A stretch of 64,000 nt of DNA from contig NZ_CP028858.1 in assembly GCF_003058365.1 (NCBI RefSeq), positions 1,178,001 through 1,242,000 of the forward strand, written 5' to 3'. Source of the stretch: Halococcoides cellulosivorans. Its GTDB lineage: Archaea; Halobacteriota; Halobacteria; Halobacteriales; Haloarculaceae. Position numbers and translations under genes: made by a program. Under the pieces are notes generated by a model, which saw nothing but the letters and a program-made list of their open reading frames with translations, was not told where the DNA came from and searched no databases. This document shows, piece after piece, positions 1-64,000 of the stretch (positions are counted from its first letter, which is position 1; each line of letters begins with the position of its first letter).

Positions 1-1
1 C

Positions 2-226
2 GAACTCCGCCTGTTCGAACACGTGGCCGACGAGGGGTGGCGCAATCGCGTCCAGGCGGCGATCGACCCTATCTGGCGACACGCGGCCGCAGGCTGTCAC
101 CTGCGCCGGGCGACCGCCGAGCGCGTGCTCGACCGATCGGCGCTCGACGTGATCGCGATGGAGCGATTTCACCTCGGCGTCACGCCGGTCCGACCGTTCG
201 TCCGTGGTCGGGCCCGCTTCGGTTGA
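2..226 (+). CDS. C-terminal fragment of a probable SAM-dependent methyltransferase
   Basis: The frame is open from the window edge and stops at TGA 224-226, so only the last 74 residues are visible and no catalytic motif is in view. The segment has a conserved-looking Gly-Cys-His-Leu stretch followed by a short beta-like tail ending VRGRARFG. That is how UbiE/COQ5-like class I methyltransferases of haloarchaea often end, and this resemblance is the only ground for the call. Base composition and codon use match the downstream genes, so it is very likely a real gene. The product name is tentative. The next gene, asd, starts 51 bases downstream on the same strand. Confidence 0.5.
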   Translation, partial: ELRLFEHVADEGWRNRVQAAIDPIWRHAAAGCHLRRATAERVLDRSALDVIAMERFHLGVTPVRPFVRGRARFG

Positions 227-277
227 GTCGAGAGCGTTTCCAAACTGTTTTGGCCACCCATCCGCCACGCTCGGGGT

Positions 278-1315
278 ATGACAACTCCCGTCGGAATCGT
301 CGGCGCGACCGGGGCCGTCGGTCAGCGCCTCGTCCAGACGCTCGCACCGCACCCGGACTTCGAAATCGCAGCACTCACCGCGAGTTCGTCGAGTGCCGGC
401 CAGTCCTATCGCGAGGCGGCGAAGTGGCGCATCGACAGTCCGATTCCCGACCACGTCGCCGCAATGACCGTCAGCGAGACCGATCCGGCGGTCGTGCCCG
501 ACGACGTGCCCCTGCTCTTTTCGTCGCTGCCCTCCGGAGTGGGCGAACGGGTCGAACCCGCATTCGCCGAGGCGGGCTATCTCGTCTCCTCGAACTCCTC
601 GAATTTCCGGACCGATCCCGACGTGCCGCTGACGATCCCCGAGATCAACCCCGAGCACATCGATCTCATCGAGGTGCAACGCGAGGAGCGCGGGTGGGAC
701 GGGGCGATCGTCAAGAATCCCAACTGCTCGACGATCACGATGGTCCCGCCGCTCGCAGCGATCGAGGAGGCCGTCGGGATCGATCGGGTCGACGTATCGA
801 CGCTCCAGGCCGTCTCGGGCGCGGGCTACGACGGCGTCACCTCGATGGAGATCATCGACAACGCGATTCCGCACATCGGCGGTGAGGAAGAGAAAATGGA
901 GACCGAGGCGCGGAAACTGCTGGGCACGTTCGACGGGAACAGCGTCGAGTGGCTCGACGCTACGGTCGCGGCCTCGTGTAACCGCATCCCCACCCTCGAC
1001 GGCCACCTCGAAAACGTGTTCGTGGACACGCGCGCGGACACCACGCCCGAAGCGATCGTCGAGGCGTTCGAGGCGTATCCGACTGTGGACCTCCCGAGTG
1101 CGCCCGAGCAGTTGATCCACGTCTTCGACGACCCGGGGCGCCCCCAGCCACGCCTCGATCGGAACACCGAGGACGGCATGGCGATCAGCGTCGGTGGCGT
1201 GCAAGCGACCGCCGAGGGCGTCCAGTTCAACTGTCTGGCGCACAATACCCGTCGCGGGGCCGCCGGGGCGAGCGTCCTGAACGGCGAACTGCTGGCCCGC
1301 GAAGGCTACCTGTAG
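278..1315 (+). CDS. asd: Aspartate-semialdehyde dehydrogenase
   Basis: Cytoplasmic enzyme that reduces aspartyl-4-phosphate to aspartate semialdehyde with NADPH, the branch point to lysine, threonine, methionine and homoserine. The 345-residue length is normal. The Rossmann nucleotide motif GATGAVG lies at residues 9-15, the catalytic cysteine is Cys150 in KNPNCST, and the substrate-loop motif QAVSGAGYDG follows at about residues 177-186. The fungal/archaeal subtype is suggested by the long stretch of residues between the Rossmann fold and the active site. The ATG at 278 puts the nucleotide motif at the very N-terminus, as expected. It is not in an evident operon; a run of T residues near 1359 may end its transcript. 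Confidence 0.96.
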   Translation: MTTPVGIVGATGAVGQRLVQTLAPHPDFEIAALTASSSSAGQSYREAAKWRIDSPIPDHVAAMTVSETDPAVVPDDVPLLFSSLPSGVGERVEPAFAEAGYLVSSNSSNFRTDPDVPLTIPEINPEHIDLIEVQREERGWDGAIVKNPNCSTITMVPPLAAIEEAVGIDRVDVSTLQAVSGAGYDGVTSMEIIDNAIPHIGGEEEKMETEARKLLGTFDGNSVEWLDATVAASCNRIPTLDGHLENVFVDTRADTTPEAIVEAFEAYPTVDLPSAPEQLIHVFDDPGRPQPRLDRNTEDGMAISVGGVQATAEGVQFNCLAHNTRRGAAGASVLNGELLAREGYL

Positions 1316-1624
1316 TCTCTGCGTCGACGCTGGTCGGGAAGCTCGCTATTGATCGCAGTTTTTCCGTATCGAGACCTTTACCGCCTCGTATCGGCAGTTT
1401 CGACGATTTCTGACTGGCCAGCCGACGCCCGTTCTCTCGTCGCGTCGGGCAGGCGGGCCTCTGCCGCGCTCGTACAGATTTCATATAGCCACATGTGATT
1501 TATTTTGGGGCTGGGACTCCCGATTCGACGATGATTGTCGGTGTGAAAGCGACAGGACGGGCCTCGGACGACGACTGCCCCCGGGACCCAGCCATTTCAT
1601 GAGGTCGGGGTCCCCACCTCCGGT
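1316..1624. other. Intergenic region between asd and the UspA gene
   Basis: No gene is supportable in these 309 bases. They hold a T-run at about 1359-1363 that could end the asd transcript, an 8-base palindrome CACATGTG at about 1490-1497 followed by an AT-rich stretch (TTTATTTT, about 1499-1506), and a weak TATA-like TTTCAT at 1595-1600 about 27 bases before the UspA ATG. The distance between the AT-rich stretch and UspA would leave a long leader, so the TTTCAT element is the likelier promoter. Confidence 0.4.
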
Positions 1625-2044
1625 ATGATCGAATCGGTCCTGGTGCCGATGGACGACTCGGAGATGGCGGAGCGCGCGCTCGCTTTCGCCTTCGAGGCCC
1701 ACCCTGACGCCGAGGTTACCGTGCTCAACGTGGTCGGGGAACCGTCGACGATGATGGGCCAGGCGATGAGCCTCGCGATCGAAGACGACATCAAGGCGGC
1801 GGCCGAGGAGCACGCCGAAGGCGTCCTCGATCGGGCCAGAGCGATCGCTGACGATCACGCTCGCGACATATCGACCGAGGTCGCGTGGGGGCGCCCCTCC
1901 AAAGCCATCCTCAACCGGGCCGACGAGTACGACACCGTCGTCGTCGGGAGCCACGGTGGATCGATCGCTGACCGGCTACTCGTCGGCAACGTCGCAGAAA
2001 CGATCTTCCGCCGGTCACCGGTGCCCGTGACTGTCGTTCGGTGA
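1625..2044 (+). CDS. Universal stress protein (UspA family)
   Basis: A single-domain, 139-residue UspA protein, a small cytoplasmic alpha/beta nucleotide-binding protein that normally dimerises. The N-terminal strand with MDDSEMAERAL, the central acidic helix and the C-terminal ATP-loop pattern GSHGG...GNVAE with the final strand PVPVTVV are the full family signature. The G-2x-G-9x-G(S/T)-type loop is present, so it is probably an ATP-binding rather than a non-binding member. The physiological trigger cannot be read from the sequence. It stands alone, convergent with the flavoprotein gene at 2290-3648. Confidence 0.93.
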   Translation: MIESVLVPMDDSEMAERALAFAFEAHPDAEVTVLNVVGEPSTMMGQAMSLAIEDDIKAAAEEHAEGVLDRARAIADDHARDISTEVAWGRPSKAILNRADEYDTVVVGSHGGSIADRLLVGNVAETIFRRSPVPVTVVR

Positions 2045-2289
2045 GGGCGATGTCGCCCGGAACACTAACGTCCGACCTCATCCCTGGCGGTCTGCCGGGT
2101 CGGCCGGGAAACCCTCGTGCCGGGCGGACGGGCGTGGCCCGTCAGTGGGCAGTGATCTGCCCACGACTGTCGCAATATAGCGTGTCCGGGATCTCCGCAC
2201 GGTCATCGCACCCCTGTGGGTCCACTCGGGCGGGGACTAGAGACACGCGATAGAGCGTAGCCCCGACGGAGGGAAATCGATTGCGTTCG
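2045..2289. other. Gap between convergent genes; no gene seen
   Basis: This stretch between the 3' ends of the UspA gene and the flavoprotein gene carries no supportable coding frame or tRNA cloverleaf. Its one clear element is a perfect inverted repeat at 2145-2164, listed separately. Confidence 0.4.
2145..2164. terminator. Perfect 8-bp inverted repeat, possible bidirectional terminator
   Basis: GTGGGCAG (2145-2152), loop TGAT, CTGCCCAC (2157-2164) forms a perfect GC-rich hairpin between two convergent genes. No T-run follows it, so it could equally be an mRNA end-stabilising structure. Confidence 0.35.
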
Positions 2290-3648
2290 TCACGCGATGT
2301 CGTAGGCCGATTCGGGGAGACCGACGTAGCCACCGTCGCGTAACTGCCAGCGCCGATACGTGTACTCGGCGACGACGCGCGCCCCGTCGATGCCGGTGCT
2401 GAACAGTCGCCAGATCCCCGAGCGGTCTGAATCGAGGACGCGCTGACCGGTCTGGAGGCGTCGATCCCAGTCGTCGGGGCCGTACCCGCGGACCATGTCC
2501 GCGACGGCGACGTTCCGGCGGATCTCCGACCCGATGGCGTCCTGCCAGGCGGCGTTGTACTCGTCGAGGCGGTCCGCGGCGGCGAGGCGCCCCGCGATCG
2601 ATCCCGTGCGGACCGCAACGTGATCGCCGCCCTCGTGGAACGCCGACGTCGTCCCCATCGCCCCGCCCGCGACCGCCAGATCCGCTCCGACGGGCGATTC
2701 GATCGGGCGGGTCGACGAGATGGGGTACGCTTCCGTCCCGTTGCTCTTCCCCCGGTCGTCGAGTCGGGGGGCGTCGTCCGGGTCGACCCCCAGAACGCGG
2801 TCGAGGAGGCGCTCGACGACGATCGCGCCGGGGGGCATGCGCTCGTCGTCGGCGTCGATCAGGGTGTAGTTCGCGGGGTCATCGACGGTCGCGAGATCGA
2901 GCGCCGAGGGCATCGTGAGCCCGATCCGATAGCGATCCTCGCCGTCGGGAAACACCCAGGGGTAAGCGGTATGGCCCGGGATCGCGCCCCACCAGAAGTG
3001 GAACTGATCGTCGTCGATCGCGTCCTCGGGCAGGCGGCGATACTCCTGGTAGCCGATGTGGTTGGCGTGATCCGGCCCGATCGCCTCCTCGACCCGGTCA
3101 CGATCGGCGAACTGTGAGAGTGCGTCCAGGGTCACCGATCGACTCGGGCCGTCCGCGAGGATCACCCGATCGGCTTCGACGGTCGTCCCGTCGGCCAACT
3201 CAAGGGTGTGGGTCCACCCGCCGCTCGGAGTACTCGACACACTCGACACGCCGGTCCCGACGCGCACGTCGGCCCCCGCGGCCTCGGCGCGCTGGCGCAG
3301 CCAGTCGTCGAAGCCCGATCGATCGAACGTGATGCCGAACGGGGCCTCGCCGTCGGCCAGCCCGGTGTCGGTGATCGTCGTCTCGACGGTCGGCCCGTAG
3401 AACGCCGCGCCCGTGCACTCGGCGCTGATCAGGTGGTCAGGAAACTCCGCATACGAGATGCCCATCACGTCGAACCAGTAGTCGAGCAACCCCGCTGCGT
3501 CCGTCGAGTCGGCTCCTGGCTCCGGGCGGTCGGCCCGTGGGACCCCCTTTTCGTACAGTCGAACCTCCGCCCCCGCGCTGGCGGCGGCCTCCGCGGCGCT
3601 CGTCCCTGCCGGGCCCCCGCCGACGACCGCAATCGCGACCTCGTCCAT
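2290..3648 (-). CDS. FAD-dependent oxidoreductase, geranylgeranyl reductase family
   Basis: A 452-residue flavoprotein of the geranylgeranyl reductase/p-hydroxybenzoate hydroxylase superfamily. The N-terminal dinucleotide motif VVGGGPAGTSAAEAA (residues 8-22) binds FAD. A second FAD-contact region, LAVAGGAMGTTSAFHEGG, appears around residues 345-365. Archaeal members saturate isoprenoid chains of membrane lipids or quinones, and this is a plausible role here given the isoprenoid genes elsewhere in the window. However, the sequence is longer than the typical digeranylgeranylglycerophospholipid reductase, so its substrate is uncertain. The start at 3648 places the FAD motif in the first 22 residues. 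Confidence 0.85.
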   Translation of the reverse strand: MDEVAIAVVGGGPAGTSAAEAAASAGAEVRLYEKGVPRADRPEPGADSTDAAGLLDYWFDVMGISYAEFPDHLISAECTGAAFYGPTVETTITDTGLADGEAPFGITFDRSGFDDWLRQRAEAAGADVRVGTGVSSVSSTPSGGWTHTLELADGTTVEADRVILADGPSRSVTLDALSQFADRDRVEEAIGPDHANHIGYQEYRRLPEDAIDDDQFHFWWGAIPGHTAYPWVFPDGEDRYRIGLTMPSALDLATVDDPANYTLIDADDERMPPGAIVVERLLDRVLGVDPDDAPRLDDRGKSNGTEAYPISSTRPIESPVGADLAVAGGAMGTTSAFHEGGDHVAVRTGSIAGRLAAADRLDEYNAAWQDAIGSEIRRNVAVADMVRGYGPDDWDRRLQTGQRVLDSDRSGIWRLFSTGIDGARVVAEYTYRRWQLRDGGYVGLPESAYDIA

Positions 3649-3700
3649 ACCGCAGGGCCGGTCTCGCCTGGCATAAAGGTCCCGTCACCGGCCGGTTCCG

Positions 3701-4027
3701 TCAGCGAAGCAGACGACTGAGGACGACGCCGAGGACGATTCCGACTGCGACGAGCGCGAGCGATCGCCGTCGGCCGGTCGCGGTCACGAATCGCGTCCCG
3801 GTGTCGCTGACTTCGAGGGCCCCTGCGGGTCGCGCCGAGACACCGCCACCGAGTCCACCACCCTCGCCCTCCGCGTCGTGGCCACCGCCGCCACCGAGTC
3901 CGTATCCGACCCGCGCAACGGGCACGACCGTTCGATCCGCGCGCTCGATCGGTGGTCCGAAGACGGCGTCGGCGGCACTCGACTCGATGGCGTCGATCAA
4001 TGACTGAAATTCGGCCGGGAGGTCCAT
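3701..4027 (-). CDS. GerW/YtfJ-like sporulation family protein
   Basis: A 108-residue protein beginning MDLPAEFQSLIDAIESS. It has the GerW (YtfJ) family core: a short helical N-terminus, a beta strand VVPVARVGYGLGGGG with a glycine-rich insert, and a second strand region ending in a hydrophobic C-terminal segment (ALVAVGIVLGVVLSRLL) that may anchor it in the membrane. Haloarchaea do not sporulate, so the bacterial role does not transfer and the function is unknown. The frame is open further upstream, but that extension is arginine-rich and unlike coding sequence. The ATG at 4027 follows a GC-rich gap shared with the divergent GNAT gene. Confidence 0.75.
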   Translation of the reverse strand: MDLPAEFQSLIDAIESSAADAVFGPPIERADRTVVPVARVGYGLGGGGGHDAEGEGGGLGGGVSARPAGALEVSDTGTRFVTATGRRRSLALVAVGIVLGVVLSRLLR

Positions 4028-4125
4028 GCCGGTGCGACGAGCGTCGTCTCGAAACGTGTTCCGTCGTCGGGTGTTCGATCGCCCCCTCCGACACGCTCTT
4101 TTCGGGCCCGCCCTGTTCTCGTGGT

Positions 4126-4563
4126 GTGCCGACCGAGATCCGCCAGGCCCGCCCCGAGGAAGCGTCTGCGCTCGACATCCTCCGCCGACAGGCCATCGAA
4201 GCGACCTACAGTGTCCCTCTCGACCGGTCGTCGTTTGCCGATCTGGTCGCGACGCCCGACGCCGCGCTCGCCGAGCGCATCGCGAATCCAGACTGGCGGG
4301 TCGTCGTCGCGGCGACCACCAACGCACAGGCAGGCTACGCCGTCTTCGACCGTGATCGTCGGCAGGTAACGGGCGTCTACGTCGCCCCGCATCGCCAGTG
4401 CGAGGGCCTCGGATCGGCGCTGCTCGACCGATTACTCGACGATGGGCCGGTCGGGGCGGACGCCCCGAACCCCGTGGCTGGCTTCTTCGAGGCCAACGGG
4501 TTCGAGCGAACTGGCTCGACGACGTGGAACGGTCTCGACGCCGTCAGCCTGCGACGGCCCTGA
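4126..4563 (+). CDS. GNAT family N-acetyltransferase
   Basis: Small (145 residues) Gcn5-related acetyltransferase; it transfers acetyl from acetyl-CoA to an unidentified amine. The N-terminal strand TEIRQARPEEASAL, the central strand VTGVYVAPHRQCEGLGSALLDRLL (the pyrophosphate-binding motif A in the form R/Q-x-x-G-x-G/A) and the C-terminal FFEANGFERTGS (motif B) are all present. The GTG at 4126 is chosen because the family's first strand begins directly after it, while the upstream extension has non-coding composition. It is divergent from the GerW-like gene. Confidence 0.85.
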   Translation: MPTEIRQARPEEASALDILRRQAIEATYSVPLDRSSFADLVATPDAALAERIANPDWRVVVAATTNAQAGYAVFDRDRRQVTGVYVAPHRQCEGLGSALLDRLLDDGPVGADAPNPVAGFFEANGFERTGSTTWNGLDAVSLRRP

Positions 4564-4580
4564 ACTGCTCTCTGGCCACG

Positions 4581-4587
4581 CTTATGT
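4581..4587 (+). promoter_or_regulatory. TATA-like box for the dUTPase-like gene
   Basis: CTTATGT is centred about 27 bases before the GTG at 4611, the spacing of leaderless haloarchaeal transcripts. The in-frame ATG inside this box (4584) is therefore unlikely to be the start. Confidence 0.5.
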
Positions 4588-4610
4588 CCTCGCCGGCCGA
4601 TCTTTCCTGC

Positions 4611-5036
4611 GTGACCGACCTGCGCACCGTCGTCGATGGTCTCGTTCACGAACCGACCCAGACCGAGGGTCCGGGCGTCGATTGCACCGTCGAGGAGGTG
4701 TTCGAGGTGACGACTCCCGGTCGGATCGATTTCGGTGGTGGTGAACTCGAAGCGGCGGGCGTCGAGGCACACGACCGCGAGTTTCGATCGCCGGACGACG
4801 AGTACGAGTGGTGGCATCTCGATGCGGGCCAGTATCTCGTCGCGTTCAACGAGTCGCTCGATCTTCCGGAGGATCGACGCGCCGTGATCCAGCCACGGGA
4901 CGCACTGCTCGCTCGCGGCGCCAGTCATCCGACGGTCCACACCGCCACGCTCGATCGGCTCCCGCTCTCGGTCGGGGGTGCGGGGCTGAAGCTCAAAGAA
5001 AACGCTCGGATCTCGACGCTGATCGATATCGAATAG
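4611..5036 (+). CDS. dCTP deaminase/dUTPase family protein
   Basis: A 141-residue member of the trimeric dUTPase/dCTP deaminase fold, which keeps uracil out of DNA by hydrolysing dUTP or deaminating dCTP. Evidence is the all-beta pattern, the segment WWHLDAGQYLVAFNESLDLP (substrate-binding strand and turn), IQPRDALLARGAS (the conserved Arg/Ser region) and the C-terminal GLKLKENARISTLI. Which of the two reactions it performs is not decided by these motifs. The GTG start is supported by the TATA-like box about 27 bases upstream. Confidence 0.78.
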   Translation: MTDLRTVVDGLVHEPTQTEGPGVDCTVEEVFEVTTPGRIDFGGGELEAAGVEAHDREFRSPDDEYEWWHLDAGQYLVAFNESLDLPEDRRAVIQPRDALLARGASHPTVHTATLDRLPLSVGGAGLKLKENARISTLIDIE

Positions 5037-5067
5037 TGGGCTGTCGTGCGTTCGGGGCCCGCCCCGA

Positions 5068-6396
5068 TCAGTCGCCCGCGGCGGCCCCGCCGTCGAGCGG
5101 TCGCCCGAGCATCGTCTCCAGATCGCTGTCGACCTCGTCGATCAACTGGAGGTTGAACTCCTCGTTGAGCGTCTCGATGACGGCCGGCGTGAGCCACTCG
5201 GGGGCCGACGGGCCGATACGGACGTCCTGAATGCCCAGGTGGAACAGGCCGAGCAGGACGGCGACGGCCTTCTGTTCGAACCACGAGAGGACGATGTGCA
5301 CCGGGAGGTCGTTCACCTCACAGTCGAGTGCGTCGGCCAGTCCCATCGCGATCTTCACGGTCGAAATCGAGTCGTTACACTGGCCGAGATCGATGAAGCG
5401 CGGCAGATCCGTCCCGGGAACGGTTCCGAAATCGAGGTCGTTGAACCGGTACTTGCCACACCCGGTCGTGAGCACGATGGCGTCCTCGGGGACGGATTTG
5501 GCCATCTCGCGGTAGTAGTCGCGACCCCCGGTCGGGCCGTCACAGCCGGCGATGACGAAGAAGTCGCTCAACTTGCCGTCCTCGATGGCTTCGACGATCT
5601 GCGGGGCGAGATCGAGGACGGTTTCGTGGTAAAACCCGGTCGTCAGGGTTTCGGAACTGTTCCACTCCTCAGCGGGCACCGGCCCGAGTTCTTTGGCCTG
5701 TTCGATCACCGGGGAGTAGTCGTCGTCGACGATTTCGGTGCCCTCGGTCAGGCCCGTCACGGAGGTGGTGTAGAACCGATCGACGTAGTCCGCGACCGGC
5801 GGCATCAGGCAGTTCGAGGTGCCGATGATCGGGCCGGGGAACTCCTGGAACAGTTGGCGCTGGTCGTACCACGCCTCTCCGACGTTGCCCTTCAGGTGGT
5901 CGTGAGCGGCGAGTTCGGGGTAGCCATGGGCGGGCAGCATCTCGGAGTGCGTGTAGACGGTGACGTCTTCGTCGGCGGACTGCTCCAAGAGTCCCTTCAG
6001 CGCGTACATGTCGTGGCCCGTGACGAGGATCGCGTTGCCCTCCACGTCGTTTTCGGGCACTTCGGCGGGTTCGGGCGTCCCGAGCGTCTCGGTGTGAGCG
6101 GTGTCGAGCAACTCCATCGCGTCGATCGCCGCGCCCCCCAGGTCGAGGGCGCGTCCGAGGGTGTCCTCGGCGTCGAAGTTGACGTTCGTCAGCGTCGTGT
6201 AGAGTGCTTCCTGGACGGCAGCGTCGACGTCAGGGTCGCTGTAGCCCAGATCGCGGGCGTGAGTGGCATACGCCGAGATGCCTTTCGCGCCGTGGATCAG
6301 GGTCTGTTGCAGTGCTTCGAGATCGGGATCTTTGCCACAGACGCCCACTTCCCGACAGCCATCGTCGAGCGTTTGCTCACACTGGGTGCAGTGCAT
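5068..6396 (-). CDS. hcp: Hybrid-cluster protein (Hcp), short form
   Basis: Iron-sulfur protein of the hydroxylamine reductase/NO reductase family, probably acting against nitrosative stress. The N-terminal ligands are Cys3, Cys6, Cys14 and Cys20 (C-x2-C-x7-C-x5-C). The C-terminal hybrid-cluster ligands appear in the segments AGCDGPTGG, LTTGCGKYRFND and DLGQCNDSIS. The length, 442 residues, is about 100 shorter than the classic bacterial protein (about 550), which fits the class III form that lacks a block after the N-terminal cysteines. The ATG at 6396 puts the cysteine motif at residue 3 and lies about 26 bases after a TTTAAT box. Confidence 0.95.
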   Translation of the reverse strand: MHCTQCEQTLDDGCREVGVCGKDPDLEALQQTLIHGAKGISAYATHARDLGYSDPDVDAAVQEALYTTLTNVNFDAEDTLGRALDLGGAAIDAMELLDTAHTETLGTPEPAEVPENDVEGNAILVTGHDMYALKGLLEQSADEDVTVYTHSEMLPAHGYPELAAHDHLKGNVGEAWYDQRQLFQEFPGPIIGTSNCLMPPVADYVDRFYTTSVTGLTEGTEIVDDDYSPVIEQAKELGPVPAEEWNSSETLTTGFYHETVLDLAPQIVEAIEDGKLSDFFVIAGCDGPTGGRDYYREMAKSVPEDAIVLTTGCGKYRFNDLDFGTVPGTDLPRFIDLGQCNDSISTVKIAMGLADALDCEVNDLPVHIVLSWFEQKAVAVLLGLFHLGIQDVRIGPSAPEWLTPAVIETLNEEFNLQLIDEVDSDLETMLGRPLDGGAAAGD

Positions 6397-6417
6397 ATCT
6401 GCAGGAGAACGCTCCAC

Positions 6418-6425
6418 GATTAAAC
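6418..6425 (-). promoter_or_regulatory. TATA-like box for hcp
   Basis: GTTTAATC on the minus strand, centred about 26 bases upstream of the hcp ATG; fits a leaderless transcript. Confidence 0.55.
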
Positions 6426-6560
6426 GACCCCCCGCGCGCCACCGTCGTCCGGGAACCGCCGCGAACATGTTCGATCGCACGCCAGCGGAACTCCCTCGCG
6501 AAATTTCTACTCATACAACGACGAATATTCCATTCGCTGTCCTCGTTTGCTGGTTCGAGA

Positions 6561-6591
6561 ACCCTCTTTATTTACACGGTCTTTAATCTCG
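6561..6591 (+). promoter_or_regulatory. AT-rich promoter region for the exported protein pair
   Basis: Two TATA-like elements, CTTTATTTAC (about 6563-6572) and CTTTAATCTC (about 6580-6589), lie in an AT-rich island that contrasts with the surrounding GC-rich DNA. They are 46-74 bases before the ATG at 6637, implying a 5' leader of roughly 20-45 bases. Confidence 0.4.
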
Positions 6592-6636
6592 AATACGACT
6601 GGGTCGGCTCATCGAGAGCCCGGTCCGCATTCATCC

Positions 6637-7437
6637 ATGACGAACCGACCACAGACGACGGACGGTGGGGGATCGACACCGACGACCAGGGACGACCGGC
6701 GACCGACGCGGCGGGGGGTCCTCGCGGCACTCGGCGGGGGCGTCCTGGCGACGACTGCGCTGGCGACGCCGGCGACCAGCAGTCACGCCGACCCGCTGGT
6801 GATCAACGACTTCGAGGGCGAGTTCCCGGGATCGAACGCACTGGGCGAGTGGTCGCAGACGGGCGATCTGGAGGCGAGCGTGGTCTCCGACGACGGGTCG
6901 TGGCTCGAACTGTCGTACGACGGGACTGGCTGGTTCGCCTCGAACGTGCGTCGTGACGTCTCGGCGTACGATCACCTCGAAATCGCGCTTCGGGGGGCCG
7001 ACGGCGGCGAAGAAGGCGACGCGACCATCGAGGTCGGCGGCGTCGAGGGCCCACTCGACGATCTGGCCGAGGGCAGCGTCGGCACGGATCGATCGGTCCT
7101 CTCGATCGATCTGGTCGCGGCGGGCGTCGACCGCTCGGCCCTGGACGACGTCTGGCTCGAATTCTTCGACGCGAGTGGGGCGGTCTGGATCGACGAACTT
7201 CGTTTCGTCGCGAGTGGCCCGCCGGCGATCGGTGACGCCGCTCGCCCGCGTGACCTCGACGGGGATGGGACCTACGAAGACATCGACGGGAGCGGGCACC
7301 TCGCGTTCCCGGACGTGAATCGATTTTTCCAGCACTCTGAGGAGTCGGTCGTCCGCGATCACGCCGACGCGTTCGACTTCGACGACGACGGATCGGTCTC
7401 GCTGGACGACGTGCTGACGCTGTTCGAGAGGGTCTGA
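6637..7437 (+). CDS. Tat-exported protein with a beta-sandwich-like domain and a dockerin-like Ca-binding tail
   Basis: A 266-residue exported protein. The twin-arginine signal (DRRPTRRGVLAALGGGVLA, about residues 20-40) is followed by a domain of about 150 residues (from LVINDFEGEF to IDELRFVA). Its pattern resembles carbohydrate-binding or CIA30-like galactose-binding sandwiches. The C-terminus has two EF-hand-like loops, DLDGDGTYEDIDGSG and DFDDDGSVSLDD, as in type I dockerin-like tails common on haloarchaeal surface proteins. It sits 2 bases before the 611-residue gene, whose N-terminal domain is clearly related, so the two are almost surely one operon. The partner or ligand is unknown. 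The ATG at 6637 is chosen because it gives a normal-length Tat leader. Confidence 0.8.
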   Translation: MTNRPQTTDGGGSTPTTRDDRRPTRRGVLAALGGGVLATTALATPATSSHADPLVINDFEGEFPGSNALGEWSQTGDLEASVVSDDGSWLELSYDGTGWFASNVRRDVSAYDHLEIALRGADGGEEGDATIEVGGVEGPLDDLAEGSVGTDRSVLSIDLVAAGVDRSALDDVWLEFFDASGAVWIDELRFVASGPPAIGDAARPRDLDGDGTYEDIDGSGHLAFPDVNRFFQHSEESVVRDHADAFDFDDDGSVSLDDVLTLFERV

Positions 7438-7439
7438 CC

Positions 7440-9275
7440 ATGAGGGATATCCACACGACACCGGACGGATCGCAGGCCGTCTCGCGCCGACGACTGTTGA
7501 AAGGGGCCGGGGCCGCTCTCGCGGGCGGTGTCGCCATCGGGTCCGTCCTCGGTGCGCCCGAGGACACCCTCGTCGTCGATTCCTTCGACGGCGAGACGCC
7601 ACTGGAGACCAACGATCTCGACAACTGGTCGACCGCCGTCGGGTTCGAGTCCGCCACCGTCTCGAACGCCGTGCTCTCCCTGGAGTACGACGACGGCGGC
7701 TTCTACGCCACGCGTGTCGAGCGCGACGTGACGGCCCACTCGCATCTCGTGGTCGGCATGCGGGCGGCGAACGGAGCCGATGCGAGCGACGTGCAGGTCG
7801 AGATCGGCGGGCAGGAGGCCGCACTCGCGGAGGTCGCTGACGACGCCGTCTCCATGTCGTTCGATCGCGTCGCGATCGACCTGGCGGCGATGGGTGTCGA
7901 CCGATCGAACGTCGACGACGTTCGCGTCAACTGCTGGCAGGGCGGGAGCGGCACGCTCGAACTCGCCTGGATCGCGTTCGCGCCGACCGCCGATCCCGAC
8001 ATTGCGCTGCCCGGCGAGGCGACGCCCGGGACGACGACCGAGGGGACGCCCGACACCGACAAACACCCCTGGGAGGTCGAGGCTGGCAACGAGAAAGAGC
8101 CGACGGATACCATTCCCGTTGCCGATATCGACGAGGGGACGACGCTTGCGGAACTGTGTTCGACTTACGACTCCGACGACGCGCACCTCTACGTCCCCCG
8201 GTCGACGACTGATTACCTGCCGTCGGCCGCCGAGTCGGCGCCGAGTAGCGTCGACTGGGCGAGTACGAACCTCTCGGACGGCGAGAAAGCCGCGCTGTTC
8301 GACGTCGACCTGGCGACCGTCCGGTCTGAGATTGGCAGTGGACAGGTCACACTCGGGGACATGGGGACTCAGACGACCGATCACGTCCGTCGCTGGATCG
8401 ACGCCGGCCTCCCCTACCACGCCGCGGCGAAACTGCTCGGGCGGGCGATGTTCCTCCCCGACGAGACGGTCAATCTGCCCTACCACAAGTCGGGCAACGC
8501 CTGGATGGAGACTGCGGGGCCCGCGACGCCCGCCAACGATCCCGAGACGTTCGTCCAGGAGGAGTGGCCGACCGACGCGCGCACTTACATCCCCGACGAG
8601 AAGTACGAACGCGATCGCGCGCACGACCAGCCGAAACACGTCGACGGCTGGACCAACGGCACGCCAGGTGAGGAGGTCTACGCCGACGAGGACCACCCAC
8701 TGCGCGTCGCCATCGAGACGAACACCCATCCCGTGACCGGCGAGGACCTCGGTGGCGGGTTCACTGCGAACGCGCCGATGGAGGCCTCGGTCAAGATGCA
8801 CCAGCAGGACGGCTACCTCTACCAGGTGATCGACTTCCTCAACACCCAGGACGCACCCTACTATCTCGACGCCGCGGTGATCTGGTGGGTCGGGCCAGCC
8901 GGCCTGTCGACGCTGCGCAACGGCCACTACAACAACCCCCACCGTCCGGGCGCGGGGCGTGGCCACCCACAGCGTGACATCATCGAGGTCATCTACGACC
9001 GCGAGCGCAGTCTGTCGGCGTACGCCGTCCGGATCGCCCAGCACGACGAACCGTACCACATGCGGACGGCCTACCCCGACCAGCCGTGGGGGCTCGAACA
9101 GGGCGTCCCCGCCGACGATCCGATCAACGGCGGGGCGCGGTTCCAGAGTAGTGAGGAACGGCAGGACCTGTTCGATACGATGCTCTCGACGCTCCACGTC
9201 GAACTCGAATCCGACATGGATCGCAATCAGCCGTTGATCGAGGCGCTCGACCTGCGCAATCGCGTCTCGAACTGA
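7440..9275 (+). CDS. Large Tat-exported protein of unknown function
   Basis: A 611-residue protein. The Tat signal SRRRLLKGAGAALAGG (about residues 16-31) is followed by a domain of about 150 residues clearly related to that of the gene just upstream (VVDSFDGETPL ... LELAWIAFAP). A Thr/Gly/Pro-rich linker (about residues 185-215) comes next, then a C-terminal region of about 390 residues that I do not recognise. The latter is rich in Asp, Trp, Tyr and His (for example AAVIWWVGPAG, NGHYNNPHRPGAG and HDEPYHMRTAYP), has no membrane segment, and looks like a folded secreted domain, possibly enzymatic. It probably acts outside the cell or on its surface together with the upstream protein. Confidence 0.85.
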   Translation: MRDIHTTPDGSQAVSRRRLLKGAGAALAGGVAIGSVLGAPEDTLVVDSFDGETPLETNDLDNWSTAVGFESATVSNAVLSLEYDDGGFYATRVERDVTAHSHLVVGMRAANGADASDVQVEIGGQEAALAEVADDAVSMSFDRVAIDLAAMGVDRSNVDDVRVNCWQGGSGTLELAWIAFAPTADPDIALPGEATPGTTTEGTPDTDKHPWEVEAGNEKEPTDTIPVADIDEGTTLAELCSTYDSDDAHLYVPRSTTDYLPSAAESAPSSVDWASTNLSDGEKAALFDVDLATVRSEIGSGQVTLGDMGTQTTDHVRRWIDAGLPYHAAAKLLGRAMFLPDETVNLPYHKSGNAWMETAGPATPANDPETFVQEEWPTDARTYIPDEKYERDRAHDQPKHVDGWTNGTPGEEVYADEDHPLRVAIETNTHPVTGEDLGGGFTANAPMEASVKMHQQDGYLYQVIDFLNTQDAPYYLDAAVIWWVGPAGLSTLRNGHYNNPHRPGAGRGHPQRDIIEVIYDRERSLSAYAVRIAQHDEPYHMRTAYPDQPWGLEQGVPADDPINGGARFQSSEERQDLFDTMLSTLHVELESDMDRNQPLIEALDLRNRVSN

Positions 9276-9348
9276 GTCACGACAGCAACCGACCTCGTCG
9301 GTACTCAGTCAGTTTATCGATCGCCCATCACGTAACCGCTCCACGTCG

Positions 9349-10182
9349 CTACCCCAGCGTGACGTCGAGAAACAGCATGACGATCACGCCGGCCATCGTG
9401 CCCATCGTCGCGATCCGCTCGTTGCCCCGCGCGTGGGTCTCCGGAACGATCTCGTCGCTGACGACGAACAACATCGCGCCCGCCGCGAAGCCCATGGCAT
9501 ACGGCAAGATCGGCGCGATGAGCGTGACCGCGACCGCGCCGATAAGCGCCGCGGGAATCTCGACGGCCCCGGAGCGCAGGCCCGCGAGCGCGGCGTAACT
9601 GCGGCGGTCGAACCCGGCGTTGACCGCCGCGATCGAGACCGCCAGCCCTTCGGGGACGTTCTGGATGCCGATCGCGAGTGCGAGTGCGAGCGCACCCGAC
9701 AGATCTCCCGCTCCGAACCCGACGCCGACGGCCAGCCCCTCGGGGACGTTGTGCAGTGTGATCGCGAGGACGAACAGAACGAGGCCGGCGATCCGCTCGT
9801 CGGCGATCGGGAGCGACTCGGCCGGATCGGCGGCGTCGCTCCGCCGTCGGCCCGTCAGCAGGACGTGGGCGTGTGGCACGAGTCGATCGCCAGCGTCGAG
9901 GACGATCGCCCCGAGTGCGACGCCCGCGAGCACCTGGACCGCGGCGACTGGCCCGCCGCCCGCGAAGTCGATCCCCGGAAGGATGAGACTCGTGAAACTC
10001 GCCGCGAGCATCACGCCCGCTGCAAAGCCGAGTGCGCCGTCGAGACCCCGTTCGCTGGGATCGTGCCAGACGAACACGAGCGACGCGCCGAACAGGTTGA
10101 GCACGGCGATCGCGATCCCGCCCACGAGGGCGTGGACGACGACGTTCGACCCGAATAGATCGACGAACAGCGATTCGATCAC
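9349..10182 (-). CDS. ZIP family divalent metal transporter (GufA type)
   Basis: Membrane protein of 277 residues with about eight predicted transmembrane helices, which imports divalent metal ions such as zinc. The defining metal-site motifs are HNVPEG in TM4 and QNVPEG in TM5. A variable hydrophilic loop (about residues 115-130) sits between TM3 and TM4, as in the family. It is transcribed against the exported-protein operon and has no obvious partner gene. Metal specificity cannot be predicted. Confidence 0.92.
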   Translation of the reverse strand: MIESLFVDLFGSNVVVHALVGGIAIAVLNLFGASLVFVWHDPSERGLDGALGFAAGVMLAASFTSLILPGIDFAGGGPVAAVQVLAGVALGAIVLDAGDRLVPHAHVLLTGRRRSDAADPAESLPIADERIAGLVLFVLAITLHNVPEGLAVGVGFGAGDLSGALALALAIGIQNVPEGLAVSIAAVNAGFDRRSYAALAGLRSGAVEIPAALIGAVAVTLIAPILPYAMGFAAGAMLFVVSDEIVPETHARGNERIATMGTMAGVIVMLFLDVTLG

Positions 10183-10282
10183 GTCTCGATCACCCCTCTG
10201 CCACCACTCATGCGCTGGGGTTCTGTGGCCCCGCCCATCACTGTTCGCACTCGGTCGGCCTGGCAGTGGGTCCGGAGTGAAG

Positions 10283-11620
10283 TTACCGCTCGATCAGCGG
10301 CGTCCCGTCCGCGCGTGGGCCCAACTGGGGCCCGTGTGGTGGGTCGTCGGGATCCACCCGCCGCCGCTCAGTGTAGTCCGTCGATCGCTCGACGGGCCGG
10401 CGGCCGATGGCGTCGATCATCTCGACGTACTCTCCGATCGATCGTGCCTCACCGAACGACCCGCCCGCACGTTTGGTGATCTCCTCGGAGAGGATCGTCC
10501 CCATGAAGTCGTCCGCGCCACAGGAGAGCAGCTTCAACCCGCGCTCGTCGCCGTATTTGACCCACGAGGACTGGATGTGATCGACGTTGTCGAGAAAGAG
10601 CCGCGAGACCGCGATCAGCAGTTCGTCTTCGACGGGATCGGGCCCACCGTCGACGAGGCCACGCTCGTAGAGGGGCGTGTTCTCGTGGACGAACTTCAGG
10701 GGGACGAACTCGGTGATCGCGCCCGTGCGGTCCTGCAAGTCCCGAACCCGTTTCAGATGGCGGGCGCGGTGGGCCTCGTTTTCGACGTGGCCGTACATGA
10801 TCGTCGCCGTCGTCGACAGCCCGGCCGCCGCGGCGGCCTCCATCGCCGTGATCCAGCCCTGGGTGTCGATCTTGGTCGGGCAGATCACCTCGCGGACCTC
10901 CTCGACGAGGATCTCGGCGGCGGTCCCGGGGACCGTATCGAGGCCGGCGTTCGCGAGGCGGTCGTACACTTCCCGATAGGACCACTCCGTGCCGCGGCGG
11001 GCGTGGGCGGCCTCTTCGGGCGTCATCGAGTGGACGTGCACACCGCCGACGGACATCGCCGAAATCTGGTCGACGTAGGTCCCTGGATCGGTCGCGTACA
11101 CCTCCGGCGGGCGGTACTCGGGGGGATCGTCCAGACTCGCCAGGATCGCGCGGTGCTCGTCGTCGAGTGCGAGTGCAGGATGCAGGCCCGAGACCGACGT
11201 GACCTCGTAGATCCCCCGGTTGAGCGCGCGCTCGACGATCCGGCGCGACTCGTTGGGGGTCTTCGTGAAACCGGGCGATTCTCCGGGCGAATCGCTCTCG
11301 AACGCCGCGGCGGGGTCTTTGAAGTTACAGAACAGACAGCCCGTGTCACAGGCGGTCGTGACGTTGTTGTTGAGGTTCGCGACGAAGGTGACCTCGTCAC
11401 CGACGACCGCCGCACGGCGACGATCGGCGGCTTCGAGGACGCGTTCTTTGCGTGCGTGATCGATGCCCTCGTGATCGCTCCCAGTCGTCAACAACTCGAT
11501 CGCGTCGTCGACGGTCAGGCGGTCGCCCGATCGCGCTTTCGCGAGGGCGTTCCCGAAGGACTGGTCGCTCTCTGGCCGGCAGTCGAACTCGAACTCACGG
11601 GCCACCCCCTCCGCTGCCAT
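10283..11620 (-). CDS. cofH: Coenzyme F420 synthesis radical SAM enzyme, CofH subunit
   Basis: 5-amino-6-(D-ribitylamino)uracil--L-tyrosine 4-hydroxyphenyl transferase; with CofG it builds the deazaflavin chromophore Fo of coenzyme F420. The radical SAM cluster ligands are Cys91, Cys95 and Cys98 (CDTGCLFC). A TIM-barrel with the typical VTSVSGLHPAL, SAMSVGGVHVHSM and TIMYGHVE segments follows. The 445-residue length is normal. The ATG at 11620 is favoured over farther upstream frames because those extensions are low in typical haloarchaeal composition. CofG is not in this window. It is divergent from mvk. Confidence 0.93.
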   Translation of the reverse strand: MAAEGVAREFEFDCRPESDQSFGNALAKARSGDRLTVDDAIELLTTGSDHEGIDHARKERVLEAADRRRAAVVGDEVTFVANLNNNVTTACDTGCLFCNFKDPAAAFESDSPGESPGFTKTPNESRRIVERALNRGIYEVTSVSGLHPALALDDEHRAILASLDDPPEYRPPEVYATDPGTYVDQISAMSVGGVHVHSMTPEEAAHARRGTEWSYREVYDRLANAGLDTVPGTAAEILVEEVREVICPTKIDTQGWITAMEAAAAAGLSTTATIMYGHVENEAHRARHLKRVRDLQDRTGAITEFVPLKFVHENTPLYERGLVDGGPDPVEDELLIAVSRLFLDNVDHIQSSWVKYGDERGLKLLSCGADDFMGTILSEEITKRAGGSFGEARSIGEYVEMIDAIGRRPVERSTDYTERRRVDPDDPPHGPQLGPRADGTPLIER

Positions 11621-11759
11621 CGCGCAATCTGTGTGGCCCTCCCCCTCGTAGCTTCCGATCGCGTCACCGACTGCCGCGGTCGGGGACGGTCGGCGGTGCG
11701 TGCCGACGGCCATCGGTGCCGATCCCAAGCGACAAATCGTCTGGCCCCGACCGACCGGC

Positions 11760-12749
11760 ATGGTCACCGCGAGTGCACCCGGGAAAGTCTACTGCTTCGG
11801 GGAGCACGCGGTCGTCTACGGCGAACCGGCGATCCCGTGTGCGATCGATCGGCGGGCGCGCGTCACCGTCACCGAACGCGCTGATTCCGCCCTGCGGATC
11901 TCGGCCGACGACCTCTCCTTGGAGGGCTTTACCGTCGCCTACGACGGCGGTCCGGAGGACCGCCCGAACGTCGACGCGCCAGAGTCGTTGCTCGACGCCG
12001 CGATGGGGTACGTCCGCGAGTCGATCGCACAGGTCAGAGACCTCCTCGATCGCCCCGAGGCGGGCTTCGACGTGGAGATTCACAGCGAGATTCCGCTCGG
12101 CGCGGGGCTCGGGTCGTCGGCGGCCGTGACGGTCGCAGCGATCACCGCCGCGGCGGTCGAGTGCGGGCACGACCCCGATCCAGCGATCGTTGCCGATCGG
12201 GCGTTCCAGGTCGAACACTCGGTCCAGGACGGTGAAGCGTCGCGAGCGGACACGTTCTGCTCGGCAATGGGCGGCGCAGTTCGCGTCGAGGGTGAGGACT
12301 GTCGACGCCTGGAGGACGTCCCCACTCTGGAGTTCGTCGTCGGCTACGACGGCGGTGCGGGCGACACCGGCGCGCTCGTCCGCGGGGTTCGCGCGGATCG
12401 CGACCGCTACGACTCGATCCGCGAGACGATCGACACGATCGGTGCGGTCGTCCGCGAAGGACAGGCCGCCCTCGAAGCGGGCGATCGCGACGCTATCGGG
12501 CGATGCATGGACGTCAATCACGGCCTGCTCTCGGCGTTGGGGGTTTCAGCGCGATCGCTCGACGCGATGGTCTGGGCCGCCCGCGACGGCGGGGCCCGCG
12601 GCGCGAAACTCACCGGTGCTGGCGGTGGTGGCTGTATCGTCGCGCTCGGTGACGGACCCGTCCGCCGTGCGCTGGAGTTCTCGACGGCGTGTGAACAGGC
12701 GTTCGCGACGGCGATCGATCGCGACGGCGTTCGCGTGGAACAGCGATGA
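11760..12749 (+). CDS. mvk: Mevalonate kinase
   Basis: GHMP-family kinase that phosphorylates mevalonate to 5-phosphomevalonate in the archaeal isoprenoid pathway. The N-terminal motif GEHAVVYG is at residues 14-21, the glycine-rich ATP loop PLGAGLGSSAA at about 112-122, and the C-terminal motif KLTGAGGGGC near residue 285. At 329 residues it is of normal length. It overlaps the next gene by 4 bases (ATGA), a tight translational coupling with isopentenyl phosphate kinase. Together they form the first kinase and the last kinase of the modified mevalonate route. Confidence 0.96.
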   Translation: MVTASAPGKVYCFGEHAVVYGEPAIPCAIDRRARVTVTERADSALRISADDLSLEGFTVAYDGGPEDRPNVDAPESLLDAAMGYVRESIAQVRDLLDRPEAGFDVEIHSEIPLGAGLGSSAAVTVAAITAAAVECGHDPDPAIVADRAFQVEHSVQDGEASRADTFCSAMGGAVRVEGEDCRRLEDVPTLEFVVGYDGGAGDTGALVRGVRADRDRYDSIRETIDTIGAVVREGQAALEAGDRDAIGRCMDVNHGLLSALGVSARSLDAMVWAARDGGARGAKLTGAGGGGCIVALGDGPVRRALEFSTACEQAFATAIDRDGVRVEQR

Positions 12750-13465
12750 TCGTCCTCAAACTCGGCGGGAGTGTGATCACCGACAAGGCATCGCCCGAGA
12801 CCGTCGACGAAACGACACTGGACCGCCTCGCTCGGGCGGTCGGTGACGCCGACGAACCGCTGGTCGTCGTCCACGGCGGCGGGAGTTTCGGCCACCACCA
12901 CGCCGACCGCCACGGCGTCTCCTCGACCGATGGCACCCGGTCGGCCGACGCGATCCGCGAGATTCACGCCGCGATGGGGCAGTTGAACGACGCCGTCGTG
13001 GGCGCACTCGCCAGGGCGGACGTCCCGTCGGTGCCGATCCGCCCGCTCTCGGCGGCGACGCGCGACGAGGGTCTCGATCTGTCGGTCGCGCCGATTCGGG
13101 GCCTGCTCGACGAGGGGTTCGTGCCCGTGTTGCACGGCGATGTCGTCGGTCACGCGGGCCGGGGTGCGACGATCGTCAGCGGTGACGCGCTCGTCGCCGC
13201 GCTCGCACCCGCGGTCGACGCCGACCGCGTCGGCCTCTGTACCGGCGTCCCGGGCGTCTACGATACGGAGGATCGAGTCATCGAGACGATTACGGACCCC
13301 GACAGCGTCGACAGTCTCGGGGCGAGCGATGCGACCGACGTGACCGGTGGGATGGCGGCGAAAGTCGAGACGCTGGCCGCGCTCGACCGGCCGGCCTCGA
13401 TCTTCGGCGTGGACGATCTGTCGGCCTTTCTTTCCGGCGAGCGCCCCGGAACGACCGTCGAGTGA
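12746..13465 (+). CDS. ipk: Isopentenyl phosphate kinase
   Basis: Amino-acid-kinase-fold enzyme that converts isopentenyl phosphate to isopentenyl diphosphate, the terminal step of the archaeal modified mevalonate pathways. Seen: the N-terminal KLGGSVITDK with Lys5, the glycine loop HGGGSFGHHH (residues 43-52) that carries the family's invariant histidine, and a C-terminal nucleotide-binding region (DVTGGMAAKVE). At 239 residues it is of family size. The ATG overlaps the mvk stop by 4 bases. The presence of IPK suggests that isopentenyl phosphate rather than mevalonate diphosphate is the intermediate. Confidence 0.95.
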   Translation: MIVLKLGGSVITDKASPETVDETTLDRLARAVGDADEPLVVVHGGGSFGHHHADRHGVSSTDGTRSADAIREIHAAMGQLNDAVVGALARADVPSVPIRPLSAATRDEGLDLSVAPIRGLLDEGFVPVLHGDVVGHAGRGATIVSGDALVAALAPAVDADRVGLCTGVPGVYDTEDRVIETITDPDSVDSLGASDATDVTGGMAAKVETLAALDRPASIFGVDDLSAFLSGERPGTTVE

Positions 13466-13599
13466 CCGAATCAGTGCCGCCGTTGCCGGTCGTCGGGCGC
13501 GCCCTCTGGTAGGTTTCGGTCGATCTCGTGTTGAATACACGTTCCGAACAGTCACTCGAAACGACCAATCGTTTTGCTCGTCGACCGTCTATATCGGGT

Positions 13600-14157
13600 A
13601 TGCTGACGATCTCGGCCCGCGAGTCGGTCCGACAGGTGATCGAGACGCTACTGTTCGTCGGGGTGGTGCTCGTCGGATCGGTCGGCGCGATCGGTGCCGG
13701 ACTCGTCGCTCTGTCCACGGTTGTCACGCCGGGCGCGTTCACCCGTGCGACGATCACCGCGTCGCCGGGCGTGACCGTTGCGGGTGCCGTGGCCGTTCTG
13801 TTCGGCATTGCGCTGTTCGCCGCTGGTGTGGCCGTTCTGGCCGTCGAAACCGTGGCGTCGGGCGTCCGTATCGGACTCGACCGGTCCGCCGCGCTGGGCA
13901 GACCCTCGATGCCCCGTCGGGTGGCGAGTCCAGTCGGTCCGACCCGGCCTGCAACGACCAGTGACACCACGACACACGAATCGGTCGATGCAGAGACGAC
14001 CGACGCGGCCGAGCGGGGACGACGAGAGACGCCCGATCCTGCGGACTGGACCGCGCGAAACAGCGTCGAGCGCTCCCGATCGTCGGAGTCGGACCTCGAC
14101 GACGAGTGGGTGTTCAAAGGCGAGGAGTCGTCCGACGAGGCCGACCGGACGGCCTGA
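13600..14157 (+). CDS. Hypothetical membrane protein with a charged C-terminal tail
   Basis: A 185-residue protein not recognised by family. Two hydrophobic helices lie at about residues 12-40 (ETLLFVGVVLVGSVGAIGAGLVAL) and 50-78 (VTVAGAVAVLFGIALFAAGVAVL). A cytoplasmic or external tail of about 100 residues follows, low in hydrophobics and rich in Ser, Thr, Asp and Glu, ending DDEWVFKGEESSDEADRTA. The tail looks disordered. The ATG at 13600 directly precedes the first helix and follows an AT-rich stretch (TATATCGGGT). It is separated from the transporter gene downstream by 46 bases and may be cotranscribed with it. Confidence 0.7.
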   Translation: MLTISARESVRQVIETLLFVGVVLVGSVGAIGAGLVALSTVVTPGAFTRATITASPGVTVAGAVAVLFGIALFAAGVAVLAVETVASGVRIGLDRSAALGRPSMPRRVASPVGPTRPATTSDTTTHESVDAETTDAAERGRRETPDPADWTARNSVERSRSSESDLDDEWVFKGEESSDEADRTA

Positions 14158-14173
14158 GGGCCCCGCGGAAACG

Positions 14174-14179
14174 TTTATC
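14174..14179 (+). promoter_or_regulatory. TATA-like box for the AI-2E family gene
   Basis: TTTATC centred about 28 bases before the ATG at 14204 and only 22 before the in-frame ATG at 14198; this favours the second ATG. Confidence 0.5.
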
Positions 14180-14203
14180 TCACCGTTCGTCGAACCGATG
14201 GCT

Positions 14204-15316
14204 ATGGCGGTACCCGACCTGGACGGTCCCGACCTCCTCTGGATCGTGCTCGGCCTTCTCCTCGCGGTCGTCCTCGCGACGGTCCTGGAGGCGTTTCTCG
14301 GGACGTTCGTGTTCGCACTGTTCGTGTACTACGCCACGCGACCGGTGTATCGACGGCTGCGACGTCGCATCAGGAGCCCCACACTCTCGGCTGGACTCGC
14401 GCTGGTCCTCCTCGCGCTCCCGGTGGTCACGCTCATCGGGTATACGATCGCGATGGCCTACCAGGAATTCGATAAATTCGTCTCGACGACCGACGCCGCT
14501 GCGATCGGCCCGTTGATCGACCGCGCCGAACACCTCGAACAGTTCGAGGGGCTGTTCGATCTGGTCCAGGACCCTGGATCGCTCGTCAGCGACCCGAACG
14601 TCGTCGGCTTTCTCGGGGACATTCTCGACGGCGCGATCCAGTACGTCGGTCTGCTCGGATCGATCGCGATTCAACTGTTCATCATGCTCGCGGTCGCCTT
14701 TTACTTGCTCCGGGACGGCCCGGGGTTCGGCCGATGGATGCGAAGTTTCGGGGACGACCGGGGGGTGTTCGACGCGTTCGCCAGTGCCGTCGACGGGAGC
14801 CTTCAGCGCATCTTCTACGGGGCCTTGCTCAACGCCGTACTGACGGCGATCATCGGTTCGATCGTGTTCAGCGTGCTCGCCAGCCTCGGCCCGCCGGGCG
14901 TGAAGATCCCGTATCCCGCATTGCTGGGCGTGCTCGCGGGACTGGCGAGTCTGATCCCGATCGTCGGCATGAAACTGGTCTACGTCCCGATGACGGCGTA
15001 CCTCGTCGTCCGAGCGATCGACGTGGGAAGCGGGTACGGCTACGTGGTCGTCGTCTTCGTCGTTTCGTTAGTGATCGTCGACACGATTCCGGACTTCATC
15101 GTCCGGCCCTACGTCTCTCGTGGCGATCTCCACGTCGGCCTCGTCATGTTCGCGTACATCATCGGCCCGCTTCTCTTCGGCTGGTATGGCATCTTCCTCG
15201 GGCCGATCGTGCTGGTCGTGCTCGTCCACTTCTTGCGGGTCGTCGTCCCCGCGTACGCCGACCGTTCGGGGCCCACTCCGGGGAGTGTCGACCCGGTGTA
15301 TCTCGACGACCCGTGA
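14204..15316 (+). CDS. AI-2E family transporter (membrane permease)
   Basis: Integral membrane protein of 370 residues from the AI-2E/PerM family. It has seven to eight hydrophobic stretches arranged as in the family: two helices at the N-terminus (LLWIVLGLLLAVVLATVLEAFLG...), a soluble segment, then a C-terminal set including VGLLGSIAIQLFIMLAVAFYLL and the signature PALLGVLAGLASLIPIVG. Members have been linked to Na+/H+ antiport or export of small molecules, and the cargo here is unknown. Two in-frame ATGs lie 6 bases apart (14198, 14204); the TATA-like spacing favours 14204. Confidence 0.88.
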   Translation: MAVPDLDGPDLLWIVLGLLLAVVLATVLEAFLGTFVFALFVYYATRPVYRRLRRRIRSPTLSAGLALVLLALPVVTLIGYTIAMAYQEFDKFVSTTDAAAIGPLIDRAEHLEQFEGLFDLVQDPGSLVSDPNVVGFLGDILDGAIQYVGLLGSIAIQLFIMLAVAFYLLRDGPGFGRWMRSFGDDRGVFDAFASAVDGSLQRIFYGALLNAVLTAIIGSIVFSVLASLGPPGVKIPYPALLGVLAGLASLIPIVGMKLVYVPMTAYLVVRAIDVGSGYGYVVVVFVVSLVIVDTIPDFIVRPYVSRGDLHVGLVMFAYIIGPLLFGWYGIFLGPIVLVVLVHFLRVVVPAYADRSGPTPGSVDPVYLDDP

Positions 15317-15338
15317 TCGCGGGGGCGGCCCGTAACCG

Positions 15339-15344
15339 TTAACC
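15339..15344 (+). promoter_or_regulatory. TATA-like box for pyrG
   Basis: TTAACC centred about 26 bases before the pyrG ATG; consistent with a leaderless start. Confidence 0.45.
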
Positions 15345-15366
15345 TTGCCGACCGAGCACCGTCGGT

Positions 15367-17016
15367 ATGCCGACCGAACCGGAAACCGGCTACGACGCCT
15401 CACTCGGCCGGAAATTCATCTTCGTCACCGGCGGTGTCATGTCCGGACTGGGCAAGGGCATCACCGCCGCGAGCACCGGACGACTCCTCGCGAACGCCGG
15501 CTTCGACGTGACCGCGGTCAAGATCGACCCGTATCTCAACGTCGACGCCGGGACGATGAACCCCTACCAGCACGGCGAGGTGTACGTCCTCAAAGACGGC
15601 GCGGAGGTCGACCTGGATCTGGGCAACTACGAGCGATTCCTGGACATCGACATGACCGCCGAGCACAACGTGACCACGGGGAAAGTCTATCGCGAGGTCA
15701 TCGACCGCGAGCGCGCGGGCGACTACCTCGGCCGGACGGTCCAGATCATCCCACACGTCACCGACGACATCAAACGCCGGATTCGCGAGGTCGCGGACGG
15801 CCACGACGTCTGCATCATCGAAGTCGGGGGGACCGTGGGTGACATCGAGGGGATGCAGTATCTCGAAGCGCTCCGGCAGTTCGCCCACGAGGAAGACGAC
15901 GCCGACATCCTCCATACCCACGTCACGCTCGTCCCGTACTCGAAAAACGGCGAACAGAAGACCAAGCCGACTCAGCACAGCGTCAAGGAACTCCGCTCGA
16001 TCGGCCTCCAGCCCGACATCCTCGTCGGGCGGTGTGAGGACCACCTGGCGGAGAAGACCCGCGAGAAGATCGCGCTGTTCTGTGACGTGCCCACCGAGGC
16101 GGTGTTCTCGAACCCCGACGTCCCGGACATCTATCGCGTCCCGCTGGTCGTCGAAGACGAGGGCCTCGATCGGTACGTCATGGACGAACTCGATCTGACC
16201 GACGAAGCACTCCCGCGTGAGGATCGGGACAACCACTGGCGCGATCTCGTCACGCGCGAGCGCACCGACGAGGTGTGTATCGCGCTCGTCGGGAAGTACG
16301 GCCTCGAAGACGCGTATCTCTCTATTCACGAGTCGCTCAAACACGCCGGCCTCGACGCCGCGACGGAGGTCGAGACCACCTGGATCCACTCCGAGGAACT
16401 GGTCGACGGCGTCGGTGACGCCTTCGAGGGGATCGACGGCATCGTCGTGCCCGGTGGGTTCGGCTCGCGCGGCACGGAAGGCAAGATCGCCGCGATTCGG
16501 TACGCCCGCGAGAACGACGTGCCCTTCCTCGGCCTCTGTCTGGGCTTTCAGATGGCCGTCGTCGAGTTCGCGCGCAACGTCCTCGATCTCGACGGCGCAC
16601 ACTCCGCGGAGATGGTCGAGAACACGGCCCACCCCGTGATCGACCTGCTGCCCGAACAGGAAGACGTCGACGACATGGGCGCGACGATGCGGTTGGGCGC
16701 TCACGAGACCCAGATCGAAGCGGGGACGCTCGCCCACGCGCTGTACGATTCGACGACCTGTACCGAACGACATCGCCACCGCTACGAGGTCAACCCCGAG
16801 TACATCCCCGACCTCGAAGCAGCGGGCCTGACGTTCTCGGGCGAGTCCGGCCGTCGGATGGAGATCCTCGAAATCGACGACCACCCCTACTTCCTGGGGA
16901 CGCAGTTCCACCCCGAGTTCCGCTCGCGCCCCGGTCGTGCCTCGCCACCCTTCGTCGGCTTCCTGGAGGCAGTCCAGGGCGCGACGCGCGTCCCACCCGC
17001 CGAATCGAGCGACTGA
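15367..17016 (+). CDS. pyrG: CTP synthase
   Basis: Cytoplasmic enzyme that aminates UTP to CTP using glutamine and ATP. The N-terminal synthetase domain (residues 1 to about 270) carries the P-loop motif [11 protein letters not shown] near residues 20-30. The C-terminal glutamine amidotransferase domain has the nucleophile Cys391 in GLCLGFQ and the His515/Glu517 pair in QFHPEF. The full length (549) and all catalytic residues are intact. It supplies CTP for nucleic acids and for the CDP-activated lipid precursors of archaea. Confidence 0.98.
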
Positions 17017-17122
17017 ACGGTCGACGAGTGACGGTGTGTCCGGACCGACCACTCGACGCGAGCGTCGTGTGAGCGCGACTCGCGGAAGGCCTATCCCTGC
17101 CGGGCCCCCCGCTATTGTTGCA

Positions 17123-17317
17123 ATGGCGACTGGAACTGTGGATTTCTTCCACGACACTGGCGGTTACGGATTTATCGAAACCGAGGACGCAGACGACGAC
17201 GTATTCTTCCACATGGAGGACGTTGGCGGCCCGGATCTCGAAGAAGGACAGGACCTCGAATTCGACATCGAAGACTCACCGAAAGGCCCGCGTGCGGCGC
17301 AGGTCGTTCGCAACTGA
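17123..17317 (+). CDS. cspA: Cold-shock domain protein
   Basis: A 64-residue single cold-shock domain, a small five-stranded barrel that binds single-stranded nucleic acid and acts as an RNA chaperone. The RNA-binding motifs are GGYGFIE (RNP1-like) and DVFFHMEDV (RNP2-like). The FHM form with Phe rather than Val-His-Phe is typical of haloarchaea. It is paralogous to two tandem genes at 46622-47016. A weak CTATCC element lies about 30 bases upstream of the ATG, and a hairpin plus T-run follows the stop codon. Confidence 0.95.
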   Translation: MATGTVDFFHDTGGYGFIETEDADDDVFFHMEDVGGPDLEEGQDLEFDIEDSPKGPRAAQVVRN

Positions 17318-17328
17318 TCGGCTGATCT

Positions 17329-17358
17329 CTCAGCACGACTGAGCACCACCGATTTTTT
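17329..17358. terminator. Hairpin plus T-run after cspA
   Basis: CTCAG (17329-17333), loop CACGA, CTGAG (17339-17343), then after nine bases a run of six T (17353-17358), located between the convergent cspA and cyclodeaminase-family genes. The T-run reads in the cspA direction, so it most likely ends that transcript. Confidence 0.5.
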
Positions 17359-17383
17359 CGGACCCCCACCCGTCGAGCGATCG

Positions 17384-18364
17384 CTATCGCTCGGTCTCGA
17401 CCAGATCGTACGTCTCGCCCAGGTCGCGCTCCACGGCGGCCTCGTAGACGACGCGTGCCGCGGCGACGTCCTGGATCGCCAGCCCCGTCGAGTCGAAGAC
17501 GGTGACGCCGTCGCTGGCCCGCCGCCCCGGCCGATCGCCCGCGACGATCGCCCCCAGCGTCTCTGTGATATCGGAGTCGTCGAGCCGACCGTTCGCGAGC
17601 GGGACGTTCACCTCTCCCGAGTGGCGACACTGCTCGACGTCGTCGACGACGATCCGCGCGTCGGCAAGGATCGCGTCGCTGATCTCGTGTTTCCCGGTGG
17701 CGTCGGCCCCGATCGCGTTGATGTGCGTCTCCTCCCCAGCGGTGTGGACGATCGGCTCTGCGACGGGCGTGAGCGTCGAGACGATATCACAGCGGGCGGC
17801 GTCCGCGACGGTCTCGACCGAGACCTCGGCCCGATCGGCGTGACGGCTGGCGAACTCCGCGGCGGCAGTGCGATCTTCGTCCGCGACGACGACGCGATCG
17901 ATCTCTCTGACGGTGCGGATCGCCTCGAACTGGGCGTCGGTCTGTGCGCCCGCGCCGATCACGCCGAGCGTGCTCGCGTCATCGCGAGCGAGGTGATCGG
18001 TCGCGACCGCGGCCGCCGCGCCCGTTCGCAGGCGCGTGATCAGCGTGCCGTCCATGACCGCGAGCGGCCGCCCCGTCGAGGGGTCGTTGTAGACGATCGT
18101 TCCCATCACCGTCGGGAGTCCCGACCGGCGATTGCCGGGGTGGACGTTCACCCACTTCAGCGCCGCCGCCTCGCCGGATTCGTCGGCGACGTACCCCGGC
18201 ATCGACCGGAAGTCGCCGCCGTGGTTCGGCAGATCGATGTAGGATTTCGGCGGCATCTGACAGTCGCCCCGGGCCGCCGCCGCGAACGCGCTCTCGACGG
18301 CGGTGACGATCGCTCCCGGATCGGCGACCTGTCGGACGATCTCGGGCCCGATCAAGCGTACCAT
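17384..18364 (-). CDS. Ornithine cyclodeaminase/alanine dehydrogenase (mu-crystallin) family enzyme
   Basis: A 326-residue NAD(P)-dependent enzyme. The N-terminal half has the family's substrate-binding segments MPPKSYIDLPNHGGDFRSMPGY and KWVNVHPGN. The Rossmann motif is TLGVIGAGAQTDAQFEA near residue 125. The archaeal homologue of this type characterised in Archaeoglobus is an alanine dehydrogenase, but haloarchaeal paralogues may act on ornithine or other amino/imino acids, so substrate is not assigned. The ATG at 18364 puts the usual N-terminal segment in place; the frame is open upstream but low in coding character. It forms a minus-strand run with the Nudix and MGMT-like genes. Confidence 0.88.
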   Translation of the reverse strand: MVRLIGPEIVRQVADPGAIVTAVESAFAAAARGDCQMPPKSYIDLPNHGGDFRSMPGYVADESGEAAALKWVNVHPGNRRSGLPTVMGTIVYNDPSTGRPLAVMDGTLITRLRTGAAAAVATDHLARDDASTLGVIGAGAQTDAQFEAIRTVREIDRVVVADEDRTAAAEFASRHADRAEVSVETVADAARCDIVSTLTPVAEPIVHTAGEETHINAIGADATGKHEISDAILADARIVVDDVEQCRHSGEVNVPLANGRLDDSDITETLGAIVAGDRPGRRASDGVTVFDSTGLAIQDVAAARVVYEAAVERDLGETYDLVETER

Positions 18365-18404
18365 GCGGGCCGTTCGACTGACCCCACAATAAAACGCCGG
18401 CCCG

Positions 18405-18878
18405 TCAGCGGTCCGATCGGCCGACGGTCGCGATCGCCTCCCGACCCAACTCGGCGACGTCGGCGGCCAGATCCGCCTCGCGGAGGTCCGACGGGTCGAA
18501 CCACTCCCAGTCGTCGGCCGGGACCTCGTCGGGCCCCGGATCGAGGTCACGGGACGGGATCGACCCGTAGTAGACGTGATCGACGTGCTGGTGGCCGACC
18601 TCGCCGTCACAGACGTCGATGTCCTCGATGAGGAGGTGCTCGGCCCGAGGGAGACTCCGCGCGGTGGCACTCTCGATGTCGCCCGGTTCGGCGTTCAGAT
18701 CGACCGCGACTCCGAGTTCCTCGCGCACCTCTCGGATCGCCGCTTCGTGGGGCGTCTCGCCGCGATCGATGTGGCCACCGGGCGGGAGCCACATGTCGAG
18801 TGTGGGGTGGTGATGCAACGCCGTCGCGCCCTCGTGAACGACGTAGACCGTCGCGACGAAGTGCCGTGTCCGTTCCAT
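18405..18878 (-). CDS. Nudix hydrolase
   Basis: A 157-residue Nudix-fold pyrophosphohydrolase. The Nudix box is complete: G-x5-E-x7-R-E-x2-E-E-x-G (GHIDRGETPHEAAIREVREELGV, cited in two parts because of its length, residues 35-57), with REVREELG at its end supplying the metal-binding glutamates. The C-terminal acidic tail (DDWEWFDPSDLRE) is typical of the family's substrate-recognition region, but the substrate is unknown. Its ATG overlaps the end of the MGMT-like gene by one base (TAATG), so the two are translated as a pair. This suggests a shared nucleotide-pool or DNA-damage role. Confidence 0.9.
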   Translation of the reverse strand: MERTRHFVATVYVVHEGATALHHHPTLDMWLPPGGHIDRGETPHEAAIREVREELGVAVDLNAEPGDIESATARSLPRAEHLLIEDIDVCDGEVGHQHVDHVYYGSIPSRDLDPGPDEVPADDWEWFDPSDLREADLAADVAELGREAIATVGRSDR

Positions 18879-19339
18879 TACAGTCCCTCCACGCGCCGGA
18901 GCGCGCTGGCGACGGTCGCCGGTGCGGCGTCTGGCCCGTCGCTGACCCGGTGACTCGGAACGACGATCGGGACGGGGTTGTCTCGAAGGGCCGACGCGAC
19001 GGTTCGAGCGGCGTCGTCGGCATCGGGGTCGAGATCGGCCGTCATCCGTGCGAGTTGGGCCAGACTGACCGTCTCACCCCGGGGCACCGATCGCAGCGCG
19101 TCGAGGACGCGCCGGCGGTCGGTCGGCATCGTCAGCGCCACCTCGACGTCACGCAAATCGTCGTCTTCGCCCCCGAGCACGGCCTCGATCCGGTCGAGTA
19201 GTGGGTGTTCGGACCCATCGCGGTCGCCCGCGGTGTCCGGAAACGTCACCGACAACAGACGGCCGTCGGCGACGCCGATCTCGATCTCGCGGTCCAGATA
19301 CGGCGTGTCGCGCCCGAAAACACCCGTGCGTTCGTCCAT
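18878..19339 (-). CDS. MGMT/alkyltransferase-like protein with Ser in place of the catalytic Cys
   Basis: A 153-residue protein whose C-terminal half fits the DNA-binding domain of O6-alkylguanine-DNA alkyltransferases: GETVSLAQLA (residues 88-97), RTVASALRDNPVPIVVPSHRV (residues 112-132, reported in shortened form RTVASAL...VPSHRV), with the expected Asn-Pro. The active-site PCHR is PSHR here (Ser129), read directly as codon AGT, so the acceptor cysteine is absent. It should thus be unable to accept an alkyl group in the known way and more closely resembles the ATL proteins that flag damage for nucleotide excision repair. It is coupled to the Nudix gene. Confidence 0.85.
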   Translation of the reverse strand: MDERTGVFGRDTPYLDREIEIGVADGRLLSVTFPDTAGDRDGSEHPLLDRIEAVLGGEDDDLRDVEVALTMPTDRRRVLDALRSVPRGETVSLAQLARMTADLDPDADDAARTVASALRDNPVPIVVPSHRVSDGPDAAPATVASALRRVEGL

Positions 19340-19378
19340 GGCCGATCCTCGGCCCGCGGGACCGTCAACGTGGCGTCG

Positions 19379-21016
19379 TCACGCCAGCGTGTAGCGCTCG
19401 AAGCGGCGGGCCGCCACGGCGAGACTCGCCACGCCGCAGACGGCGAGCAGCGTGATCGACGCGACGAGCCCAGTGATCGCTACTGGGGTGACCGACACGC
19501 CGATCAGGTCCGCCAGGGGCCCCGCCGCGTACGTCCCCACGAGACCGGGCGCGAGCACGACGCCCGCGACCAGCAGGTAGCCCGCGAACGCCCACCCGCT
19601 CGGAACGACCACTTCGGTGCCACTGACCTCGTTGGTCTCGAATTTGGGAAGGTACGCGCCGATCCCGGTCGCGATCGCCGGGAGCGCGAGCGCGCTCGCG
19701 ACCGCGAGTGCGCCACCCGTCGCGAGGACGAGCGGGGCCGTTCCGAGCGCGATTCCGAGGACTCCGACGAAGATGACGGTGAGCACGACGCCTGGCAACG
19801 CGCCCGCGAGCGCCAACCCGGTTACGAACGCCGTCCCCGACGGCGCGGCGATCAAGACGACGGGCAACACGTCGCCTTCACCGCCCAGTGGGTTGAGCGA
19901 GAACGCCGCGCCCGCGCCGACCGCGGTCGCCAGCCCCGCGCTGACCGCGAGCGTCGGGGGGATCGGATCGCCCGCGAACGCCGGCGTGATCTGGTAAATC
20001 AAAAAGAAGTACGGAAAGATCGCGAACTGCACGATGAACGGCGATCGGAGCGCGCGCAGCCAGGATTTGCGCGCGACGGCCGCGCCCGACGGCGGAAGCA
20101 CGCTCGGCAGCAGCCAGTCGGTCCAGCGCGCACTCGACGCGCTCGCCTCGATTTGGACGCTGTCGAGATACCAGGTCCGCCCGGTCGCTTCGACCGTCGC
20201 CAGCGGGCCGGTGAGCATCGCGACGCCGAGCACGCCCGCCCCGACGAGACCGCGCAGCGGGTCTGCGGGCAGGCCAGGGACCACCAGGCCGACCAGGTCG
20301 GGCCACCAGCCCAGCGGTGTCTGGGCGGCGAGTGCGGCGGCCTGGCTCTGCCCGCCGGGCGCGTTGATGAAGCCGATCCACAGCGTCAGGCCGACCAGCG
20401 TCGTCGCGATTCCGAGGATCGACCGGTGTCGCGAGACGAACCGCGAGCGCGCCAGGACGTATCGGGCGGCCTGGCCGAGCGCGTACGCCCACGCGACGGT
20501 GGCGATCGTGAGCGCCAACACGGAGAGGCCGACCGCGCTCGCAGCGAGCAGCCCAGACACGACCGCCCCGGCGATCGACGGGCGCGTCGAGGCGACGCCC
20601 GCGCCGACCCCGATCGCGCCTGCGAGACCGATCACGCCCAGCGATGCGATCACACGCCCGGTCTCAGCGAGCACGACGCCCAGCGTGACCGTCCGGTGGT
20701 CGGTCGCGGTCAGGAGTCCGTCCAGCCCGTCGGGTTCGCCGGTCTTCTTGATCGCGCGCTGGAAGACGACGAAGGCGATAAAGCCGACCAGTCCGGCGGG
20801 CGCAGCGGCGAACGCGATCTGCCCGAACTCGGAGGGATCGGGGCCAGCGAGGTTCGCGGCGAGGAAAAAGCCTCCACCACCCGCGATCAGGCCGTAAAAC
20901 AGCCCGAAGAGGAGGCCGCCGACGATCAACAGGACGCCGCGTGCGCTGTCGCGCAGTTGCCGCCAGGACCGTCTGAGTTCGGTGAGCGCGACGAGCGCGA
21001 TGCCGTGTCGCGTCAT
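19379..21016 (-). CDS. ABC transporter permease
   Basis: Large membrane protein (545 residues) with about 14 hydrophobic stretches, Gly/Ala/Val-rich, paired with the ATPase gene just upstream by a 4-base ATGA overlap. It lacks a recognisable FtsX or LolE periplasmic domain, and I see no clear assignment to a named subfamily. The ATPase is of the ABC-2 exporter type, so this is most likely the membrane half of an exporter, not an importer (no binding protein gene nearby). The exported substrate cannot be predicted. Confidence 0.8.
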   Translation of the reverse strand: MTRHGIALVALTELRRSWRQLRDSARGVLLIVGGLLFGLFYGLIAGGGGFFLAANLAGPDPSEFGQIAFAAAPAGLVGFIAFVVFQRAIKKTGEPDGLDGLLTATDHRTVTLGVVLAETGRVIASLGVIGLAGAIGVGAGVASTRPSIAGAVVSGLLAASAVGLSVLALTIATVAWAYALGQAARYVLARSRFVSRHRSILGIATTLVGLTLWIGFINAPGGQSQAAALAAQTPLGWWPDLVGLVVPGLPADPLRGLVGAGVLGVAMLTGPLATVEATGRTWYLDSVQIEASASSARWTDWLLPSVLPPSGAAVARKSWLRALRSPFIVQFAIFPYFFLIYQITPAFAGDPIPPTLAVSAGLATAVGAGAAFSLNPLGGEGDVLPVVLIAAPSGTAFVTGLALAGALPGVVLTVIFVGVLGIALGTAPLVLATGGALAVASALALPAIATGIGAYLPKFETNEVSGTEVVVPSGWAFAGYLLVAGVVLAPGLVGTYAAGPLADLIGVSVTPVAITGLVASITLLAVCGVASLAVAARRFERYTLA

Positions 21017-21747
21017 CGGTCGGGCCCGCCGGTCACTTCGAGGAACACGTCTTCGAGCGTGCCCGCGCCGTCGCCTTCGACGCGGGCGATCAACTCGGCG
21101 GGCGACCCGTCGGCGACGAGTTCGCCGTCGTAGAGCACGCCCACGCGATCCGCGAGTTCCTCGACCACGCTCAGAATGTGCGTCGAGAGCACGACCGTCG
21201 TCTCGGCGTCAGCGATCTCACCGATCACCTCACGCACCGCCCGGGCGGCCCGTGGGTCGAGCCCGCTCGTGGGTTCGTCCAGAAAGAGCACGTCGGGGTC
21301 GTGCATCAGCGCCTGGATCAGACTCGTCTTCTGGGCCATCCCTTTCGAGTAGGTCTCGATGCGGTCGTCGGCGGCGTCGACCAGATCGAACCGGTCGAGC
21401 AACTCCGCGATCCGATCGTCCAGATCGGCCTCGCGGAGGCCCGCGACGTACGCGAGTTGCTCGCGAGCGGTCAACTCCTCGTACAGCGGCGGTGACTCGG
21501 GCAGGTAGCCGATGTGCTCGACGACTGCCGAGCGGTCGTCGATCGGCGTGCCCGCGATGGCGGCGGTGCCAGCCGTCGGCGTCGTCAGCGTCGTCAACAT
21601 GCCCATCGTCGTGGTCTTGCCCGCGCCGTTCGGCCCGAGCAGCCCGAACACCGTCCCGCGCTCGACGCGCAGATCGAGGCCCTCGACGGCGACCGTGCCG
21701 TCGTAGACCTTTCGGAGCCCCTCGGTCTCGATGACGGGATCGTCCAT
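21013..21747 (-). CDS. ABC transporter ATP-binding protein
   Basis: A 244-residue ABC ATPase. Walker A is GPNGAGKTTT (about residues 38-47), the signature is YSKGMAQK (SKGM replacing LSGGQ, as in many ABC-2 type exporters), and Walker B is VLFLDEPTSGLDP. The D-loop and H-switch (VVLSTHILSVVEEL) are present. With the permease gene that starts inside its last codons it forms a two-gene exporter. Confidence 0.95.
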   Translation of the reverse strand: MDDPVIETEGLRKVYDGTVAVEGLDLRVERGTVFGLLGPNGAGKTTTMGMLTTLTTPTAGTAAIAGTPIDDRSAVVEHIGYLPESPPLYEELTAREQLAYVAGLREADLDDRIAELLDRFDLVDAADDRIETYSKGMAQKTSLIQALMHDPDVLFLDEPTSGLDPRAARAVREVIGEIADAETTVVLSTHILSVVEELADRVGVLYDGELVADGSPAELIARVEGDGAGTLEDVFLEVTGGPDR

Positions 21748-21783
21748 GCGCTGGCTGGGACCGGCGGCCTCAAAAACGGTGGG

Positions 21784-22617
21784 TCACAGTCCGCCGACGG
21801 CGACCCACAATCCGGCGATCGCGGCGGTGCCGAACAATGTGCTCGCGACCGCGGCGTGACGAAGCCGATCGGCGTCGGGCGAACAGACGACCGCGCCGTG
21901 GCCGCTCTCGGGGTCGCCGGACTTGCACTCGGGCAGCATGTCGATGGCGACGTGGGTGAACACGCCCGTCGAGAGCCCGAAGAAGGCGGCCTGGACGCCG
22001 CCGCTCAGCGGCGGGACGAGTAAGGATGCGGGGATCGCCGCGAGCGCGACCGCCGCGGCGGGCACCACCAGTTGAATCGACGACTGGCCGCGATCGATGA
22101 CCGCGGACGCGCCGGTGAATCCGGCGGGGAACTTGTGGGCGACGACGCCGAATCCGAACAGGGCGGTCAGCCCGGGCAGCGACCCGTAGAGGACGCCCAT
22201 CATCGCCCCGGCGGCGACGGCGTGCAGCGTCAACTCGCCGGTGACCAGATCGATCGGCCAGTCGCGATGGGTCGCGTGATGGCCGATTTCGTGGGCGGCG
22301 TAGCCGACGAGATAGCCAACGGCGATCGCGAACCCGCCGATCTCGGCGTGCTGGCCGATCGCCTTCGGTGCGAGCAGTGCCATCGCACTCGCGAGCATCG
22401 CCCCACTCGATAGCCCGTACGCCCAGACAGTCCGTGTCGGTGACCCGAAGTCGCCGGCGACCCGCAGCGCGACGCCGGCCGCCATCGCGACGAACGCGAA
22501 GAGTGTGACGCCGACCAGCGTCGTCCGATCGTTGAGGAGGCCGACGCCGAGGACGGCGACCAGCGCGATCGTCGTGCCGATACCGATGACGAACGGCTGG
22601 CGGGACGGAGACGTCAT
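21784..22617 (-). CDS. ZIP-like metal transporter, divergent type
   Basis: Membrane protein of 277 residues with about eight hydrophobic helices and ZIP-like metal motifs: HEIGHHATH (residues 108-116), GVVAHKFPAGF (HKxPxG, about residues 152-162) and HVAIDMLPE near the C-terminus. It is the second ZIP-family protein in the window (the other is at 9349-10182); the two are not close relatives in motif form. A Cys in MLPECKSG and the His/Asp/Glu ligands suggest zinc or another soft divalent metal. It precedes the crtB gene on the same strand but is not tightly linked to it. Confidence 0.8.
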   Translation of the reverse strand: MTSPSRQPFVIGIGTTIALVAVLGVGLLNDRTTLVGVTLFAFVAMAAGVALRVAGDFGSPTRTVWAYGLSSGAMLASAMALLAPKAIGQHAEIGGFAIAVGYLVGYAAHEIGHHATHRDWPIDLVTGELTLHAVAAGAMMGVLYGSLPGLTALFGFGVVAHKFPAGFTGASAVIDRGQSSIQLVVPAAAVALAAIPASLLVPPLSGGVQAAFFGLSTGVFTHVAIDMLPECKSGDPESGHGAVVCSPDADRLRHAAVASTLFGTAAIAGLWVAVGGL

Positions 22618-22668
22618 ATCGAGGACTCGTGAGAGCGATACAGGAAGGTTTCGAAAGGGCGTCGGTCA

Positions 22669-23724
22669 CTACCGGTCGTCCGAGGAGCGGACGCCGAGTC
22701 GGCTCAGCACACGACGGGAACGCGTTGCGATCGCTCGCGAGAGGTCGGCCAGGCGCGATCGGAGGCCACCCGGCGGCGAGTCCTCGGGCGCGGCGGGCAC
22801 GGCGCTCACGCGGTCGAAGACCGTCCGTGGATCGCCGTGTCGAGACCACGAGAGTCGAGTCTTCGCGACGACCCACAGGCGTCTGGGCATCGAGAGTGTG
22901 GGCCGAGAACTGACGACGTCACACGACTGGGCGCGGATCAGGCGGTGGTGTTCGGCGTACAGCACGGCGGCGGCCAGGACCGCGAACTGGCAATCGTCGG
23001 GCAAGTTTGCGATCCCGTCGACGCCGTGGCGATAGCGCCGTTCGGTCCGCCGGAGTTCCGAGCGGATCACGGCGCGCAACGCCGGCGAATCCGCCAGTCG
23101 CCGCACGTCGTCGGGGGTGAGTCCCTCCGCGGCGAGTGCGGATTCCGGCAGGTAGACCCGATCGAAGTCCACGACGTCCTCGCGGACATCACGCAGGAAG
23201 TTGGTCAACTGAAAGGCCTCAGCGAGCGCGCGGGCGTGATCGAGGGTCTCGGGGTCGTCACGGTCCATCACTGCACACATCATGTTTCCGACGGCGACCG
23301 CCGACCCACGGAGATACTCGTCGAGCGCGTCGTAATCTGCGAAATCGCTCGGGTCGACGTCGCGTGCCATCGCGTCGAAAAACGCCTCGATGTCTCTTTC
23401 GGTGAACCCGTGGCGGTCGGACAGGTCCCCGAACGCGTCGAGCACCGGCGATTCGGGCGGCCGGTCGCCGTGGGCCGCCGCGCGCATCTTTGCGAGGCGT
23501 TCGCGTCGGATCTCGGGGGCCGGCGGGTCTGGATCGTCGACGATTTCGTCGGCCTCGCGGAAGAACGCATACAGGACGTAGGTCGGCACTCGCACTCGCT
23601 CGGGGAGGAATCGCGTCGCGACGTGGAAGGTCACCCCTGTCTCTCGCTGGATCGATCGGCTCACGTCGATCGCGTCGTCGGATGCCCGATCGGAGAGGAC
23701 CTCGTCCACCATCGTGTGGGGCAT
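22669..23724 (-). CDS. crtB: Phytoene synthase
   Basis: Trans-isoprenyl diphosphate synthase-like enzyme joining two geranylgeranyl diphosphates to 15-cis-phytoene, the first step to bacterioruberin and retinal. The two Asp-rich motifs are DEIVDD (residues 59-64) and DVREDVVDFDRVYLP (about residues 178-192). The characteristic LTNFLRDV lies just before the second one. The C-terminus (about 40 residues) is an unusual Arg/Ser-rich tail. Length 351. A start four codons in (23712) is possible. It is consistent with a carotenoid-producing halophile. Confidence 0.95.
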   Translation of the reverse strand: MPHTMVDEVLSDRASDDAIDVSRSIQRETGVTFHVATRFLPERVRVPTYVLYAFFREADEIVDDPDPPAPEIRRERLAKMRAAAHGDRPPESPVLDAFGDLSDRHGFTERDIEAFFDAMARDVDPSDFADYDALDEYLRGSAVAVGNMMCAVMDRDDPETLDHARALAEAFQLTNFLRDVREDVVDFDRVYLPESALAAEGLTPDDVRRLADSPALRAVIRSELRRTERRYRHGVDGIANLPDDCQFAVLAAAVLYAEHHRLIRAQSCDVVSSRPTLSMPRRLWVVAKTRLSWSRHGDPRTVFDRVSAVPAAPEDSPPGGLRSRLADLSRAIATRSRRVLSRLGVRSSDDR

Positions 23725-23745
23725 ATCACGCCCTCCCTCAAAACC

Positions 23746-24804
23746 CTAGGCACGCGATCGCCACGTCACGTCGATCGGCCGCCCGCACGCACACTGGTCG
23801 GCCCCGCGCTCGACGGCGAGCGTGGCCGCAAAGCCGTCGCGTTCGATCCACGGTCGATCGCAGTCCGGACACCGAGTGTCGCTGGCAGGATGGCCGGGAA
23901 CGTTCCCCACGTACACGTACTCCAGGCCGGCCTCGCGTGCGATCGCGGCCGCTCGATCCAGCGTCTCGACGGGCGTCGAGGGGTGATCGCTCATCTCGTG
24001 GGCGCCGTGGAATCGCGAGAAATGCACGGGCGTCGACGGGCCCATCGCGTCGCGGACCCACTCGACGAACGCCCGCAGTTCGTCCGCCGAATCGTTCACG
24101 TCGGGGATCGTCAGATATGTCAGCTCGACGTGGACGCCCGCCGCAGCCAACCGCTCGGCCCCCTCGCGACTCGGTGCGGCTTGCGCGCCCACGTACGCGC
24201 GATGGTCGTGTTCGTCCATGCCCTTGATGTCGACGTTGGCGGCGTCGAGGTACGGCCCGACCGCGGCGACGAACTCTTCGGTGAAATAGCCGTTCGAGAC
24301 GATGGCGGTGAGCAGGCCCGCCTCCTGGGCCAGTCGTGCGGTATCACGGACGTACTCGGCGTAGATCGTCGGTTCGTTGTACGTCCACGCGACGGCCTCA
24401 CAGTCCTGTTCGCGGGCGGCCTGGACTGCCTCCTCGGGCGAGACCGATCGGAGTGAGACCTCCTCGGGGTCGGCGTGAGCGATGTGGTGGTTTTGACAGA
24501 ATTTGCATGCGAAGTTACAGGACGCGCCGCCGAAGCTCAGAATCCGGCTCCCGGGCGCGACGTGGTACAGGGGCTTTTTCTCGATCGGATCGGGCGTCCC
24601 TGGCGGTCCGACCGGACTGTCGTGGACCAGTCCGTAGGTGTCCAGATACAGCGTTCCGTCGTGGTTGGTGCGGACCGAACAGATGCCGGTCTGGCCGGGG
24701 TCGAGCGTACATCGATGAGCGCACGCGGTGCAGGTGACCCGATCGCCGTCGGCGTCCTCGCTCAGGGTCGCTGGCTGACCACCGGCCGGATCGTCGGTCG
24801 CCAT
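23746..24804 (-). CDS. amrS: AmmeMemoRadiSam system radical SAM enzyme (AmrS-like)
   Basis: A 352-residue radical SAM protein of the pyruvate formate-lyase activase-like group. Cluster ligands are Cys96, Cys100, Cys103 (CNFACKFC). The N-terminus carries two CxxC-like pairs (TCTACAHRC) and the C-terminus a further zinc-ribbon-like set (CPDCDRPW ... QCACGRP), a layout typical of the AmmeMemoRadiSam family member. Its partners (the AMMECR1 and Memo domains) are not seen in this window, and the reaction of the system is unknown. This is a confident family call but an unknown function. Confidence 0.9.
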   Translation of the reverse strand: MATDDPAGGQPATLSEDADGDRVTCTACAHRCTLDPGQTGICSVRTNHDGTLYLDTYGLVHDSPVGPPGTPDPIEKKPLYHVAPGSRILSFGGASCNFACKFCQNHHIAHADPEEVSLRSVSPEEAVQAAREQDCEAVAWTYNEPTIYAEYVRDTARLAQEAGLLTAIVSNGYFTEEFVAAVGPYLDAANVDIKGMDEHDHRAYVGAQAAPSREGAERLAAAGVHVELTYLTIPDVNDSADELRAFVEWVRDAMGPSTPVHFSRFHGAHEMSDHPSTPVETLDRAAAIAREAGLEYVYVGNVPGHPASDTRCPDCDRPWIERDGFAATLAVERGADQCACGRPIDVTWRSRA

Positions 24805-24865
24805 ACGCTCGATAGGTGCTCAGAGACCAAATAGCCGTGTGAGACTCGTCCCGACCCAGACCCAC

Positions 24866-25495
24866 TCAGGCGATGTCGCGGCTGGTGTCGATCGCGACTT
24901 CCTCTGCGAGGTTGAGTTTGATGATGTCCGTCGGGGCCCGCCCACCGCGGAACTTGGGGATAGCGAGACGGTTCTCGATGTCGTCACCGTCGACGGTCGT
25001 ATCGAACTGGAAGATCACGTCTGCGAAGTGCTCGGTGCTGTCCCGGAGCGGTGGGACCTGCCGGCCGTCGAGACAGTGCAGGATGGCGAGACTCCCCGTA
25101 TTGAAGATGTGGTTCTGGAGGTCGTTCATGAAACTCCGGAACCGCGACGGCGGTTCCTGTGCTTCGAGGACGTCCAGCGGGTCGATGATCAGATTCGACG
25201 CTTCGGGCAGTGCACTCACGAGTTTGCCGGCGTTGTCGAGCGGGGCCTCCCCCGAGACGTGTCGAATCGTCGGCTCGCCGGTCTCGGCGGGCGTGTACTC
25301 GATCGCGTCCCTGACCGCCTCCTCGGAGCGATCCAGCGACAGATACAGCGTCCCACGCACGGCTGTCAGTTCGTATAGAAATAGCTCTGCCTGGCTGGCC
25401 GGCGTCGCGTTGACCACGACGATGCTGCCGGCCGGAATACCGCCCCCGAGTTTTCGATCGAGGACGTCGACGCCCGTTCGCAGCCGATCTTTCAT
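24866..25495 (-). CDS. RAD55/KaiC-like ATPase-fold protein with degenerate Walker A
   Basis: A 209-residue RecA-fold protein in the RAD55/KaiC group. It starts with DRLRTGVDVLDRKLGGGIPAGSI, the usual KaiC/RAD55 entry segment, but the P-loop that should follow (GxxxxGK[ST]) is NATPASQAEL and lacks the Lys and Gly, so ATP binding by the standard loop is doubtful. The Walker B-like strand is SNLIIDPLDVLE. The C-terminal half is normal in length. Related haloarchaeal proteins are often annotated as regulators; this one is an unresolved, possibly inactive paralogue. It is divergent from pyrB. Confidence 0.8.
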   Translation of the reverse strand: MKDRLRTGVDVLDRKLGGGIPAGSIVVVNATPASQAELFLYELTAVRGTLYLSLDRSEEAVRDAIEYTPAETGEPTIRHVSGEAPLDNAGKLVSALPEASNLIIDPLDVLEAQEPPSRFRSFMNDLQNHIFNTGSLAILHCLDGRQVPPLRDSTEHFADVIFQFDTTVDGDDIENRLAIPKFRGGRAPTDIIKLNLAEEVAIDTSRDIA

Positions 25496-25522
25496 TCTTT
25501 GCTGTCCCTAGGGATCGTTATT

Positions 25523-25530
25523 GATTAAAG
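25523..25530 (-). promoter_or_regulatory. TATA-like box for the RAD55-like gene
   Basis: CTTTAATC on the minus strand, centred about 31 bases upstream of the ATG at 25495 and inside an AT-rich stretch. Confidence 0.45.
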
Positions 25531-25630
25531 ATTCCGGCCAGTTACGCCTCTCAAGAAATTGGAAAATTGATCGAGGTCGTCGAGATTTCCTTCCAAAGAG
25601 GCTTCGATTCGACGTCGTGCCCAGATCGGG

Positions 25631-25640
25631 ACTTTCAAGG
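25631..25640 (+). promoter_or_regulatory. Weak TATA-like box for pyrB
   Basis: ACTTTCAAGG lies about 29 bases before the pyrB ATG at 25665; a weak fit to a haloarchaeal box A. Confidence 0.35.
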
Positions 25641-25664
25641 TCGTTTGCGGCGGGCTATTCACCG

Positions 25665-26579
25665 ATGCGCCACGAGGACATCATCAGCGCCAAACAGCTC
25701 TCTCGGGCGGACATCGAGGGGGTTCTCGACCGGGCGGCCGAGATCGCGGCCGATCCCGCAGCGGTGGCCGACCGCCACGCGAACGCCCTGTTGGGCCTCT
25801 GCTTTTTCGAGCCCAGCACGCGCACGAAGATGAGTTTCGCGGCCGCGATCAAGCGACTCGGGGGCGACGTCGTCGACATGGGGACGGTCGAATCCTCCAG
25901 CGTCAAGAAAGGCGAGAGTCTCGCGGACACGGTCCGCGTGGTCGAAGGCTACGCCGACGCACTCGTCTTGCGCCATCCGATGGAGGGGTCGGCCCAGATG
26001 GCCAGCGAGTTCGTCGACGTGCCGTTGATCAACGCGGGTGACGGCGCGGGCCAACATCCCACCCAGACGTTGCTCGACCTGTATACGATTCGCGAGGCGG
26101 CGGGCCTGGACGACGTCTCGATCGGGATCGTCGGAGATCTCAAGTACGGGCGCACGGTCCACTCGCTCGCCCACGCGCTCACCAACTTCGACGCGACCCA
26201 GCATTTCGTCAGTCCAGAGAGCCTGCAACTGCCCCGGAAGGTCAGATACGACCTCCACGAGGCGGGCGCGACGATCCGCGAACACACCGATCTCGACGCG
26301 ATCGTTCCCGAGGTCGACGTGCTCTATATGACCCGGATTCAAGAGGAGCGATTTCCCGACGAGAGTGAGTACCGCGAGGTGGCCGGTGAGTACCGGATCG
26401 ACACCACGACGCTGGCCGCGGCGGCCGACGACCTCACGGTGATGCATCCGCTGCCACGCGTCGACGAGATCGCCCCCGAGATCGACGACACCGATCACGC
26501 GGCGTACTTCGAACAGGCCCACAACGGCGTCCCGGTGCGGATGGCGCTGCTCGACCTCCTCCTGGAGGCCCAGTCATGA
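25665..26579 (+). CDS. pyrB: Aspartate carbamoyltransferase catalytic subunit
   Basis: Second step of pyrimidine synthesis: carbamoyl phosphate plus aspartate to carbamoyl aspartate. The motifs are [11 protein letters not shown] (carbamoyl-phosphate binding Ser-Thr-Arg), HPTQ near residue 128 and [11 protein letters not shown] near the C-terminus. The 304-residue length is standard. The start at 25665 matches the family N-terminus ([18 protein letters not shown]) although the frame is open further upstream. It overlaps pyrI by 4 bases (ATGA), so both subunits are made from one message. Confidence 0.97.
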
Positions 26580-27037
26580 GCGATCAGCAACTCCGTGTCT
26601 CGAAGATCGAAGACGGCACCGTCATCGACCACATCACCGGTGGACAGGCGTTGAACGTCCTCACGATCCTGGAGATCACGGGCCGCGCGGGCGTCCCCGT
26701 CAGCGTCGTGATGCACGTTCCGAGCGACCACCTCTCCACCAAGGACATCGTGAAAATCGAGGGTCGGGAGTTGAGTGAAGCCGAAGTCGACGTGCTCAGT
26801 CTGATCGCGCCATCCGCGACGATCAACATCATCCGCGACTACGAGGTCGTCGACAAGCGACGCGTCACCCGCCCCGATCGCGTGATTGGCGTCCTCCACT
26901 GCCCGAACCCCAACTGCATCTCCACGAAGGACGAACCTGTCGAGTCGAACTTCGAAGTGCTCGACGACGCCGTCCGGTGTGCGTACTGCGATACGATCGT
27001 CCGAGACGACATCGCCGCCCTGATCGACGACGCGTGA
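26576..27037 (+). CDS. pyrI: Aspartate carbamoyltransferase regulatory subunit
   Basis: The 153-residue allosteric subunit that binds nucleotides at its N-terminal domain and holds zinc at the C-terminus. The zinc ligands are four cysteines in [10 protein letters not shown] and VRCAYCDT. With PyrB it forms a regulated holoenzyme, so pyrimidine flux should respond to CTP/ATP as in other archaea. The ATG overlaps the pyrB stop codon. It is followed after a short gap by an unrelated small gene. Confidence 0.96.
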
Positions 27038-27092
27038 GCGGGCCACGCCGACCGCCAGCGCACTTTTTGGGCTGACCCGCGTAGGAGAGGGG

Positions 27093-27449
27093 GTGACTCG
27101 CCACCCGACGACCGTCGACGACGGCACGATCTACGTCGGGGAGGGCGACGACCGGCTTCCGGTCGGTGATCTCGACCGCGTGATCGAAGCGGTCGGTGGG
27201 TTCTCCTGGACGATTCGGTACACCGACGCCGAGCGCGAGCGCCACCCCGGGATGGCGACCGACGACGCCGGCCTGACCGTCGACGTCGTCGACGTCATGC
27301 ACGCGATGACTCATAGCGAGCGGTTTCGCGAGACGCTCGCGGCTCACCCGGTGGACCTCCCGGAGACAGCCCCACCGTCGTCGATCGCACCGCGAACGGG
27401 GCTGTTCGTCGGGAAACTGTTGGAGAACCTCGAAAACGGGATGCGGTGA
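27093..27449 (+). CDS. Conserved haloarchaeal hypothetical protein
   Basis: A 118-residue acidic protein that starts with GTG at 27093. I do not recognise a named family. It has a compact, soluble-looking sequence: GDLDRVIEAVGGFSWTIRY, then TVDVVDVMHAMTHSERFRETLAAHP, and a short C-terminal helix ending LVGKLLENLENG-like residues (FVGKLLENLENGMR). No membrane segments or metal-binding motifs are seen. Its codon use and acidity match the real genes around it. Being 55 bases downstream of pyrI on the same strand it could be cotranscribed. Confidence 0.72.
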   Translation: MTRHPTTVDDGTIYVGEGDDRLPVGDLDRVIEAVGGFSWTIRYTDAERERHPGMATDDAGLTVDVVDVMHAMTHSERFRETLAAHPVDLPETAPPSSIAPRTGLFVGKLLENLENGMR

Positions 27450-27470
27450 CTCGCCGCGGCGGCGGGCGGC

Positions 27471-28469
27471 TCAGACTTCCGCGAGGTCGAGATCGACCGC
27501 CGTGTGATCGAGCACGAGAACGACGATCGCGCCGACGAGAGCACTCCCGAGAAACGCCGTCACCGACGTCGTCGACACCGAGACGGCCTCACGTCCGAGC
27601 AGTTCAGCGATCGGCGCTCTGAGCGCGCCGACGACCAGGCCGATCAAAAAGAATAGCGTCGCCCGACGCGCTCGCAACAGTGCCCACTGGATCACGCGTG
27701 AAATCGTCGCGAGCCCCGTCAGGCCCCCGAGAATGAAGACGGAGGCGACGACGATCTGGTCGAACGGGAGGCTCGCACCGTCGAGGACGGCGCTCGCCAG
27801 GCCGTCCATGACGGATTTGAGCGTCTCGACCATGCGCTCGTACTGTCCGAGAATCACGAGGAGTAGCGATCCCGAGACGCCGGGGAGAATCATCGCGCTG
27901 ACGGAGACTGCGCCCGCGACGAAGACGACGAGGAGTCCATCCCCCGAGAGCGGTGTCGACCGCCCCGAGAGTACCGCCGCGATCACGACGCCGACGAGCC
28001 CCATCGCGATCTCACGACCGGACTCCGGCGGGAGGCTTCGCAACAGAACGACCGCGGAGGCGGCGATCAGTCCGAAAAAGACGCCGTACAGCACGACGGG
28101 CGCGTTGGCGTTCGCGAAGTGGACGGCCCGCGTCACGAGCACGACCGCCGTGGCGACACCGGTGCCGAGAGCGATCAGAAAGCCCGCGTCGACAGTCATC
28201 AGCAGTCGGCGGGCGCGATCGATCGAGAACCCTTCACCGACGGGGATCAGCGATCGAACGCCGGTGAGAAATCGCTGTGGCGTGATCGCCGTGATCGCGC
28301 CGATGAGTCGCTCGTAGACGCCCGCGATCAGTGCGATCGTGCCGCCGGAGACGCCCGGGACGGCGTCGGCGGTCCCCATAAACAGCCCCACGACCGCCGC
28401 GCGAAGCAGGCTCACCGGGTCGAGCCAGTCCTCGCGATCGACGCGCGACTCCGCCGTTCCGTCTGACAT
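27471..28469 (-). CDS. DUF368 family membrane protein, probable polyprenyl-phosphate transporter
   Basis: A 332-residue integral membrane protein with about eight to nine hydrophobic segments. Two family repeats are visible: GTADAVPGVSGGTIALIAGVYE (cited in part, residues 29-50) and the matching ILPGVSGSLLLVILGQYE (about residues 196-213). Bacterial DUF368 proteins are reported to flip undecaprenyl phosphate, so in an archaeon the likely cargo is the dolichyl-type glycan carrier; this is inference. The ATG at 28469 is used because the upstream extension has non-coding character. It is divergent from the M20 peptidase gene. Confidence 0.88.
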   Translation of the reverse strand: MSDGTAESRVDREDWLDPVSLLRAAVVGLFMGTADAVPGVSGGTIALIAGVYERLIGAITAITPQRFLTGVRSLIPVGEGFSIDRARRLLMTVDAGFLIALGTGVATAVVLVTRAVHFANANAPVVLYGVFFGLIAASAVVLLRSLPPESGREIAMGLVGVVIAAVLSGRSTPLSGDGLLVVFVAGAVSVSAMILPGVSGSLLLVILGQYERMVETLKSVMDGLASAVLDGASLPFDQIVVASVFILGGLTGLATISRVIQWALLRARRATLFFLIGLVVGALRAPIAELLGREAVSVSTTSVTAFLGSALVGAIVVLVLDHTAVDLDLAEV

Positions 28470-28551
28470 GCATTGTGATTGGACGATCGCGGGCAAGTCG
28501 CTTCCGAAGCGTGACGGCAGCCTCAAGAGTCGTCCGCCCGTCCGAGGTGGC

Positions 28552-29664
28552 GTGTCGACGATCGATCTCGCCTGTGACCTCGTCGCAATTCCGAGCCACT
28601 CGACCGACGCGCGCGACGAACGGGCCGCCGGCGACGCTGTCGAAGCCTGGCTCCGCGAGCACACTGCGGCCACCGTCGAACGCGACGACGCGCCACGCGG
28701 CGGGAACGTGATCGCTCGCGCGGGGCCGTCCGGCGATCCCGATCTCGCCTTCGTGGGTCATCACGACGTGGTCGACCCGGCCGACGACCACTGGGCCGCG
28801 GATCGATTCCGGGTCGAGCGCCGCGATGGCCGCCTCTACGGGCGCGGGACCGCCGACATGAAAGGCTCGCTCGCTGCCGCGATGACGGCGTTCGCGGCGG
28901 TGGCCGACGACGCCACACGACCGGTCGCGTTCGTCTCGTTCACCGGCGAGGAATCTGGGGGCATCGGCTGTCGGTGGGCGATCGACCACGGATTCAGTCC
29001 AGAGCGCGCGGTCGTGCTCGAAGGCTCGACGGGGTACGGAAAAGAGGAGGCCCCTAGTGACGGGCCCCCTGGCATCGACGTCGCAGTCGCCCACAAGGGC
29101 CGCCGGGCGCTCACCGTCGAGGCCAGCGGAACCGCCGCTCACGCCAGCGTCGGCCACGACGCGGACAACGCGATCTATCACGCCATCGATGCGATCGACC
29201 GGTTGCGATCGGTCGATCCGCCCAGCCGCCAGATCGCCGGGCAGCGCGTCGACGGATCGGTCGCTGTCACCGAAATCGCGGGCGGAGACGCGTGGAACGT
29301 CGTCCCCGAGACCTGTACGGTCACCGTCGACGAGCGGACGATCCCCGGCGGACGGATCGACCTCGCGATGTTCGACGCCGTCGACGTGACGGTCGATCAG
29401 GATCTCCCGCCGATGGTCTGTGCCGACGAGTCGTTCGTCGAGCGTGCGGTCGCCGCCGCGAGTCGGGACCGCGATGCGCGTCGGATCGTCAAACCGCACG
29501 CGACCGATGCCGGGTGGCTGGCCGACCGTGCCGGGACGGACTGTCTGGTGATCGGGGCCGCCGAACCCGGCGAGGCCCACACCGACGACGAATCCGTCTC
29601 GATCGCCGCGATCGAACGCTGTCGGGAGATCTACGAGCGCCTCGTGCGTGATCTGGTGGTCTGA
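28552..29664 (+). CDS. M20 family metallopeptidase, DapE-like
   Basis: A 370-residue zinc amidohydrolase. The metal-site segments are FVGHHDVVDP (HxD), YGRGTADMKGS (catalytic Asp), VSFTGEESGG (catalytic Glu) and the C-terminal GEAHTDDE (His). The lid domain has a KGRRALTVEASGTAAHAS motif. The closest match of the layout is succinyl-diaminopimelate or acetyl-lysine deacylase (DapE/ArgE/LysK group). Asd in the same window makes a lysine link plausible, but the substrate is not settled. The GTG at 28552 sits directly before the conserved STIDLACDLVAIPSHS start. Confidence 0.88.
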   Translation: MSTIDLACDLVAIPSHSTDARDERAAGDAVEAWLREHTAATVERDDAPRGGNVIARAGPSGDPDLAFVGHHDVVDPADDHWAADRFRVERRDGRLYGRGTADMKGSLAAAMTAFAAVADDATRPVAFVSFTGEESGGIGCRWAIDHGFSPERAVVLEGSTGYGKEEAPSDGPPGIDVAVAHKGRRALTVEASGTAAHASVGHDADNAIYHAIDAIDRLRSVDPPSRQIAGQRVDGSVAVTEIAGGDAWNVVPETCTVTVDERTIPGGRIDLAMFDAVDVTVDQDLPPMVCADESFVERAVAAASRDRDARRIVKPHATDAGWLADRAGTDCLVIGAAEPGEAHTDDESVSIAAIERCREIYERLVRDLVV

Positions 29665-29685
29665 GGAGGCTGGCGTCGGTCGGCG

Positions 29686-30450
29686 CTACATATAGGCGGC
29701 GTCCCACCGGGTCGGCTTCCGGGCGTTCCCGCAGTTCGCACACTCGATACGGCCCATCGCGTCCATCGCGTTCGCGAAACTCTCGCAGTTGCTACAGAAA
29801 TAGCCGTACCGCTGATCGCGCGCTTCGTCACTGTAGACGACGAACAGTGGGGCGATCGACCCGGTCTCGGCGTCGTCACGGTCGACGTAGACGGTCTGGC
29901 CGTCGGTCTCGACGGATTCGATCCCGCTGGGTTCGTCGACGTAGACGTACTCGATGTGGCTCCGGCCGGCGATCTCGCGTTCCTGCTGGCCGACGCGCTG
30001 GAGGCCGAAGTCCTCGTAGAAGCCCGTCCCCTCGCTGTTGTCCGCGAGCACCTGCGCCCGGAGGCGCGTCGCGCCGAGCTCGTCGAGTCGGTCGCGCGTG
30101 CCCTCGAACAGTCGGGTGCCGACGCCCGATCCCCGATAGGCGGGATCGACGTGCACCCAGAGGATCGTCGCGTCGTGACTGGTGTCGACGTCCTCGTGTG
30201 CGCCGCGAGCCTCGACGTGGGATTCGGTGAGCGTACTCTCCGAGAAGCCCACGACCTGATCGTCGATTTCTGCGACGAGCAAGAGGCGATCGTCGGCGTC
30301 GAGCGTCTCGGTCAGTCGGGATTCGGCGTACCACTCCTCGATGGCGTCGGTGATCGCCTGGGGACTCAGCGAATACGACGCCTGGATCGATCGGCGCGCG
30401 ACGTCACGGATCGCCGGTCGGTCGGCCGGTTCTGCGGGTCGGCAGTTCAT
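29686..30450 (-). CDS. GNAT acetyltransferase with a C-terminal DUF5816-like zinc-ribbon region
   Basis: A 254-residue fusion. The first 160 residues are a GNAT domain (LWVHVDPAYRGSGVGTRLFEGTRDRL with Arg-Gly-x-Gly for CoA binding; FYEDFGLQRVG as the final motif). The remainder (from EPSGIESVETDG) ends with a CSNC ... CANCG pair that should bind zinc, as in haloarchaeal DUF5816-type proteins. Substrate unknown. A TATA-like box lies about 27 bases upstream of the ATG. Confidence 0.87.
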   Translation of the reverse strand: MNCRPAEPADRPAIRDVARRSIQASYSLSPQAITDAIEEWYAESRLTETLDADDRLLLVAEIDDQVVGFSESTLTESHVEARGAHEDVDTSHDATILWVHVDPAYRGSGVGTRLFEGTRDRLDELGATRLRAQVLADNSEGTGFYEDFGLQRVGQQEREIAGRSHIEYVYVDEPSGIESVETDGQTVYVDRDDAETGSIAPLFVVYSDEARDQRYGYFCSNCESFANAMDAMGRIECANCGNARKPTRWDAAYM

Positions 30451-30473
30451 ACGTGGGCCTCGTGGGCATGGCG

Positions 30474-30480
30474 CATAAAG
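30474..30480 (-). promoter_or_regulatory. TATA-like box for the GNAT/DUF5816 gene
   Basis: CTTTATG on the minus strand about 27 bases before the ATG at 30450. Confidence 0.5.
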
Positions 30481-30617
30481 GCTGTCACGCCGGCAGGTCC
30501 CCTGGAGGGACTGGGTGGGACCTCGCCACTCAACGGATCAGCGGTCGACCCATCGAGACTCGGAGAGCACTCGATCGGTGTGATCGCCCGATCCGATCGG
30601 AGGTCTCGATCAATGCG

Positions 30618-30623
30618 TTTACG
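30618..30623 (+). promoter_or_regulatory. TATA-like box for the small membrane protein at 30649
   Basis: TTTACG centred about 28 bases before the ATG at 30649. Confidence 0.45.
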
Positions 30624-30648
30624 ATAGGGCCAGCAGACTCAGCATCCA

Positions 30649-31038
30649 ATGATCGATCGCAAAACCCCACTGCACGTCCCGGTCGTCGTGAGCGTGTTCG
30701 TGGTCTACGTGGCGATCGGCCGGATCGTCGAGATTCCGATCTGGAGTCCGGCCGGGGCCGTCCTTGGCGCGGTGTTCAACATCGCTCTCTTCGGCGGCGT
30801 GTCCCACGCGGTGCTCGCCGCTCGGGGCCGGCCCGGCGACCTCTCGGTCCGCGCGCGGTGGCGGTACGTCCTGGCGCTGATCGCGTTCTTCGGCGCCCCG
30901 GTCGTCGTTGTCTCTCTGTTCGAGCGTGGCACGGCGGCGTGGATCGGTCCGGTCCTCGCCGGGTGGCTCCTTGTCGTGGTTGGCGGGTATTTCGCCGTGG
31001 AGATCCGCGCCGGCTACCGCGATTCGATCGATCAGTAG
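30649..31038 (+). CDS. Small hypothetical membrane protein
   Basis: A 129-residue protein with four predicted membrane helices (VPVVVSVFVVYVAIGRIV; AGAVLGAVFNIALFGGVS; YVLALIAFFGAPVVVVSLF; IGPVLAGWLLVVVGGYFAV) and short charged loops. Not recognised as a named family. The last 7 bases overlap, tail to tail, the 3' end of a frameshifted small gene on the opposite strand. Confidence 0.72.
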   Translation: MIDRKTPLHVPVVVSVFVVYVAIGRIVEIPIWSPAGAVLGAVFNIALFGGVSHAVLAARGRPGDLSVRARWRYVLALIAFFGAPVVVVSLFERGTAAWIGPVLAGWLLVVVGGYFAVEIRAGYRDSIDQ

Positions 31039-31198
31039 GATTCGTCTGCGTCGCCCATTCGGTCCGCATGTCGTCGAGGTCACGCTGGCGGTGCTCACGG
31101 CGCTCATCGAGAGCCGCCCGGAGCGTCTCGACTTTTTCGTCGCTCAGAACGCCCGCGAGGTCGAGGAGTGATCGATCGTCGGGGCAGTGATTGCTCAT
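31032..31198 (-). pseudogene. Small gene with an apparent single-base frameshift, antitoxin-like
   Basis: From ATG at 31198 the frame reads MSNHCPDDRSLLDLAGVL then SDEKVETLRAALDERREHRQ, resembling VapB-type antitoxin or other short helical regulators. The frame then runs on into low-quality Arg-rich sequence antisense to the membrane protein. One base earlier in the alternative frame the sequence is MGDADESY followed by TGA at 31032-31034. Inserting one A in GAATGGG (31054-31060) would give ...DMRTEMGDADESY and a 55-residue protein. So it is either a broken gene or a sequencing/assembly error. No toxin gene is adjacent. Confidence 0.5.
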
Positions 31199-31270
31199 CG
31201 GCGTGTTCGAACAATCGACCACTGAACCACTAAGTACTTTCTCCGAGCCGGCATCCGACGGCTCGTCCCG

Positions 31271-32260
31271 CTACACGACCCGATTTGCCAGATCGCTCAG
31301 ATCGTCGCCCGCGAGCACGCGTTCCACGTTCGGCGCGACGATGTCCGCGAGTCGATCGTAGTACGCGGGCGTGTGGCCCGCCACGTGCGCGCTGATCAGG
31401 ACGTTCTCGAAGTCCCACAAGGGGTGCTCGGGCGGGAGCGGTTCGGGATCGGTCACGTCCAGGGCCGCGCCCGCGATGTGGTTGTCTCTGATCGCCGCGA
31501 CGAGGTCGTCGGTGTCGACGACCGGGCCACGGGCGACGTTGACGAGCACCGCGTCGGTCGGCATGGTGAGGAAGGCGTCCGCGTCGATCAGGCCACGCGT
31601 CTCCTCGGTCAGCGGCGTCGCGAGCGCGACGTACTCCGATCCCGCGAGTGCGTCGTGGATCCGATCGAATCCGACGACCTCGTCGGTCGGTCCACCCTTT
31701 TCGGGCGAATACCGGACGCCGACGGTCTCGACGTCGAACGCCGCCAGCCGATCGGCGAGCGTCCGGCCGATCGCGCCGAGTCCGACGATGGCGACGCGAC
31801 TGCCGGTGAACTCGCGAGCCTGATAGGAGCGCCACTCGTGGCGCTGCTGGCGACGCCGCGCGGTCAGGAACTTCCGGGTGAACGTGAGAAAGGCCCCGAT
31901 CACGTGCTCGGCGATGTTCGGGCCGTGGACGCCCGACGCGTTCGTGACCGCAATGTCGCGGTCGGCCAGCGTCTCACGGGGAAGGTGGCCGGTGCCGGCG
32001 TACGTGCAGGCGAACAACTCGATCGCGTCCGCCGCGTCGAGCAGCGACTCGTCGATCGAAAACCCCGTCACGACTGGCGCGCTCTCGACGAGCGATCGGG
32101 CGTCGGCGGGCGTCTCGGCCCGCGCGATGCCGACGTGTGGGAGACGGTCGCGCAGTGCGTCGGCGTATCGTTCGGGTGCCATGCCGTGGGGTTTGCCGCG
32201 CAGGACGACCACGTCGGGGTCGGTCCGGGAACTGTGTGACGTCGGATCGTCGGCGCTCAT
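31271..32260 (-). CDS. D-2-hydroxyacid dehydrogenase family protein
   Basis: A 329-residue NAD(P)-dependent D-isomer-specific dehydrogenase (glyoxylate/hydroxypyruvate/phosphoglycerate type). The Rossmann motif VAIVGLGAIGRTLADRL is near residue 160, and the catalytic Arg, Glu and His fall in the segments NVARGPVVD, DPEPLPPEH and ISAHVAGHT. The substrate cannot be assigned from these alone; a serine biosynthetic phosphoglycerate dehydrogenase would be longer (ACT domain), and this protein has none. The ATG at 32260 gives a short leader (MSADDPTSHSSRTDP). Confidence 0.9.
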   Translation of the reverse strand: MSADDPTSHSSRTDPDVVVLRGKPHGMAPERYADALRDRLPHVGIARAETPADARSLVESAPVVTGFSIDESLLDAADAIELFACTYAGTGHLPRETLADRDIAVTNASGVHGPNIAEHVIGAFLTFTRKFLTARRRQQRHEWRSYQAREFTGSRVAIVGLGAIGRTLADRLAAFDVETVGVRYSPEKGGPTDEVVGFDRIHDALAGSEYVALATPLTEETRGLIDADAFLTMPTDAVLVNVARGPVVDTDDLVAAIRDNHIAGAALDVTDPEPLPPEHPLWDFENVLISAHVAGHTPAYYDRLADIVAPNVERVLAGDDLSDLANRVV

Positions 32261-32349
32261 ACTCGGGCGGGGGTGGCCCGCCCCCAAAAGACTGCCGTCC
32301 GTCTCCTGACAGACTCCAGGTGTCGTAACCCTAAAGAGTCAGTCGTCCG

Positions 32350-32356
32350 TTTATAA
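32350..32356 (+). promoter_or_regulatory. TATA-like box for the HD-domain gene
   Basis: TTTATAA, an excellent archaeal box A. Its start site should fall near 32378, giving a short leader of about 24 bases that holds the Shine-Dalgarno stretch. Confidence 0.6.
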
Positions 32357-32386
32357 CCACAATGACTGACGCACACGCGACGTTGC

Positions 32387-32396
32387 GGAGGAGGTG
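32387..32396 (+). promoter_or_regulatory. Shine-Dalgarno sequence of the HD-domain gene
   Basis: GGAGGAGGTG ends five bases before the GTG at 32402. Unlike most neighbours, which appear leaderless, this gene has a classical ribosome binding site, and it decides the GTG start. Confidence 0.65.
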
Positions 32397-32401
32397 GTGC
32401 T

Positions 32402-33118
32402 GTGGGTGTCGAAATCCGTGAGCGGCCCGTCACCGACGAGGAGTACGCGGCCATGGAGCAGTTCGTCTGGGAGTATCTCCGCGCGAGTGTCGAAAACGAA
32501 GAAGAAGGCGGACGGATGCGGTGGTACCCCTGGCACTCCGCGACCTACCGGTTCAACCACATCCGGAACGTGGTCGATCTCGCGGTCGAACTCGCCCGCG
32601 AGGAGGGCGCGAACCCCGACGTGGTTCGGGTCGCCGCACTGTTCCACGATATCGCGAAACTCGAAGCCGAACAGGACGAACACGCCGACGCAGGCGCACA
32701 CGTCGCCCGGGAGTACCTGACGACACACGTGGACTACCCCCAGTCCTTTATCGATCAGGTGTGTTCGGCCATCGAGGACCACTCCTATCAGGGCCCCGTG
32801 ACGGACCTGCCGCTGGAAGCGCAGTGTCTCATCGAGGCCGACGTGCTCGACAAGGTCGGCGCGAACGGCATGACGCTGCTCTTCCTCCGGATGGGCTACG
32901 AGGCCCGGACGCACATGGACAGCGCGGAGATGGTGAATCGCGTGCTCGAACGCGGCCAGGACGCCCAGGAGCGCATCGCGAGTGACGCCGCCGAGAGCGT
33001 CGCCCACCGCCGGATGAAACGCGTCCGGTGGTTCAAAGAGTGGCTCGAACTGGAGGTCGCTGGCATGGACGCCGAGGGACCGGCCCGGCCGAGTGACGAC
33101 GCCGAACCCGGCGCCTAG
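32402..33118 (+). CDS. HD-domain hydrolase
   Basis: A 238-residue protein of the HD superfamily (metal-dependent phosphohydrolase). The metal ligands fall in HIRNVVDLAVEL (His), LFHDIAKLEAEQ (His-Asp), EDHSYQG (His) and ADVLDKVGANG (Asp). Such proteins hydrolyse nucleotides or cyclic nucleotides, and the substrate here is unknown. The C-terminal 60 residues are acidic and helix-rich. It ends 4 bases past the 3' end of the convergent LysE gene, so the two genes overlap tail to tail. Confidence 0.92.
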   Translation: MGVEIRERPVTDEEYAAMEQFVWEYLRASVENEEEGGRMRWYPWHSATYRFNHIRNVVDLAVELAREEGANPDVVRVAALFHDIAKLEAEQDEHADAGAHVAREYLTTHVDYPQSFIDQVCSAIEDHSYQGPVTDLPLEAQCLIEADVLDKVGANGMTLLFLRMGYEARTHMDSAEMVNRVLERGQDAQERIASDAAESVAHRRMKRVRWFKEWLELEVAGMDAEGPARPSDDAEPGA

Positions 33119-33804
33119 AGCAGGAGGCCGCCGGCCTGGACGAGAAAGGCGACACCGAACCCGGCGAGCACGAGCGCGCTCCCGGCGGCGATCAGCGTCG
33201 CGAACCGCTCGATCCGACGGCCGAGTGCGACGAGGGCGGCCGGGAACGCGACGATCCAGACGGCGATGCCGGCGAACAACCCGACGATGAGGAGTGGGTC
33301 GCCCGTCCGGACGACAATTTGGCCAGCGAGACTCTCGTGAGCGACGCCGAGCACGTCGACGTCGCCCGGGTCGAGCAGTCCGACGCCGACGGTCAGCCAG
33401 AAGACGATCTGAAACGGGTTCGTCATCGCGAGGACGAACGCACGCCGGAACCCGCGAACGTCGCTGTCGTCCGTCTCGGCCGGTGCGATGCCCTCGACGG
33501 TCGTCCAGCCGGCGGTTCGGACCGCGTCGATGGCAAAGTAGCACATGAGGACGCCGCCGATCGCCAGCATGGCGCCCCGGAGCAGTGTCACGTCGCGGAC
33601 GACGGCGACGACGCCGACGAGCGCGAGGCCCAGAAAGATGGCGTCGGCGGCCATCGCGCCCAGGCCGGCGATCACGCCCGATCGCATCCCGTTGCGGACG
33701 CTCTCCTCAGCGATGACGGCGTTCATCGGGCCCGGCGGGACCGCGAGCGCCAGGCCGAACACCGCGCCAGCGACTGTCGTCCAGAGTGCCGTCGCGAGAG
33801 CCAT
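33115..33804 (-). CDS. LysE/RhtB family exporter
   Basis: A 229-residue integral membrane protein with six predicted helices, of the LysE superfamily that exports basic or hydrophobic amino acids and related compounds. The family motif at the N-terminus is ALAVPPGPMNAVIAEES (Pro-Gly-Pro). The ATG at 33804 is the first one that keeps the family N-terminus; a 15-codon upstream extension is rejected. Cargo unknown. It is convergent with, and overlaps, the HD-domain gene by 4 bases. Confidence 0.88.
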   Translation of the reverse strand: MALATALWTTVAGAVFGLALAVPPGPMNAVIAEESVRNGMRSGVIAGLGAMAADAIFLGLALVGVVAVVRDVTLLRGAMLAIGGVLMCYFAIDAVRTAGWTTVEGIAPAETDDSDVRGFRRAFVLAMTNPFQIVFWLTVGVGLLDPGDVDVLGVAHESLAGQIVVRTGDPLLIVGLFAGIAVWIVAFPAALVALGRRIERFATLIAAGSALVLAGFGVAFLVQAGGLLL

Positions 33805-33861
33805 GACTCTCGAATCGCTGGCGAATTCTGAAAAGTCACGCGGTCGCACCGTCCGCGACCG

Positions 33862-34629
33862 TCACTGAAAGCCGATCGGTTGGACGCTCGAACTCTCGTC
33901 GCCACCCTGGCTCATCTCGCGGGCCAGCCGTTCGCGTGCCTCACCGATCTCTTCGGCCTGTTCGATCAGCGATTCGGTTTCGAGGCCGATCCCCGTGATC
34001 GGCACGATCGCCCGGTCCAGGAACTGACGCGCGGCCTCGGGGTCTGGGAACTGTGGGGTCGTCTCGACGATGATCCCGACCGCGTCGACCGACTGGCGGA
34101 TCGCGGCGTAGAGCAGCGCGCCCGTCGGGCCGGTGATCGCACCGCTGTCGGCGGGGTCGTCCACGTCGAGATCGGTGAGAAACCCACTGGCGTCGCCGGT
34201 CGCGACACCGATGACCTGTCGGTCGTCGACGTCCTCCACACTGTCGATATCGTCGACGCTGTCGCCGTTTTCGACGCCTTTCCCACTCACGTACAGCGGG
34301 AGGATGTCTTCGTCGTCGAGGAACTGTGTCAGACACGCGGCGAAGTCCTCGGCGGTCGACGGCGAGACGGGGACGTCGCTCTGGAGGACGATCACGTCGC
34401 CCGATTCGTCGGCGTGAATGCGCACCGGGGCGCGCACGGTCGTCGTCTCGGTCCGGTAGGTCGCGACTTCGGGAAGCCCGTCGCAGTGGCAGGTCCCGAC
34501 GTGGGCCAGATCGAGCGATTCGACGAGGTGATCGGCGGCGATCTTACCGACGAGGCCCTGTCCTGGAAGGCCGTCGATGAGAACGCCGCCAGAGAGGTCG
34601 ATGCCGGCGTGAACGTCGACGTGTGCCAT
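33862..34629 (-). CDS. PAC2 family protein
   Basis: A 255-residue PAC2-fold protein, related to eukaryotic proteasome-assembling chaperone 2 and archaeal PbaB-like proteins. Seen: the N-terminal GVLIDGLPGQGLVGKIAADHL, the acidic central loop SVDDIDSVEDVDDRQ, GPTGALLYAAIRQ and a C-terminal helix EQAEEIGEARERLAREM. Most likely role is in proteasome assembly or as an ATP-independent chaperone, though the true client in haloarchaea is not proven. The ATG at 34629 is the first with coding character. Confidence 0.9.
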   Translation of the reverse strand: MAHVDVHAGIDLSGGVLIDGLPGQGLVGKIAADHLVESLDLAHVGTCHCDGLPEVATYRTETTTVRAPVRIHADESGDVIVLQSDVPVSPSTAEDFAACLTQFLDDEDILPLYVSGKGVENGDSVDDIDSVEDVDDRQVIGVATGDASGFLTDLDVDDPADSGAITGPTGALLYAAIRQSVDAVGIIVETTPQFPDPEAARQFLDRAIVPITGIGLETESLIEQAEEIGEARERLAREMSQGGDESSSVQPIGFQ

Positions 34630-34721
34630 GTCAGGACGGACGCCGGTTCGGTGGTTAAATCCACGGGCCGGGATCACAAGGTGGCCGGTAAACCCATCCC
34701 GCTGGCCGACGAACCGCCGTC

Positions 34722-35636
34722 ATGACCGTTCTCGTGACGGGCGCGACGGGCTTCGTCGGCGGCCGACTCGTCCCCGCGCTCGTCGATCACGGACTGGAGG
34801 TGCGTGCACTCACACGGGACGCGAGTGGCTACGACCCGCCCGATGGCGTGCGCGCCGTCGAGGGCGATCTGCTCGACCCCGACTCGCTCGACGGTGTGTT
34901 CGACGGTGTCGAGACCGCCTACTATCTGGTTCACTCGATGGGGTCGGGCCCGGAGTTCGCAGAGCGCGATCGTCGCGCCGCCGCGAACTTCGTGGCGGCA
35001 GCCGAAAGCGCCGGTGTCGAACGGATCGTCTATCTCGGTGGGCTCGGTGAGACCGGCGCAGAACTCTCCGAACACCTCCAGTCCCGCCGCGAGGTCGAAT
35101 CCGTCCTGGCGAGCGGGACGCCCCGACTCACCACGCTCCGGGCGGCGATCGTCGTCGGTGCTGGCAGCGTCAGCTTTCGAATGATTCGCCAACTCGCCGG
35201 GCGACTGCCGATCATGATCACGCCGAAGTGGGTTCGGACGCCGTGTCAGCCCATCGCGATTTCGGACGTGATCGCGTACCTCGTCGGCGTGCTCGACGCG
35301 CCCGAGACGGCGGGTGAGACCTACGAGATCGGTGGGCCGGACGTGCTGACCTACCAGGCGATGATGGAGGCGGTCGCCAGTCAGCTGGGCCGCGATCCGA
35401 TCATCGTTCCCGTGCCGGTGCTCTCGCCGTCGCTGTCGGCCTATTGGGTCGAGTTGGTCACCGACGTCGACGGTTCGGTCGCTCGACCGCTGATCCGTGG
35501 CGTCGAGAACCCCGTCGTCGTCACCGACGATCGCATCCGGTCGATCGTCGACGTGGATCTGACGCCGTTCGACGACGCCGTCGCGACCGCGCTGTCCGAA
35601 GCCGACGGGTCGGAGGACAGCGATGGCGGAGACTGA
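34722..35636 (+). CDS. NAD(P)-binding atypical SDR protein (NDUFA9/NmrA-like)
   Basis: A 304-residue extended/atypical short-chain dehydrogenase. The N-terminal Rossmann motif is VTGATGFVGGRLVPAL (residues 5-20). A second region (VYLGGLGETGAELSEHLQSR) and the C-terminal PIAISDVIAYLVGVL fit the group that includes complex I NDUFA9 and NAD(P)H-binding regulators. No Tyr-x3-Lys catalytic pair is visible, so it may be a non-enzymatic NADPH sensor, or an oxidoreductase of unknown substrate. It overlaps the next membrane gene by 14 bases. Confidence 0.85.
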   Translation: MTVLVTGATGFVGGRLVPALVDHGLEVRALTRDASGYDPPDGVRAVEGDLLDPDSLDGVFDGVETAYYLVHSMGSGPEFAERDRRAAANFVAAAESAGVERIVYLGGLGETGAELSEHLQSRREVESVLASGTPRLTTLRAAIVVGAGSVSFRMIRQLAGRLPIMITPKWVRTPCQPIAISDVIAYLVGVLDAPETAGETYEIGGPDVLTYQAMMEAVASQLGRDPIIVPVPVLSPSLSAYWVELVTDVDGSVARPLIRGVENPVVVTDDRIRSIVDVDLTPFDDAVATALSEADGSEDSDGGD

Positions 35637-36300
35637 CGACTGGGCGTATCTCAACATCGTCGGCGCACTTCCCGGCTGGACGCCCACTCCAATGCTCGCG
35701 CTCGCGATCCAGTTCGGCGGGTTCGGGGGCGTCGCGCTCGTCGTCGCTGCGGTCCTCGATCAGTGGACCGCTCTCCCCGCCGCACTCGTCGCGATCGGTG
35801 TCGCGACCGCCGGGAGTGGCCTGATGACCGTCGTGAGCGACCGCATTCGGCGTGCGGACCCACCGCCGGGCTATCGCGACCTCCTCTTCGGATCGAGTGT
35901 CGACGTGGTGATGGGTGTCGTCGCGTTCGTCGCCTTCCTCACGTACGTCCTCACCCGCGATCCGCCGGGCATCGTGGGCGCGGTCGTCGGCCCGGAGACG
36001 CCCGCACCCGTGGTCTTCCTGGCACTCCTGGTGATCTGGGACCTCTGTTATCGGATCGGCACGGCGTGGTGGGCCAGTGTCGTCGGGGCCTGGCGGTCGC
36101 TGGTGTACGCCGGGTCGTTCGATCGAGCGACGCGGCAAGCGTTCGTGGTCTGCGACCTGCTCGTCCTCGCGTTCGCGGGGATTCAACTCGCACTCGTGCC
36201 GTTCGCCTGGGGGACGCTCCTCGCGTGGCTGGTCGTCGGTCACGTCCTCGCCGTCGCTGTCGTCTCGGGTGGATCGATCGTCCGATTGCGGCTGGGCTGA
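35623..36300 (+). CDS. Hypothetical membrane protein
   Basis: A 225-residue protein with about six hydrophobic segments (for example MLALAIQFGGFGGVALVVAAVL; SVDVVMGVVAFVAFLTYVL; LLVLAFAGIQLALVPFAWG). Not recognised as a known family. Its ATG lies inside the last 14 bases of the SDR gene, indicating cotranscription and possibly translational coupling, so the SDR protein and this one may act together. Convergent with the RNase H-like gene. Confidence 0.78.
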   Translation: MAETDDWAYLNIVGALPGWTPTPMLALAIQFGGFGGVALVVAAVLDQWTALPAALVAIGVATAGSGLMTVVSDRIRRADPPPGYRDLLFGSSVDVVMGVVAFVAFLTYVLTRDPPGIVGAVVGPETPAPVVFLALLVIWDLCYRIGTAWWASVVGAWRSLVYAGSFDRATRQAFVVCDLLVLAFAGIQLALVPFAWGTLLAWLVVGHVLAVAVVSGGSIVRLRLG

Positions 36301-36326
36301 CCCAGCGGTCGAGGCCCTCTCGCCAG

Positions 36327-37106
36327 TCAGAGCGGGCAGTCCTCGGGAACGATGTCTGCGTGGAGCCGACTCACCACGCGCTCGGTCACCGTTTCGAGGT
36401 GGTCGACGTCTTCGCGATTGTAGCTCACGAGCGTCTCCAGGGCCCCGTCGTCGCCGCGCTGGAACTCCCGCCAGAGTCGCACGGCGTCCTCGCCCGAGAG
36501 GTCTGGCCGGTCGCGCTCGACGCCCAGGTCGCGCTCGATACGTTTGAGCCCGCCGGTCAGATCCAGGCGTCGACAGGGGTACATCACGTCGAGATGGGGC
36601 CGATCGAACAGGCCGTTCACCTCGAACGCCGATTCCAGGAAGGGAACGTCGAATCGCGCGCCGTTGAACGTCACCAGCATGTCGGCATCGCACACCACGT
36701 CTCGCAGACGGTCGGCCGTCAGATCTTGCCCGCGGACGAGCGTGGTCGTCTCGCCGCCGAGACGAACGCTGACGGTCGTCACGTCGTCGCGATACTGATC
36801 GAGCCCGGTCGTCTCGATGTCGAGAAACGCGGCGTTGTCCCTGAACGTCTCGTAGAGCCGCCAGCGGGCCTGACTGGGGAACTGCTCCGCGAAGAAGGTG
36901 GTGTCCCCCGCCGCGAGGCTCTCGCGGGCGTCGTCGATGTACGCCTGGATCCGGTCGGCGGTCGTCGATCCGACCGCACTGGGGTCGAAGGCGTCCCAGT
37001 GGGTGATCCCCGCCCGCCAGAGGTCTCGCTCGGTGGTCTCACCGACGCCGTAGACCGGAATGAAGCTCTCTTCGACGCGCACGACCAGCGGTCGGTCGTC
37101 GACCAC
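36327..37106 (-). CDS. RNase H-like (YprB-type) nuclease
   Basis: A 259-residue protein. The C-terminal part is an exonuclease-like RNase H fold with carboxylates: FLDIETTGLD (Asp and Glu), TFNGARFDVPFL (Asp), and YNREDVDHLETV (Asp). The N-terminal part resembles a helix-hairpin-helix lead-in (GVGETTERDLWRAGI; RIQAYIDDARESL). It matches DEDDh-type exonucleases of the YprB family. GTG at 37106 is the only in-frame start that leaves the N-terminus intact. Role in DNA repair or RNA processing is unknown. It is divergent from the BofA-like gene. Confidence 0.85.
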   Translation of the reverse strand: MVDDRPLVVRVEESFIPVYGVGETTERDLWRAGITHWDAFDPSAVGSTTADRIQAYIDDARESLAAGDTTFFAEQFPSQARWRLYETFRDNAAFLDIETTGLDQYRDDVTTVSVRLGGETTTLVRGQDLTADRLRDVVCDADMLVTFNGARFDVPFLESAFEVNGLFDRPHLDVMYPCRRLDLTGGLKRIERDLGVERDRPDLSGEDAVRLWREFQRGDDGALETLVSYNREDVDHLETVTERVVSRLHADIVPEDCPL

Positions 37107-37181
37107 CGTAAGTGTCGCGTTCGTCGATTCGATCGCGGTAGCCCGCGTGTAACGAAGGCGGTGGGCCGGTGAGAGACGTCC

Positions 37182-37421
37182 GTGGCTTCCAGAACATCGC
37201 GATCGACGCTCGGAACGCTGCTCGTCAACGCCATCGTCGGCCTCGCCATCCTGATCGTGGCGAACGCCGTCGGTCTCGGCGTTCAGATATCCGCCGTGAC
37301 GCTGCTCGTCTGTGCGGTCTTCGGTGTCCCGGGGGCGATCCTCGTCCTCGCACTCGCGCTGTTCGACGTCGCGTTCGTCGCGACGCTCGTCCCGGTCGAC
37401 ATCCTGGCAGTACTGCTCTGA
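37182..37421 (+). CDS. BofA family small membrane protein
   Basis: A 79-residue protein with two to three hydrophobic segments (LLVNAIVGLAILIVANAVGLGV; TLLVCAVFGVPGAILVLALALF), matching the BofA/SigmaK-processing regulatory family. In haloarchaea it is a general small membrane protein of unknown role, as there is no sporulation. The GTG at 37182 is used; it lies a short distance after the divergent RNase H-like gene's start region. Confidence 0.8.
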   Translation: MASRTSRSTLGTLLVNAIVGLAILIVANAVGLGVQISAVTLLVCAVFGVPGAILVLALALFDVAFVATLVPVDILAVLL

Positions 37422-37490
37422 CCCCCGGGATCGGTTCGTCCCCACGTCGCGTGCCGAACCGCTCTTGGTCGGGCCCGGCGTAACGCTCGC

Positions 37491-38462
37491 GTGGTCTCGA
37501 TCAGCCAGGGCGACGGGGTCCGGATCGACGTCCCGGGCGCCCCGACGGTCGTCGTCGACGCCGCCGCCCCCGACGACGGTCTCCCGGTCTACACCCACGC
37601 CCACGGCGATCACCTCTACGATCGCGCGCCCGAGGCGGCGATCTGTTCGGATCTGACCCGCGACCTCGCGGGCGTCCGCCGCGACGGCGTGCCCGATCCA
37701 CTCGATCACCCCGCGGTTTCGCTCGTGCCCTCGGGCCACGTTCCGGGATCGCGCGCCGTCCTCGTCGAAGGCGACCGGCGTGTGCTCCACACCGGCGACT
37801 GTGCGCTCCGCGATCGACTGTTCCTCGACGGGTTCGACCCCGTCGGAGCGGACGTGCTCGTCATCGAATCGACCTACGGGATCCCCGAATACAGCTTTCC
37901 AGACCCCAGCGAGACCGTCGCGGAGATGCTCACCTGGCTGTCGGAGACGCGTGACCGCCCGGTGATCCTCTTCGGATACGCCCTGGGGCGGGCCCAGCAA
38001 CTCCAGGCGATCGTCGAGCGCTCCGATCGCGACCGTCTGTTCGTCTCCGACGCCATTCTGGATCTCAACGCCCCGATCGAGCGCGCGCTCGACCTGTCGT
38101 TCGGAGCCCGATCGATCGACGACCTCGACCGCATTGGGCCCGGCGACGCGCTCGTCCTCCCGAGTCAGGTCCGCTCGCTCGCGTTCGTCGAGAACCTGAT
38201 AGAGGATACCGACGCGCTCACGGCCAGCGTCTCGGGGTGGGCCGTCGATGCATCGTTCAGATTCGCGACCGACTATGACGCGACCTTTGTCCTCTCCGAT
38301 CACTGTGATTTCGAGGACCTGGTCGGCGTCGTCGAGCAGGTCGATCCCAGCGAGGTGTACACGATCCACGGGTCGACCGAGGCGCTGGCGAGCGAACTCA
38401 CCGCGCGTGGCTATCGAGCGCAGGCGCTGAAGGCGAATCAGCACACCCTCGGTGAGTACTGA
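37491..38462 (+). CDS. Metallo-beta-lactamase fold nuclease, beta-CASP-like
   Basis: A 323-residue metallo-beta-lactamase fold protein. The metal motif is THAHGDH (residues 35-41); SGHVPGSRAV supplies a later His, LHTGDCAL carries the Asp, and SDHCDFEDL is in the position of the C-terminal His motif. The inserted segment (residues about 150-250) is beta-CASP-like. It has the form of mRNA 3'-end processing factors or ligase-associated DNA exonucleases; which of them is not settled. No KH domains are present, unlike full aCPSF proteins. GTG start. Adjacent to hmgA with a gap of 53 bases. Confidence 0.8.
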   Translation: MVSISQGDGVRIDVPGAPTVVVDAAAPDDGLPVYTHAHGDHLYDRAPEAAICSDLTRDLAGVRRDGVPDPLDHPAVSLVPSGHVPGSRAVLVEGDRRVLHTGDCALRDRLFLDGFDPVGADVLVIESTYGIPEYSFPDPSETVAEMLTWLSETRDRPVILFGYALGRAQQLQAIVERSDRDRLFVSDAILDLNAPIERALDLSFGARSIDDLDRIGPGDALVLPSQVRSLAFVENLIEDTDALTASVSGWAVDASFRFATDYDATFVLSDHCDFEDLVGVVEQVDPSEVYTIHGSTEALASELTARGYRAQALKANQHTLGEY

Positions 38463-38486
38463 CCGCAATCGCCGCGCTCGAACAGG

Positions 38487-38493
38487 CTTTAGG
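38487..38493 (+). promoter_or_regulatory. TATA-like box for hmgA
   Basis: CTTTAGG is centred about 26 bases before the hmgA ATG. The same CTTTAGG form recurs at 41931 and 44907 before two other genes. Confidence 0.55.
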
Positions 38494-38515
38494 GGGGCGC
38501 CCGCGAGAAGCGAGT

Positions 38516-39721
38516 ATGTCCGAGGACCTGCTCGCCGCCGTCGAGCGCGGTGAGATCGATCTGCACGAACTGGACGACCATACCGACGCCGAGACGGCTA
38601 CGGAGATTCGTCGGGCCGCGATCGAGGCGGCGACCGACGCCGATCTGGAGACCGTCGGGGAGACGGCGATTCCCGCCGCCGACGCCGAGCCGAACATCGA
38701 GAACATGATCGGCGCGGCCCAGGTGCCGATGGGCGTCGCCGGGCCCGTCCCGATCGACGGCGAGTACGTCGACCGGTCGGTGCGCGTGCCGCTGGCGACC
38801 ACGGAGGGCGCACTCGTCGCGTCGATCAACCGGGGGATGGCTGCGATCCGCGAGGCCGACGGCGCGATCGCGCGCATCGTCGACTCGGGGATCACGCGCG
38901 CACCGGTGTTCACCGTCGCAGACGTTTCGGAGGCCCAGCAGGTCGCGGACTGGGTGGCGGCGAACGCCGACCGCGTCGGCGCGGCCGCCGCCGAGACCGA
39001 TCCGCACCTCGATTTCGTCGACCTCGAACCGTACGTCGTCGGGGACTCGGTGTTCGTTCGGATCCGCTACGACACCGGCGACGCGATGGGGATGAACATG
39101 GCGACGATCGGGTCGCGATCGGCCGCGGAACTGATCGAGTCCGAGACGCCCGCCGACCTCGTCGCGATGTCGGGGAACCTCTGTTCGGACAAAAAGCCCG
39201 CCGCGATCAACAGCGTCGAAGGCCGGGGCTACACCGTCGCCGCCGACGTCGAACTCGACGCCGAGGTCGTCGCTGACCGGTTCGGAACGACGCCCGCCGC
39301 GATCGCAGAGGTGAACACCCGCAAGAACCTGGTGGGGAGCGCGAAAGCCGGCGCGCTCGGGTTCAACGCCCACGCGGCGAACGTGATCGGCGCGGCCTTC
39401 CTCGCGCTCGGCCAGGACGAAGCCCAGGTCGTCGAGGGCTCGAACACCATCACGACCGTCGAAGAGCGCGACGGATCGCTTTACGTCAGTGTGACGCTGG
39501 CCTCTCTGGAGGTCGGCACCGTCGGCGGCGGGACAGGCCTGCCCACCCAGCGAGAGGCGCTCTCGGTCATGGACCTCGCGGGCGGGGGCGACCCGCCGGG
39601 GACGAACGGCGCGGCGCTCGCGGAGATCATCGCGACGGCGACGCTCGCGGGCGAACTCTCCTTGCTCGGTGCGCTCGCCGGGCGACACCTCACGAGCGCG
39701 CACGAAGAACACGGTCGGTGA
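38516..39721 (+). CDS. hmgA: HMG-CoA reductase
   Basis: A class I HMG-CoA reductase (401 residues) that makes mevalonate from HMG-CoA with NADPH, the committed step of archaeal lipid synthesis. Motifs: ENMIGAAQVPMGVAGP (active-site Glu), DAMGMNMAT (NADPH-binding), the catalytic Lys in CSDKKPA, and GTVGGGT near the C-terminus. It is the target of statin-type inhibitors in haloarchaea. It lies about 26 kb from mvk-ipk in this window, so the pathway is not one operon here. Confidence 0.98.
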   Translation: MSEDLLAAVERGEIDLHELDDHTDAETATEIRRAAIEAATDADLETVGETAIPAADAEPNIENMIGAAQVPMGVAGPVPIDGEYVDRSVRVPLATTEGALVASINRGMAAIREADGAIARIVDSGITRAPVFTVADVSEAQQVADWVAANADRVGAAAAETDPHLDFVDLEPYVVGDSVFVRIRYDTGDAMGMNMATIGSRSAAELIESETPADLVAMSGNLCSDKKPAAINSVEGRGYTVAADVELDAEVVADRFGTTPAAIAEVNTRKNLVGSAKAGALGFNAHAANVIGAAFLALGQDEAQVVEGSNTITTVEERDGSLYVSVTLASLEVGTVGGGTGLPTQREALSVMDLAGGGDPPGTNGAALAEIIATATLAGELSLLGALAGRHLTSAHEEHGR

Positions 39722-39917
39722 TCGATCGCAGGCAGCGATCGATCGGTGACTGATTGACCCGATCGATGATCGAACGGTCCGATCGGTGTCCAATCGTCGT
39801 CCGACCGGTGACGAATCGATCCGATCGCCGGAGAGAGGCCCAATCGCGGCCTGTCGACACCTCACACAGGGGCCCCCCGATCGGGGAGTTTATCCCCCGT
39901 GGTAGTCCACCGAAGGT
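39722..39917. repeat. GATCG-rich intergenic region with degenerate repeat units
   Basis: Between hmgA and DUF5786, about the first 110 bases hold about eight copies of GATCG and three near-identical decamers (GATCGGTGAC at 39741-39750, GATCGGTGTC at 39781-39790, GACCGGTGAC at 39803-39812), with spacings of 40 and 22 bases. There is no coding frame of quality. It could be a binding-site cluster or a compositional drift region. Confidence 0.35.
39889..39895 (+). promoter_or_regulatory. TATA-like box for the DUF5786 gene
   Basis: TTTATCC centred about 26 bases before the ATG at 39918; fits a leaderless message. Confidence 0.55.
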
Positions 39918-40094
39918 ATGGGATTTGGCAGCTACGACGAATCCGAACAACAGGATCAGAACGTCGATACCGACGATAGTGACGGCGTGACCGTTCACGA
40001 GCACGATCACGACGGCGAAATCTCGACGGAAGCCTCGGCGTCGACCGAGGAACTCGTGGCTGGCCTGCAGGACATGTCGTCCGACGACGACTGA
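39918..40094 (+). CDS. DUF5786 family small acidic protein
   Basis: A 58-residue protein, MGFGSYDESEQQDQNVDTDD..., too short for routine gene finding. It has the family's N-terminus MGFGSYDESEQ and a very acidic, probably unstructured middle, with a short helix SASTEELVAGLQDMSS. It is paralogous to the gene at 51695-51871, with which it shares the first ten residues and the helix register. Function unknown; widespread in haloarchaea. A good TATA-like box stands at the right distance. Confidence 0.85.
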   Translation: MGFGSYDESEQQDQNVDTDDSDGVTVHEHDHDGEISTEASASTEELVAGLQDMSSDDD

Positions 40095-40207
40095 ATCGGA
40101 CTCCGATCGAGTGACGATTTCTCGCGATCGAAATTCTCCGATGAGACCACCGGCCGTTTCGTGGTCGAAAAGGGTCCTTTGGCGACGCCGACTCGACGCC
40201 CGCCGTG

Positions 40208-41182
40208 CTACGCCGACTCGACCGCGTCGAGGGCCGTCTCGCTGTCGAGCGTCTCGGAGGTGACCGCCGTCGCATCGGGGCCGAGCAGATCGGTCTCGAC
40301 GACGAGGTGCTTGCTGAACGAGTCGAGGACGATCGAGTGCTGGTGGCCGTCGACGGTCACGACGGCGACCAGGACGAACTCGACGGTCGAGGTCTCGTCG
40401 TTGGAGACGTGACTGGCCCACCAGTCGTCGACGGTCTGTGTGTCGATCGATGGCTTGAGGACGACCCGTTCGCTCCCGGGCGTCGCGGTCGCGCCGTCCA
40501 CTCGGTCGACGCCCATCGTCACGTCGTTCGCGCGCATCGCGAACTCGAAGTGGTCGATTTCGATCTCTCGATCGGCAGCCATCGACATCGCGAATCGGAC
40601 GACGGTCTCCTCGTCTGTGGCGTCACCCCACCGGACCGACTGATGGGTCAAGCGGAGTTCGTCGTCACCGACGCGGACGGTGTCGTCGTCGAGGCCGTCA
40701 CCCGGAAGGAGCGACGTGCGGAACGCACGCGACTGTTCGGGCAACGACTGCGTGAAACCGGGAAACTCCAGGCGCGGGGCGATCGTGAGCGACGAGCCCT
40801 GGCCGTGACTGTCGGTCGCGACCCACCACTCGACGATCTTCGCGTGATCGAGTGTCGTCTCGACGGTCAGATTGCTCGTCCCGCTTGGAATGCCGATTCC
40901 GCCGGTTCGTCCCTCACCGACCCTGGTCTCGTCGAGTCTGATGTCGTAGGCCACCCCCACCAGCGGCGGCACACCGATCGGATTAGGGTTGTCGATCGTC
41001 GCTCGGGTCTCGACGTTCGTCGTATTCTCGGTCACGTTGCCCCACGCGTGTTCGTACTCTCGGACCTGCGGCTGGTCCATCGTCACGGTCACGATTCCAC
41101 CCACCGCGAGCAGCGTTACGACCCCGAGCAGGAACGTAACGCCGACGACGCGACGGGTGGGCGGCCACCCATCTCCCCCCAT
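40208..41182 (-). CDS. LEA14-like protein with two WHy-type domains
   Basis: A 324-residue secreted or membrane-anchored protein. The N-terminal hydrophobic segment (VVGVTFLLGVVTLLAVGGIVTVT, residues 12-34) is a membrane anchor. Two immunoglobulin-like LEA-2/WHy repeats follow: TENTTNVETRATIDNPNPIGVPP (cited in part; about residues 51-73) and ATDEETVVRFAMSM (about residues 190-203) starting the second. Related archaeal proteins bind membranes or stabilise proteins in dry, salty conditions. The gene is transcribed against DUF5786 and is not in an operon. Confidence 0.85.
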   Translation of the reverse strand: MGGDGWPPTRRVVGVTFLLGVVTLLAVGGIVTVTMDQPQVREYEHAWGNVTENTTNVETRATIDNPNPIGVPPLVGVAYDIRLDETRVGEGRTGGIGIPSGTSNLTVETTLDHAKIVEWWVATDSHGQGSSLTIAPRLEFPGFTQSLPEQSRAFRTSLLPGDGLDDDTVRVGDDELRLTHQSVRWGDATDEETVVRFAMSMAADREIEIDHFEFAMRANDVTMGVDRVDGATATPGSERVVLKPSIDTQTVDDWWASHVSNDETSTVEFVLVAVVTVDGHQHSIVLDSFSKHLVVETDLLGPDATAVTSETLDSETALDAVESA

Positions 41183-41265
41183 GTGACTAAATTTAGCGGA
41201 CGAGAGGCCTTAAATTACGAGGATTGTATCACTGAACCGCACAATCGACCGACGGAGCGCCGATC

Positions 41266-41466
41266 TCAGTCGTCGTCGAAGACCACGTCCTGGGCGACGA
41301 GGTCGGCAAGTGCCTCCGTGATCGCGGGGTCGACCTCCGCGATCGGATCGCCGTCGTGGAGACGGTCGTTGTGGCCGGCGATGGTCGCTTCGAGGTCGTC
41401 GAGTGGCACCCGCGTCGTCGTATCACACGCCGTGCAGACGACGGGGACGGTCGGGGCATCGCCCAT
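41266..41466 (-). CDS. Small hypothetical protein with a CxxC pair
   Basis: A 66-residue acidic protein (MGDAPTVPVVCTACDTTTR...). It has a single C-x2-C motif (residues 11-14) and then a DPAITEALADLVAQDVVFDDD tail. One CxxC pair alone is not a full zinc site, so it may dimerise around the metal. Not recognised as a named family. A clear TATA-like box (TTTTTTATC on the minus strand) lies about 25 bases before its ATG. Confidence 0.72.
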   Translation of the reverse strand: MGDAPTVPVVCTACDTTTRVPLDDLEATIAGHNDRLHDGDPIAEVDPAITEALADLVAQDVVFDDD

Positions 41467-41487
41467 ACCTGTCTATCGGCGCCAGTC

Positions 41488-41496
41488 GATAAAAAA
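41488..41496 (-). promoter_or_regulatory. TATA-like box for the small CxxC protein
   Basis: On the minus strand TTTTTTATC, about 25 bases before the ATG at 41466; the A/T run is notable in this GC-rich context. Confidence 0.5.
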
Positions 41497-41576
41497 CCGT
41501 CCCGGTGGCACGTCCTCCACGTAATCGACCGTCGGACGGGGCGGTGGGGGAGTAGCCGTCGCCCGGGACGACCGCG

Positions 41577-41858
41577 TCACTCCACGGACTCGGCGGGGAC
41601 GGGCCCCGATCCGATCACGTCCTCGATCGCAGCACGGAAGTCCTGCCGACTCTCGAAATACGTTCGATCGGTCTCGTCGAGCAGGTCGTCGACCGTGCGC
41701 GGGCCGTCGGGCGTCCGGACGGTCGTCGACCCCTCGCGTCGCCGGATTCGACTGGCTTCGATCCCCCACGTCAGACGGGCAGCGACCTGTGCGATCGGGA
41801 CGCCCTCGACGTCGGCGTCGGGCCCCAGTTCGATCGATTCGCTTTCCTCGTCGCTCAT
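41577..41858 (-). CDS. Small conserved haloarchaeal protein (DUF5789-like)
   Basis: A 93-residue soluble protein. Its layout, VAARLTWGIEASRIRRREG, RTVDDLLDETDRTYFESR, DFRAAIEDVIG, resembles the haloarchaeal DUF5789 family, which has no known function. The ATG at 41858 is the one that gives the normal length; the frame extends upstream without good composition. It is divergent from the membrane/zinc protein at 41960. Confidence 0.7.
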   Translation of the reverse strand: MSDEESESIELGPDADVEGVPIAQVAARLTWGIEASRIRRREGSTTVRTPDGPRTVDDLLDETDRTYFESRQDFRAAIEDVIGSGPVPAESVE

Positions 41859-41930
41859 GGCCGTGGTGACGGCCGGTCGAACCATGGGCGTTACGCTCTC
41901 GGCGGCGTCGGACGACTGTCTGACACACCA

Positions 41931-41937
41931 CTTTAGG
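41931..41937 (+). promoter_or_regulatory. TATA-like box for the gene at 41960
   Basis: CTTTAGG centred about 26 bases before the ATG at 41960; same form as at hmgA and the cis-prenyltransferase-like gene. Confidence 0.5.
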
Positions 41938-41959
41938 GGCCGGCCGCCTACCGCCCGCT

Positions 41960-42799
41960 ATGGCGAGCCTGGAGGCAGTCTATCGCGGCGACGTGCGCAT
42001 GCCCGTCGCCGCACATCGCATTCTCGCGGGCGTCGCCGTCGTCCTCGTCGGTGGGGTGGCGGTCGTCGTCGCGATGGCGCTGGCGACGACGGGGCTGGGC
42101 AATGACGCGCTCGGCCTGACCGGCGCCCGCCGACTCGCGGGCGCGATCGGTGGCGTCGCGGTGCTCGTGATGATCGTCGGCGGGTTCGTCGCGCTGCCCG
42201 CCGCACGAGAGACACTCGTGGGGGCGGCCCTGGGTGTCACCGTCGCGCTCGTCGGCGTCGCATTGTTCGTCGTCGTCTACCCCACCCACTGGCTGTCGGC
42301 CACACTCCCGACGTTTCTGACCGTCTCGGTGTTCGTCGCCGGGACGATCCTCACGCTCTGGTCGCTGTTCGTCGCGGTCGCGACCTTCCAGACCCGCCAG
42401 CATCCGGGTGGGTCGGCCCGCTTGCGCGTGACCGAGACGGGCCGGGTCGAGTTGACCGAGACGCCCGACTGTGGCGCGTTCGGCGGCATCGGCCTGTTCG
42501 GCATGGGCGAAGACGAGGTCGAACCGCAGAATCGGCCGGGAACGCCGGGCGGTGCGGCCCCGGACGGCGGGACGAACGCTCGGGCCGGGGCCGACGCGGA
42601 CCGATCGGCGGCGTCGGGACCGACGGCGCCCACCAGTGAGACTGGCCCGACCGACGCCGCGACCCACGCTTCGGGCGGGCCCGATCGGTACTGCGGGACG
42701 TGTACGCATTTCCGGTACGACAACGGCACGACGCCGGTCTGTGGGTTCCACGAGCGCCGACTCGACGACCTCGATCCCTGTCCAGAGTTCGATCGGTAG
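41960..42799 (+). CDS. Membrane protein with a C-terminal cysteine-rich (zinc-ribbon-like) tail
   Basis: A 279-residue protein with four hydrophobic helices in its first 150 residues (ILAGVAVVLVGGVAVVVAMAL; LAGAIGGVAVLVMIVGGFVAL; GAALGVTVALVGVALFVVVY; LTVSVFVAGTILTLWSLFVAV). A Pro/Gly/Ala/Thr-rich disordered linker (about residues 175-240) follows, then YCGTCTHFRYDNGTTPVCGFH ending DLDPCPEFDR, a CxxC...C...C set that should bind zinc or iron. It resembles the haloarchaeal DUF7139 type, but the family name is from memory. Function unknown; possibly a membrane-anchored regulator or redox protein. Confidence 0.8.
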   Translation: MASLEAVYRGDVRMPVAAHRILAGVAVVLVGGVAVVVAMALATTGLGNDALGLTGARRLAGAIGGVAVLVMIVGGFVALPAARETLVGAALGVTVALVGVALFVVVYPTHWLSATLPTFLTVSVFVAGTILTLWSLFVAVATFQTRQHPGGSARLRVTETGRVELTETPDCGAFGGIGLFGMGEDEVEPQNRPGTPGGAAPDGGTNARAGADADRSAASGPTAPTSETGPTDAATHASGGPDRYCGTCTHFRYDNGTTPVCGFHERRLDDLDPCPEFDR

Positions 42800-42861
42800 G
42801 TGCGTTCGGACGGCTCAGCCGAACCGCAAGACCCACACCGCAGGGATCTGATTGTGCGAGC

Positions 42862-43494
42862 ATGTTCGACCCGGGAGTCTATCTCGTGACCCAGCGGACG
42901 GCGTCTGCGGGTCGGCCGACCGACGCGGTCGTCGTGGACGCACTCGACGGTGGCCTCGGGGCCGTCCAGTTGCGGGAAAAGGGCCGCTCCGCACGCGAGC
43001 GGTATCACCTCGGGCGACGGCTCAGAGCGCTGACCGACGAGTACGCGGTCCCACTCCTCGTCAACGACCGGGTCGATCTCGCGCTGGCGATCGACGCCGA
43101 CGGCGTCCATCTGGGCGCGAGCGATCTCCCGCTTCCGGCCGCTCGCGACCTCCTCGGTGCGGACGCGATCCTCGGGCGGTCGGTCTCGACGGTCGCGGAC
43201 GCCCGCGAGGCCGCCGCGAAAGGCGCGGACTACCTGGGTGTGGGCGCGGTCTATCCGACCACGTCGAAAGACGACGTCGATCCCGACGAGCAAGGGATCG
43301 GCACCGATCGCGTCGCGGCGATCGACGACGCGGTCGACGTGCCGATCGTCGCGATCGGTGGCATCACGGCAGAGCGCGCGCCCGAAGTCCTCGCGGCCGG
43401 GGCCGACACCGTCGCGGTCGTCTCTGCGATCACCGCCGCCGAGGACCCCGAGCGGGCGACCCGACGACTCGCTGATGCCGTCGACACCGAGTGA
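42862..43494 (+). CDS. thiE: Thiamine phosphate synthase
   Basis: A 210-residue TIM-barrel enzyme that joins the hydroxymethylpyrimidine and thiazole moieties to thiamine monophosphate. The motifs are VQLREKGRSARE (pyrophosphate binding), VNDRVDLALAIDADGVHLGASDLP, YLGVGAVYPTTSK and VAIGGITAERAPEVLAAGADTVAVVSAI (phosphate-binding loop). ATG at 42862. No riboswitch is apparent in the 62 bases upstream. Confidence 0.96.
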   Translation: MFDPGVYLVTQRTASAGRPTDAVVVDALDGGLGAVQLREKGRSARERYHLGRRLRALTDEYAVPLLVNDRVDLALAIDADGVHLGASDLPLPAARDLLGADAILGRSVSTVADAREAAAKGADYLGVGAVYPTTSKDDVDPDEQGIGTDRVAAIDDAVDVPIVAIGGITAERAPEVLAAGADTVAVVSAITAAEDPERATRRLADAVDTE

Positions 43495-44844
43495 TCACAG
43501 GAGTGCGATCACGGCGGCCGTGAGGCCGGCGGCCGCCGTCGCGAGGAAGTTGACGCCCTGATTTCCGACGACGCGACCTTCGATGGTCGCGCCGAGCAGG
43601 CTGTCGACCGTCATGCCGACGACGCCCGCGCCGACGATCACGAGCGCCCCCAGCGCACCGACCGACGGGAACGTGAGCACGGCGAGCACGCCGATCAGGC
43701 TCGCCCCGCCGAGTCCGGCGACCTCGCCTTGCCAGGTGATCGCGCCGTCGGTCCCCGGATCGACGACTTCGAAGGTCGTGATCAGGCGGGGCCGATCGAA
43801 CGTCCCACCGATCTCACTGGAGAGTGTGTCCGCGAGCGCCGCCGCGAGCGACCCCGCGAACGCCAACAAAAACGGCGTGGCGTCGAGACCGGTCAGGTCT
43901 GGACTCGCTGCCGCGCCGATCAGTGCGAACGTCGCGACCGTGGCGTTCGCGAGGACATTCGCGCTCCCGCGCGCGCCCTCGTCGGCTTCTGCGATGTCAC
44001 GGTCGACCTTGCGGTCGTATTTGAACTTCGTCGAGAGACCGCCGACACCGAAGAAGGTGACCAGGAGGAGCACCCACCCTGGGTCGCCGCCACCGAGGAC
44101 GATCGCGAGCAGACTGAGGAGGACGCCCGTGACCATGCCGTGGACCGACGCCGTCTGAAGCCGTCGGGCGACGTATCCGAGCGCGCCAGAGACGGCGATG
44201 CCCACCGCGACGATTCGGGGATCGCCCCCGACCGGGAGCACGGCGAGCACCCAGAGGGCGAGCGCGACCGAGACGAGGACGAGTGGGTCGTCACGATCGA
44301 CGAGCGTCACCCGAAGCAGCGCCGCGATCAAGGCGCCGACGACGCCGAGGAAGGCGATCTGAGCCAGCGGTGTCGCCTGCCCTCCACCGGCGAGGCGCTG
44401 AGCGACCGACAGCGCGATCGCACTTCCGAGGACCGCACCGCTCGCACCGCCGACGACGAACGCGGCGGTCGTGAGTTCCGAATCGCCACTGCCGTGGGTA
44501 GCCTGAGCGCCGACGGGCCCGATCGAGACGACGAGGACGGCGACGAGAAAGGCGACGACCGGCATGCCGAGGTGTGTCACAAGCAGTGTGAGCCCGCCGA
44601 TCGCGAGGCTGAACCCCGCGAGGCCGTACAGCCGGCGGTCCCGTCGATCGCCGGGGCGGGCGAACAACTCGAACAGCAGGCCGTCGTCGACGCTGAACAG
44701 CGCGATCCCCGAGATCACGAGAAAGGGCGCGGCGCTCGCGAAGGGGAGTGCCGCCTGTGGCAAGATCGCCCCGAGTGCGACCACGGGGACGACGAGCGAC
44801 CCAACGACGGCAAAGGCACTCGCCCGTCGGACTGGCGACGTCAC
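43495..44844 (-). CDS. DUF92 (TMEM19/VTE6-like) membrane protein, long form
   Basis: A 449-residue membrane protein, nearly twice the usual DUF92 length. The C-terminal half has the DUF92 signature: STKFKYDRKVDRDIAE, GARGSANVLANATVA, ADTLSSEIGG, TTFEVVDPGTDGAITW, DSLLGATIEGR. The N-terminal half (about residues 1-240) has six more hydrophobic stretches and may be a kinase-like phytol/dolichol domain. Plant VTE6 is a phytyl-phosphate kinase, so polyprenyl-phosphate metabolism is a reasonable inference here. It ends one base past the end of thiE, tail to tail, and starts next to the cis-prenyltransferase-like gene. Confidence 0.87.
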   Translation of the reverse strand: MTSPVRRASAFAVVGSLVVPVVALGAILPQAALPFASAAPFLVISGIALFSVDDGLLFELFARPGDRRDRRLYGLAGFSLAIGGLTLLVTHLGMPVVAFLVAVLVVSIGPVGAQATHGSGDSELTTAAFVVGGASGAVLGSAIALSVAQRLAGGGQATPLAQIAFLGVVGALIAALLRVTLVDRDDPLVLVSVALALWVLAVLPVGGDPRIVAVGIAVSGALGYVARRLQTASVHGMVTGVLLSLLAIVLGGGDPGWVLLLVTFFGVGGLSTKFKYDRKVDRDIAEADEGARGSANVLANATVATFALIGAAASPDLTGLDATPFLLAFAGSLAAALADTLSSEIGGTFDRPRLITTFEVVDPGTDGAITWQGEVAGLGGASLIGVLAVLTFPSVGALGALVIVGAGVVGMTVDSLLGATIEGRVVGNQGVNFLATAAAGLTAAVIALL

Positions 44845-44906
44845 GACGAGTCGTTTCGCGGAGATCCACTTACCGCTTGTGGACGCACGTGGTCGTCAGA
44901 CGAGGG

Positions 44907-44913
44907 CTTTAGG
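44907..44913 (+). promoter_or_regulatory. TATA-like box for the cis-prenyltransferase-like gene
   Basis: CTTTAGG about 28 bases before the GTG at 44938; supports that GTG as the leaderless start. Confidence 0.5.
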
Positions 44914-44937
44914 AGTCCCGACAGCCAGACCTGATTC

Positions 44938-45546
44938 GTGGGGCTGTTCGACCGCTATCTCGAAGTTCGCGTTCGCTCCAGCGACGCTGCCCTCCCGGAC
45001 TCGGTCGCACTCGTCATCACCGAGCGTGACCTCCTCGAACAGGGGGCGTACGACACGCTTGCCACGTTTTTCGATTGGGCGCTGGAGTTCGGCGCCGAGA
45101 CGGTCACACTGTACGTGAGCGTCCTCGACGAGGCCGCCATTCCGCCGCTCACCCGGTCGCTGGAGGACCTCGACGCGCCGGCCTCGATCGCCATTCGAAC
45201 GCCCGAGACCGACGAGCGCGCGGATGCGACGATCCAGGTGTCGATCGGGCTGGGCGGTCGCGCCGAGTTCGCGCGCGCCGTTCGTGACATCGCCGCCGAC
45301 GTCGAAGACGGCCAGATCGACCCCGAGGCGATCGACGAGGCGGCGATCGAGGGGCGTCTCGTTTTTCCCGAACCGCCCGATCTGCTCGTCAAGACCGGCG
45401 CCGAACGACTGTCGGATTTCATGATCTGGCAGACGGTCTACTCGGAGTTGTACTTCACCGACGTGAACTGGCGAGATTTCCGCAAGCGGGACTACCTCCG
45501 GGCGCTGCGGGACTACCAGCGCCGACAGCGGCGGTACGGAGAGTAG
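44938..45546 (+). CDS. Cis-prenyltransferase family protein lacking the catalytic Asp motif (NgBR-like candidate)
   Basis: A 202-residue protein of the undecaprenyl diphosphate synthase family. Its C-terminal half aligns with the family (DLLVKTGAERLSDFMIWQTVYSELYF, cited in part, and NWRDFRKRDYLRALRDYQ), and it ends RRYGE, that is, an R-x-G motif near the C-terminus. The N-terminal region that should hold MDGN with the catalytic Asp is instead DSVALVITERDLLEQGAYDTL. So it is unlikely to be active alone. It resembles the NgBR/Nus1 accessory subunits. GTG start. The true enzyme is the next gene, 1 base away on the other strand. Confidence 0.85.
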   Translation: MGLFDRYLEVRVRSSDAALPDSVALVITERDLLEQGAYDTLATFFDWALEFGAETVTLYVSVLDEAAIPPLTRSLEDLDAPASIAIRTPETDERADATIQVSIGLGGRAEFARAVRDIAADVEDGQIDPEAIDEAAIEGRLVFPEPPDLLVKTGAERLSDFMIWQTVYSELYFTDVNWRDFRKRDYLRALRDYQRRQRRYGE

Positions 45547-45547
45547 G

Positions 45548-46477
45548 TCAGTTCGGCCGGTCTCCCGTCTCGTCCGGCCGGTCGAGCAAGGCGTCGACGT
45601 CGGTCCGCTCCGGAACGGAGTCACGGAGTCGTCGGAGGACGGCGCGCGCCTCGTCGAGTTCGCAGTCTTGGACCGTTCGAAGCAAGGCGAGTGCGCGTCG
45701 AGCGCGCGTCCGGCGGTGAGAGGCGCGTCGGGACTCGTAGGTCCGAACGCCACGGAGGAGGTCGACTTTGCTGAACTCCGGCCAGTAGGGCGTACAGAAG
45801 TAAACGGCCGCCTCGTTGCCACTCGCCCGCCAGGGCAGGAAGTTGCTGGTCCGTTCGGCCCCACCAGTGCGGATGATCAAGTCGACCTCGTGGCCGGGGC
45901 CGTCGTACAGCGCGTCTTCGACGGTCGAAACGTCGATGTCCTCGGGTGTGATCTGGCCGGTTTCGACGCGGGCCGCGACTCGGCGGGCCGCCGTCAGGAG
46001 TTCGGCCCGACCCCCGTACGCCAGCGCGACGTTCAATCGAAACCGATCGTTGTCGGCCGTCTGGCCCTCGGCGTAGTCGATGGCCTCTCGGACGCGCTCG
46101 GGCAACCGATCCAGTTCCCCGACGGCGTGGATCCGCACCCCGGCCGCCTCGACCTCGTCGTGCTCGGCAAACGCCCGGAGTTTCTCTGCGATCAGATCGA
46201 ACAGCGCCTCGCGCTCCTCGGGCGGTCGTTTGAAGTTCTCCGTCGAGAACGCGTACAGCGTCAACTCCTCGATACCGAGTTCCGCACACCACCGCACCAT
46301 TCGCTCGGTCGTCTCCGCGCCTTCGCGGTGTCCAGAGGTGGTCTCCTCGTCTTGAGCGCGGGCGTACCGCCGGTTGCCGTCCTGGATGACGGCAACGTGT
46401 GTGGGCGTGCCGGCGATCTCCCGTTCGAGGAGGCGCCGATAGACCCGCCGACCCAGACCGCGGAGCCACGATCGCAT
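45548..46477 (-). CDS. uppS: Cis-prenyltransferase (undecaprenyl/dolichyl diphosphate synthase family)
   Basis: A 309-residue cis-prenyltransferase that elongates a trans-isoprenyl diphosphate with isopentenyl diphosphate to the polyprenyl glycan-carrier lipid. Catalytic motifs: VIQDGNRRYAR with Asp33, HREGAETTERMVRWC, LYAFSTENFKRP and RTGGAERTSNFLPWR. The C-terminal part (about 50 residues after SRRASHRR) is longer than in typical family members, and the position of the R-x-G motif is occupied by other residues. ATG at 46477; an in-frame ATG 27 bases upstream is possible. It is convergent with the non-catalytic-looking paralogue. Confidence 0.93.
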   Translation of the reverse strand: MRSWLRGLGRRVYRRLLEREIAGTPTHVAVIQDGNRRYARAQDEETTSGHREGAETTERMVRWCAELGIEELTLYAFSTENFKRPPEEREALFDLIAEKLRAFAEHDEVEAAGVRIHAVGELDRLPERVREAIDYAEGQTADNDRFRLNVALAYGGRAELLTAARRVAARVETGQITPEDIDVSTVEDALYDGPGHEVDLIIRTGGAERTSNFLPWRASGNEAAVYFCTPYWPEFSKVDLLRGVRTYESRRASHRRTRARRALALLRTVQDCELDEARAVLRRLRDSVPERTDVDALLDRPDETGDRPN

Positions 46478-46588
46478 CGTCCGATGTGACTCGGTGGCTC
46501 GCATTGAACGTTGCGTCTGGGGACCGCCGATCGACCGATGCCGTCCCGTTCGACCCGTCGAACGGGCAGAGCGGGGCGCACCGCAGAA

Positions 46589-46596
46589 TTTTAATA
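46589..46596 (+). promoter_or_regulatory. TATA-like box for the tandem cold-shock genes
   Basis: TTTTAATA centred about 29 bases before the ATG at 46622, a strong box A in GC-rich sequence. Confidence 0.6.
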
Positions 46597-46621
46597 CGAT
46601 CCCGTCGTGATCTGAGTTGCA

Positions 46622-46816
46622 ATGGCGACCGGTACTGTGGATTTTTTCCACGACACCAAAGGTTACGGCTTCATCGACACTGAGGACGCAGACGATGACG
46701 TCTTCTTCCACATGGAAGACGTCGGCGGCTCCGACCTCGAAGAAGGCCAAGACGTCGAATTCCAGATCGAACAGGCGGACCAGGGCCCCCGGGCGCTGGA
46801 ACTGCAGCGAGTGTGA
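46622..46816 (+). CDS. cspA: Cold-shock domain protein (first of a tandem pair)
   Basis: A 64-residue cold-shock domain, with RNP motifs KGYGFID and DVFFHMEDV. It is followed after only 5 bases by a second copy. It differs from the 17123 copy mostly in the central and C-terminal parts (ends ALELQRV). RNA chaperone role assumed from the family. The start ATG is preceded by the AT-rich box. Confidence 0.95.
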   Translation: MATGTVDFFHDTKGYGFIDTEDADDDVFFHMEDVGGSDLEEGQDVEFQIEQADQGPRALELQRV

Positions 46817-46821
46817 TCACA

Positions 46822-47016
46822 ATGGCAACCGGAACTGTAGACTTCTTCAACGACACTGGCGGGTACGGCTTCATCGATACCGAGGACGCAGACGAGGACG
46901 TGTTCTTCCACATGGAAGACGTCGGCGGTCCTGACCTCGAAGAGGGGCAGGAAGTCGAGTTCGAAATCGTCGAGGCCGAGAAGGGACCGCGCGCGAAAAA
47001 CCTGACGCGCCTGTAA
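46822..47016 (+). CDS. cspA: Cold-shock domain protein (second of the tandem pair)
   Basis: A 64-residue cold-shock domain beginning MATGTVDFFNDTGGYGF with FFHMEDVGGPDLEEG. The start at 46822 is chosen because the family begins with MATG; an in-frame extension by three codons upstream (MIT) is possible. It is likely cotranscribed with the first copy, as there is no room for a separate promoter in the 5-base gap. Its N-terminal half resembles the 17123 copy more than its neighbour does at the GGYGFI motif. Confidence 0.95.
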   Translation: MATGTVDFFNDTGGYGFIDTEDADEDVFFHMEDVGGPDLEEGQEVEFEIVEAEKGPRAKNLTRL

Positions 47017-47167
47017 GCGCAGGCCGTTCTCCGGGTTCTCCGACCGCCGAGCGGCGGGTGTGTCTGCGTGCCCGCGTCGACCGACACGGCCGAGTCGACC
47101 GACGCGGACACCGGCCGGTCCTGCACGCGCCGCTGGGTTTAACCGATCCCGTCACCGAAATCCGGCG

Positions 47168-48223
47168 ATGACCGACGGTCTCGATCGTCGTGACGCGGCG
47201 ATCGTCAACGCGTTTCAGGGTGGGTTCCCCGTCACCGACCGGCCCTTCGAGGTGGCTGCCGACGCGCTCGCTGCGGGCGGCGTCGACCTCTCCGGGACGG
47301 CTCTCCGAGAGCACATCGCAGATCTGGTCGAGCGAGGGACGCTCTCTCGGTTCGGGCCATTGATCGACGCCGACGCGATCGGTGGGCGGGCCGAACTCGT
47401 CGCGATGGCCGTGCCCGCGGATCGGTTCGACGCCGTCGCGGAGGCGGTCAACGCCCACGAGGAAGTCTCACACAACTATCGGCGCGATCACGACACGCTG
47501 ACGATGTGGTTGGTCGTGAGCGCCGCCGACCCCGACCGCATCGAGGGCGTCACCGACGCCATCGAAGCCGAGACCGGACTCCGAACGTATCGACTGCCGA
47601 AACTGACGGAGTTCCACGTCGGCGCGCGTTTCCCCGTCGAGGGCCCCTTCGCTGACGGGGGACTGGACCTCACAGATCGGAATCCCGGCGTGGCCGCACA
47701 CGACGGCGAGACGCTCACCGCCGACGAGCGCGAACTGTTGCTCGCGATCCAGGACGGCCTCCCGATCGAGGCCGATCCCTACGTCGCGGTCGCTGACGAC
47801 ATCGGTGCGGCCCCCGCCTGGGTTCGCGAGACCATCGAAGCGTTCCGGCGAGCGGGCGTGATCCGTCGGATCGGTGCGGTCCCCAACCACTACGCCCTGG
47901 GGTACAGCGAGAACGGCATGACTGTCTGGGACGTGCCCGACGATTCCGTCGAGGAGATCGGCACGGCGCTGGCTGACCTCCCCTTCGTGACTCACTGTTA
48001 CGAGCGGCCACGCCACGACGACGTCTGGCCGTACAACGTCTTCGCGATGGTCCACGGGCGCAGCGAGGTGGAGATCGATGCCCGCCTGGATCGTGTCCGT
48101 GCGGTCGTCGCCGCGCACGCACGGATCGCGGACGACGACTGGGCGACGCTGTACTCCACCGAGATGCTGAAAAAGACCGGGTTCAGTCTGGCCGATCGGA
48201 CGGAGGCGGCAACGAACTCGTGA
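47168..48223 (+). CDS. ahbAB: Siroheme decarboxylase, fused AhbA-AhbB type
   Basis: A 351-residue protein made of two tandem copies of the Lrp/AsnC-like siroheme decarboxylase fold (each about 170 residues). Copy one begins LDRRDAAIVNAFQGGFPV, copy two LTADERELLLAIQDGLPIE, each with a winged HTH and an AsnC-type effector domain. It removes the acetate carboxyls of siroheme to 12,18-didecarboxysiroheme in the alternative (siroheme-dependent) heme pathway of archaea. It is often misnamed a transcriptional regulator. The gene is directly followed by precorrin-2 dehydrogenase and hemA, which supports the heme role. Confidence 0.9.
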   Translation: MTDGLDRRDAAIVNAFQGGFPVTDRPFEVAADALAAGGVDLSGTALREHIADLVERGTLSRFGPLIDADAIGGRAELVAMAVPADRFDAVAEAVNAHEEVSHNYRRDHDTLTMWLVVSAADPDRIEGVTDAIEAETGLRTYRLPKLTEFHVGARFPVEGPFADGGLDLTDRNPGVAAHDGETLTADERELLLAIQDGLPIEADPYVAVADDIGAAPAWVRETIEAFRRAGVIRRIGAVPNHYALGYSENGMTVWDVPDDSVEEIGTALADLPFVTHCYERPRHDDVWPYNVFAMVHGRSEVEIDARLDRVRAVVAAHARIADDDWATLYSTEMLKKTGFSLADRTEAATNS

Positions 48224-48230
48224 GTCGCGT

Positions 48231-48869
48231 ATGATTCCACTGTTCGTCGATTTTGCCGACGAGACCGTCCTCGTGTTTGGCGGCGGTTCGGTCGGCGCTC
48301 GGAAGGCCCGACTGTTTGCCGACGAGGCCCGCGTCGTCCTGGTGAGTCCGACGTTCACGGAGACGCCAGCGGCGGTGGACTGTGTCCGAGCGGCCCCCAA
48401 CGACCGATCGGTCGGCGCGTGGATCGATCGGGCCGATCCCGCGTTGGTCGTCGCGGCGACCGACGACGCGGCGCTCAACGCTGCGATTGCCGACGCCGCT
48501 GTCGACCGTGGCGTGCTGTACAACCGTGCCGATCGACGGGGCGGCGACCGACCCGCGGCGAGCGTGACGGTCCCCGCGACGTCGACCGACGGGCCGGTGA
48601 CCGTCGCGGTCGGCACGGACGGCCGCGCGCCGGCGCTCAGCAAGTCTCTCCGCGAGGAGATCGACCCGCTGATCGACGACGCCGGCGCGATGGCGCGCCT
48701 GATCGACCAGTTGCGCGAGGAGTGGGCCGACTGGCCCGCTGACGAGCGTCGATCCGCACTGCGGCAAGTGGTCAGATCGGATCGGGTGTGGACAGCTTTA
48801 GGTGCCGAGGGCGATAACGCCCAGCGGAGAGCCGTGGACGTGATCGAGAGCGGGGGTGATCCGCCGTGA
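48231..48869 (+). CDS. Precorrin-2 dehydrogenase/sirohydrochlorin ferrochelatase-like protein
   Basis: A 212-residue protein of the CysG N-terminal/Met8 family, which oxidises precorrin-2 to sirohydrochlorin with NAD+ and may insert iron. The N-terminal Rossmann motif is VLVFGGGSVGARKARL (residues 13-28), with an acidic residue after it and a C-terminal helical region (SKSLREEIDPLIDDAGAM). The gene lies 7 bases after ahbAB and overlaps hemA by 4 bases (GTGA), so it is an operon member of tetrapyrrole synthesis. Confidence 0.9.
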   Translation: MIPLFVDFADETVLVFGGGSVGARKARLFADEARVVLVSPTFTETPAAVDCVRAAPNDRSVGAWIDRADPALVVAATDDAALNAAIADAAVDRGVLYNRADRRGGDRPAASVTVPATSTDGPVTVAVGTDGRAPALSKSLREEIDPLIDDAGAMARLIDQLREEWADWPADERRSALRQVVRSDRVWTALGAEGDNAQRRAVDVIESGGDPP

Positions 48870-50164
48870 GTGGCCGACGACTCGTCGCCGCAAGCGTCGC
48901 CCACGGCCACGCCGACGTCGAGACGATCGAGCGCGCACGCTTCGATTCGCAGACGTCGGGTGTCACCACCCTCCTCGACCGGGTACGTTGCGAGGAGGCA
49001 CTCGTCCTCCAGACCTGCCATCGGACGGAGGCGTACGTGGTCACCGACGGCGATCACCGATCGCTGGCCGAGACGCTGTTTCCGGCCATTCCTCGCCCGT
49101 CGGTCCGGACGATGGGTCACGACGCGGCGATCGAGCACCTCTGTCGAGTCGCGGCGGGTCTCGAATCCGTCGTCACCGGCGAAGAGCAGATTCTGGGTCA
49201 GGTCGGTGACGCCTACGAAGCCGCTCGGGCCGCCGACGGCGTCGGTCGCGTCCTCGAAACGGTCGTCCCGAGCGCGATGCGCGTCGGGGAACGCGCGCGG
49301 ACCGAGACGGCGATCAACGACGGCGTGGTCTCGCTCGGCGGCGCGGCCGTCCGCCTCGCAGATCGCGAACTCGACTTGCACGGGCAACGAGCGGTCGTCG
49401 TCGGAGCCGGCGAGATGGGTCGGACGGTCGCCCGGTCGCTGGCCGATCGGACCGCAGTCGAGCGGGTGACGGTCGCGAACCGGACCGTCGAGACCGCCAC
49501 GCGCGTCGCCAGCGACCTCGCGTGTGCCGCCGACGCCGTCGGTCTGGACGCCATCGAGCGTGCGAGCGTCGACGCTCGACTGGTCGTCACCGCGACGGCG
49601 GCCGCCGATCCAGTGCTCGATCGATCGACGCTCGAATCGGCGGGAGAGACCGTCGTAATCGATCTCGGACAGCCCCGTGACGTCGCGGCCGCCGCCCGAG
49701 ACCTCCCACACGTCGAATCGTACGATCTCGGCGACGTCGAGGCGATCACCGACGCCGCACAGGCCGAACGCGGGGCTGCGACCGCGGCCGTCGAACAGTT
49801 GATCGACGACGCCTGTGCGCGTCTCGACCGTCGACTCGAACGCCGGCGCGCCGATGCCGCGATTTCGGCGATGTACGAGGCCGGCGAGCGGATCAAGGCC
49901 GATCAGATAGAGCAGGCCAGCCAGCGAATCGACGCGGGCGGCGACGAGCGGGCAGTCCTGGAGGACATGGCCGACGCCATCGTCAACCGCCTGCTCGCGA
50001 CGCCGACCGAGGCGCTCCGAGACGCCGCCGAGGACGGCGATCTGGAGACCCTGGAGGTCGCACTCGACGTGTTCGACCCCGAGACCTCGACGGCCGACCA
50101 CACCTCCGAGCGCGCTCCCGATCCAGAGCCCGCGCCACGAGCGCGCGGACGCGGCGAAGACTGA
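48866..50164 (+). CDS. hemA: Glutamyl-tRNA reductase
   Basis: A 432-residue enzyme that reduces glutamyl-tRNA(Glu) to glutamate-1-semialdehyde, the first step of tetrapyrrole synthesis by the C5 pathway. The catalytic site is LQTCHRTE with Cys51 (the Asn of the usual TCNR is His here). The NADPH motif is VVVGAGEMGRTVARS, and the C-terminal dimerisation helix (MYEAGERIKADQIEQAS) is normal. The tail after residue 400 is acidic and rich in Pro/Arg. GTG start at 48866 within the previous gene. It closes a three-gene tetrapyrrole operon. Confidence 0.95.
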   Translation: MSGRRLVAASVAHGHADVETIERARFDSQTSGVTTLLDRVRCEEALVLQTCHRTEAYVVTDGDHRSLAETLFPAIPRPSVRTMGHDAAIEHLCRVAAGLESVVTGEEQILGQVGDAYEAARAADGVGRVLETVVPSAMRVGERARTETAINDGVVSLGGAAVRLADRELDLHGQRAVVVGAGEMGRTVARSLADRTAVERVTVANRTVETATRVASDLACAADAVGLDAIERASVDARLVVTATAAADPVLDRSTLESAGETVVIDLGQPRDVAAAARDLPHVESYDLGDVEAITDAAQAERGAATAAVEQLIDDACARLDRRLERRRADAAISAMYEAGERIKADQIEQASQRIDAGGDERAVLEDMADAIVNRLLATPTEALRDAAEDGDLETLEVALDVFDPETSTADHTSERAPDPEPAPRARGRGED

Positions 50165-50206
50165 TTCGACCCGACCGTTTTTGGTGACCGCACGAGACTG
50201 CCCTCC

Positions 50207-50488
50207 ATGGCAGTTGTCCTCGACCCCGACACGATCGACGATCGCTCCCCCGACGGCTGGACCCGAGAGGGTGACGCGATCGAAGCGACCTACGAGTTCG
50301 ACGACTACCTCGCTGGCGTCGGGTTCGCGAGCGGCGTCGCGGGCCTCGCTCAGGAAGCCTACCACCATCCGACGATCGAGATCGGCTTTCGATCGGTGAC
50401 AGTGCGCCTCACGACACACGATGCCGGCGGCGTCACGGACGCCGATCTCGATCTGGCCGCGCGGATCGACTCGCTCGATCGGGACTGA
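50207..50488 (+). CDS. Pterin-4a-carbinolamine dehydratase
   Basis: A 93-residue dehydratase (PhhB/DCoH type) of the pterin-4a-carbinolamine, usually linked to aromatic amino-acid hydroxylation. The catalytic pattern is present: YHHPTIEIG (His-His-Pro) and VRLTTHDAGGVTDADLDLAARID (in part, residues 64-86). No partner hydroxylase is in this window, so the substrate in the cell is unclear; in haloarchaea the family is common. It lies 42 bases after hemA. Confidence 0.92.
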   Translation: MAVVLDPDTIDDRSPDGWTREGDAIEATYEFDDYLAGVGFASGVAGLAQEAYHHPTIEIGFRSVTVRLTTHDAGGVTDADLDLAARIDSLDRD

Positions 50489-50519
50489 TCGGCGCGGACC
50501 ACAGTCCGCCCGAACCGCC

Positions 50520-51602
50520 TCAGAACAGATCGTCCAGCCGGTCGTCCTGAAAGCTCTCGGTGGGGTCGGCTGGCGACGCACTGGTCTGCTCGCTCGCTTC
50601 GCGAGCGCGATCCAGGAACTCCTCGACGCGACGAGAGCGTTCGATCCCACCGAGGACGACGATCGCGGCGAGGCGGTCGCTCTCCATCGGGAAGTCGCCG
50701 CCCCGCACGTCGAGACTGCCGGTCTCCTCTTCGATCCACTTGCGGGCGCGCTCGACGCCCTTCCGGGCGATGCGCTGGGGCTCGCCCGCGATCACGAGCA
50801 GTGCTGACTGGGCGTCGACGGCGTCGGGCAGACTCGTCCCCGTGAGCACGGCGTTGCGCGCGAGACTCGTGATCGCGTTGATGTTCTCGGCGGCGTCCTC
50901 GCTGGCCTCACAGGTCGCGTATCCGACGGCCGCGAGTTCGCCCCGGCGAAGCGTGTTGATGAGATCGCTCGCGTCGACGACCGTCTCGGCGGTGCCCTCA
51001 CCGATGCGCTCGCCGGTCGCCAGCAGAAGTCCGATTCGGCGGGCGACTCGCTGGTTGATCGTGTCGAATCCGGCCTGGAGGCTCTCGTCGCTGGAGCGCC
51101 AGGCGTCGTTGTCGATCATGATCGTCGAGTCGGCCTCGCGGAGCACGGTCTTCAGCGATCGACCGGCGTTGACCTGATAGAGCGACCCCTCGTCACGCCC
51201 GGGCAAGATGCCCAGCGCGTACACCGGGCGGTCGTAGACGGCCTTGAGTTCCCGTGCGAGCACGGGCATCCCGCCCGATCCTGTCCCGCCGCCGAGGCCA
51301 CCGACCAACACGATGGCGTCGGCCTGGGAGGTGATCCGCCCCTCCAGAGCGTCCATGACCTGATCGGCGTCGGCGTCCATGACCTCCGCGCCGAGTTCGT
51401 TGTCGCCGCCGACGCCGTGGCCCTTGACGCGGTCCTGGCCGATCAGTTGTGTCTCGATGGTCAACGACTGGAGGTCCGCGCGGGCGGTGTTGACCGCCAG
51501 CGCGCCCGTCACCGCCCCGAGATCCATCTCGTAATCGAACTCCGCGATGGCCTGGGCGAGTTTGCCCCCGGCCTGGCCCACCCCGATGAGAACGACCTGC
51601 AT
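50520..51602 (-). CDS. cetZ: CetZ tubulin/FtsZ superfamily protein
   Basis: A 360-residue GTPase of the archaeal CetZ group, which controls cell shape and motility rather than division. Seen: MQVVLIGVGQAGGKLAQA, the tubulin signature GGLGGGTGSGG (about residues 102-112), the N-terminal ADLQSLTI region, and a helix-rich C-terminal domain. The acidic C-terminal tail (SPADPTESFQDDRLDDLF) is typical. The start MQVV at 51602 is favoured over MWLC four codons upstream. Confidence 0.95.
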   Translation of the reverse strand: MQVVLIGVGQAGGKLAQAIAEFDYEMDLGAVTGALAVNTARADLQSLTIETQLIGQDRVKGHGVGGDNELGAEVMDADADQVMDALEGRITSQADAIVLVGGLGGGTGSGGMPVLARELKAVYDRPVYALGILPGRDEGSLYQVNAGRSLKTVLREADSTIMIDNDAWRSSDESLQAGFDTINQRVARRIGLLLATGERIGEGTAETVVDASDLINTLRRGELAAVGYATCEASEDAAENINAITSLARNAVLTGTSLPDAVDAQSALLVIAGEPQRIARKGVERARKWIEEETGSLDVRGGDFPMESDRLAAIVVLGGIERSRRVEEFLDRAREASEQTSASPADPTESFQDDRLDDLF

Positions 51603-51694
51603 ACACAGCCACACGTGGCCCCCACAGTCAATCGTTTCGGGACGTCACTGGGGCCGAGTCACTTTTGCCGGTCGCGGCCTAATATTCATGTAGT

Positions 51695-51871
51695 ATGGGT
51701 TTCGGTAGTTACGACGAGTCCGAACAAGACAACCAGGAGTACGACACGGACTTCGAAGACGACGACGGGGTCTCGACTGCCGAAAACACCCACGAGGGCG
51801 ACGTGGAATACGAATTTTCGGCCTCGAACGACGAGTTGCTCGACCAACTCGAAGACATCAAAGAGACCTGA
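51695..51871 (+). CDS. DUF5786 family small acidic protein (second copy)
   Basis: A 58-residue protein, MGFGSYDESEQDNQEYDTDF..., with the same opening and acidic middle as the gene at 39918-40094 and a C-terminal helix ASNDELLDQLEDIKET. It lies between cetZ and the DUF99 gene and may be cotranscribed with the latter (12-base gap). A CTTTTG-type element about 30 bases upstream (51661-51667) and an AATATTC element closer in are candidate promoter parts. Function unknown. Confidence 0.85.
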   Translation: MGFGSYDESEQDNQEYDTDFEDDDGVSTAENTHEGDVEYEFSASNDELLDQLEDIKET

Positions 51872-51883
51872 GGCGGTTCGCGC

Positions 51884-52441
51884 GTGAAGTCGGGAGCCCG
51901 CGTGCTCGGCATCGCCGCCTCGGACGCCGACCGAACGAGTACAATTGCCGGCGCGGTCGTGCGAATCGACCGCGTCGTCGACGGTGTGACGCTGGGGACG
52001 ATTTCTGTCGGTGGGCGCGACGCGACCGCGAGCGTCCAGTCCGTCATCGACCGGGCGGATCGCCCGGACGTCGCCGCCGTGCTGATCGCCGGCATCGCGC
52101 CCGCGTGGTTCAACGTCATCGACCTCCACGCGCTCGACGCGCCCGGCCCGGTGATCAGCGTGAGCTTCGAAGCGAGTCCGGGCCTCGACACCGCGATCGA
52201 ACGGGAGTTCGAGGGATCGGCCCGGGAGTGGCGCCTCGCGACCTACCGTCGCCAACCCGAGCGGCACGCCGTGTCGGTCGACGGCGAGACGCTCTACGTC
52301 CGATCGGTCGACGCGTCCCCCGACCGCGCTCGCGTGATCGTCCGCGAAACGACACCGGAGGGCGGCCGTCCCGAACCACTCAGAGTCGCACGCCTGATCG
52401 CCCGGGCCGCCGCCGAGCGTCGGCGGTCGGAAGACTCCTGA
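51884..52441 (+). CDS. DUF99 family protein
   Basis: A 185-residue protein of the DUF99 family (UPF0215), which structurally resembles endonuclease V-like folds. It begins MKSGARVLGIAASDADRTS (GTG start), with the core strand VAAVLIAGIAPAWFNVID and a C-terminal helix with Arg-rich end. The conserved Asp and Glu of the nuclease fold are partly present, but activity is not known. Its position next to a family-4 uracil-DNA glycosylase hints at DNA repair. Confidence 0.87.
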   Translation: MKSGARVLGIAASDADRTSTIAGAVVRIDRVVDGVTLGTISVGGRDATASVQSVIDRADRPDVAAVLIAGIAPAWFNVIDLHALDAPGPVISVSFEASPGLDTAIEREFEGSAREWRLATYRRQPERHAVSVDGETLYVRSVDASPDRARVIVRETTPEGGRPEPLRVARLIARAAAERRRSEDS

Positions 52442-52463
52442 CGCTCGCTCTCGACGCAACGGT

Positions 52464-53042
52464 ATGGACGACTGTACGGTCGATTCGTGTCGGAAGTGTG
52501 ACGGTCTCGTCGCGTCACGCTCGCGGATCGTGAACGGCGTGGGGCCGACGGATGCGGATCTCGTCTTCGTCGGTGAAGCTCCCGGGGAACAGGAAGACAG
52601 CGACGGCGAACCGTTCGTCGGGCGCAGCGGGTCGATACTCGACGAGGCACTCCGCGATGCCGGGGCCGAACGGGCCGCCGTGCGGATCACGAACGCCGTG
52701 CGCTGTCGCCCGCCGGACAATCGCGACCCCCGAGCCGGGGAACTCGCGGCGTGTCGTGACCATCTCGATGCGGAACTCGCGGCGATCGATCCCCGCGTGA
52801 CCGTCGCGCTCGGGAAGGTGCCCGCCGAACACCTTCTTGGACGTTCAGTCGCCGTCACCAGCGAGGCCGGATCGGTCGAGACGGTCGCGCTGGGGGGCCA
52901 GCCACGCGACGTGATGATCTCGGTCCACCCCGCCGCCACGCTGTACGATCGCTCCCAGCGCGACACCTTCGACGCGACGATCGCAAATGCCGTCGAAATT
53001 GCCGATATCGGGTCCGATCAGGCCAGTATTGCTGATTTCTGA
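52464..53042 (+). CDS. udg: Uracil-DNA glycosylase, family 4
   Basis: A 192-residue iron-sulfur UDG that removes uracil from DNA. Motifs: GEAPGEQED (residues 37-45), the second motif [10 protein letters not shown] near residue 155, and cluster cysteines in DSCRKCD (Cys9, Cys12) with further Cys in AVRCRPP and AACRDHL. Full length and intact. It is downstream of the DUF99 gene with 22 bases between; the haloarchaeal cell needs it because of cytosine deamination at high temperature and light. Confidence 0.94.
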
Positions 53043-53092
53043 GTCGCATCGAGATCCAAAGCCAAATTACCCGGGCATACGTTTGGTCGCTT

Positions 53093-54346
53093 ATGAGTGG
53101 AGATTCCGATCCGTACGAAAGCTTCCGATCACAGGTCGAAACGGCGGCCGAACACCTCGACGTCAGCGACGGCGAACTCGAACGACTCTCTCGGCCCGAG
53201 CGCCGCCTCGAAACGAACCTGACCGTCGAACTCGACGATGGGAGCCTGGAGACCGTTTCGGCGTTCCGCTGTCAGTTCGACGGGTCGCGCGGCCCGTACA
53301 AGGGCGGCCTGCGCTATCACCCGGCGGTCAACCGCGCCGAGGTGACCGCACTCGCGGGCTGGATGTCGATCAAGACCGCCGTCGTCGACATCCCGCTGGG
53401 GGGCGGGAAAGGCGGCATCGCGATCGATCCCGCCGACTACAGCGAGGACGAACTCGAACGCCTGACGCGGGCGTTCGCGACGGAGCTCCGGCCGATGGTC
53501 GGGCCCGACCGCGACGTGCCCGCGCCGGACGTCAACACCGGGCAGCGCGAGATGAACTGGATCAAAGACACCTACGAGACGCTCGAACGCACGACTGCAC
53601 CGGGCGTCGTGACGGGCAAGAGTCTCGCGAGCGGCGGGAGTCTCGGGCGCGTCGAGGCGACGGGGCGATCCGTGCTGATCACCGCGCGCGAACTCCTCGC
53701 GCGTGAGGGCCGCTCGCTGGAGGACGCGACCGTCGCGGTCCAGGGCTACGGCAACGCCGGGTGGATCGGTGCGCGACTGCTCGACGAGGCCGGCGCGACG
53801 ATCGTCGGCGTCTCCGATTCGAGTGGCGCGGCCATCGCCGAGGACGGTCTCGATCCGGTCGCCGTCAAAGAGCACAAATCCGAGACCGGCAGCGTCGTCG
53901 GTGCCGCGGGGACGACCGAGGGCACCAACGAGGACGTCCTCACGATGGACGTCGACGTGCTGGTGCCCGCCGCGCTGGGTAACGCCGTCGACGCCGATCT
54001 GGCGGCCGACCTCGAGGCCGACGCGATCATCGAGGCCGCGAACGGCCCGCTGACGCCCGACGCCGACGACGTGCTGGCCGACCGAGACGTCGAGGTCGTG
54101 CCGGACGTGCTCGCCAACGCCGGTGGCGTCGTCGTCTCGTATTTCGAGTGGGTTCAGAACCGCACGCGCAACCCGTGGAGCGAACAGCGCGTCAACGAGG
54201 AACTCGACGACGTGATCGTCGCCGCGTACGACGACATCTGCGAGACCCGCGAGCGCATCGGTGCCGACCGGAATCGGACCGCCGCGTACGTCGTCGCGCT
54301 CGAACGCCTTCGGACTGCGGCCGACCAGGCCGGTCAGTTCGCCTGA
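53093..54346 (+). CDS. gdhA: Glutamate dehydrogenase
   Basis: A 417-residue member of the Glu/Leu/Phe/Val dehydrogenase family; most likely glutamate dehydrogenase. Substrate and catalytic motifs: [11 protein letters not shown] (residues about 65-75), [13 protein letters not shown] with the active Lys, and the Rossmann segment [16 protein letters not shown]. Coenzyme preference is not evident from these. ATG at 53093 about 26 bases after an AAATTAC stretch. The enzyme links nitrogen and central carbon metabolism. Confidence 0.94.
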
Positions 54347-54405
54347 GACTGCGCCGTCGACGCGGTCGATCGCGACCATTTTAAGCGACCGGGCGAAGCG
54401 CCTGT

Positions 54406-54675
54406 ATGCCACGCGACCGATCCGACGTCGACGATCTCCGCCCGTTCGAGTTCAGAGCGCCCGACGAGGTGCTCGACGCCGACGCGGTGTACACCGTCTT
54501 CGAAATCGCCCGTCTCCTCCAGGGGCTGGACCCGGACGCCGACCTCGACCCTGGCACCGAGGACGTCCTCCTCGACTGGGCGATTCCGTGGATGGTCTGC
54601 AATCGCGAGTCATTCGTGTTTGCCGAACCCGAATCCGCCGACGAACCCGGCTATTACGGTCTCGCGGACGCCTGA
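54406..54675 (+). CDS. Small conserved haloarchaeal protein (DUF5827-like)
   Basis: An 89-residue acidic protein (MPRDRSDVDDLRPFEFRAPDEVL...). It matches the pattern of the haloarchaeal DUF5827 family: AVYTVFEIARLLQGLDPDADLDPGTEDVLLDWAIPW (quoted in part) and EPGYYGLAD. Function unknown. The sequence predicts a helical bundle with an exposed acidic face. It is separated from gdhA by 59 bases. Confidence 0.78.
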   Translation: MPRDRSDVDDLRPFEFRAPDEVLDADAVYTVFEIARLLQGLDPDADLDPGTEDVLLDWAIPWMVCNRESFVFAEPESADEPGYYGLADA

Positions 54676-54710
54676 GCCGGTCGCTCACCCGGATCAGTCT
54701 CGATCGGCTT

Positions 54711-55292
54711 TCACCGGAATTTGGCCGCTTGCAAGGCGAGTTCGACGTCGTGCAGTGGGTCGGTCGTGACACTCGGCCCGTGTCCACAGTGCATCGCCTC
54801 GAAAGCTCCGTCCCCGACCGTGTCGAGGACATACTCGATCGACTCGATCAACTGGCGGCGATCGCCACCCTCCAGGTCGGTCCGCCCGAATCCACCGTTC
54901 GCGAAGACGAGATCACCGGCGAACGCGATTCCCGGGTCGGCGGCGTACAGCACGACGTGATCGGGCTTGTGTCCCGGTGTATGGAGCACCTGATAGGTGT
55001 GATTGCCGATCTGCACCCGATCGCCGTCCGCGAGTTCGCGATCCAGATCGTCGACGCTCGAATCGTACGCGACGACCTCGGGATCGAACGCCGCGCGGAC
55101 GGCCCCGAGCGTGCCGACGTGGTCGGGATGGGTATGCGTCAGAACGACGGCGTCGAGGGTCTCGACGTGGGCCTCGATTTCCCCGACGGCGTCGAAGTCG
55201 TTGCCCGCATCGACCAGGACCGTCCGCTCGCCCTCGACGAGAAAGGCGTTGCTCGAAAACCCCTGCACGGTCGCCGCGATGTTGGTGATCAT
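54711..55292 (-). CDS. Metallo-beta-lactamase fold hydrolase
   Basis: A 193-residue MBL-fold hydrolase (glyoxalase II-like). Metal ligands: THTHPDHVG (HxHxDH), HTPGHKPDHVV (His), FAGDLVFANGG (Asp), HCGHGP near the C-terminus. It lacks extra domains, so it likely acts on a small thioester or phosphodiester substrate. The start ATG is at 55292; the frame is open upstream but not coding-like. It is divergent from the HalX response regulator. Confidence 0.88.
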   Translation of the reverse strand: MITNIAATVQGFSSNAFLVEGERTVLVDAGNDFDAVGEIEAHVETLDAVVLTHTHPDHVGTLGAVRAAFDPEVVAYDSSVDDLDRELADGDRVQIGNHTYQVLHTPGHKPDHVVLYAADPGIAFAGDLVFANGGFGRTDLEGGDRRQLIESIEYVLDTVGDGAFEAMHCGHGPSVTTDPLHDVELALQAAKFR

Positions 55293-55404
55293 ACCAGGAA
55301 CTCGACCGTCGGCCTGTTGAGCGTTGTCGTTTTCGAGCACCGGCACCGTGACGGGACACCCACACTGATTTGTACGAGGAAAGCAAACCTTCCGAAGAGT
55401 GCCG

Positions 55405-55989
55405 ATGTCAGAATCTGATCTACCCGTCGTGCTCATCGTCGAGGACGAACCGGACGTAGCAGAGACATATAATCTCTGGCTCGAGGAAGCGTACGACGTC
55501 CGGATGGCCCACGACGGCGACACCGCGATGTCGAAACTCGACGAACAGGTCGACGTCGTCCTTCTGGATCGGATGATGCCTGGGCTTTCGGGTGACGAAG
55601 TTCTCGAACGGATCCGGGACAGCGGGTTCGACTGTCGGGTCGCGATGGTCACCGCGGTCGAACCCGATTTCGACATTCTGGAGATGGGCTTCGACTCCTA
55701 TCTGACGAAGCCGATCCGCAGCGAGGAACTTCGGACGACCGTCGACAAACTCCTCGATCGGTCGACCTACGACGAACTGCTCCAGGAGTACTACTCGCTC
55801 GTCGAGAAACAGGCCACGCTCGAAGCGACGAAGAGTAGCGCCGAACTCGCTGACAGCGAGGAGTATACGAATCTGACCGAACGCATCGCTGAACTCCAGG
55901 ACGAACTCTCCGAGACGCTCGGGAGCATCGAGGACGACGACGAGTTCGTCGCCCGCGTGTACGATCTGGACAATGGCCACGAACAGTAA
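55405..55989 (+). CDS. HalX-domain response regulator
   Basis: A 194-residue two-component regulator. The receiver domain (residues 1 to about 115) has the acidic pocket VLIVEDEPDVA, the phosphoacceptor Asp in VVLLDRMMPGLSG, the Thr/Ser switch AMVTAVE and the Lys in SYLTKPIRS. The C-terminal HalX segment (about residues 125-185), a coiled-coil-like helix (EEYTNLTERIAELQDELSETLGS), replaces a DNA-binding domain. So it likely acts through protein contacts. The stop codon lies inside the next gene, a RAD55-like ATPase. ATG at 55405. Confidence 0.92.
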   Translation: MSESDLPVVLIVEDEPDVAETYNLWLEEAYDVRMAHDGDTAMSKLDEQVDVVLLDRMMPGLSGDEVLERIRDSGFDCRVAMVTAVEPDFDILEMGFDSYLTKPIRSEELRTTVDKLLDRSTYDELLQEYYSLVEKQATLEATKSSAELADSEEYTNLTERIAELQDELSETLGSIEDDDEFVARVYDLDNGHEQ

Positions 55990-56650
55990 CACCACCGAGA
56001 CAATGTACGATCTATCTGCCGTCGTCGACATCGACGCGCTGTCCGAGGTCAGGCCGGGGTCGAGTGTCCTCGTCGCCGGCCCGGCGATGACCGGCAAGGA
56101 CGACCTCGTCTACGACATTCTGGCCGAGGGGAGTCGCGAGGGCGAGGGTGCGGTCATCGTCTCGACGGGGACCCGCGCCGAGTCGGTCGTCGAGCGGTAT
56201 CGCGAGCGCGTCGGGTCCGACGAGTTCGGCCTGGGTGTCGTCGACTGTGTGTCGGACTCCGAAGACACCGATTTGGAGGACGTCATCACCCACCACGTCA
56301 ACTCGCCGGGCGATCTCACCGGGATCGGCATCGGGATCACCAAAGCACTGGACGGCCTCCAGAACCGTGAGATCGACCGGGGTCGCCTCGCACTCACGTC
56401 GCTGTCGACGATTCTGACCTATACCGATCAGAAGACGGTCTTCAAGTTCTGTCACGTCCTCTCTTCGCGCCTGGAGGCCGCCGACTATCTGGGTCTCTTC
56501 ACCATCGACACCGGGGCCCACGAAGACCAGACCGTCCAGGTCATCAAACAGGCCTTCGACGGCATGATCGAAATTCGCGAACGGGACGGGAAGCGCCAGG
56601 CCCGCGTGCAGGGGTTGACGCCCGCGCCGACCGACTGGGCCGATCTCTAA
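55973..56650 (+). CDS. RAD55/KaiC-like ATPase-fold protein coupled to HalX
   Basis: A 225-residue RecA-fold protein. P-loop region LVAGPAMTGKDDLVYDIL has the GK but Asp in place of the usual Ser/Thr, so nucleotide binding is possible but altered. The Walker B strand is not sharply defined (LALTSLSTILTYTD). Its ATG overlaps the 3' end of the HalX regulator by 17 bases, so the two are coexpressed and the ATPase-like protein may be the output partner of the regulator. Function unknown; a similar degenerate protein is at 24866-25495. Confidence 0.87.
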   Translation: MATNSNTTETMYDLSAVVDIDALSEVRPGSSVLVAGPAMTGKDDLVYDILAEGSREGEGAVIVSTGTRAESVVERYRERVGSDEFGLGVVDCVSDSEDTDLEDVITHHVNSPGDLTGIGIGITKALDGLQNREIDRGRLALTSLSTILTYTDQKTVFKFCHVLSSRLEAADYLGLFTIDTGAHEDQTVQVIKQAFDGMIEIRERDGKRQARVQGLTPAPTDWADL

Positions 56651-56659
56651 GGATCGACG

Positions 56660-57175
56660 CTACTGGGCGTCGAGATCGCGCTGTCGGCCCGTTGGCAACT
56701 GCGAGCGCAACTCGCCGTGGAGGTACAGTCCGACACCGATGGGGATGCGTTCGCCGTCGAGGTCGTGGGTGACGATGACGTATCCCCAGTCGCCGTCCCA
56801 GTCGAGGTCCTGGCTGTCACCGGCGAGGAAGCGCCTCGCCGGCGTCTCGTCGAGGTTGACGACACACTCACTCGCCGCCGCACCGAACTGCTGGGCCGCA
56901 CTCGTCGTCGGCTTCCAGTGTTTTTGATCGGCGCGCAAGACGACCATGCCCAACGCTTCGATTTCGACCGGCGAGTCCAGATCGCCACGGAACGCCCAGA
57001 TCTTGCCCTTGCCGCGCTCCCAAAAGGAGTACTCGTCGAACACGGCAGGCTCGATCCCGAATCGCTCCGCGAAAAACTCACAGATTGCGGCCCGAGAGGG
57101 GCGATGCTCGCGGTCGCGCTCGGCCTCGGTCTTCGCGACACGGTCGAATCGCGTCCCGACGTGGTCGTCGGTCAT
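56660..57175 (-). CDS. PUA-like protein (NSUN C-terminal domain type)
   Basis: A 171-residue protein whose pattern (AICEFFAERFGI, GKGKIWAFRGDL, EIEALGMVVLRADQKHWKP, IPIGVGLYLHGELRSQLP) fits a PUA-like RNA-binding fold as in the C-terminal part of RsmB/NSUN methyltransferases (DUF7122-type). Its start overlaps the 3' end of the m5C methyltransferase gene by 4 bases, so the two likely function as a split enzyme on rRNA or tRNA. No catalytic residues of its own are seen. Confidence 0.8.
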   Translation of the reverse strand: MTDDHVGTRFDRVAKTEAERDREHRPSRAAICEFFAERFGIEPAVFDEYSFWERGKGKIWAFRGDLDSPVEIEALGMVVLRADQKHWKPTTSAAQQFGAAASECVVNLDETPARRFLAGDSQDLDWDGDWGYVIVTHDLDGERIPIGVGLYLHGELRSQLPTGRQRDLDAQ

Positions 57176-58080
57176 TCTCCCACCGCCAGTTTCGCGACGA
57201 AAAACCCGCCCGTGTCGTTGTGGTGTGGGTAGACCCGTCGCGTTCGCGTGAGTCGATCGTCGAAGTCCTCGCCGTCCCACGCGGTCAGGCCGTCGGTCCC
57301 GTCGAGGGGCAGATCGATTGCGACAGGTCTGCAGGTCTCGGTCTCGACGACGTGATCGACGACGCGTTCGTTTTCCTCGGGCGCGAACGTACACGTCGAG
57401 TAGACCACCGTCCCGCCCGGCCGGGTCGCCTGGATCGCCCGCGAGAGAATTCCCTTTTGCACGCCCGCGATCGAGCGGACGCGATCGAGCGACCACTCCT
57501 CGAAGGCGTCGGGGTTCTTCCGGACCGTCCCCTCACACGAGCAGGGCACGTCGACGAGCGCGTGATCGTACGAGTCGCCGCCGAACGGGGCGAGACTGTG
57601 GGTGCGGGCGTCCTCGTGGGTGATCGCGAGGTTCGTCACGCCGAGTCGTTCGGCGTTCGATCTGAGCGCAGAAATGCGCCCGAGATTGGCGTCGGTGCCC
57701 ACGAGCAGGCCACGATCGTCCATCAGCGCCGCGAGTTGAGTCGTCTTCGAGCCTGGTGCGGCACACGCGTCCCAGACTCGATCGCCGGGACTGGGGTCGA
57801 GCACGGTCGCGGGCAGCGCCGAGACTTCCTCCTGGCCGTGGAGCCAGCCGTGAACGTACGGCCAGTTCGCGCCCGGCTGGTCGTCAGGCAGGCGTAACAG
57901 GTCGGGATGCCAGTCGACGCGCTCGGTCGCGATGTCGCTTTCCGCGAGCTCGCGTTCGGCGGCCGATCGCGTCGCGCGAAGCGTGTTGACGCGGACCACC
58001 GTGGGCAACGGTCGCTCGCAGGCCGCCCGGAACGCCGGGACGTCGTCGATAACACTCTCGTAGCGGTCCAGCGGATCCAT
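57172..58080 (-). CDS. RsmB/NSUN family RNA (cytosine-C5) methyltransferase
   Basis: A 302-residue SAM-dependent RNA m5C methyltransferase. SAM motif I is VWDACAAPGSKTTQLA, and the catalytic cysteines lie in VDVPCSCEG and YSTCTFAPEENE. An HNDTGGFFVAKL motif closes the sequence. The N-terminal piece (MDPLDRYESVIDD) is short; the missing PUA function is likely supplied by the next gene. Its target (rRNA or tRNA position) is not known. It is the first of the pair on the minus strand. Confidence 0.93.
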   Translation of the reverse strand: MDPLDRYESVIDDVPAFRAACERPLPTVVRVNTLRATRSAAERELAESDIATERVDWHPDLLRLPDDQPGANWPYVHGWLHGQEEVSALPATVLDPSPGDRVWDACAAPGSKTTQLAALMDDRGLLVGTDANLGRISALRSNAERLGVTNLAITHEDARTHSLAPFGGDSYDHALVDVPCSCEGTVRKNPDAFEEWSLDRVRSIAGVQKGILSRAIQATRPGGTVVYSTCTFAPEENERVVDHVVETETCRPVAIDLPLDGTDGLTAWDGEDFDDRLTRTRRVYPHHNDTGGFFVAKLAVGE

Positions 58081-58158
58081 TCGTCCGCACTGCGCGACCC
58101 GATCGTTTGGCCCTTGCGAAAACCCAGGAGCGGCGGTGCGGTCTCGACACGGACCGCC

Positions 58159-59532
58159 TCAGACGGCGTCGCGGGCGTCACGGATCGCCGCCTCGAACTC
58201 GCTCACCAGATCGGTCGCGCGGTCGGCGGTGTCGGCCTCGGCGTAGATTCGAACCAGCGGTTCGGTCCCGCTCGGGCGGGCGAGCACCCACCCGTCGTCG
58301 TACTCCAGGCGGAACCCGTCGGTCCGATCGACGGTCGCGCCCGATTCGGTGGCGACGCGTTCGATCGCGTCGAGCATCGCTGTGCGCTCGGCCTCGGAGT
58401 CGTAGTGGACGTTCTCTCTGACGATGTAGCTCCCCGAATAGGGCGCGACGACCTGACTCGCGGGCGCGTCTGCGATCAACTCGCAGAACCGCGCCGCGGT
58501 GTACGCGCCGTCCCGGATCGCACCGTAGGCTGGAAAGAGGATGCCGCCGTTGCCCTCGCCCGCGATCGGGACAGATCGACCGTCGGATTCGAGGTCGGCG
58601 ATCCGGGAGACGATGTGAGTCGACCCGATCGGGGTGTACTCGACGCTCGCACCCGCGGCGTCGGCGACCTGGCCGAGTCGGCGGGACGTGCTCACCGCGG
58701 TGACGACACTGTCGCCCGCGCCGAGTTCGGCGTCGGCGAGCGCCGCGAGCGCGGCATCGCCCTCGATCTGTGTGCCCGTCTCGTCCACGAAGATGGCGCG
58801 ATCGGCGTCGCCGTCGTGAGCGATGCCCAGGTCGGCGTCCGAACTCGCGACCGCCGCGCGAAGATCGGCCAGGTTCTCGGGGACGGGTTCGGGGTTCCGG
58901 CCGGGGAATCGACCGTCAGGCTGGGCGTTGATCGTCCGGACCGTACAGCCCAACTCGCGGAAAATAGCGGGGCTCGTTACCGATCCAGCGCCGTGGCCGG
59001 GGTCGATCACGACTGTCAGGTCCGCACTCGCGATGCGCTCACGGTCCACGGCGTCGACGACCCGCTCGACGTATCGGTCGCGGGCGGTCTCGACGGTTCG
59101 GATCTCCCCGAGTGCGTCCCAGTCGGCGTTGGTCGTCGCGCCAGATTCGAGTCGCGTCTCGATCGCTTCGAGAGCGTCGATCTGGAGTTCGAGGCCGTCG
59201 GAGCCGACGAGCTTGATACCGTTGTGTGCGGGCGGGTTGTGCGAGGCCGTGATCATCATCGCCGGGATCGATTCGGTCGCGGCGTACGCCTGGACCGCCG
59301 GGGTGGGGAGGACGCCCAGACGGTCGACGTCGAGGCCCGCACTCGCGAGCGTCCCCGCCACCACGCTCGCCAGCGCCGGCCCGCTCGTTCGGGTGTCGTG
59401 GCCGATGGCGATCCGGTCGGCACCGGCCGCGTGCCAGTGCGCCCCGACCGCAGTCGCCAGTTCCATGACCGAAGCGGGCGTCACGCTTTCGTTGACGACC
59501 CCGCGCGTCCCACTGGACCCGAACACTTCCAT
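58159..59532 (-). CDS. glmM: Phosphoglucosamine/phosphomannomutase
   Basis: A 457-residue phosphohexomutase. The phosphoserine loop is MMITASHNPPAHNGIK (active Ser in TASHNP). The metal-binding loop is IAHDGDADRAIFVD, the sugar-binding loop is GEGNGG, and the phosphate-binding loop is RPSGTEPLVRIY. The substrate (glucosamine or mannose phosphate) is not decided by motifs. It feeds nucleotide-sugar synthesis, for example for S-layer glycans, and its gene is divergent from pyrE. ATG at 59532. Confidence 0.93.
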   Translation of the reverse strand: MEVFGSSGTRGVVNESVTPASVMELATAVGAHWHAAGADRIAIGHDTRTSGPALASVVAGTLASAGLDVDRLGVLPTPAVQAYAATESIPAMMITASHNPPAHNGIKLVGSDGLELQIDALEAIETRLESGATTNADWDALGEIRTVETARDRYVERVVDAVDRERIASADLTVVIDPGHGAGSVTSPAIFRELGCTVRTINAQPDGRFPGRNPEPVPENLADLRAAVASSDADLGIAHDGDADRAIFVDETGTQIEGDAALAALADAELGAGDSVVTAVSTSRRLGQVADAAGASVEYTPIGSTHIVSRIADLESDGRSVPIAGEGNGGILFPAYGAIRDGAYTAARFCELIADAPASQVVAPYSGSYIVRENVHYDSEAERTAMLDAIERVATESGATVDRTDGFRLEYDDGWVLARPSGTEPLVRIYAEADTADRATDLVSEFEAAIRDARDAV

Positions 59533-59630
59533 TGGATCCCACCGTCGGAGACCGGCGGGCATAGAGATTCCGGATTCGGGGCCGGGACGCCATCCAACAA
59601 CTATTCCCGGCGTCGGGCGAACCCCGAGTC

Positions 59631-60164
59631 ATGAGCCAGGACCTCGCGGCGACGCTCCGCGCCGCCGACGCCGTCGAGTTCGGTGAGTTCGAACTCGCTC
59701 ACGGCGGCACGAGCGATTACTACGTCGACAAGTACCGCTTCGAGACCGATCCCGACTGCCTCTCGACGATCGGACAGGCGTTCGCCGCCGCGATCGACAC
59801 CGACAGCGTCGATAGCGTCGCAGGCGTCGCGCTCGGGGCGGTCCCGCTGGTCGCCGTCACGAGCGTCGAGACCGGCCTGCCCTCGGTGATCGTCCGCAAG
59901 TCCGCCAAAGAGTACGGCACGGCCAATCGGATCGAGGGGTCGATCGCAGAGGGTGATCGCGTGGTCGTCCTCGAAGACATCGCGACGACGGGCACGAGCG
60001 CCCGGGAAGCCGCCGAGGCGCTCGAAGCGGCGGGCGCCGAGGTCGTGCGCGTCCACGTCGTCGTCGACCGCGAGGAGGGCGCCCGCGAGACGCTTGCCGA
60101 GGCGGGGTTCGAGATGGCGAGTCTGCTCACTGCGAGCGACCTGCTGGACGATCGGTCCGCGTGA
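59631..60164 (+). CDS. pyrE: Orotate phosphoribosyltransferase
   Basis: A 177-residue enzyme joining orotate and PRPP to OMP. The PRPP-binding motif is [16 protein letters not shown] (residues about 112-127), with [18 protein letters not shown] upstream. The N-terminal segment [18 protein letters not shown] is typical of haloarchaeal PyrE, the target of 5-fluoroorotic acid selection. It is the third pyrimidine gene in the window (with pyrBI and pyrG). Confidence 0.96.
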
Positions 60165-60249
60165 GCGGTCGGGGAGGATCGATGACAGGGCTCCCGGCAG
60201 GTCCGGTCGGGACCGAGGGCCTTTCGAGGGGCCCGCCCCAATCGAGTGT

Positions 60250-60507
60250 ATGAGCGAGATCGAACTGTACGAACTGCCGGGCTGTCCCTACTGTGCGAAA
60301 GTCAAGCGGAAACTCGACGACCTCGATCTGGAGTACGAGATCCACCAGGTCCCCGCCAGTCACAGCGAGCGCGAGGCCGTCGAGGCCGTCTCCGGGCAGA
60401 CGGGCGTGCCCGTCCTCGTCGACGAGGCCCACGACGTCGAGGGCATGCCCGAGAGCGCCGATATCGTCGCGTACCTCGACGAAACCTACGGCGACGGGGC
60501 GGCTTGA
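60250..60507 (+). CDS. Glutaredoxin-like protein
   Basis: An 85-residue thioredoxin-fold protein with CPYC at residues 12-15, TGVPVLVDEA (cis-Pro region) and a C-terminal helix ESADIVAYLDE. The CPYC active site is that of dithiol glutaredoxins; in haloarchaea it may use gamma-glutamylcysteine rather than glutathione. It lies between pyrE and uvrA; the 76-base gap to uvrA holds an AT-rich element. Confidence 0.93.
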   Translation: MSEIELYELPGCPYCAKVKRKLDDLDLEYEIHQVPASHSEREAVEAVSGQTGVPVLVDEAHDVEGMPESADIVAYLDETYGDGAA

Positions 60508-60583
60508 GCGGACCCGGACCCGACCGTTCCGAGGGGTCAAGTGCGTGGATCGCGTGCAAAATCTATCCATCGATTAGCCAGCT

Positions 60584-63523
60584 ATGAGTGATGACGTCAT
60601 CGAAGTTCGCGGTGCCGAGCAACACAACCTCCAGGACGTGGATCTGACGATCCCGCGTGAGGAACTCACCGTGGTCACAGGGCTCTCGGGGTCCGGGAAG
60701 TCCTCGCTCGCGTTCGAGACCATCTACGCCGAGGGCCAGCGCCGCTACATCGAGTCGCTGTCGGCGTACGCCCGGAACTTCCTCGGCCAGATGGACAAAC
60801 CGAACGTCGAGTCGGTCGAGGGGCTCTCCCCGGCGATCAGCATCGATCAGAAAAACGCCGCGAACAACCCCCGATCGACCGTGGGGACCGTCACCGAACT
60901 GCACGACTATCTCCGACTCCTCTATGCGCGCGCCGGCACGCCCTACTGTCCGGAGTGTGGCCGCGAGGTCGGCGAGCAGTCGGCCTCGACGATGGTGGAT
61001 CGCATCCTCTCGCTGCCGGAGGGGACGCGCGCGAAGATCGCCGCGCCGGTCGTCCGCGACCAAGAGGGTGCGTTCGAAGACCTGTTCGACGAGTTGGTCG
61101 GTGAGGGGTACTCCCGGGTGGAGGTCGACGGCGAGACGGTCGATCTGACGGTCGATCGGCCCGCCCTGGACGAGAATCTCGCCCACTCGATCGACGTGAT
61201 CGTCGACCGGATCACGGTCGACCCCGCGGCCAGAGCGCGGATCACCGACTCCGTCGAGACCGCTCTGGAGGAGAGCGACGGGCTCTGTCGTGTGATCCTC
61301 CCCGACGCGCCGGACCTGGACTTCGCGGGCACCCGGTCGCGTTCGACGGGCGACCTCGCGGACGACGACGAGCGGTTGATCGTCGATTTCTCCGAGGAGT
61401 TGGCGTGTACGCACTGCGGGATCGACTTCAGCGAGATCGAGACCCGATCGTTCTCGTTCAATTCGCCGCACGGGGCCTGTCCGGAGTGTGAGGGACTGGG
61501 CGAGACCAAAGAAGTCACCGACGACCTCGTCGTCACCGATCCCGAACAGCCGCTCAAACACGTCTTCGAGCCGTGGAGTTACGATCGAACGTACTACAGT
61601 CGACAGCTCGACAACGTCGCCGCGCACTTCGGGGTCGATCTCGACACGCCGTTCGCGGACCTCGACGAGTCGATTCGCCGGCAGTTTCTCTACGGGACGG
61701 ACGATCTGGTCCACTTCGAGTGGACGACCCGGAACGGAACCCGCGAGAAGACCGAACGCTTCGAGGGCGTGATCCCCAATCTCGAACGCCGGTACGTCGA
61801 GACCGACAGCGAGGGCACCCGCGAGCACATCGAGGAGTACATGGCCACGACAACGTGCCCGGCGTGTGAGGGCACGCGGCTCAAACCCGAATCCCGGTCC
61901 GTGCTCGTCGCCGGCACGTCGATCGACGAGATCGGCGAGATGTCGATCGGCGAGGCCCGCGCGCATTTCGAGGATCTGGAGGCCGAACTGGACGAGCGCG
62001 AGCGGACCATCGCCGCGGAGATCCTCAAGGAGATTCGCGCTCGGTTGGGCTTCATGACCGAGGTCGGCCTGGAGTATCTCACGCTCGATCGTGAGGCCTC
62101 GACGCTGTCGGGCGGGGAGAGCCAGCGGATCCGCCTGGCGACCCAGATCGGGTCCGGCCTCGTGGGCGTGCTCTACGTTCTCGACGAGCCCTCGATCGGG
62201 CTTCACCGCCGGGACAACGAGCGCCTGTTGAACACGCTCGAAGAACTGCGCGACCTGGGGAACACCCTGCTCGTCGTCGAACACGACACTGCGACGATCC
62301 GCCGGGCCGACCGTGTCGTCGACATGGGGCCCGGCCCGGGTCGGCGCGGCGGGCGCGTCGTCGCGAACGGATCGATCGAGGAGGTGATCGACACCGACGA
62401 GTCGATCACGGGCGACTATCTCGCGGGGCGGCGGACGATCGACGTTCCCGACGAGCGTCGCGATCCCGATGGGACGCTCACGATCCGGGGCGCGCGCCAG
62501 CACAACCTCGGGGACCTCGACGTCGAGATTCCGCTCGGGACGTTCACCGCGATCACGGGTGTCTCGGGGTCGGGCAAGTCGACGTTGATGCACGACATTC
62601 TCTACAAGGGGCTCGTCCGGCGGATGAACGACACCGACGTGAACCCGGGTGACCACGACGCCATCGACGGCATCGAGAACATCGAGACCGTCCGGCTGAT
62701 CGATCAGTCCCCGATCGGGCGGACGCCGCGATCGAACCCCGCGACCTACACCAACGTCTTCGATCACGTCCGCGAGTTGTTCGCGGAGACCGACCTCGCG
62801 AACCGGCGGGGCTACGACAAGGGTCGATTTTCCTTCAACGTCTCGGGCGGGCGGTGTGAGGCCTGCGGCGGGCAGGGCACCGTCACTATCGACATGAACT
62901 TTCTCTCGGACGTGGAGGTGCTCTGCGAAGAGTGTGACGGGCGGCGATACAACGATGCGACCCTCGACGTCACCTTTCGCGAGAAGACGATCGCGGACGT
63001 CCTCGACATGGAGGTCAGCGAGGCGCTCGACTTCTTCGACTCGCACCCGGGCATTCGACGGCGTCTCCAACTCCTGGAGGACGTGGGCCTGGGCTACATG
63101 CGCCTGGGTCAGCCGTCGACGACGCTCTCGGGCGGGGAGGCCCAGCGGATCAAACTGGCAGAGGAACTCGGCAAGCGCGACACGGGTGAGACGCTCTATC
63201 TGCTCGACGAACCGACGACCGGCCTCCACCCCGAGGACGAGCGCAGACTCGTCGACGTGCTCCACCGCCTGGTCGACGACGGCAATACGGTGGTCGTGAT
63301 CGAGCACGAACTCGATCTGGTGAAAAACGCGGATCGCGTGATCGACCTCGGCCCGGAGGGCGGTGTCGACGGCGGTGACCTCGTCGCGCACGGCACGCCC
63401 GAAGCGGTCGCGCGCACGGAGGCGTCTCACACCGGGCGGTACCTGCGCGAGTTGCTCCCTCGGGTCGACCTCGACGGGCCCGCGGCGGACGATCGCGCAG
63501 CACCGCCGGCCGCCGACGACTGA
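60584..63523 (+). CDS. uvrA: UvrABC system protein A
   Basis: A 979-residue excinuclease ATPase that recognises bulky DNA damage in nucleotide excision repair. Two ABC modules: Walker [11 protein letters not shown] (N-terminal) and [10 protein letters not shown] (C-terminal); signatures [10 protein letters not shown] and [10 protein letters not shown]; Walker [11 protein letters not shown] and [10 protein letters not shown]. Zinc-finger cysteines: CPECG, CTHCG, CPACEG and CEACGG-CEECDG. All are intact. Haloarchaea use UvrABC for UV lesions. A TATA-like stretch (AAAATCTATCC) ends about 18 bases before the ATG. UvrB and UvrC are not in this window. Confidence 0.98.
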
Positions 63524-63582
63524 TCGAGCGGCCCGAATATATTCGACACAGGAGGGACTGGGGCAGTCCCGTCTGAGCACCC

Positions 63583-64000
63583 ATGTCGACAGCGTTGGAT
63601 GTAGACGGGACCGTCGATTCCGACGCGGTCGCCCGTCAGGTGTCCGCCCGTGCCGAATCGATCGAACGGACGCAGATCGATGTCGCGATGTCGAAACTCG
63701 ACGAACAGCATCGCGAAACGGCGGTCGCGTTCACGGATCCAGTCGTCGAAGACCTTCTCGACGGTCCGCTCGACGCTCCCCGGCTGAACAGACTCATCGG
63801 TACCGACTCTTTTTCCTCGATGTCCCTGTGCTCGGTGCCGAAAAGGGCCGGGCCCGATTCTCTCGCCGGCACGTCTGCCGAGTGGACGCCAGCACCCCAG
63901 ATTCTATATAGCGACATACACTTTATATACGCAATTTCGAACACAGTCGTGTGTCGTCATACCGTACAATCGAGCGCGACACTCGACAGAATCCGATTCT
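63583..64000 (+). CDS. Incomplete frame at the window edge; glutamyl-tRNA reductase C-terminus-like segment
   Basis: From ATG 63583 a frame stays open to the window end (139 codons). The first 70 residues or so are coding-like and acidic: MSTALDVDGTVDSDAVARQV..., with ESIERTQIDVAMSKLDEQ and VVEDLLDGPLDAPRL. This pattern resembles the C-terminal dimerisation helix of HemA (compare GERIKADQIEQASQRIDA and IVNRLLATPTEAL in the window's own HemA). After about residue 75 the quality falls (SFSSMSLCSVPKRAG...) and the DNA becomes AT-rich, so a frameshift or an earlier end is possible. The call is tentative. Confidence 0.35.
   Translation, partial: MSTALDVDGTVDSDAVARQVSARAESIERTQIDVAMSKLDEQHRETAVAFTDPVVEDLLDGPLDAPRLNRLIGTDSFSSMSLCSVPKRAGPDSLAGTSAEWTPAPQILYSDIHFIYAISNTVVCRHTVQSSATLDRIRF
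63923..63930 (+). promoter_or_regulatory. TATA-like box near the right window edge
   Basis: TTTATATA in an AT-rich island (about 63903-63945) that also has CTATATAG at 63905-63912. Probably the promoter of a gene beyond the edge; the symmetric sequence could also act on the minus strand. Confidence 0.45.

Follow-up and report, generated by a model that had tools for sequence, protein, structure and literature searches.

Two genes of the cis-prenyltransferase family lie tail to tail in the window that we analyzed, a stretch of 64,000 nucleotides from the archaeon Halococcoides cellulosivorans, and the single base 45547 is all that stands between their stop codons (Table 1). We call their products A and B. 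The original prediction, made from the letters alone, was that these convergent genes, one base apart, divide between them the motifs of one enzyme, with IQDGNRR and RTGGAERTSNF in a protein that lacks the C-terminal RXG of the family and an RXG end in a protein that lacks DGN. The translations agree in every particular: A reads SRRASHRR at the place of the RXG and then continues for ~58 more residues, and B reads VITE at the place of DGN and ends RRYGE.

Table 1. Coordinates of the gene pair, its motifs, its neighbor and the third family member of the same genome
Feature	Position	Strand	Remarks
Putative subunit A, catalytic cis-prenyltransferase, 309 aa	45548..46477	minus	ATG start at 46477; PF01255
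Putative subunit B, non-catalytic cis-prenyltransferase homologue, 202 aa	44938..45546	plus	GTG start at 44938; PF01255
IQDGNRR motif of A, Mg2+/allylic diphosphate site	46367..46387	minus	From translation; equivalent of DHDDS D34/R37/R38
RTGGAERTSNF motif of A, second (IPP) site	45839..45871	minus	Equivalents of DHDDS R205, R211, S213
C-terminal extension of A, residues 252-309 (~58 residues), in place of the RXG tail	45551..45724	minus	
RYG (RXG motif) of B, one residue short of the C-terminus	45532..45540	plus	B ends RRYGE
DUF92 membrane protein, 449 aa, candidate prenyl-phosphate enzyme	43495..44844	minus	PF01940, 179 bits
Third, divergent cis-prenyltransferase, outside the window	C1:478913-479614	minus in the fetched locus	IPDGHRR; ends SLRRNEGR

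Both proteins stand well above the curated Pfam cut-off of 27 bits for PF01255, A with 232 bits over model positions 1-215 and B with 103 bits (103.2) over positions 106-219 only. The best match of A in the PDB is human DHDDS (E 1e-44) and that of B is Escherichia coli UppS (E 8e-22), with the match confined to the C-terminal half of UppS; a profile built from ten B proteins also meets human NUS1/NgBR collinearly along B residues 15-202 (E 4e-4). The first part of the extension of A aligns with the C-terminal domain of DHDDS (phmmer), and helices within it, beside the helix-turn-helix feature of DHDDS, appear only in a low-confidence single-sequence AlphaFold model (the single-sequence models of both proteins are poor, with a mean pLDDT of 44 for A and 49 for B). 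By eye, there is no hydrophobic segment in the ~20 N-terminal residues that precede the B domain and hence no membrane anchor like that of NgBR, which carries an N-terminal transmembrane part.

Conservation across Haloarchaea

From fetched loci, we parsed 103 A proteins and 102 B proteins of haloarchaea. DGN is present in every one of the A proteins, and a terminal RXG is present in none (two have a chance RRG further inside the extension); conversely, R-[FY]-G-x is the C-terminus of 102/102 B proteins, and none of these has a DGN motif, the lone DG[NH] string being a chance DGH at residue 122. Nowhere in this set, then, are DGN and a C-terminal RXG found in one chain, as they are in the homodimeric single-chain UppS; what is found within the same genome is a DGN chain without RXG and an RXG chain without DGN, as in the heteromer of Methanosarcina mazei. 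The substrate-binding residues of DHDDS (D34, R37, R38, E81, N82, R85, R205, R211 and S213; PMC7573591) have equivalents that are invariant in 103/103 haloarchaeal A proteins. Almost all haloarchaeal B proteins keep KTG-x-ERLSDF, that is, the equivalents of the second-site residues, with K for R205 and with R211 and S213 retained.

One might suppose that B is a duplicate gene in decay, with no function left, for its Mg2+ site is gone and its N-terminal half goes unmatched by PF01255. We give this idea practically no credence: B is universal and 201-203 aa long in most haloarchaea, its C-terminus is invariant in 102/102, and the mean column identity across ten diverse B proteins is 77%. Co-occurrence of the pair across haloarchaea, which had been named as a check, is close to complete. 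At least two PF01255 genes are present in 115/116 haloarchaeal genomes, and among the matches listed one gene is full length and ends near model position 216, and the other covers the C-terminal part and stops at 219. In the one remaining genome, an assembly of 120 contigs, B was found, and A has probably fallen into an assembly gap. Searches with B itself found it in 31/31 haloarchaeal genomes. The two genes are not always close: in some genomes, a long distance separates A from B. Five genomes (G060, G067, G097, G104 and G133) have two A-type genes and one B. They recall yeast, where one Nus1 serves both Rer2 and Srt1.

The genome of H. cellulosivorans (2.72 Mb, one contig) holds three PF01255 genes, namely A, B and the divergent third member of Table 1, and of the three, only B has an RXG end. 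Among 242 haloarchaeal genomes sampled, none has an orthologue of the third. In H. cellulosivorans itself, a gene for a phosphatase of the PAP2 superfamily is found near the third gene on the same strand.

Beyond Haloarchaea

The cis-prenyltransferase family is present in 117 of the 119 Halobacteriota genomes that we scanned, with at least two genes in each of the 117, and the two genomes without it belong to one taxonomic family. Wherever the proteins were parsed in detail (30/30 genomes), both an A type and a B type were there. The arrangement had been described as a haloarchaeal one, and its division of motifs is indeed conserved in haloarchaea, but it is equally kept in every Halobacteriota family from which the pair was parsed, and its reach is the whole phylum. 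Outside the haloarchaea, the details loosen: one B ends RKFGK and another RRRGL, and 4 of 32 A proteins have an R-x-G string near the end (QRIRAGE is an example), off-register or in a different setting. The long C-terminal extension, a likeness between A and DHDDS, is not general in Halobacteriota, being short or absent in some of the other members. As a separate observation, the A proteins of one Halobacteriota family (f13) stop soon after the domain, so RXG has been lost there without a long extension in its place.

Other archaea have the parts together. Asgard genomes hold the family in 114/119 cases, nearly always as one gene matching model positions 1-219, and the proteins sampled from Asgard, Thermoproteota and DPANN have ILDGNRR or a motif like it and, in nearly all cases, an RRFGx end (two Asgard proteins have RN[FY]G in place of RRFG). 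These single chains, one per genome in nearly all Asgard, thus unite what is divided between A and B, and with the UppS enzymes of E. coli and Micrococcus luteus, they represent the form of the same family in which one chain has both motifs.

The Methanosarcina Precedent

The original prediction pointed to a heteromeric cis-prenyltransferase in Methanosarcina, and such an enzyme has indeed been reported. According to PMC8131916, which cites earlier work, MM_0618 and MM_1083 of M. mazei, an organism of the same phylum as our pair, form a heteromeric enzyme with C45-50 products, and these products, the same paper says, match the C50 carrier of M. mazei. A Methanosarcina-like genome in our set (G205) has exactly three family members: one of the A type, one of the B type (ending RRYGR) and one that closely matches MM_0014 over its full length (E 7e-137). 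Since A, B and MM_0014 types are all that such a genome offers, the published heteromer is probably, by elimination among these sequences, the A/B pair. If so, the reading of A and B as two subunits is well supported, and its kind was already known. Haloarchaeal A and B are usually tail-to-tail neighbors, and haloarchaeal B has an almost invariant ERLSDF in place of the QKLSDF of the Methanosarcina-like B.

The same organism offers a warning. MM_0014, like A, has DGN and no RXG, yet it is a catalytically active homodimer (PMC8131916), so the loss of RXG alone is no proof that a protein depends on a partner. Could A likewise be active alone, with B in another role in the same pathway? MM_0014 was crystallized as just such an active homodimer (PMC8131916), and B can be far from A in the genome, both of which suit the idea. 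We consider it improbable all the same: the two proteins co-occur strictly and have lost complementary motifs over a whole phylum, a heteromer has been reported for the other two M. mazei paralogues, and B has kept without change the RXG tail, known in cis-prenyltransferases as the piece that reaches over the dimer face and completes an active site. MM_0014 and its relatives also differ from A in forming a separate clade on a long branch, in ending ITLGG and in needing no second kind of subunit for activity (PMC8131916). We asked whether the third H. cellulosivorans gene is of the MM_0014 type, and this assignment is not supported; the gene is a lone long branch and lacks the ITLGG tail.

A Proposed Two-Subunit Synthase

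We propose, with a good deal of confidence, that A and B together make up a single heteromeric cis-prenyltransferase, one subunit each, and that this carrier-lipid synthase arose by duplication and division of motifs. Its human and yeast counterparts, DHDDS/NgBR and Rer2/Nus1, are built in the same way: their catalytic subunit, like A, has DGN, lacks RXG and has a C-terminal extension, and their partner, like B, lacks DGN and ends in RXG plus one residue (RLGK in NgBR and RYGE in B). In the human complex, the tail of NgBR crosses the dimer interface into the DHDDS site, where its RXG segment holds the IPP-site phosphate through backbone nitrogens and its end contacts the FPP site (PMC7573591). 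A keeps all that DHDDS contributes to this site and is without the contribution of NgBR, and B has exactly that tail.

We infer the rest of the scheme (the complex, the insertion of the tail, the product, the pathway and the order of events) from sequence homology and the M. mazei precedent. A would hold the substrates and Mg2+ and carry out catalysis, in which an allylic primer is extended by IPP units. B, unable to bind the catalytic Mg2+, would dimerize with A by the face that cis-prenyltransferases normally use, and its C-terminal R-Y-G tail would enter the active site of A and complete the pocket there, the part that NgBR plays for DHDDS. The enzyme would thus make a long polyprenyl diphosphate, from which the dolichyl phosphate that carries N-glycans would be formed. 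One match to an STT3-type (AglB-like) oligosaccharyltransferase is present in the H. cellulosivorans genome, so a lipid-linked glycan pathway is to be expected there. At the second site, B is unlike NgBR, which has lost the second-site residues (KFGPVDSTLGF) where B keeps K-T-G-x-E-R-L-S. Without the Mg2+ aspartate, B has no active site of its own despite KTG-x-ERLSDF, but the second-site residues that haloarchaeal B retains may help to shape the dimer. Because B lacks the catalytic site, the family name undecaprenyl diphosphate synthase is misleading when applied to it.

The heteromeric kind of enzyme is already known from eukaryotes and from one methanogen, M. mazei. What we add is its phylum-wide distribution, the partial second site in haloarchaeal B and a conserved, divergently transcribed DUF92 neighbor. 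Two genes are thereby pinpointed for joint testing in genetically tractable haloarchaea. In the open-access literature that we searched, we found no papers on haloarchaeal heteromeric cis-prenyltransferases.

How Many Times Was the Enzyme Split?

The A proteins group into a single clade in our trees (SH-aLRT 91-97), and so do the B proteins (100). The pair is found throughout Halobacteriota, and single two-motif chains are found elsewhere, so it probably arose in the Halobacteriota line by duplication followed by division of the motifs. The ancestor would have been a single-chain enzyme with both motifs; after its duplication, the RXG tail would have disappeared from one copy and the DGN site from the other. 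Methanobacteriota and Thermoplasmatota lay outside the sample, so the split could be somewhat older than this.

A more sweeping view is that eukaryotes and archaea share the split, with B and NgBR, and A and DHDDS, descended from one archaeal pair. There is something to be said for it. DHDDS is, after all, the best PDB match of A, and a grouping of A with DHDDS is not rejected in an AU test (p 0.67); the grouping of DHDDS with the single-chain archaeal enzymes, however, escapes rejection equally (p 0.61). NUS1 falls beside B, with a support of 84, in a tree from which the third paralogues are left out, but it is a very long branch, and its position shifts between trees with the sampling. Haloarchaeal B and human NgBR even have the same VITE at the place of DGN; VITE is not conserved in the B proteins of other Halobacteriota, and the shared letters look like convergence. 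Above all, the nearest archaea to eukaryotes, the Asgard, have a single two-motif chain almost throughout. Taking these points together, we regard common descent of the split as unlikely.

We think it likely, on the pattern of motifs across genomes, that the archaeal split is independent of the eukaryotic one, and because the trees leave the placement of the eukaryotic proteins unsettled, this independence rests on distribution, chiefly on the Asgard single chains. Of the likeness to DHDDS/NgBR that had been put forward for the pair, the working principle stands, and shared descent of the split is what the distribution opposes. In the archaeal pair, the division of labor known from DHDDS and NgBR would then have arisen once more, apparently independently. 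Mutations in the human proteins cause disease.

A DUF92 Neighbor

A and B are convergent neighbors in 72/101 haloarchaeal loci, with a median spacing of ~150 bp, and also in several other Halobacteriota families. On its other side, B diverges across 93 bp from the gene of a DUF92 membrane protein (139.5 bits against TIGR00297, which is below the cut-off of 206). B and DUF92 are divergent neighbors in 71/101 haloarchaeal loci, mostly 80-160 bp apart, and in 12 of the ~31 B loci of other Halobacteriota; the two stay together in many genomes that have A elsewhere.

What might such a neighbor do? We take the DUF92 family to include the plant phytyl-phosphate kinase VTE6. The activity of VTE6 is supported by PMC10849223, which leaves its domain unnamed. 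By analogy, it is a reasonable guess that the archaeal DUF92 protein acts on prenyl phosphates and is a candidate in the carrier-lipid pathway. The later steps of archaeal dolichyl phosphate synthesis have been described as uncharacterized (PMC5088576), and for another step of this pathway the conserved neighbor is a concrete candidate. In the same open-access literature, we found nothing on DUF92 in archaeal lipid metabolism. Tentatively, and with somewhat more doubt than belief, we can join the pieces into a larger picture, in which the two-subunit synthase has two origins, one in eukaryotes and one near the base of Halobacteriota, each time through an ancestral chain being divided alike into a DGN subunit and an RXG subunit, and the DUF92 protein tied to B handles prenyl or polyprenyl phosphates at a missing step of archaeal dolichyl phosphate metabolism.

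Two minor observations belong to the surroundings and to the sampled assemblies. Just beyond A, at 46600-47000, there are short, repeated cold-shock-like coding sequences (near-repeated translations of open reading frames). Two contigs filed under a Desulfosporosinus metagenome-assembled genome (L134 and L135) encode an EF1A that is 73-74% identical to that of yeast, a sign of eukaryotic contamination.
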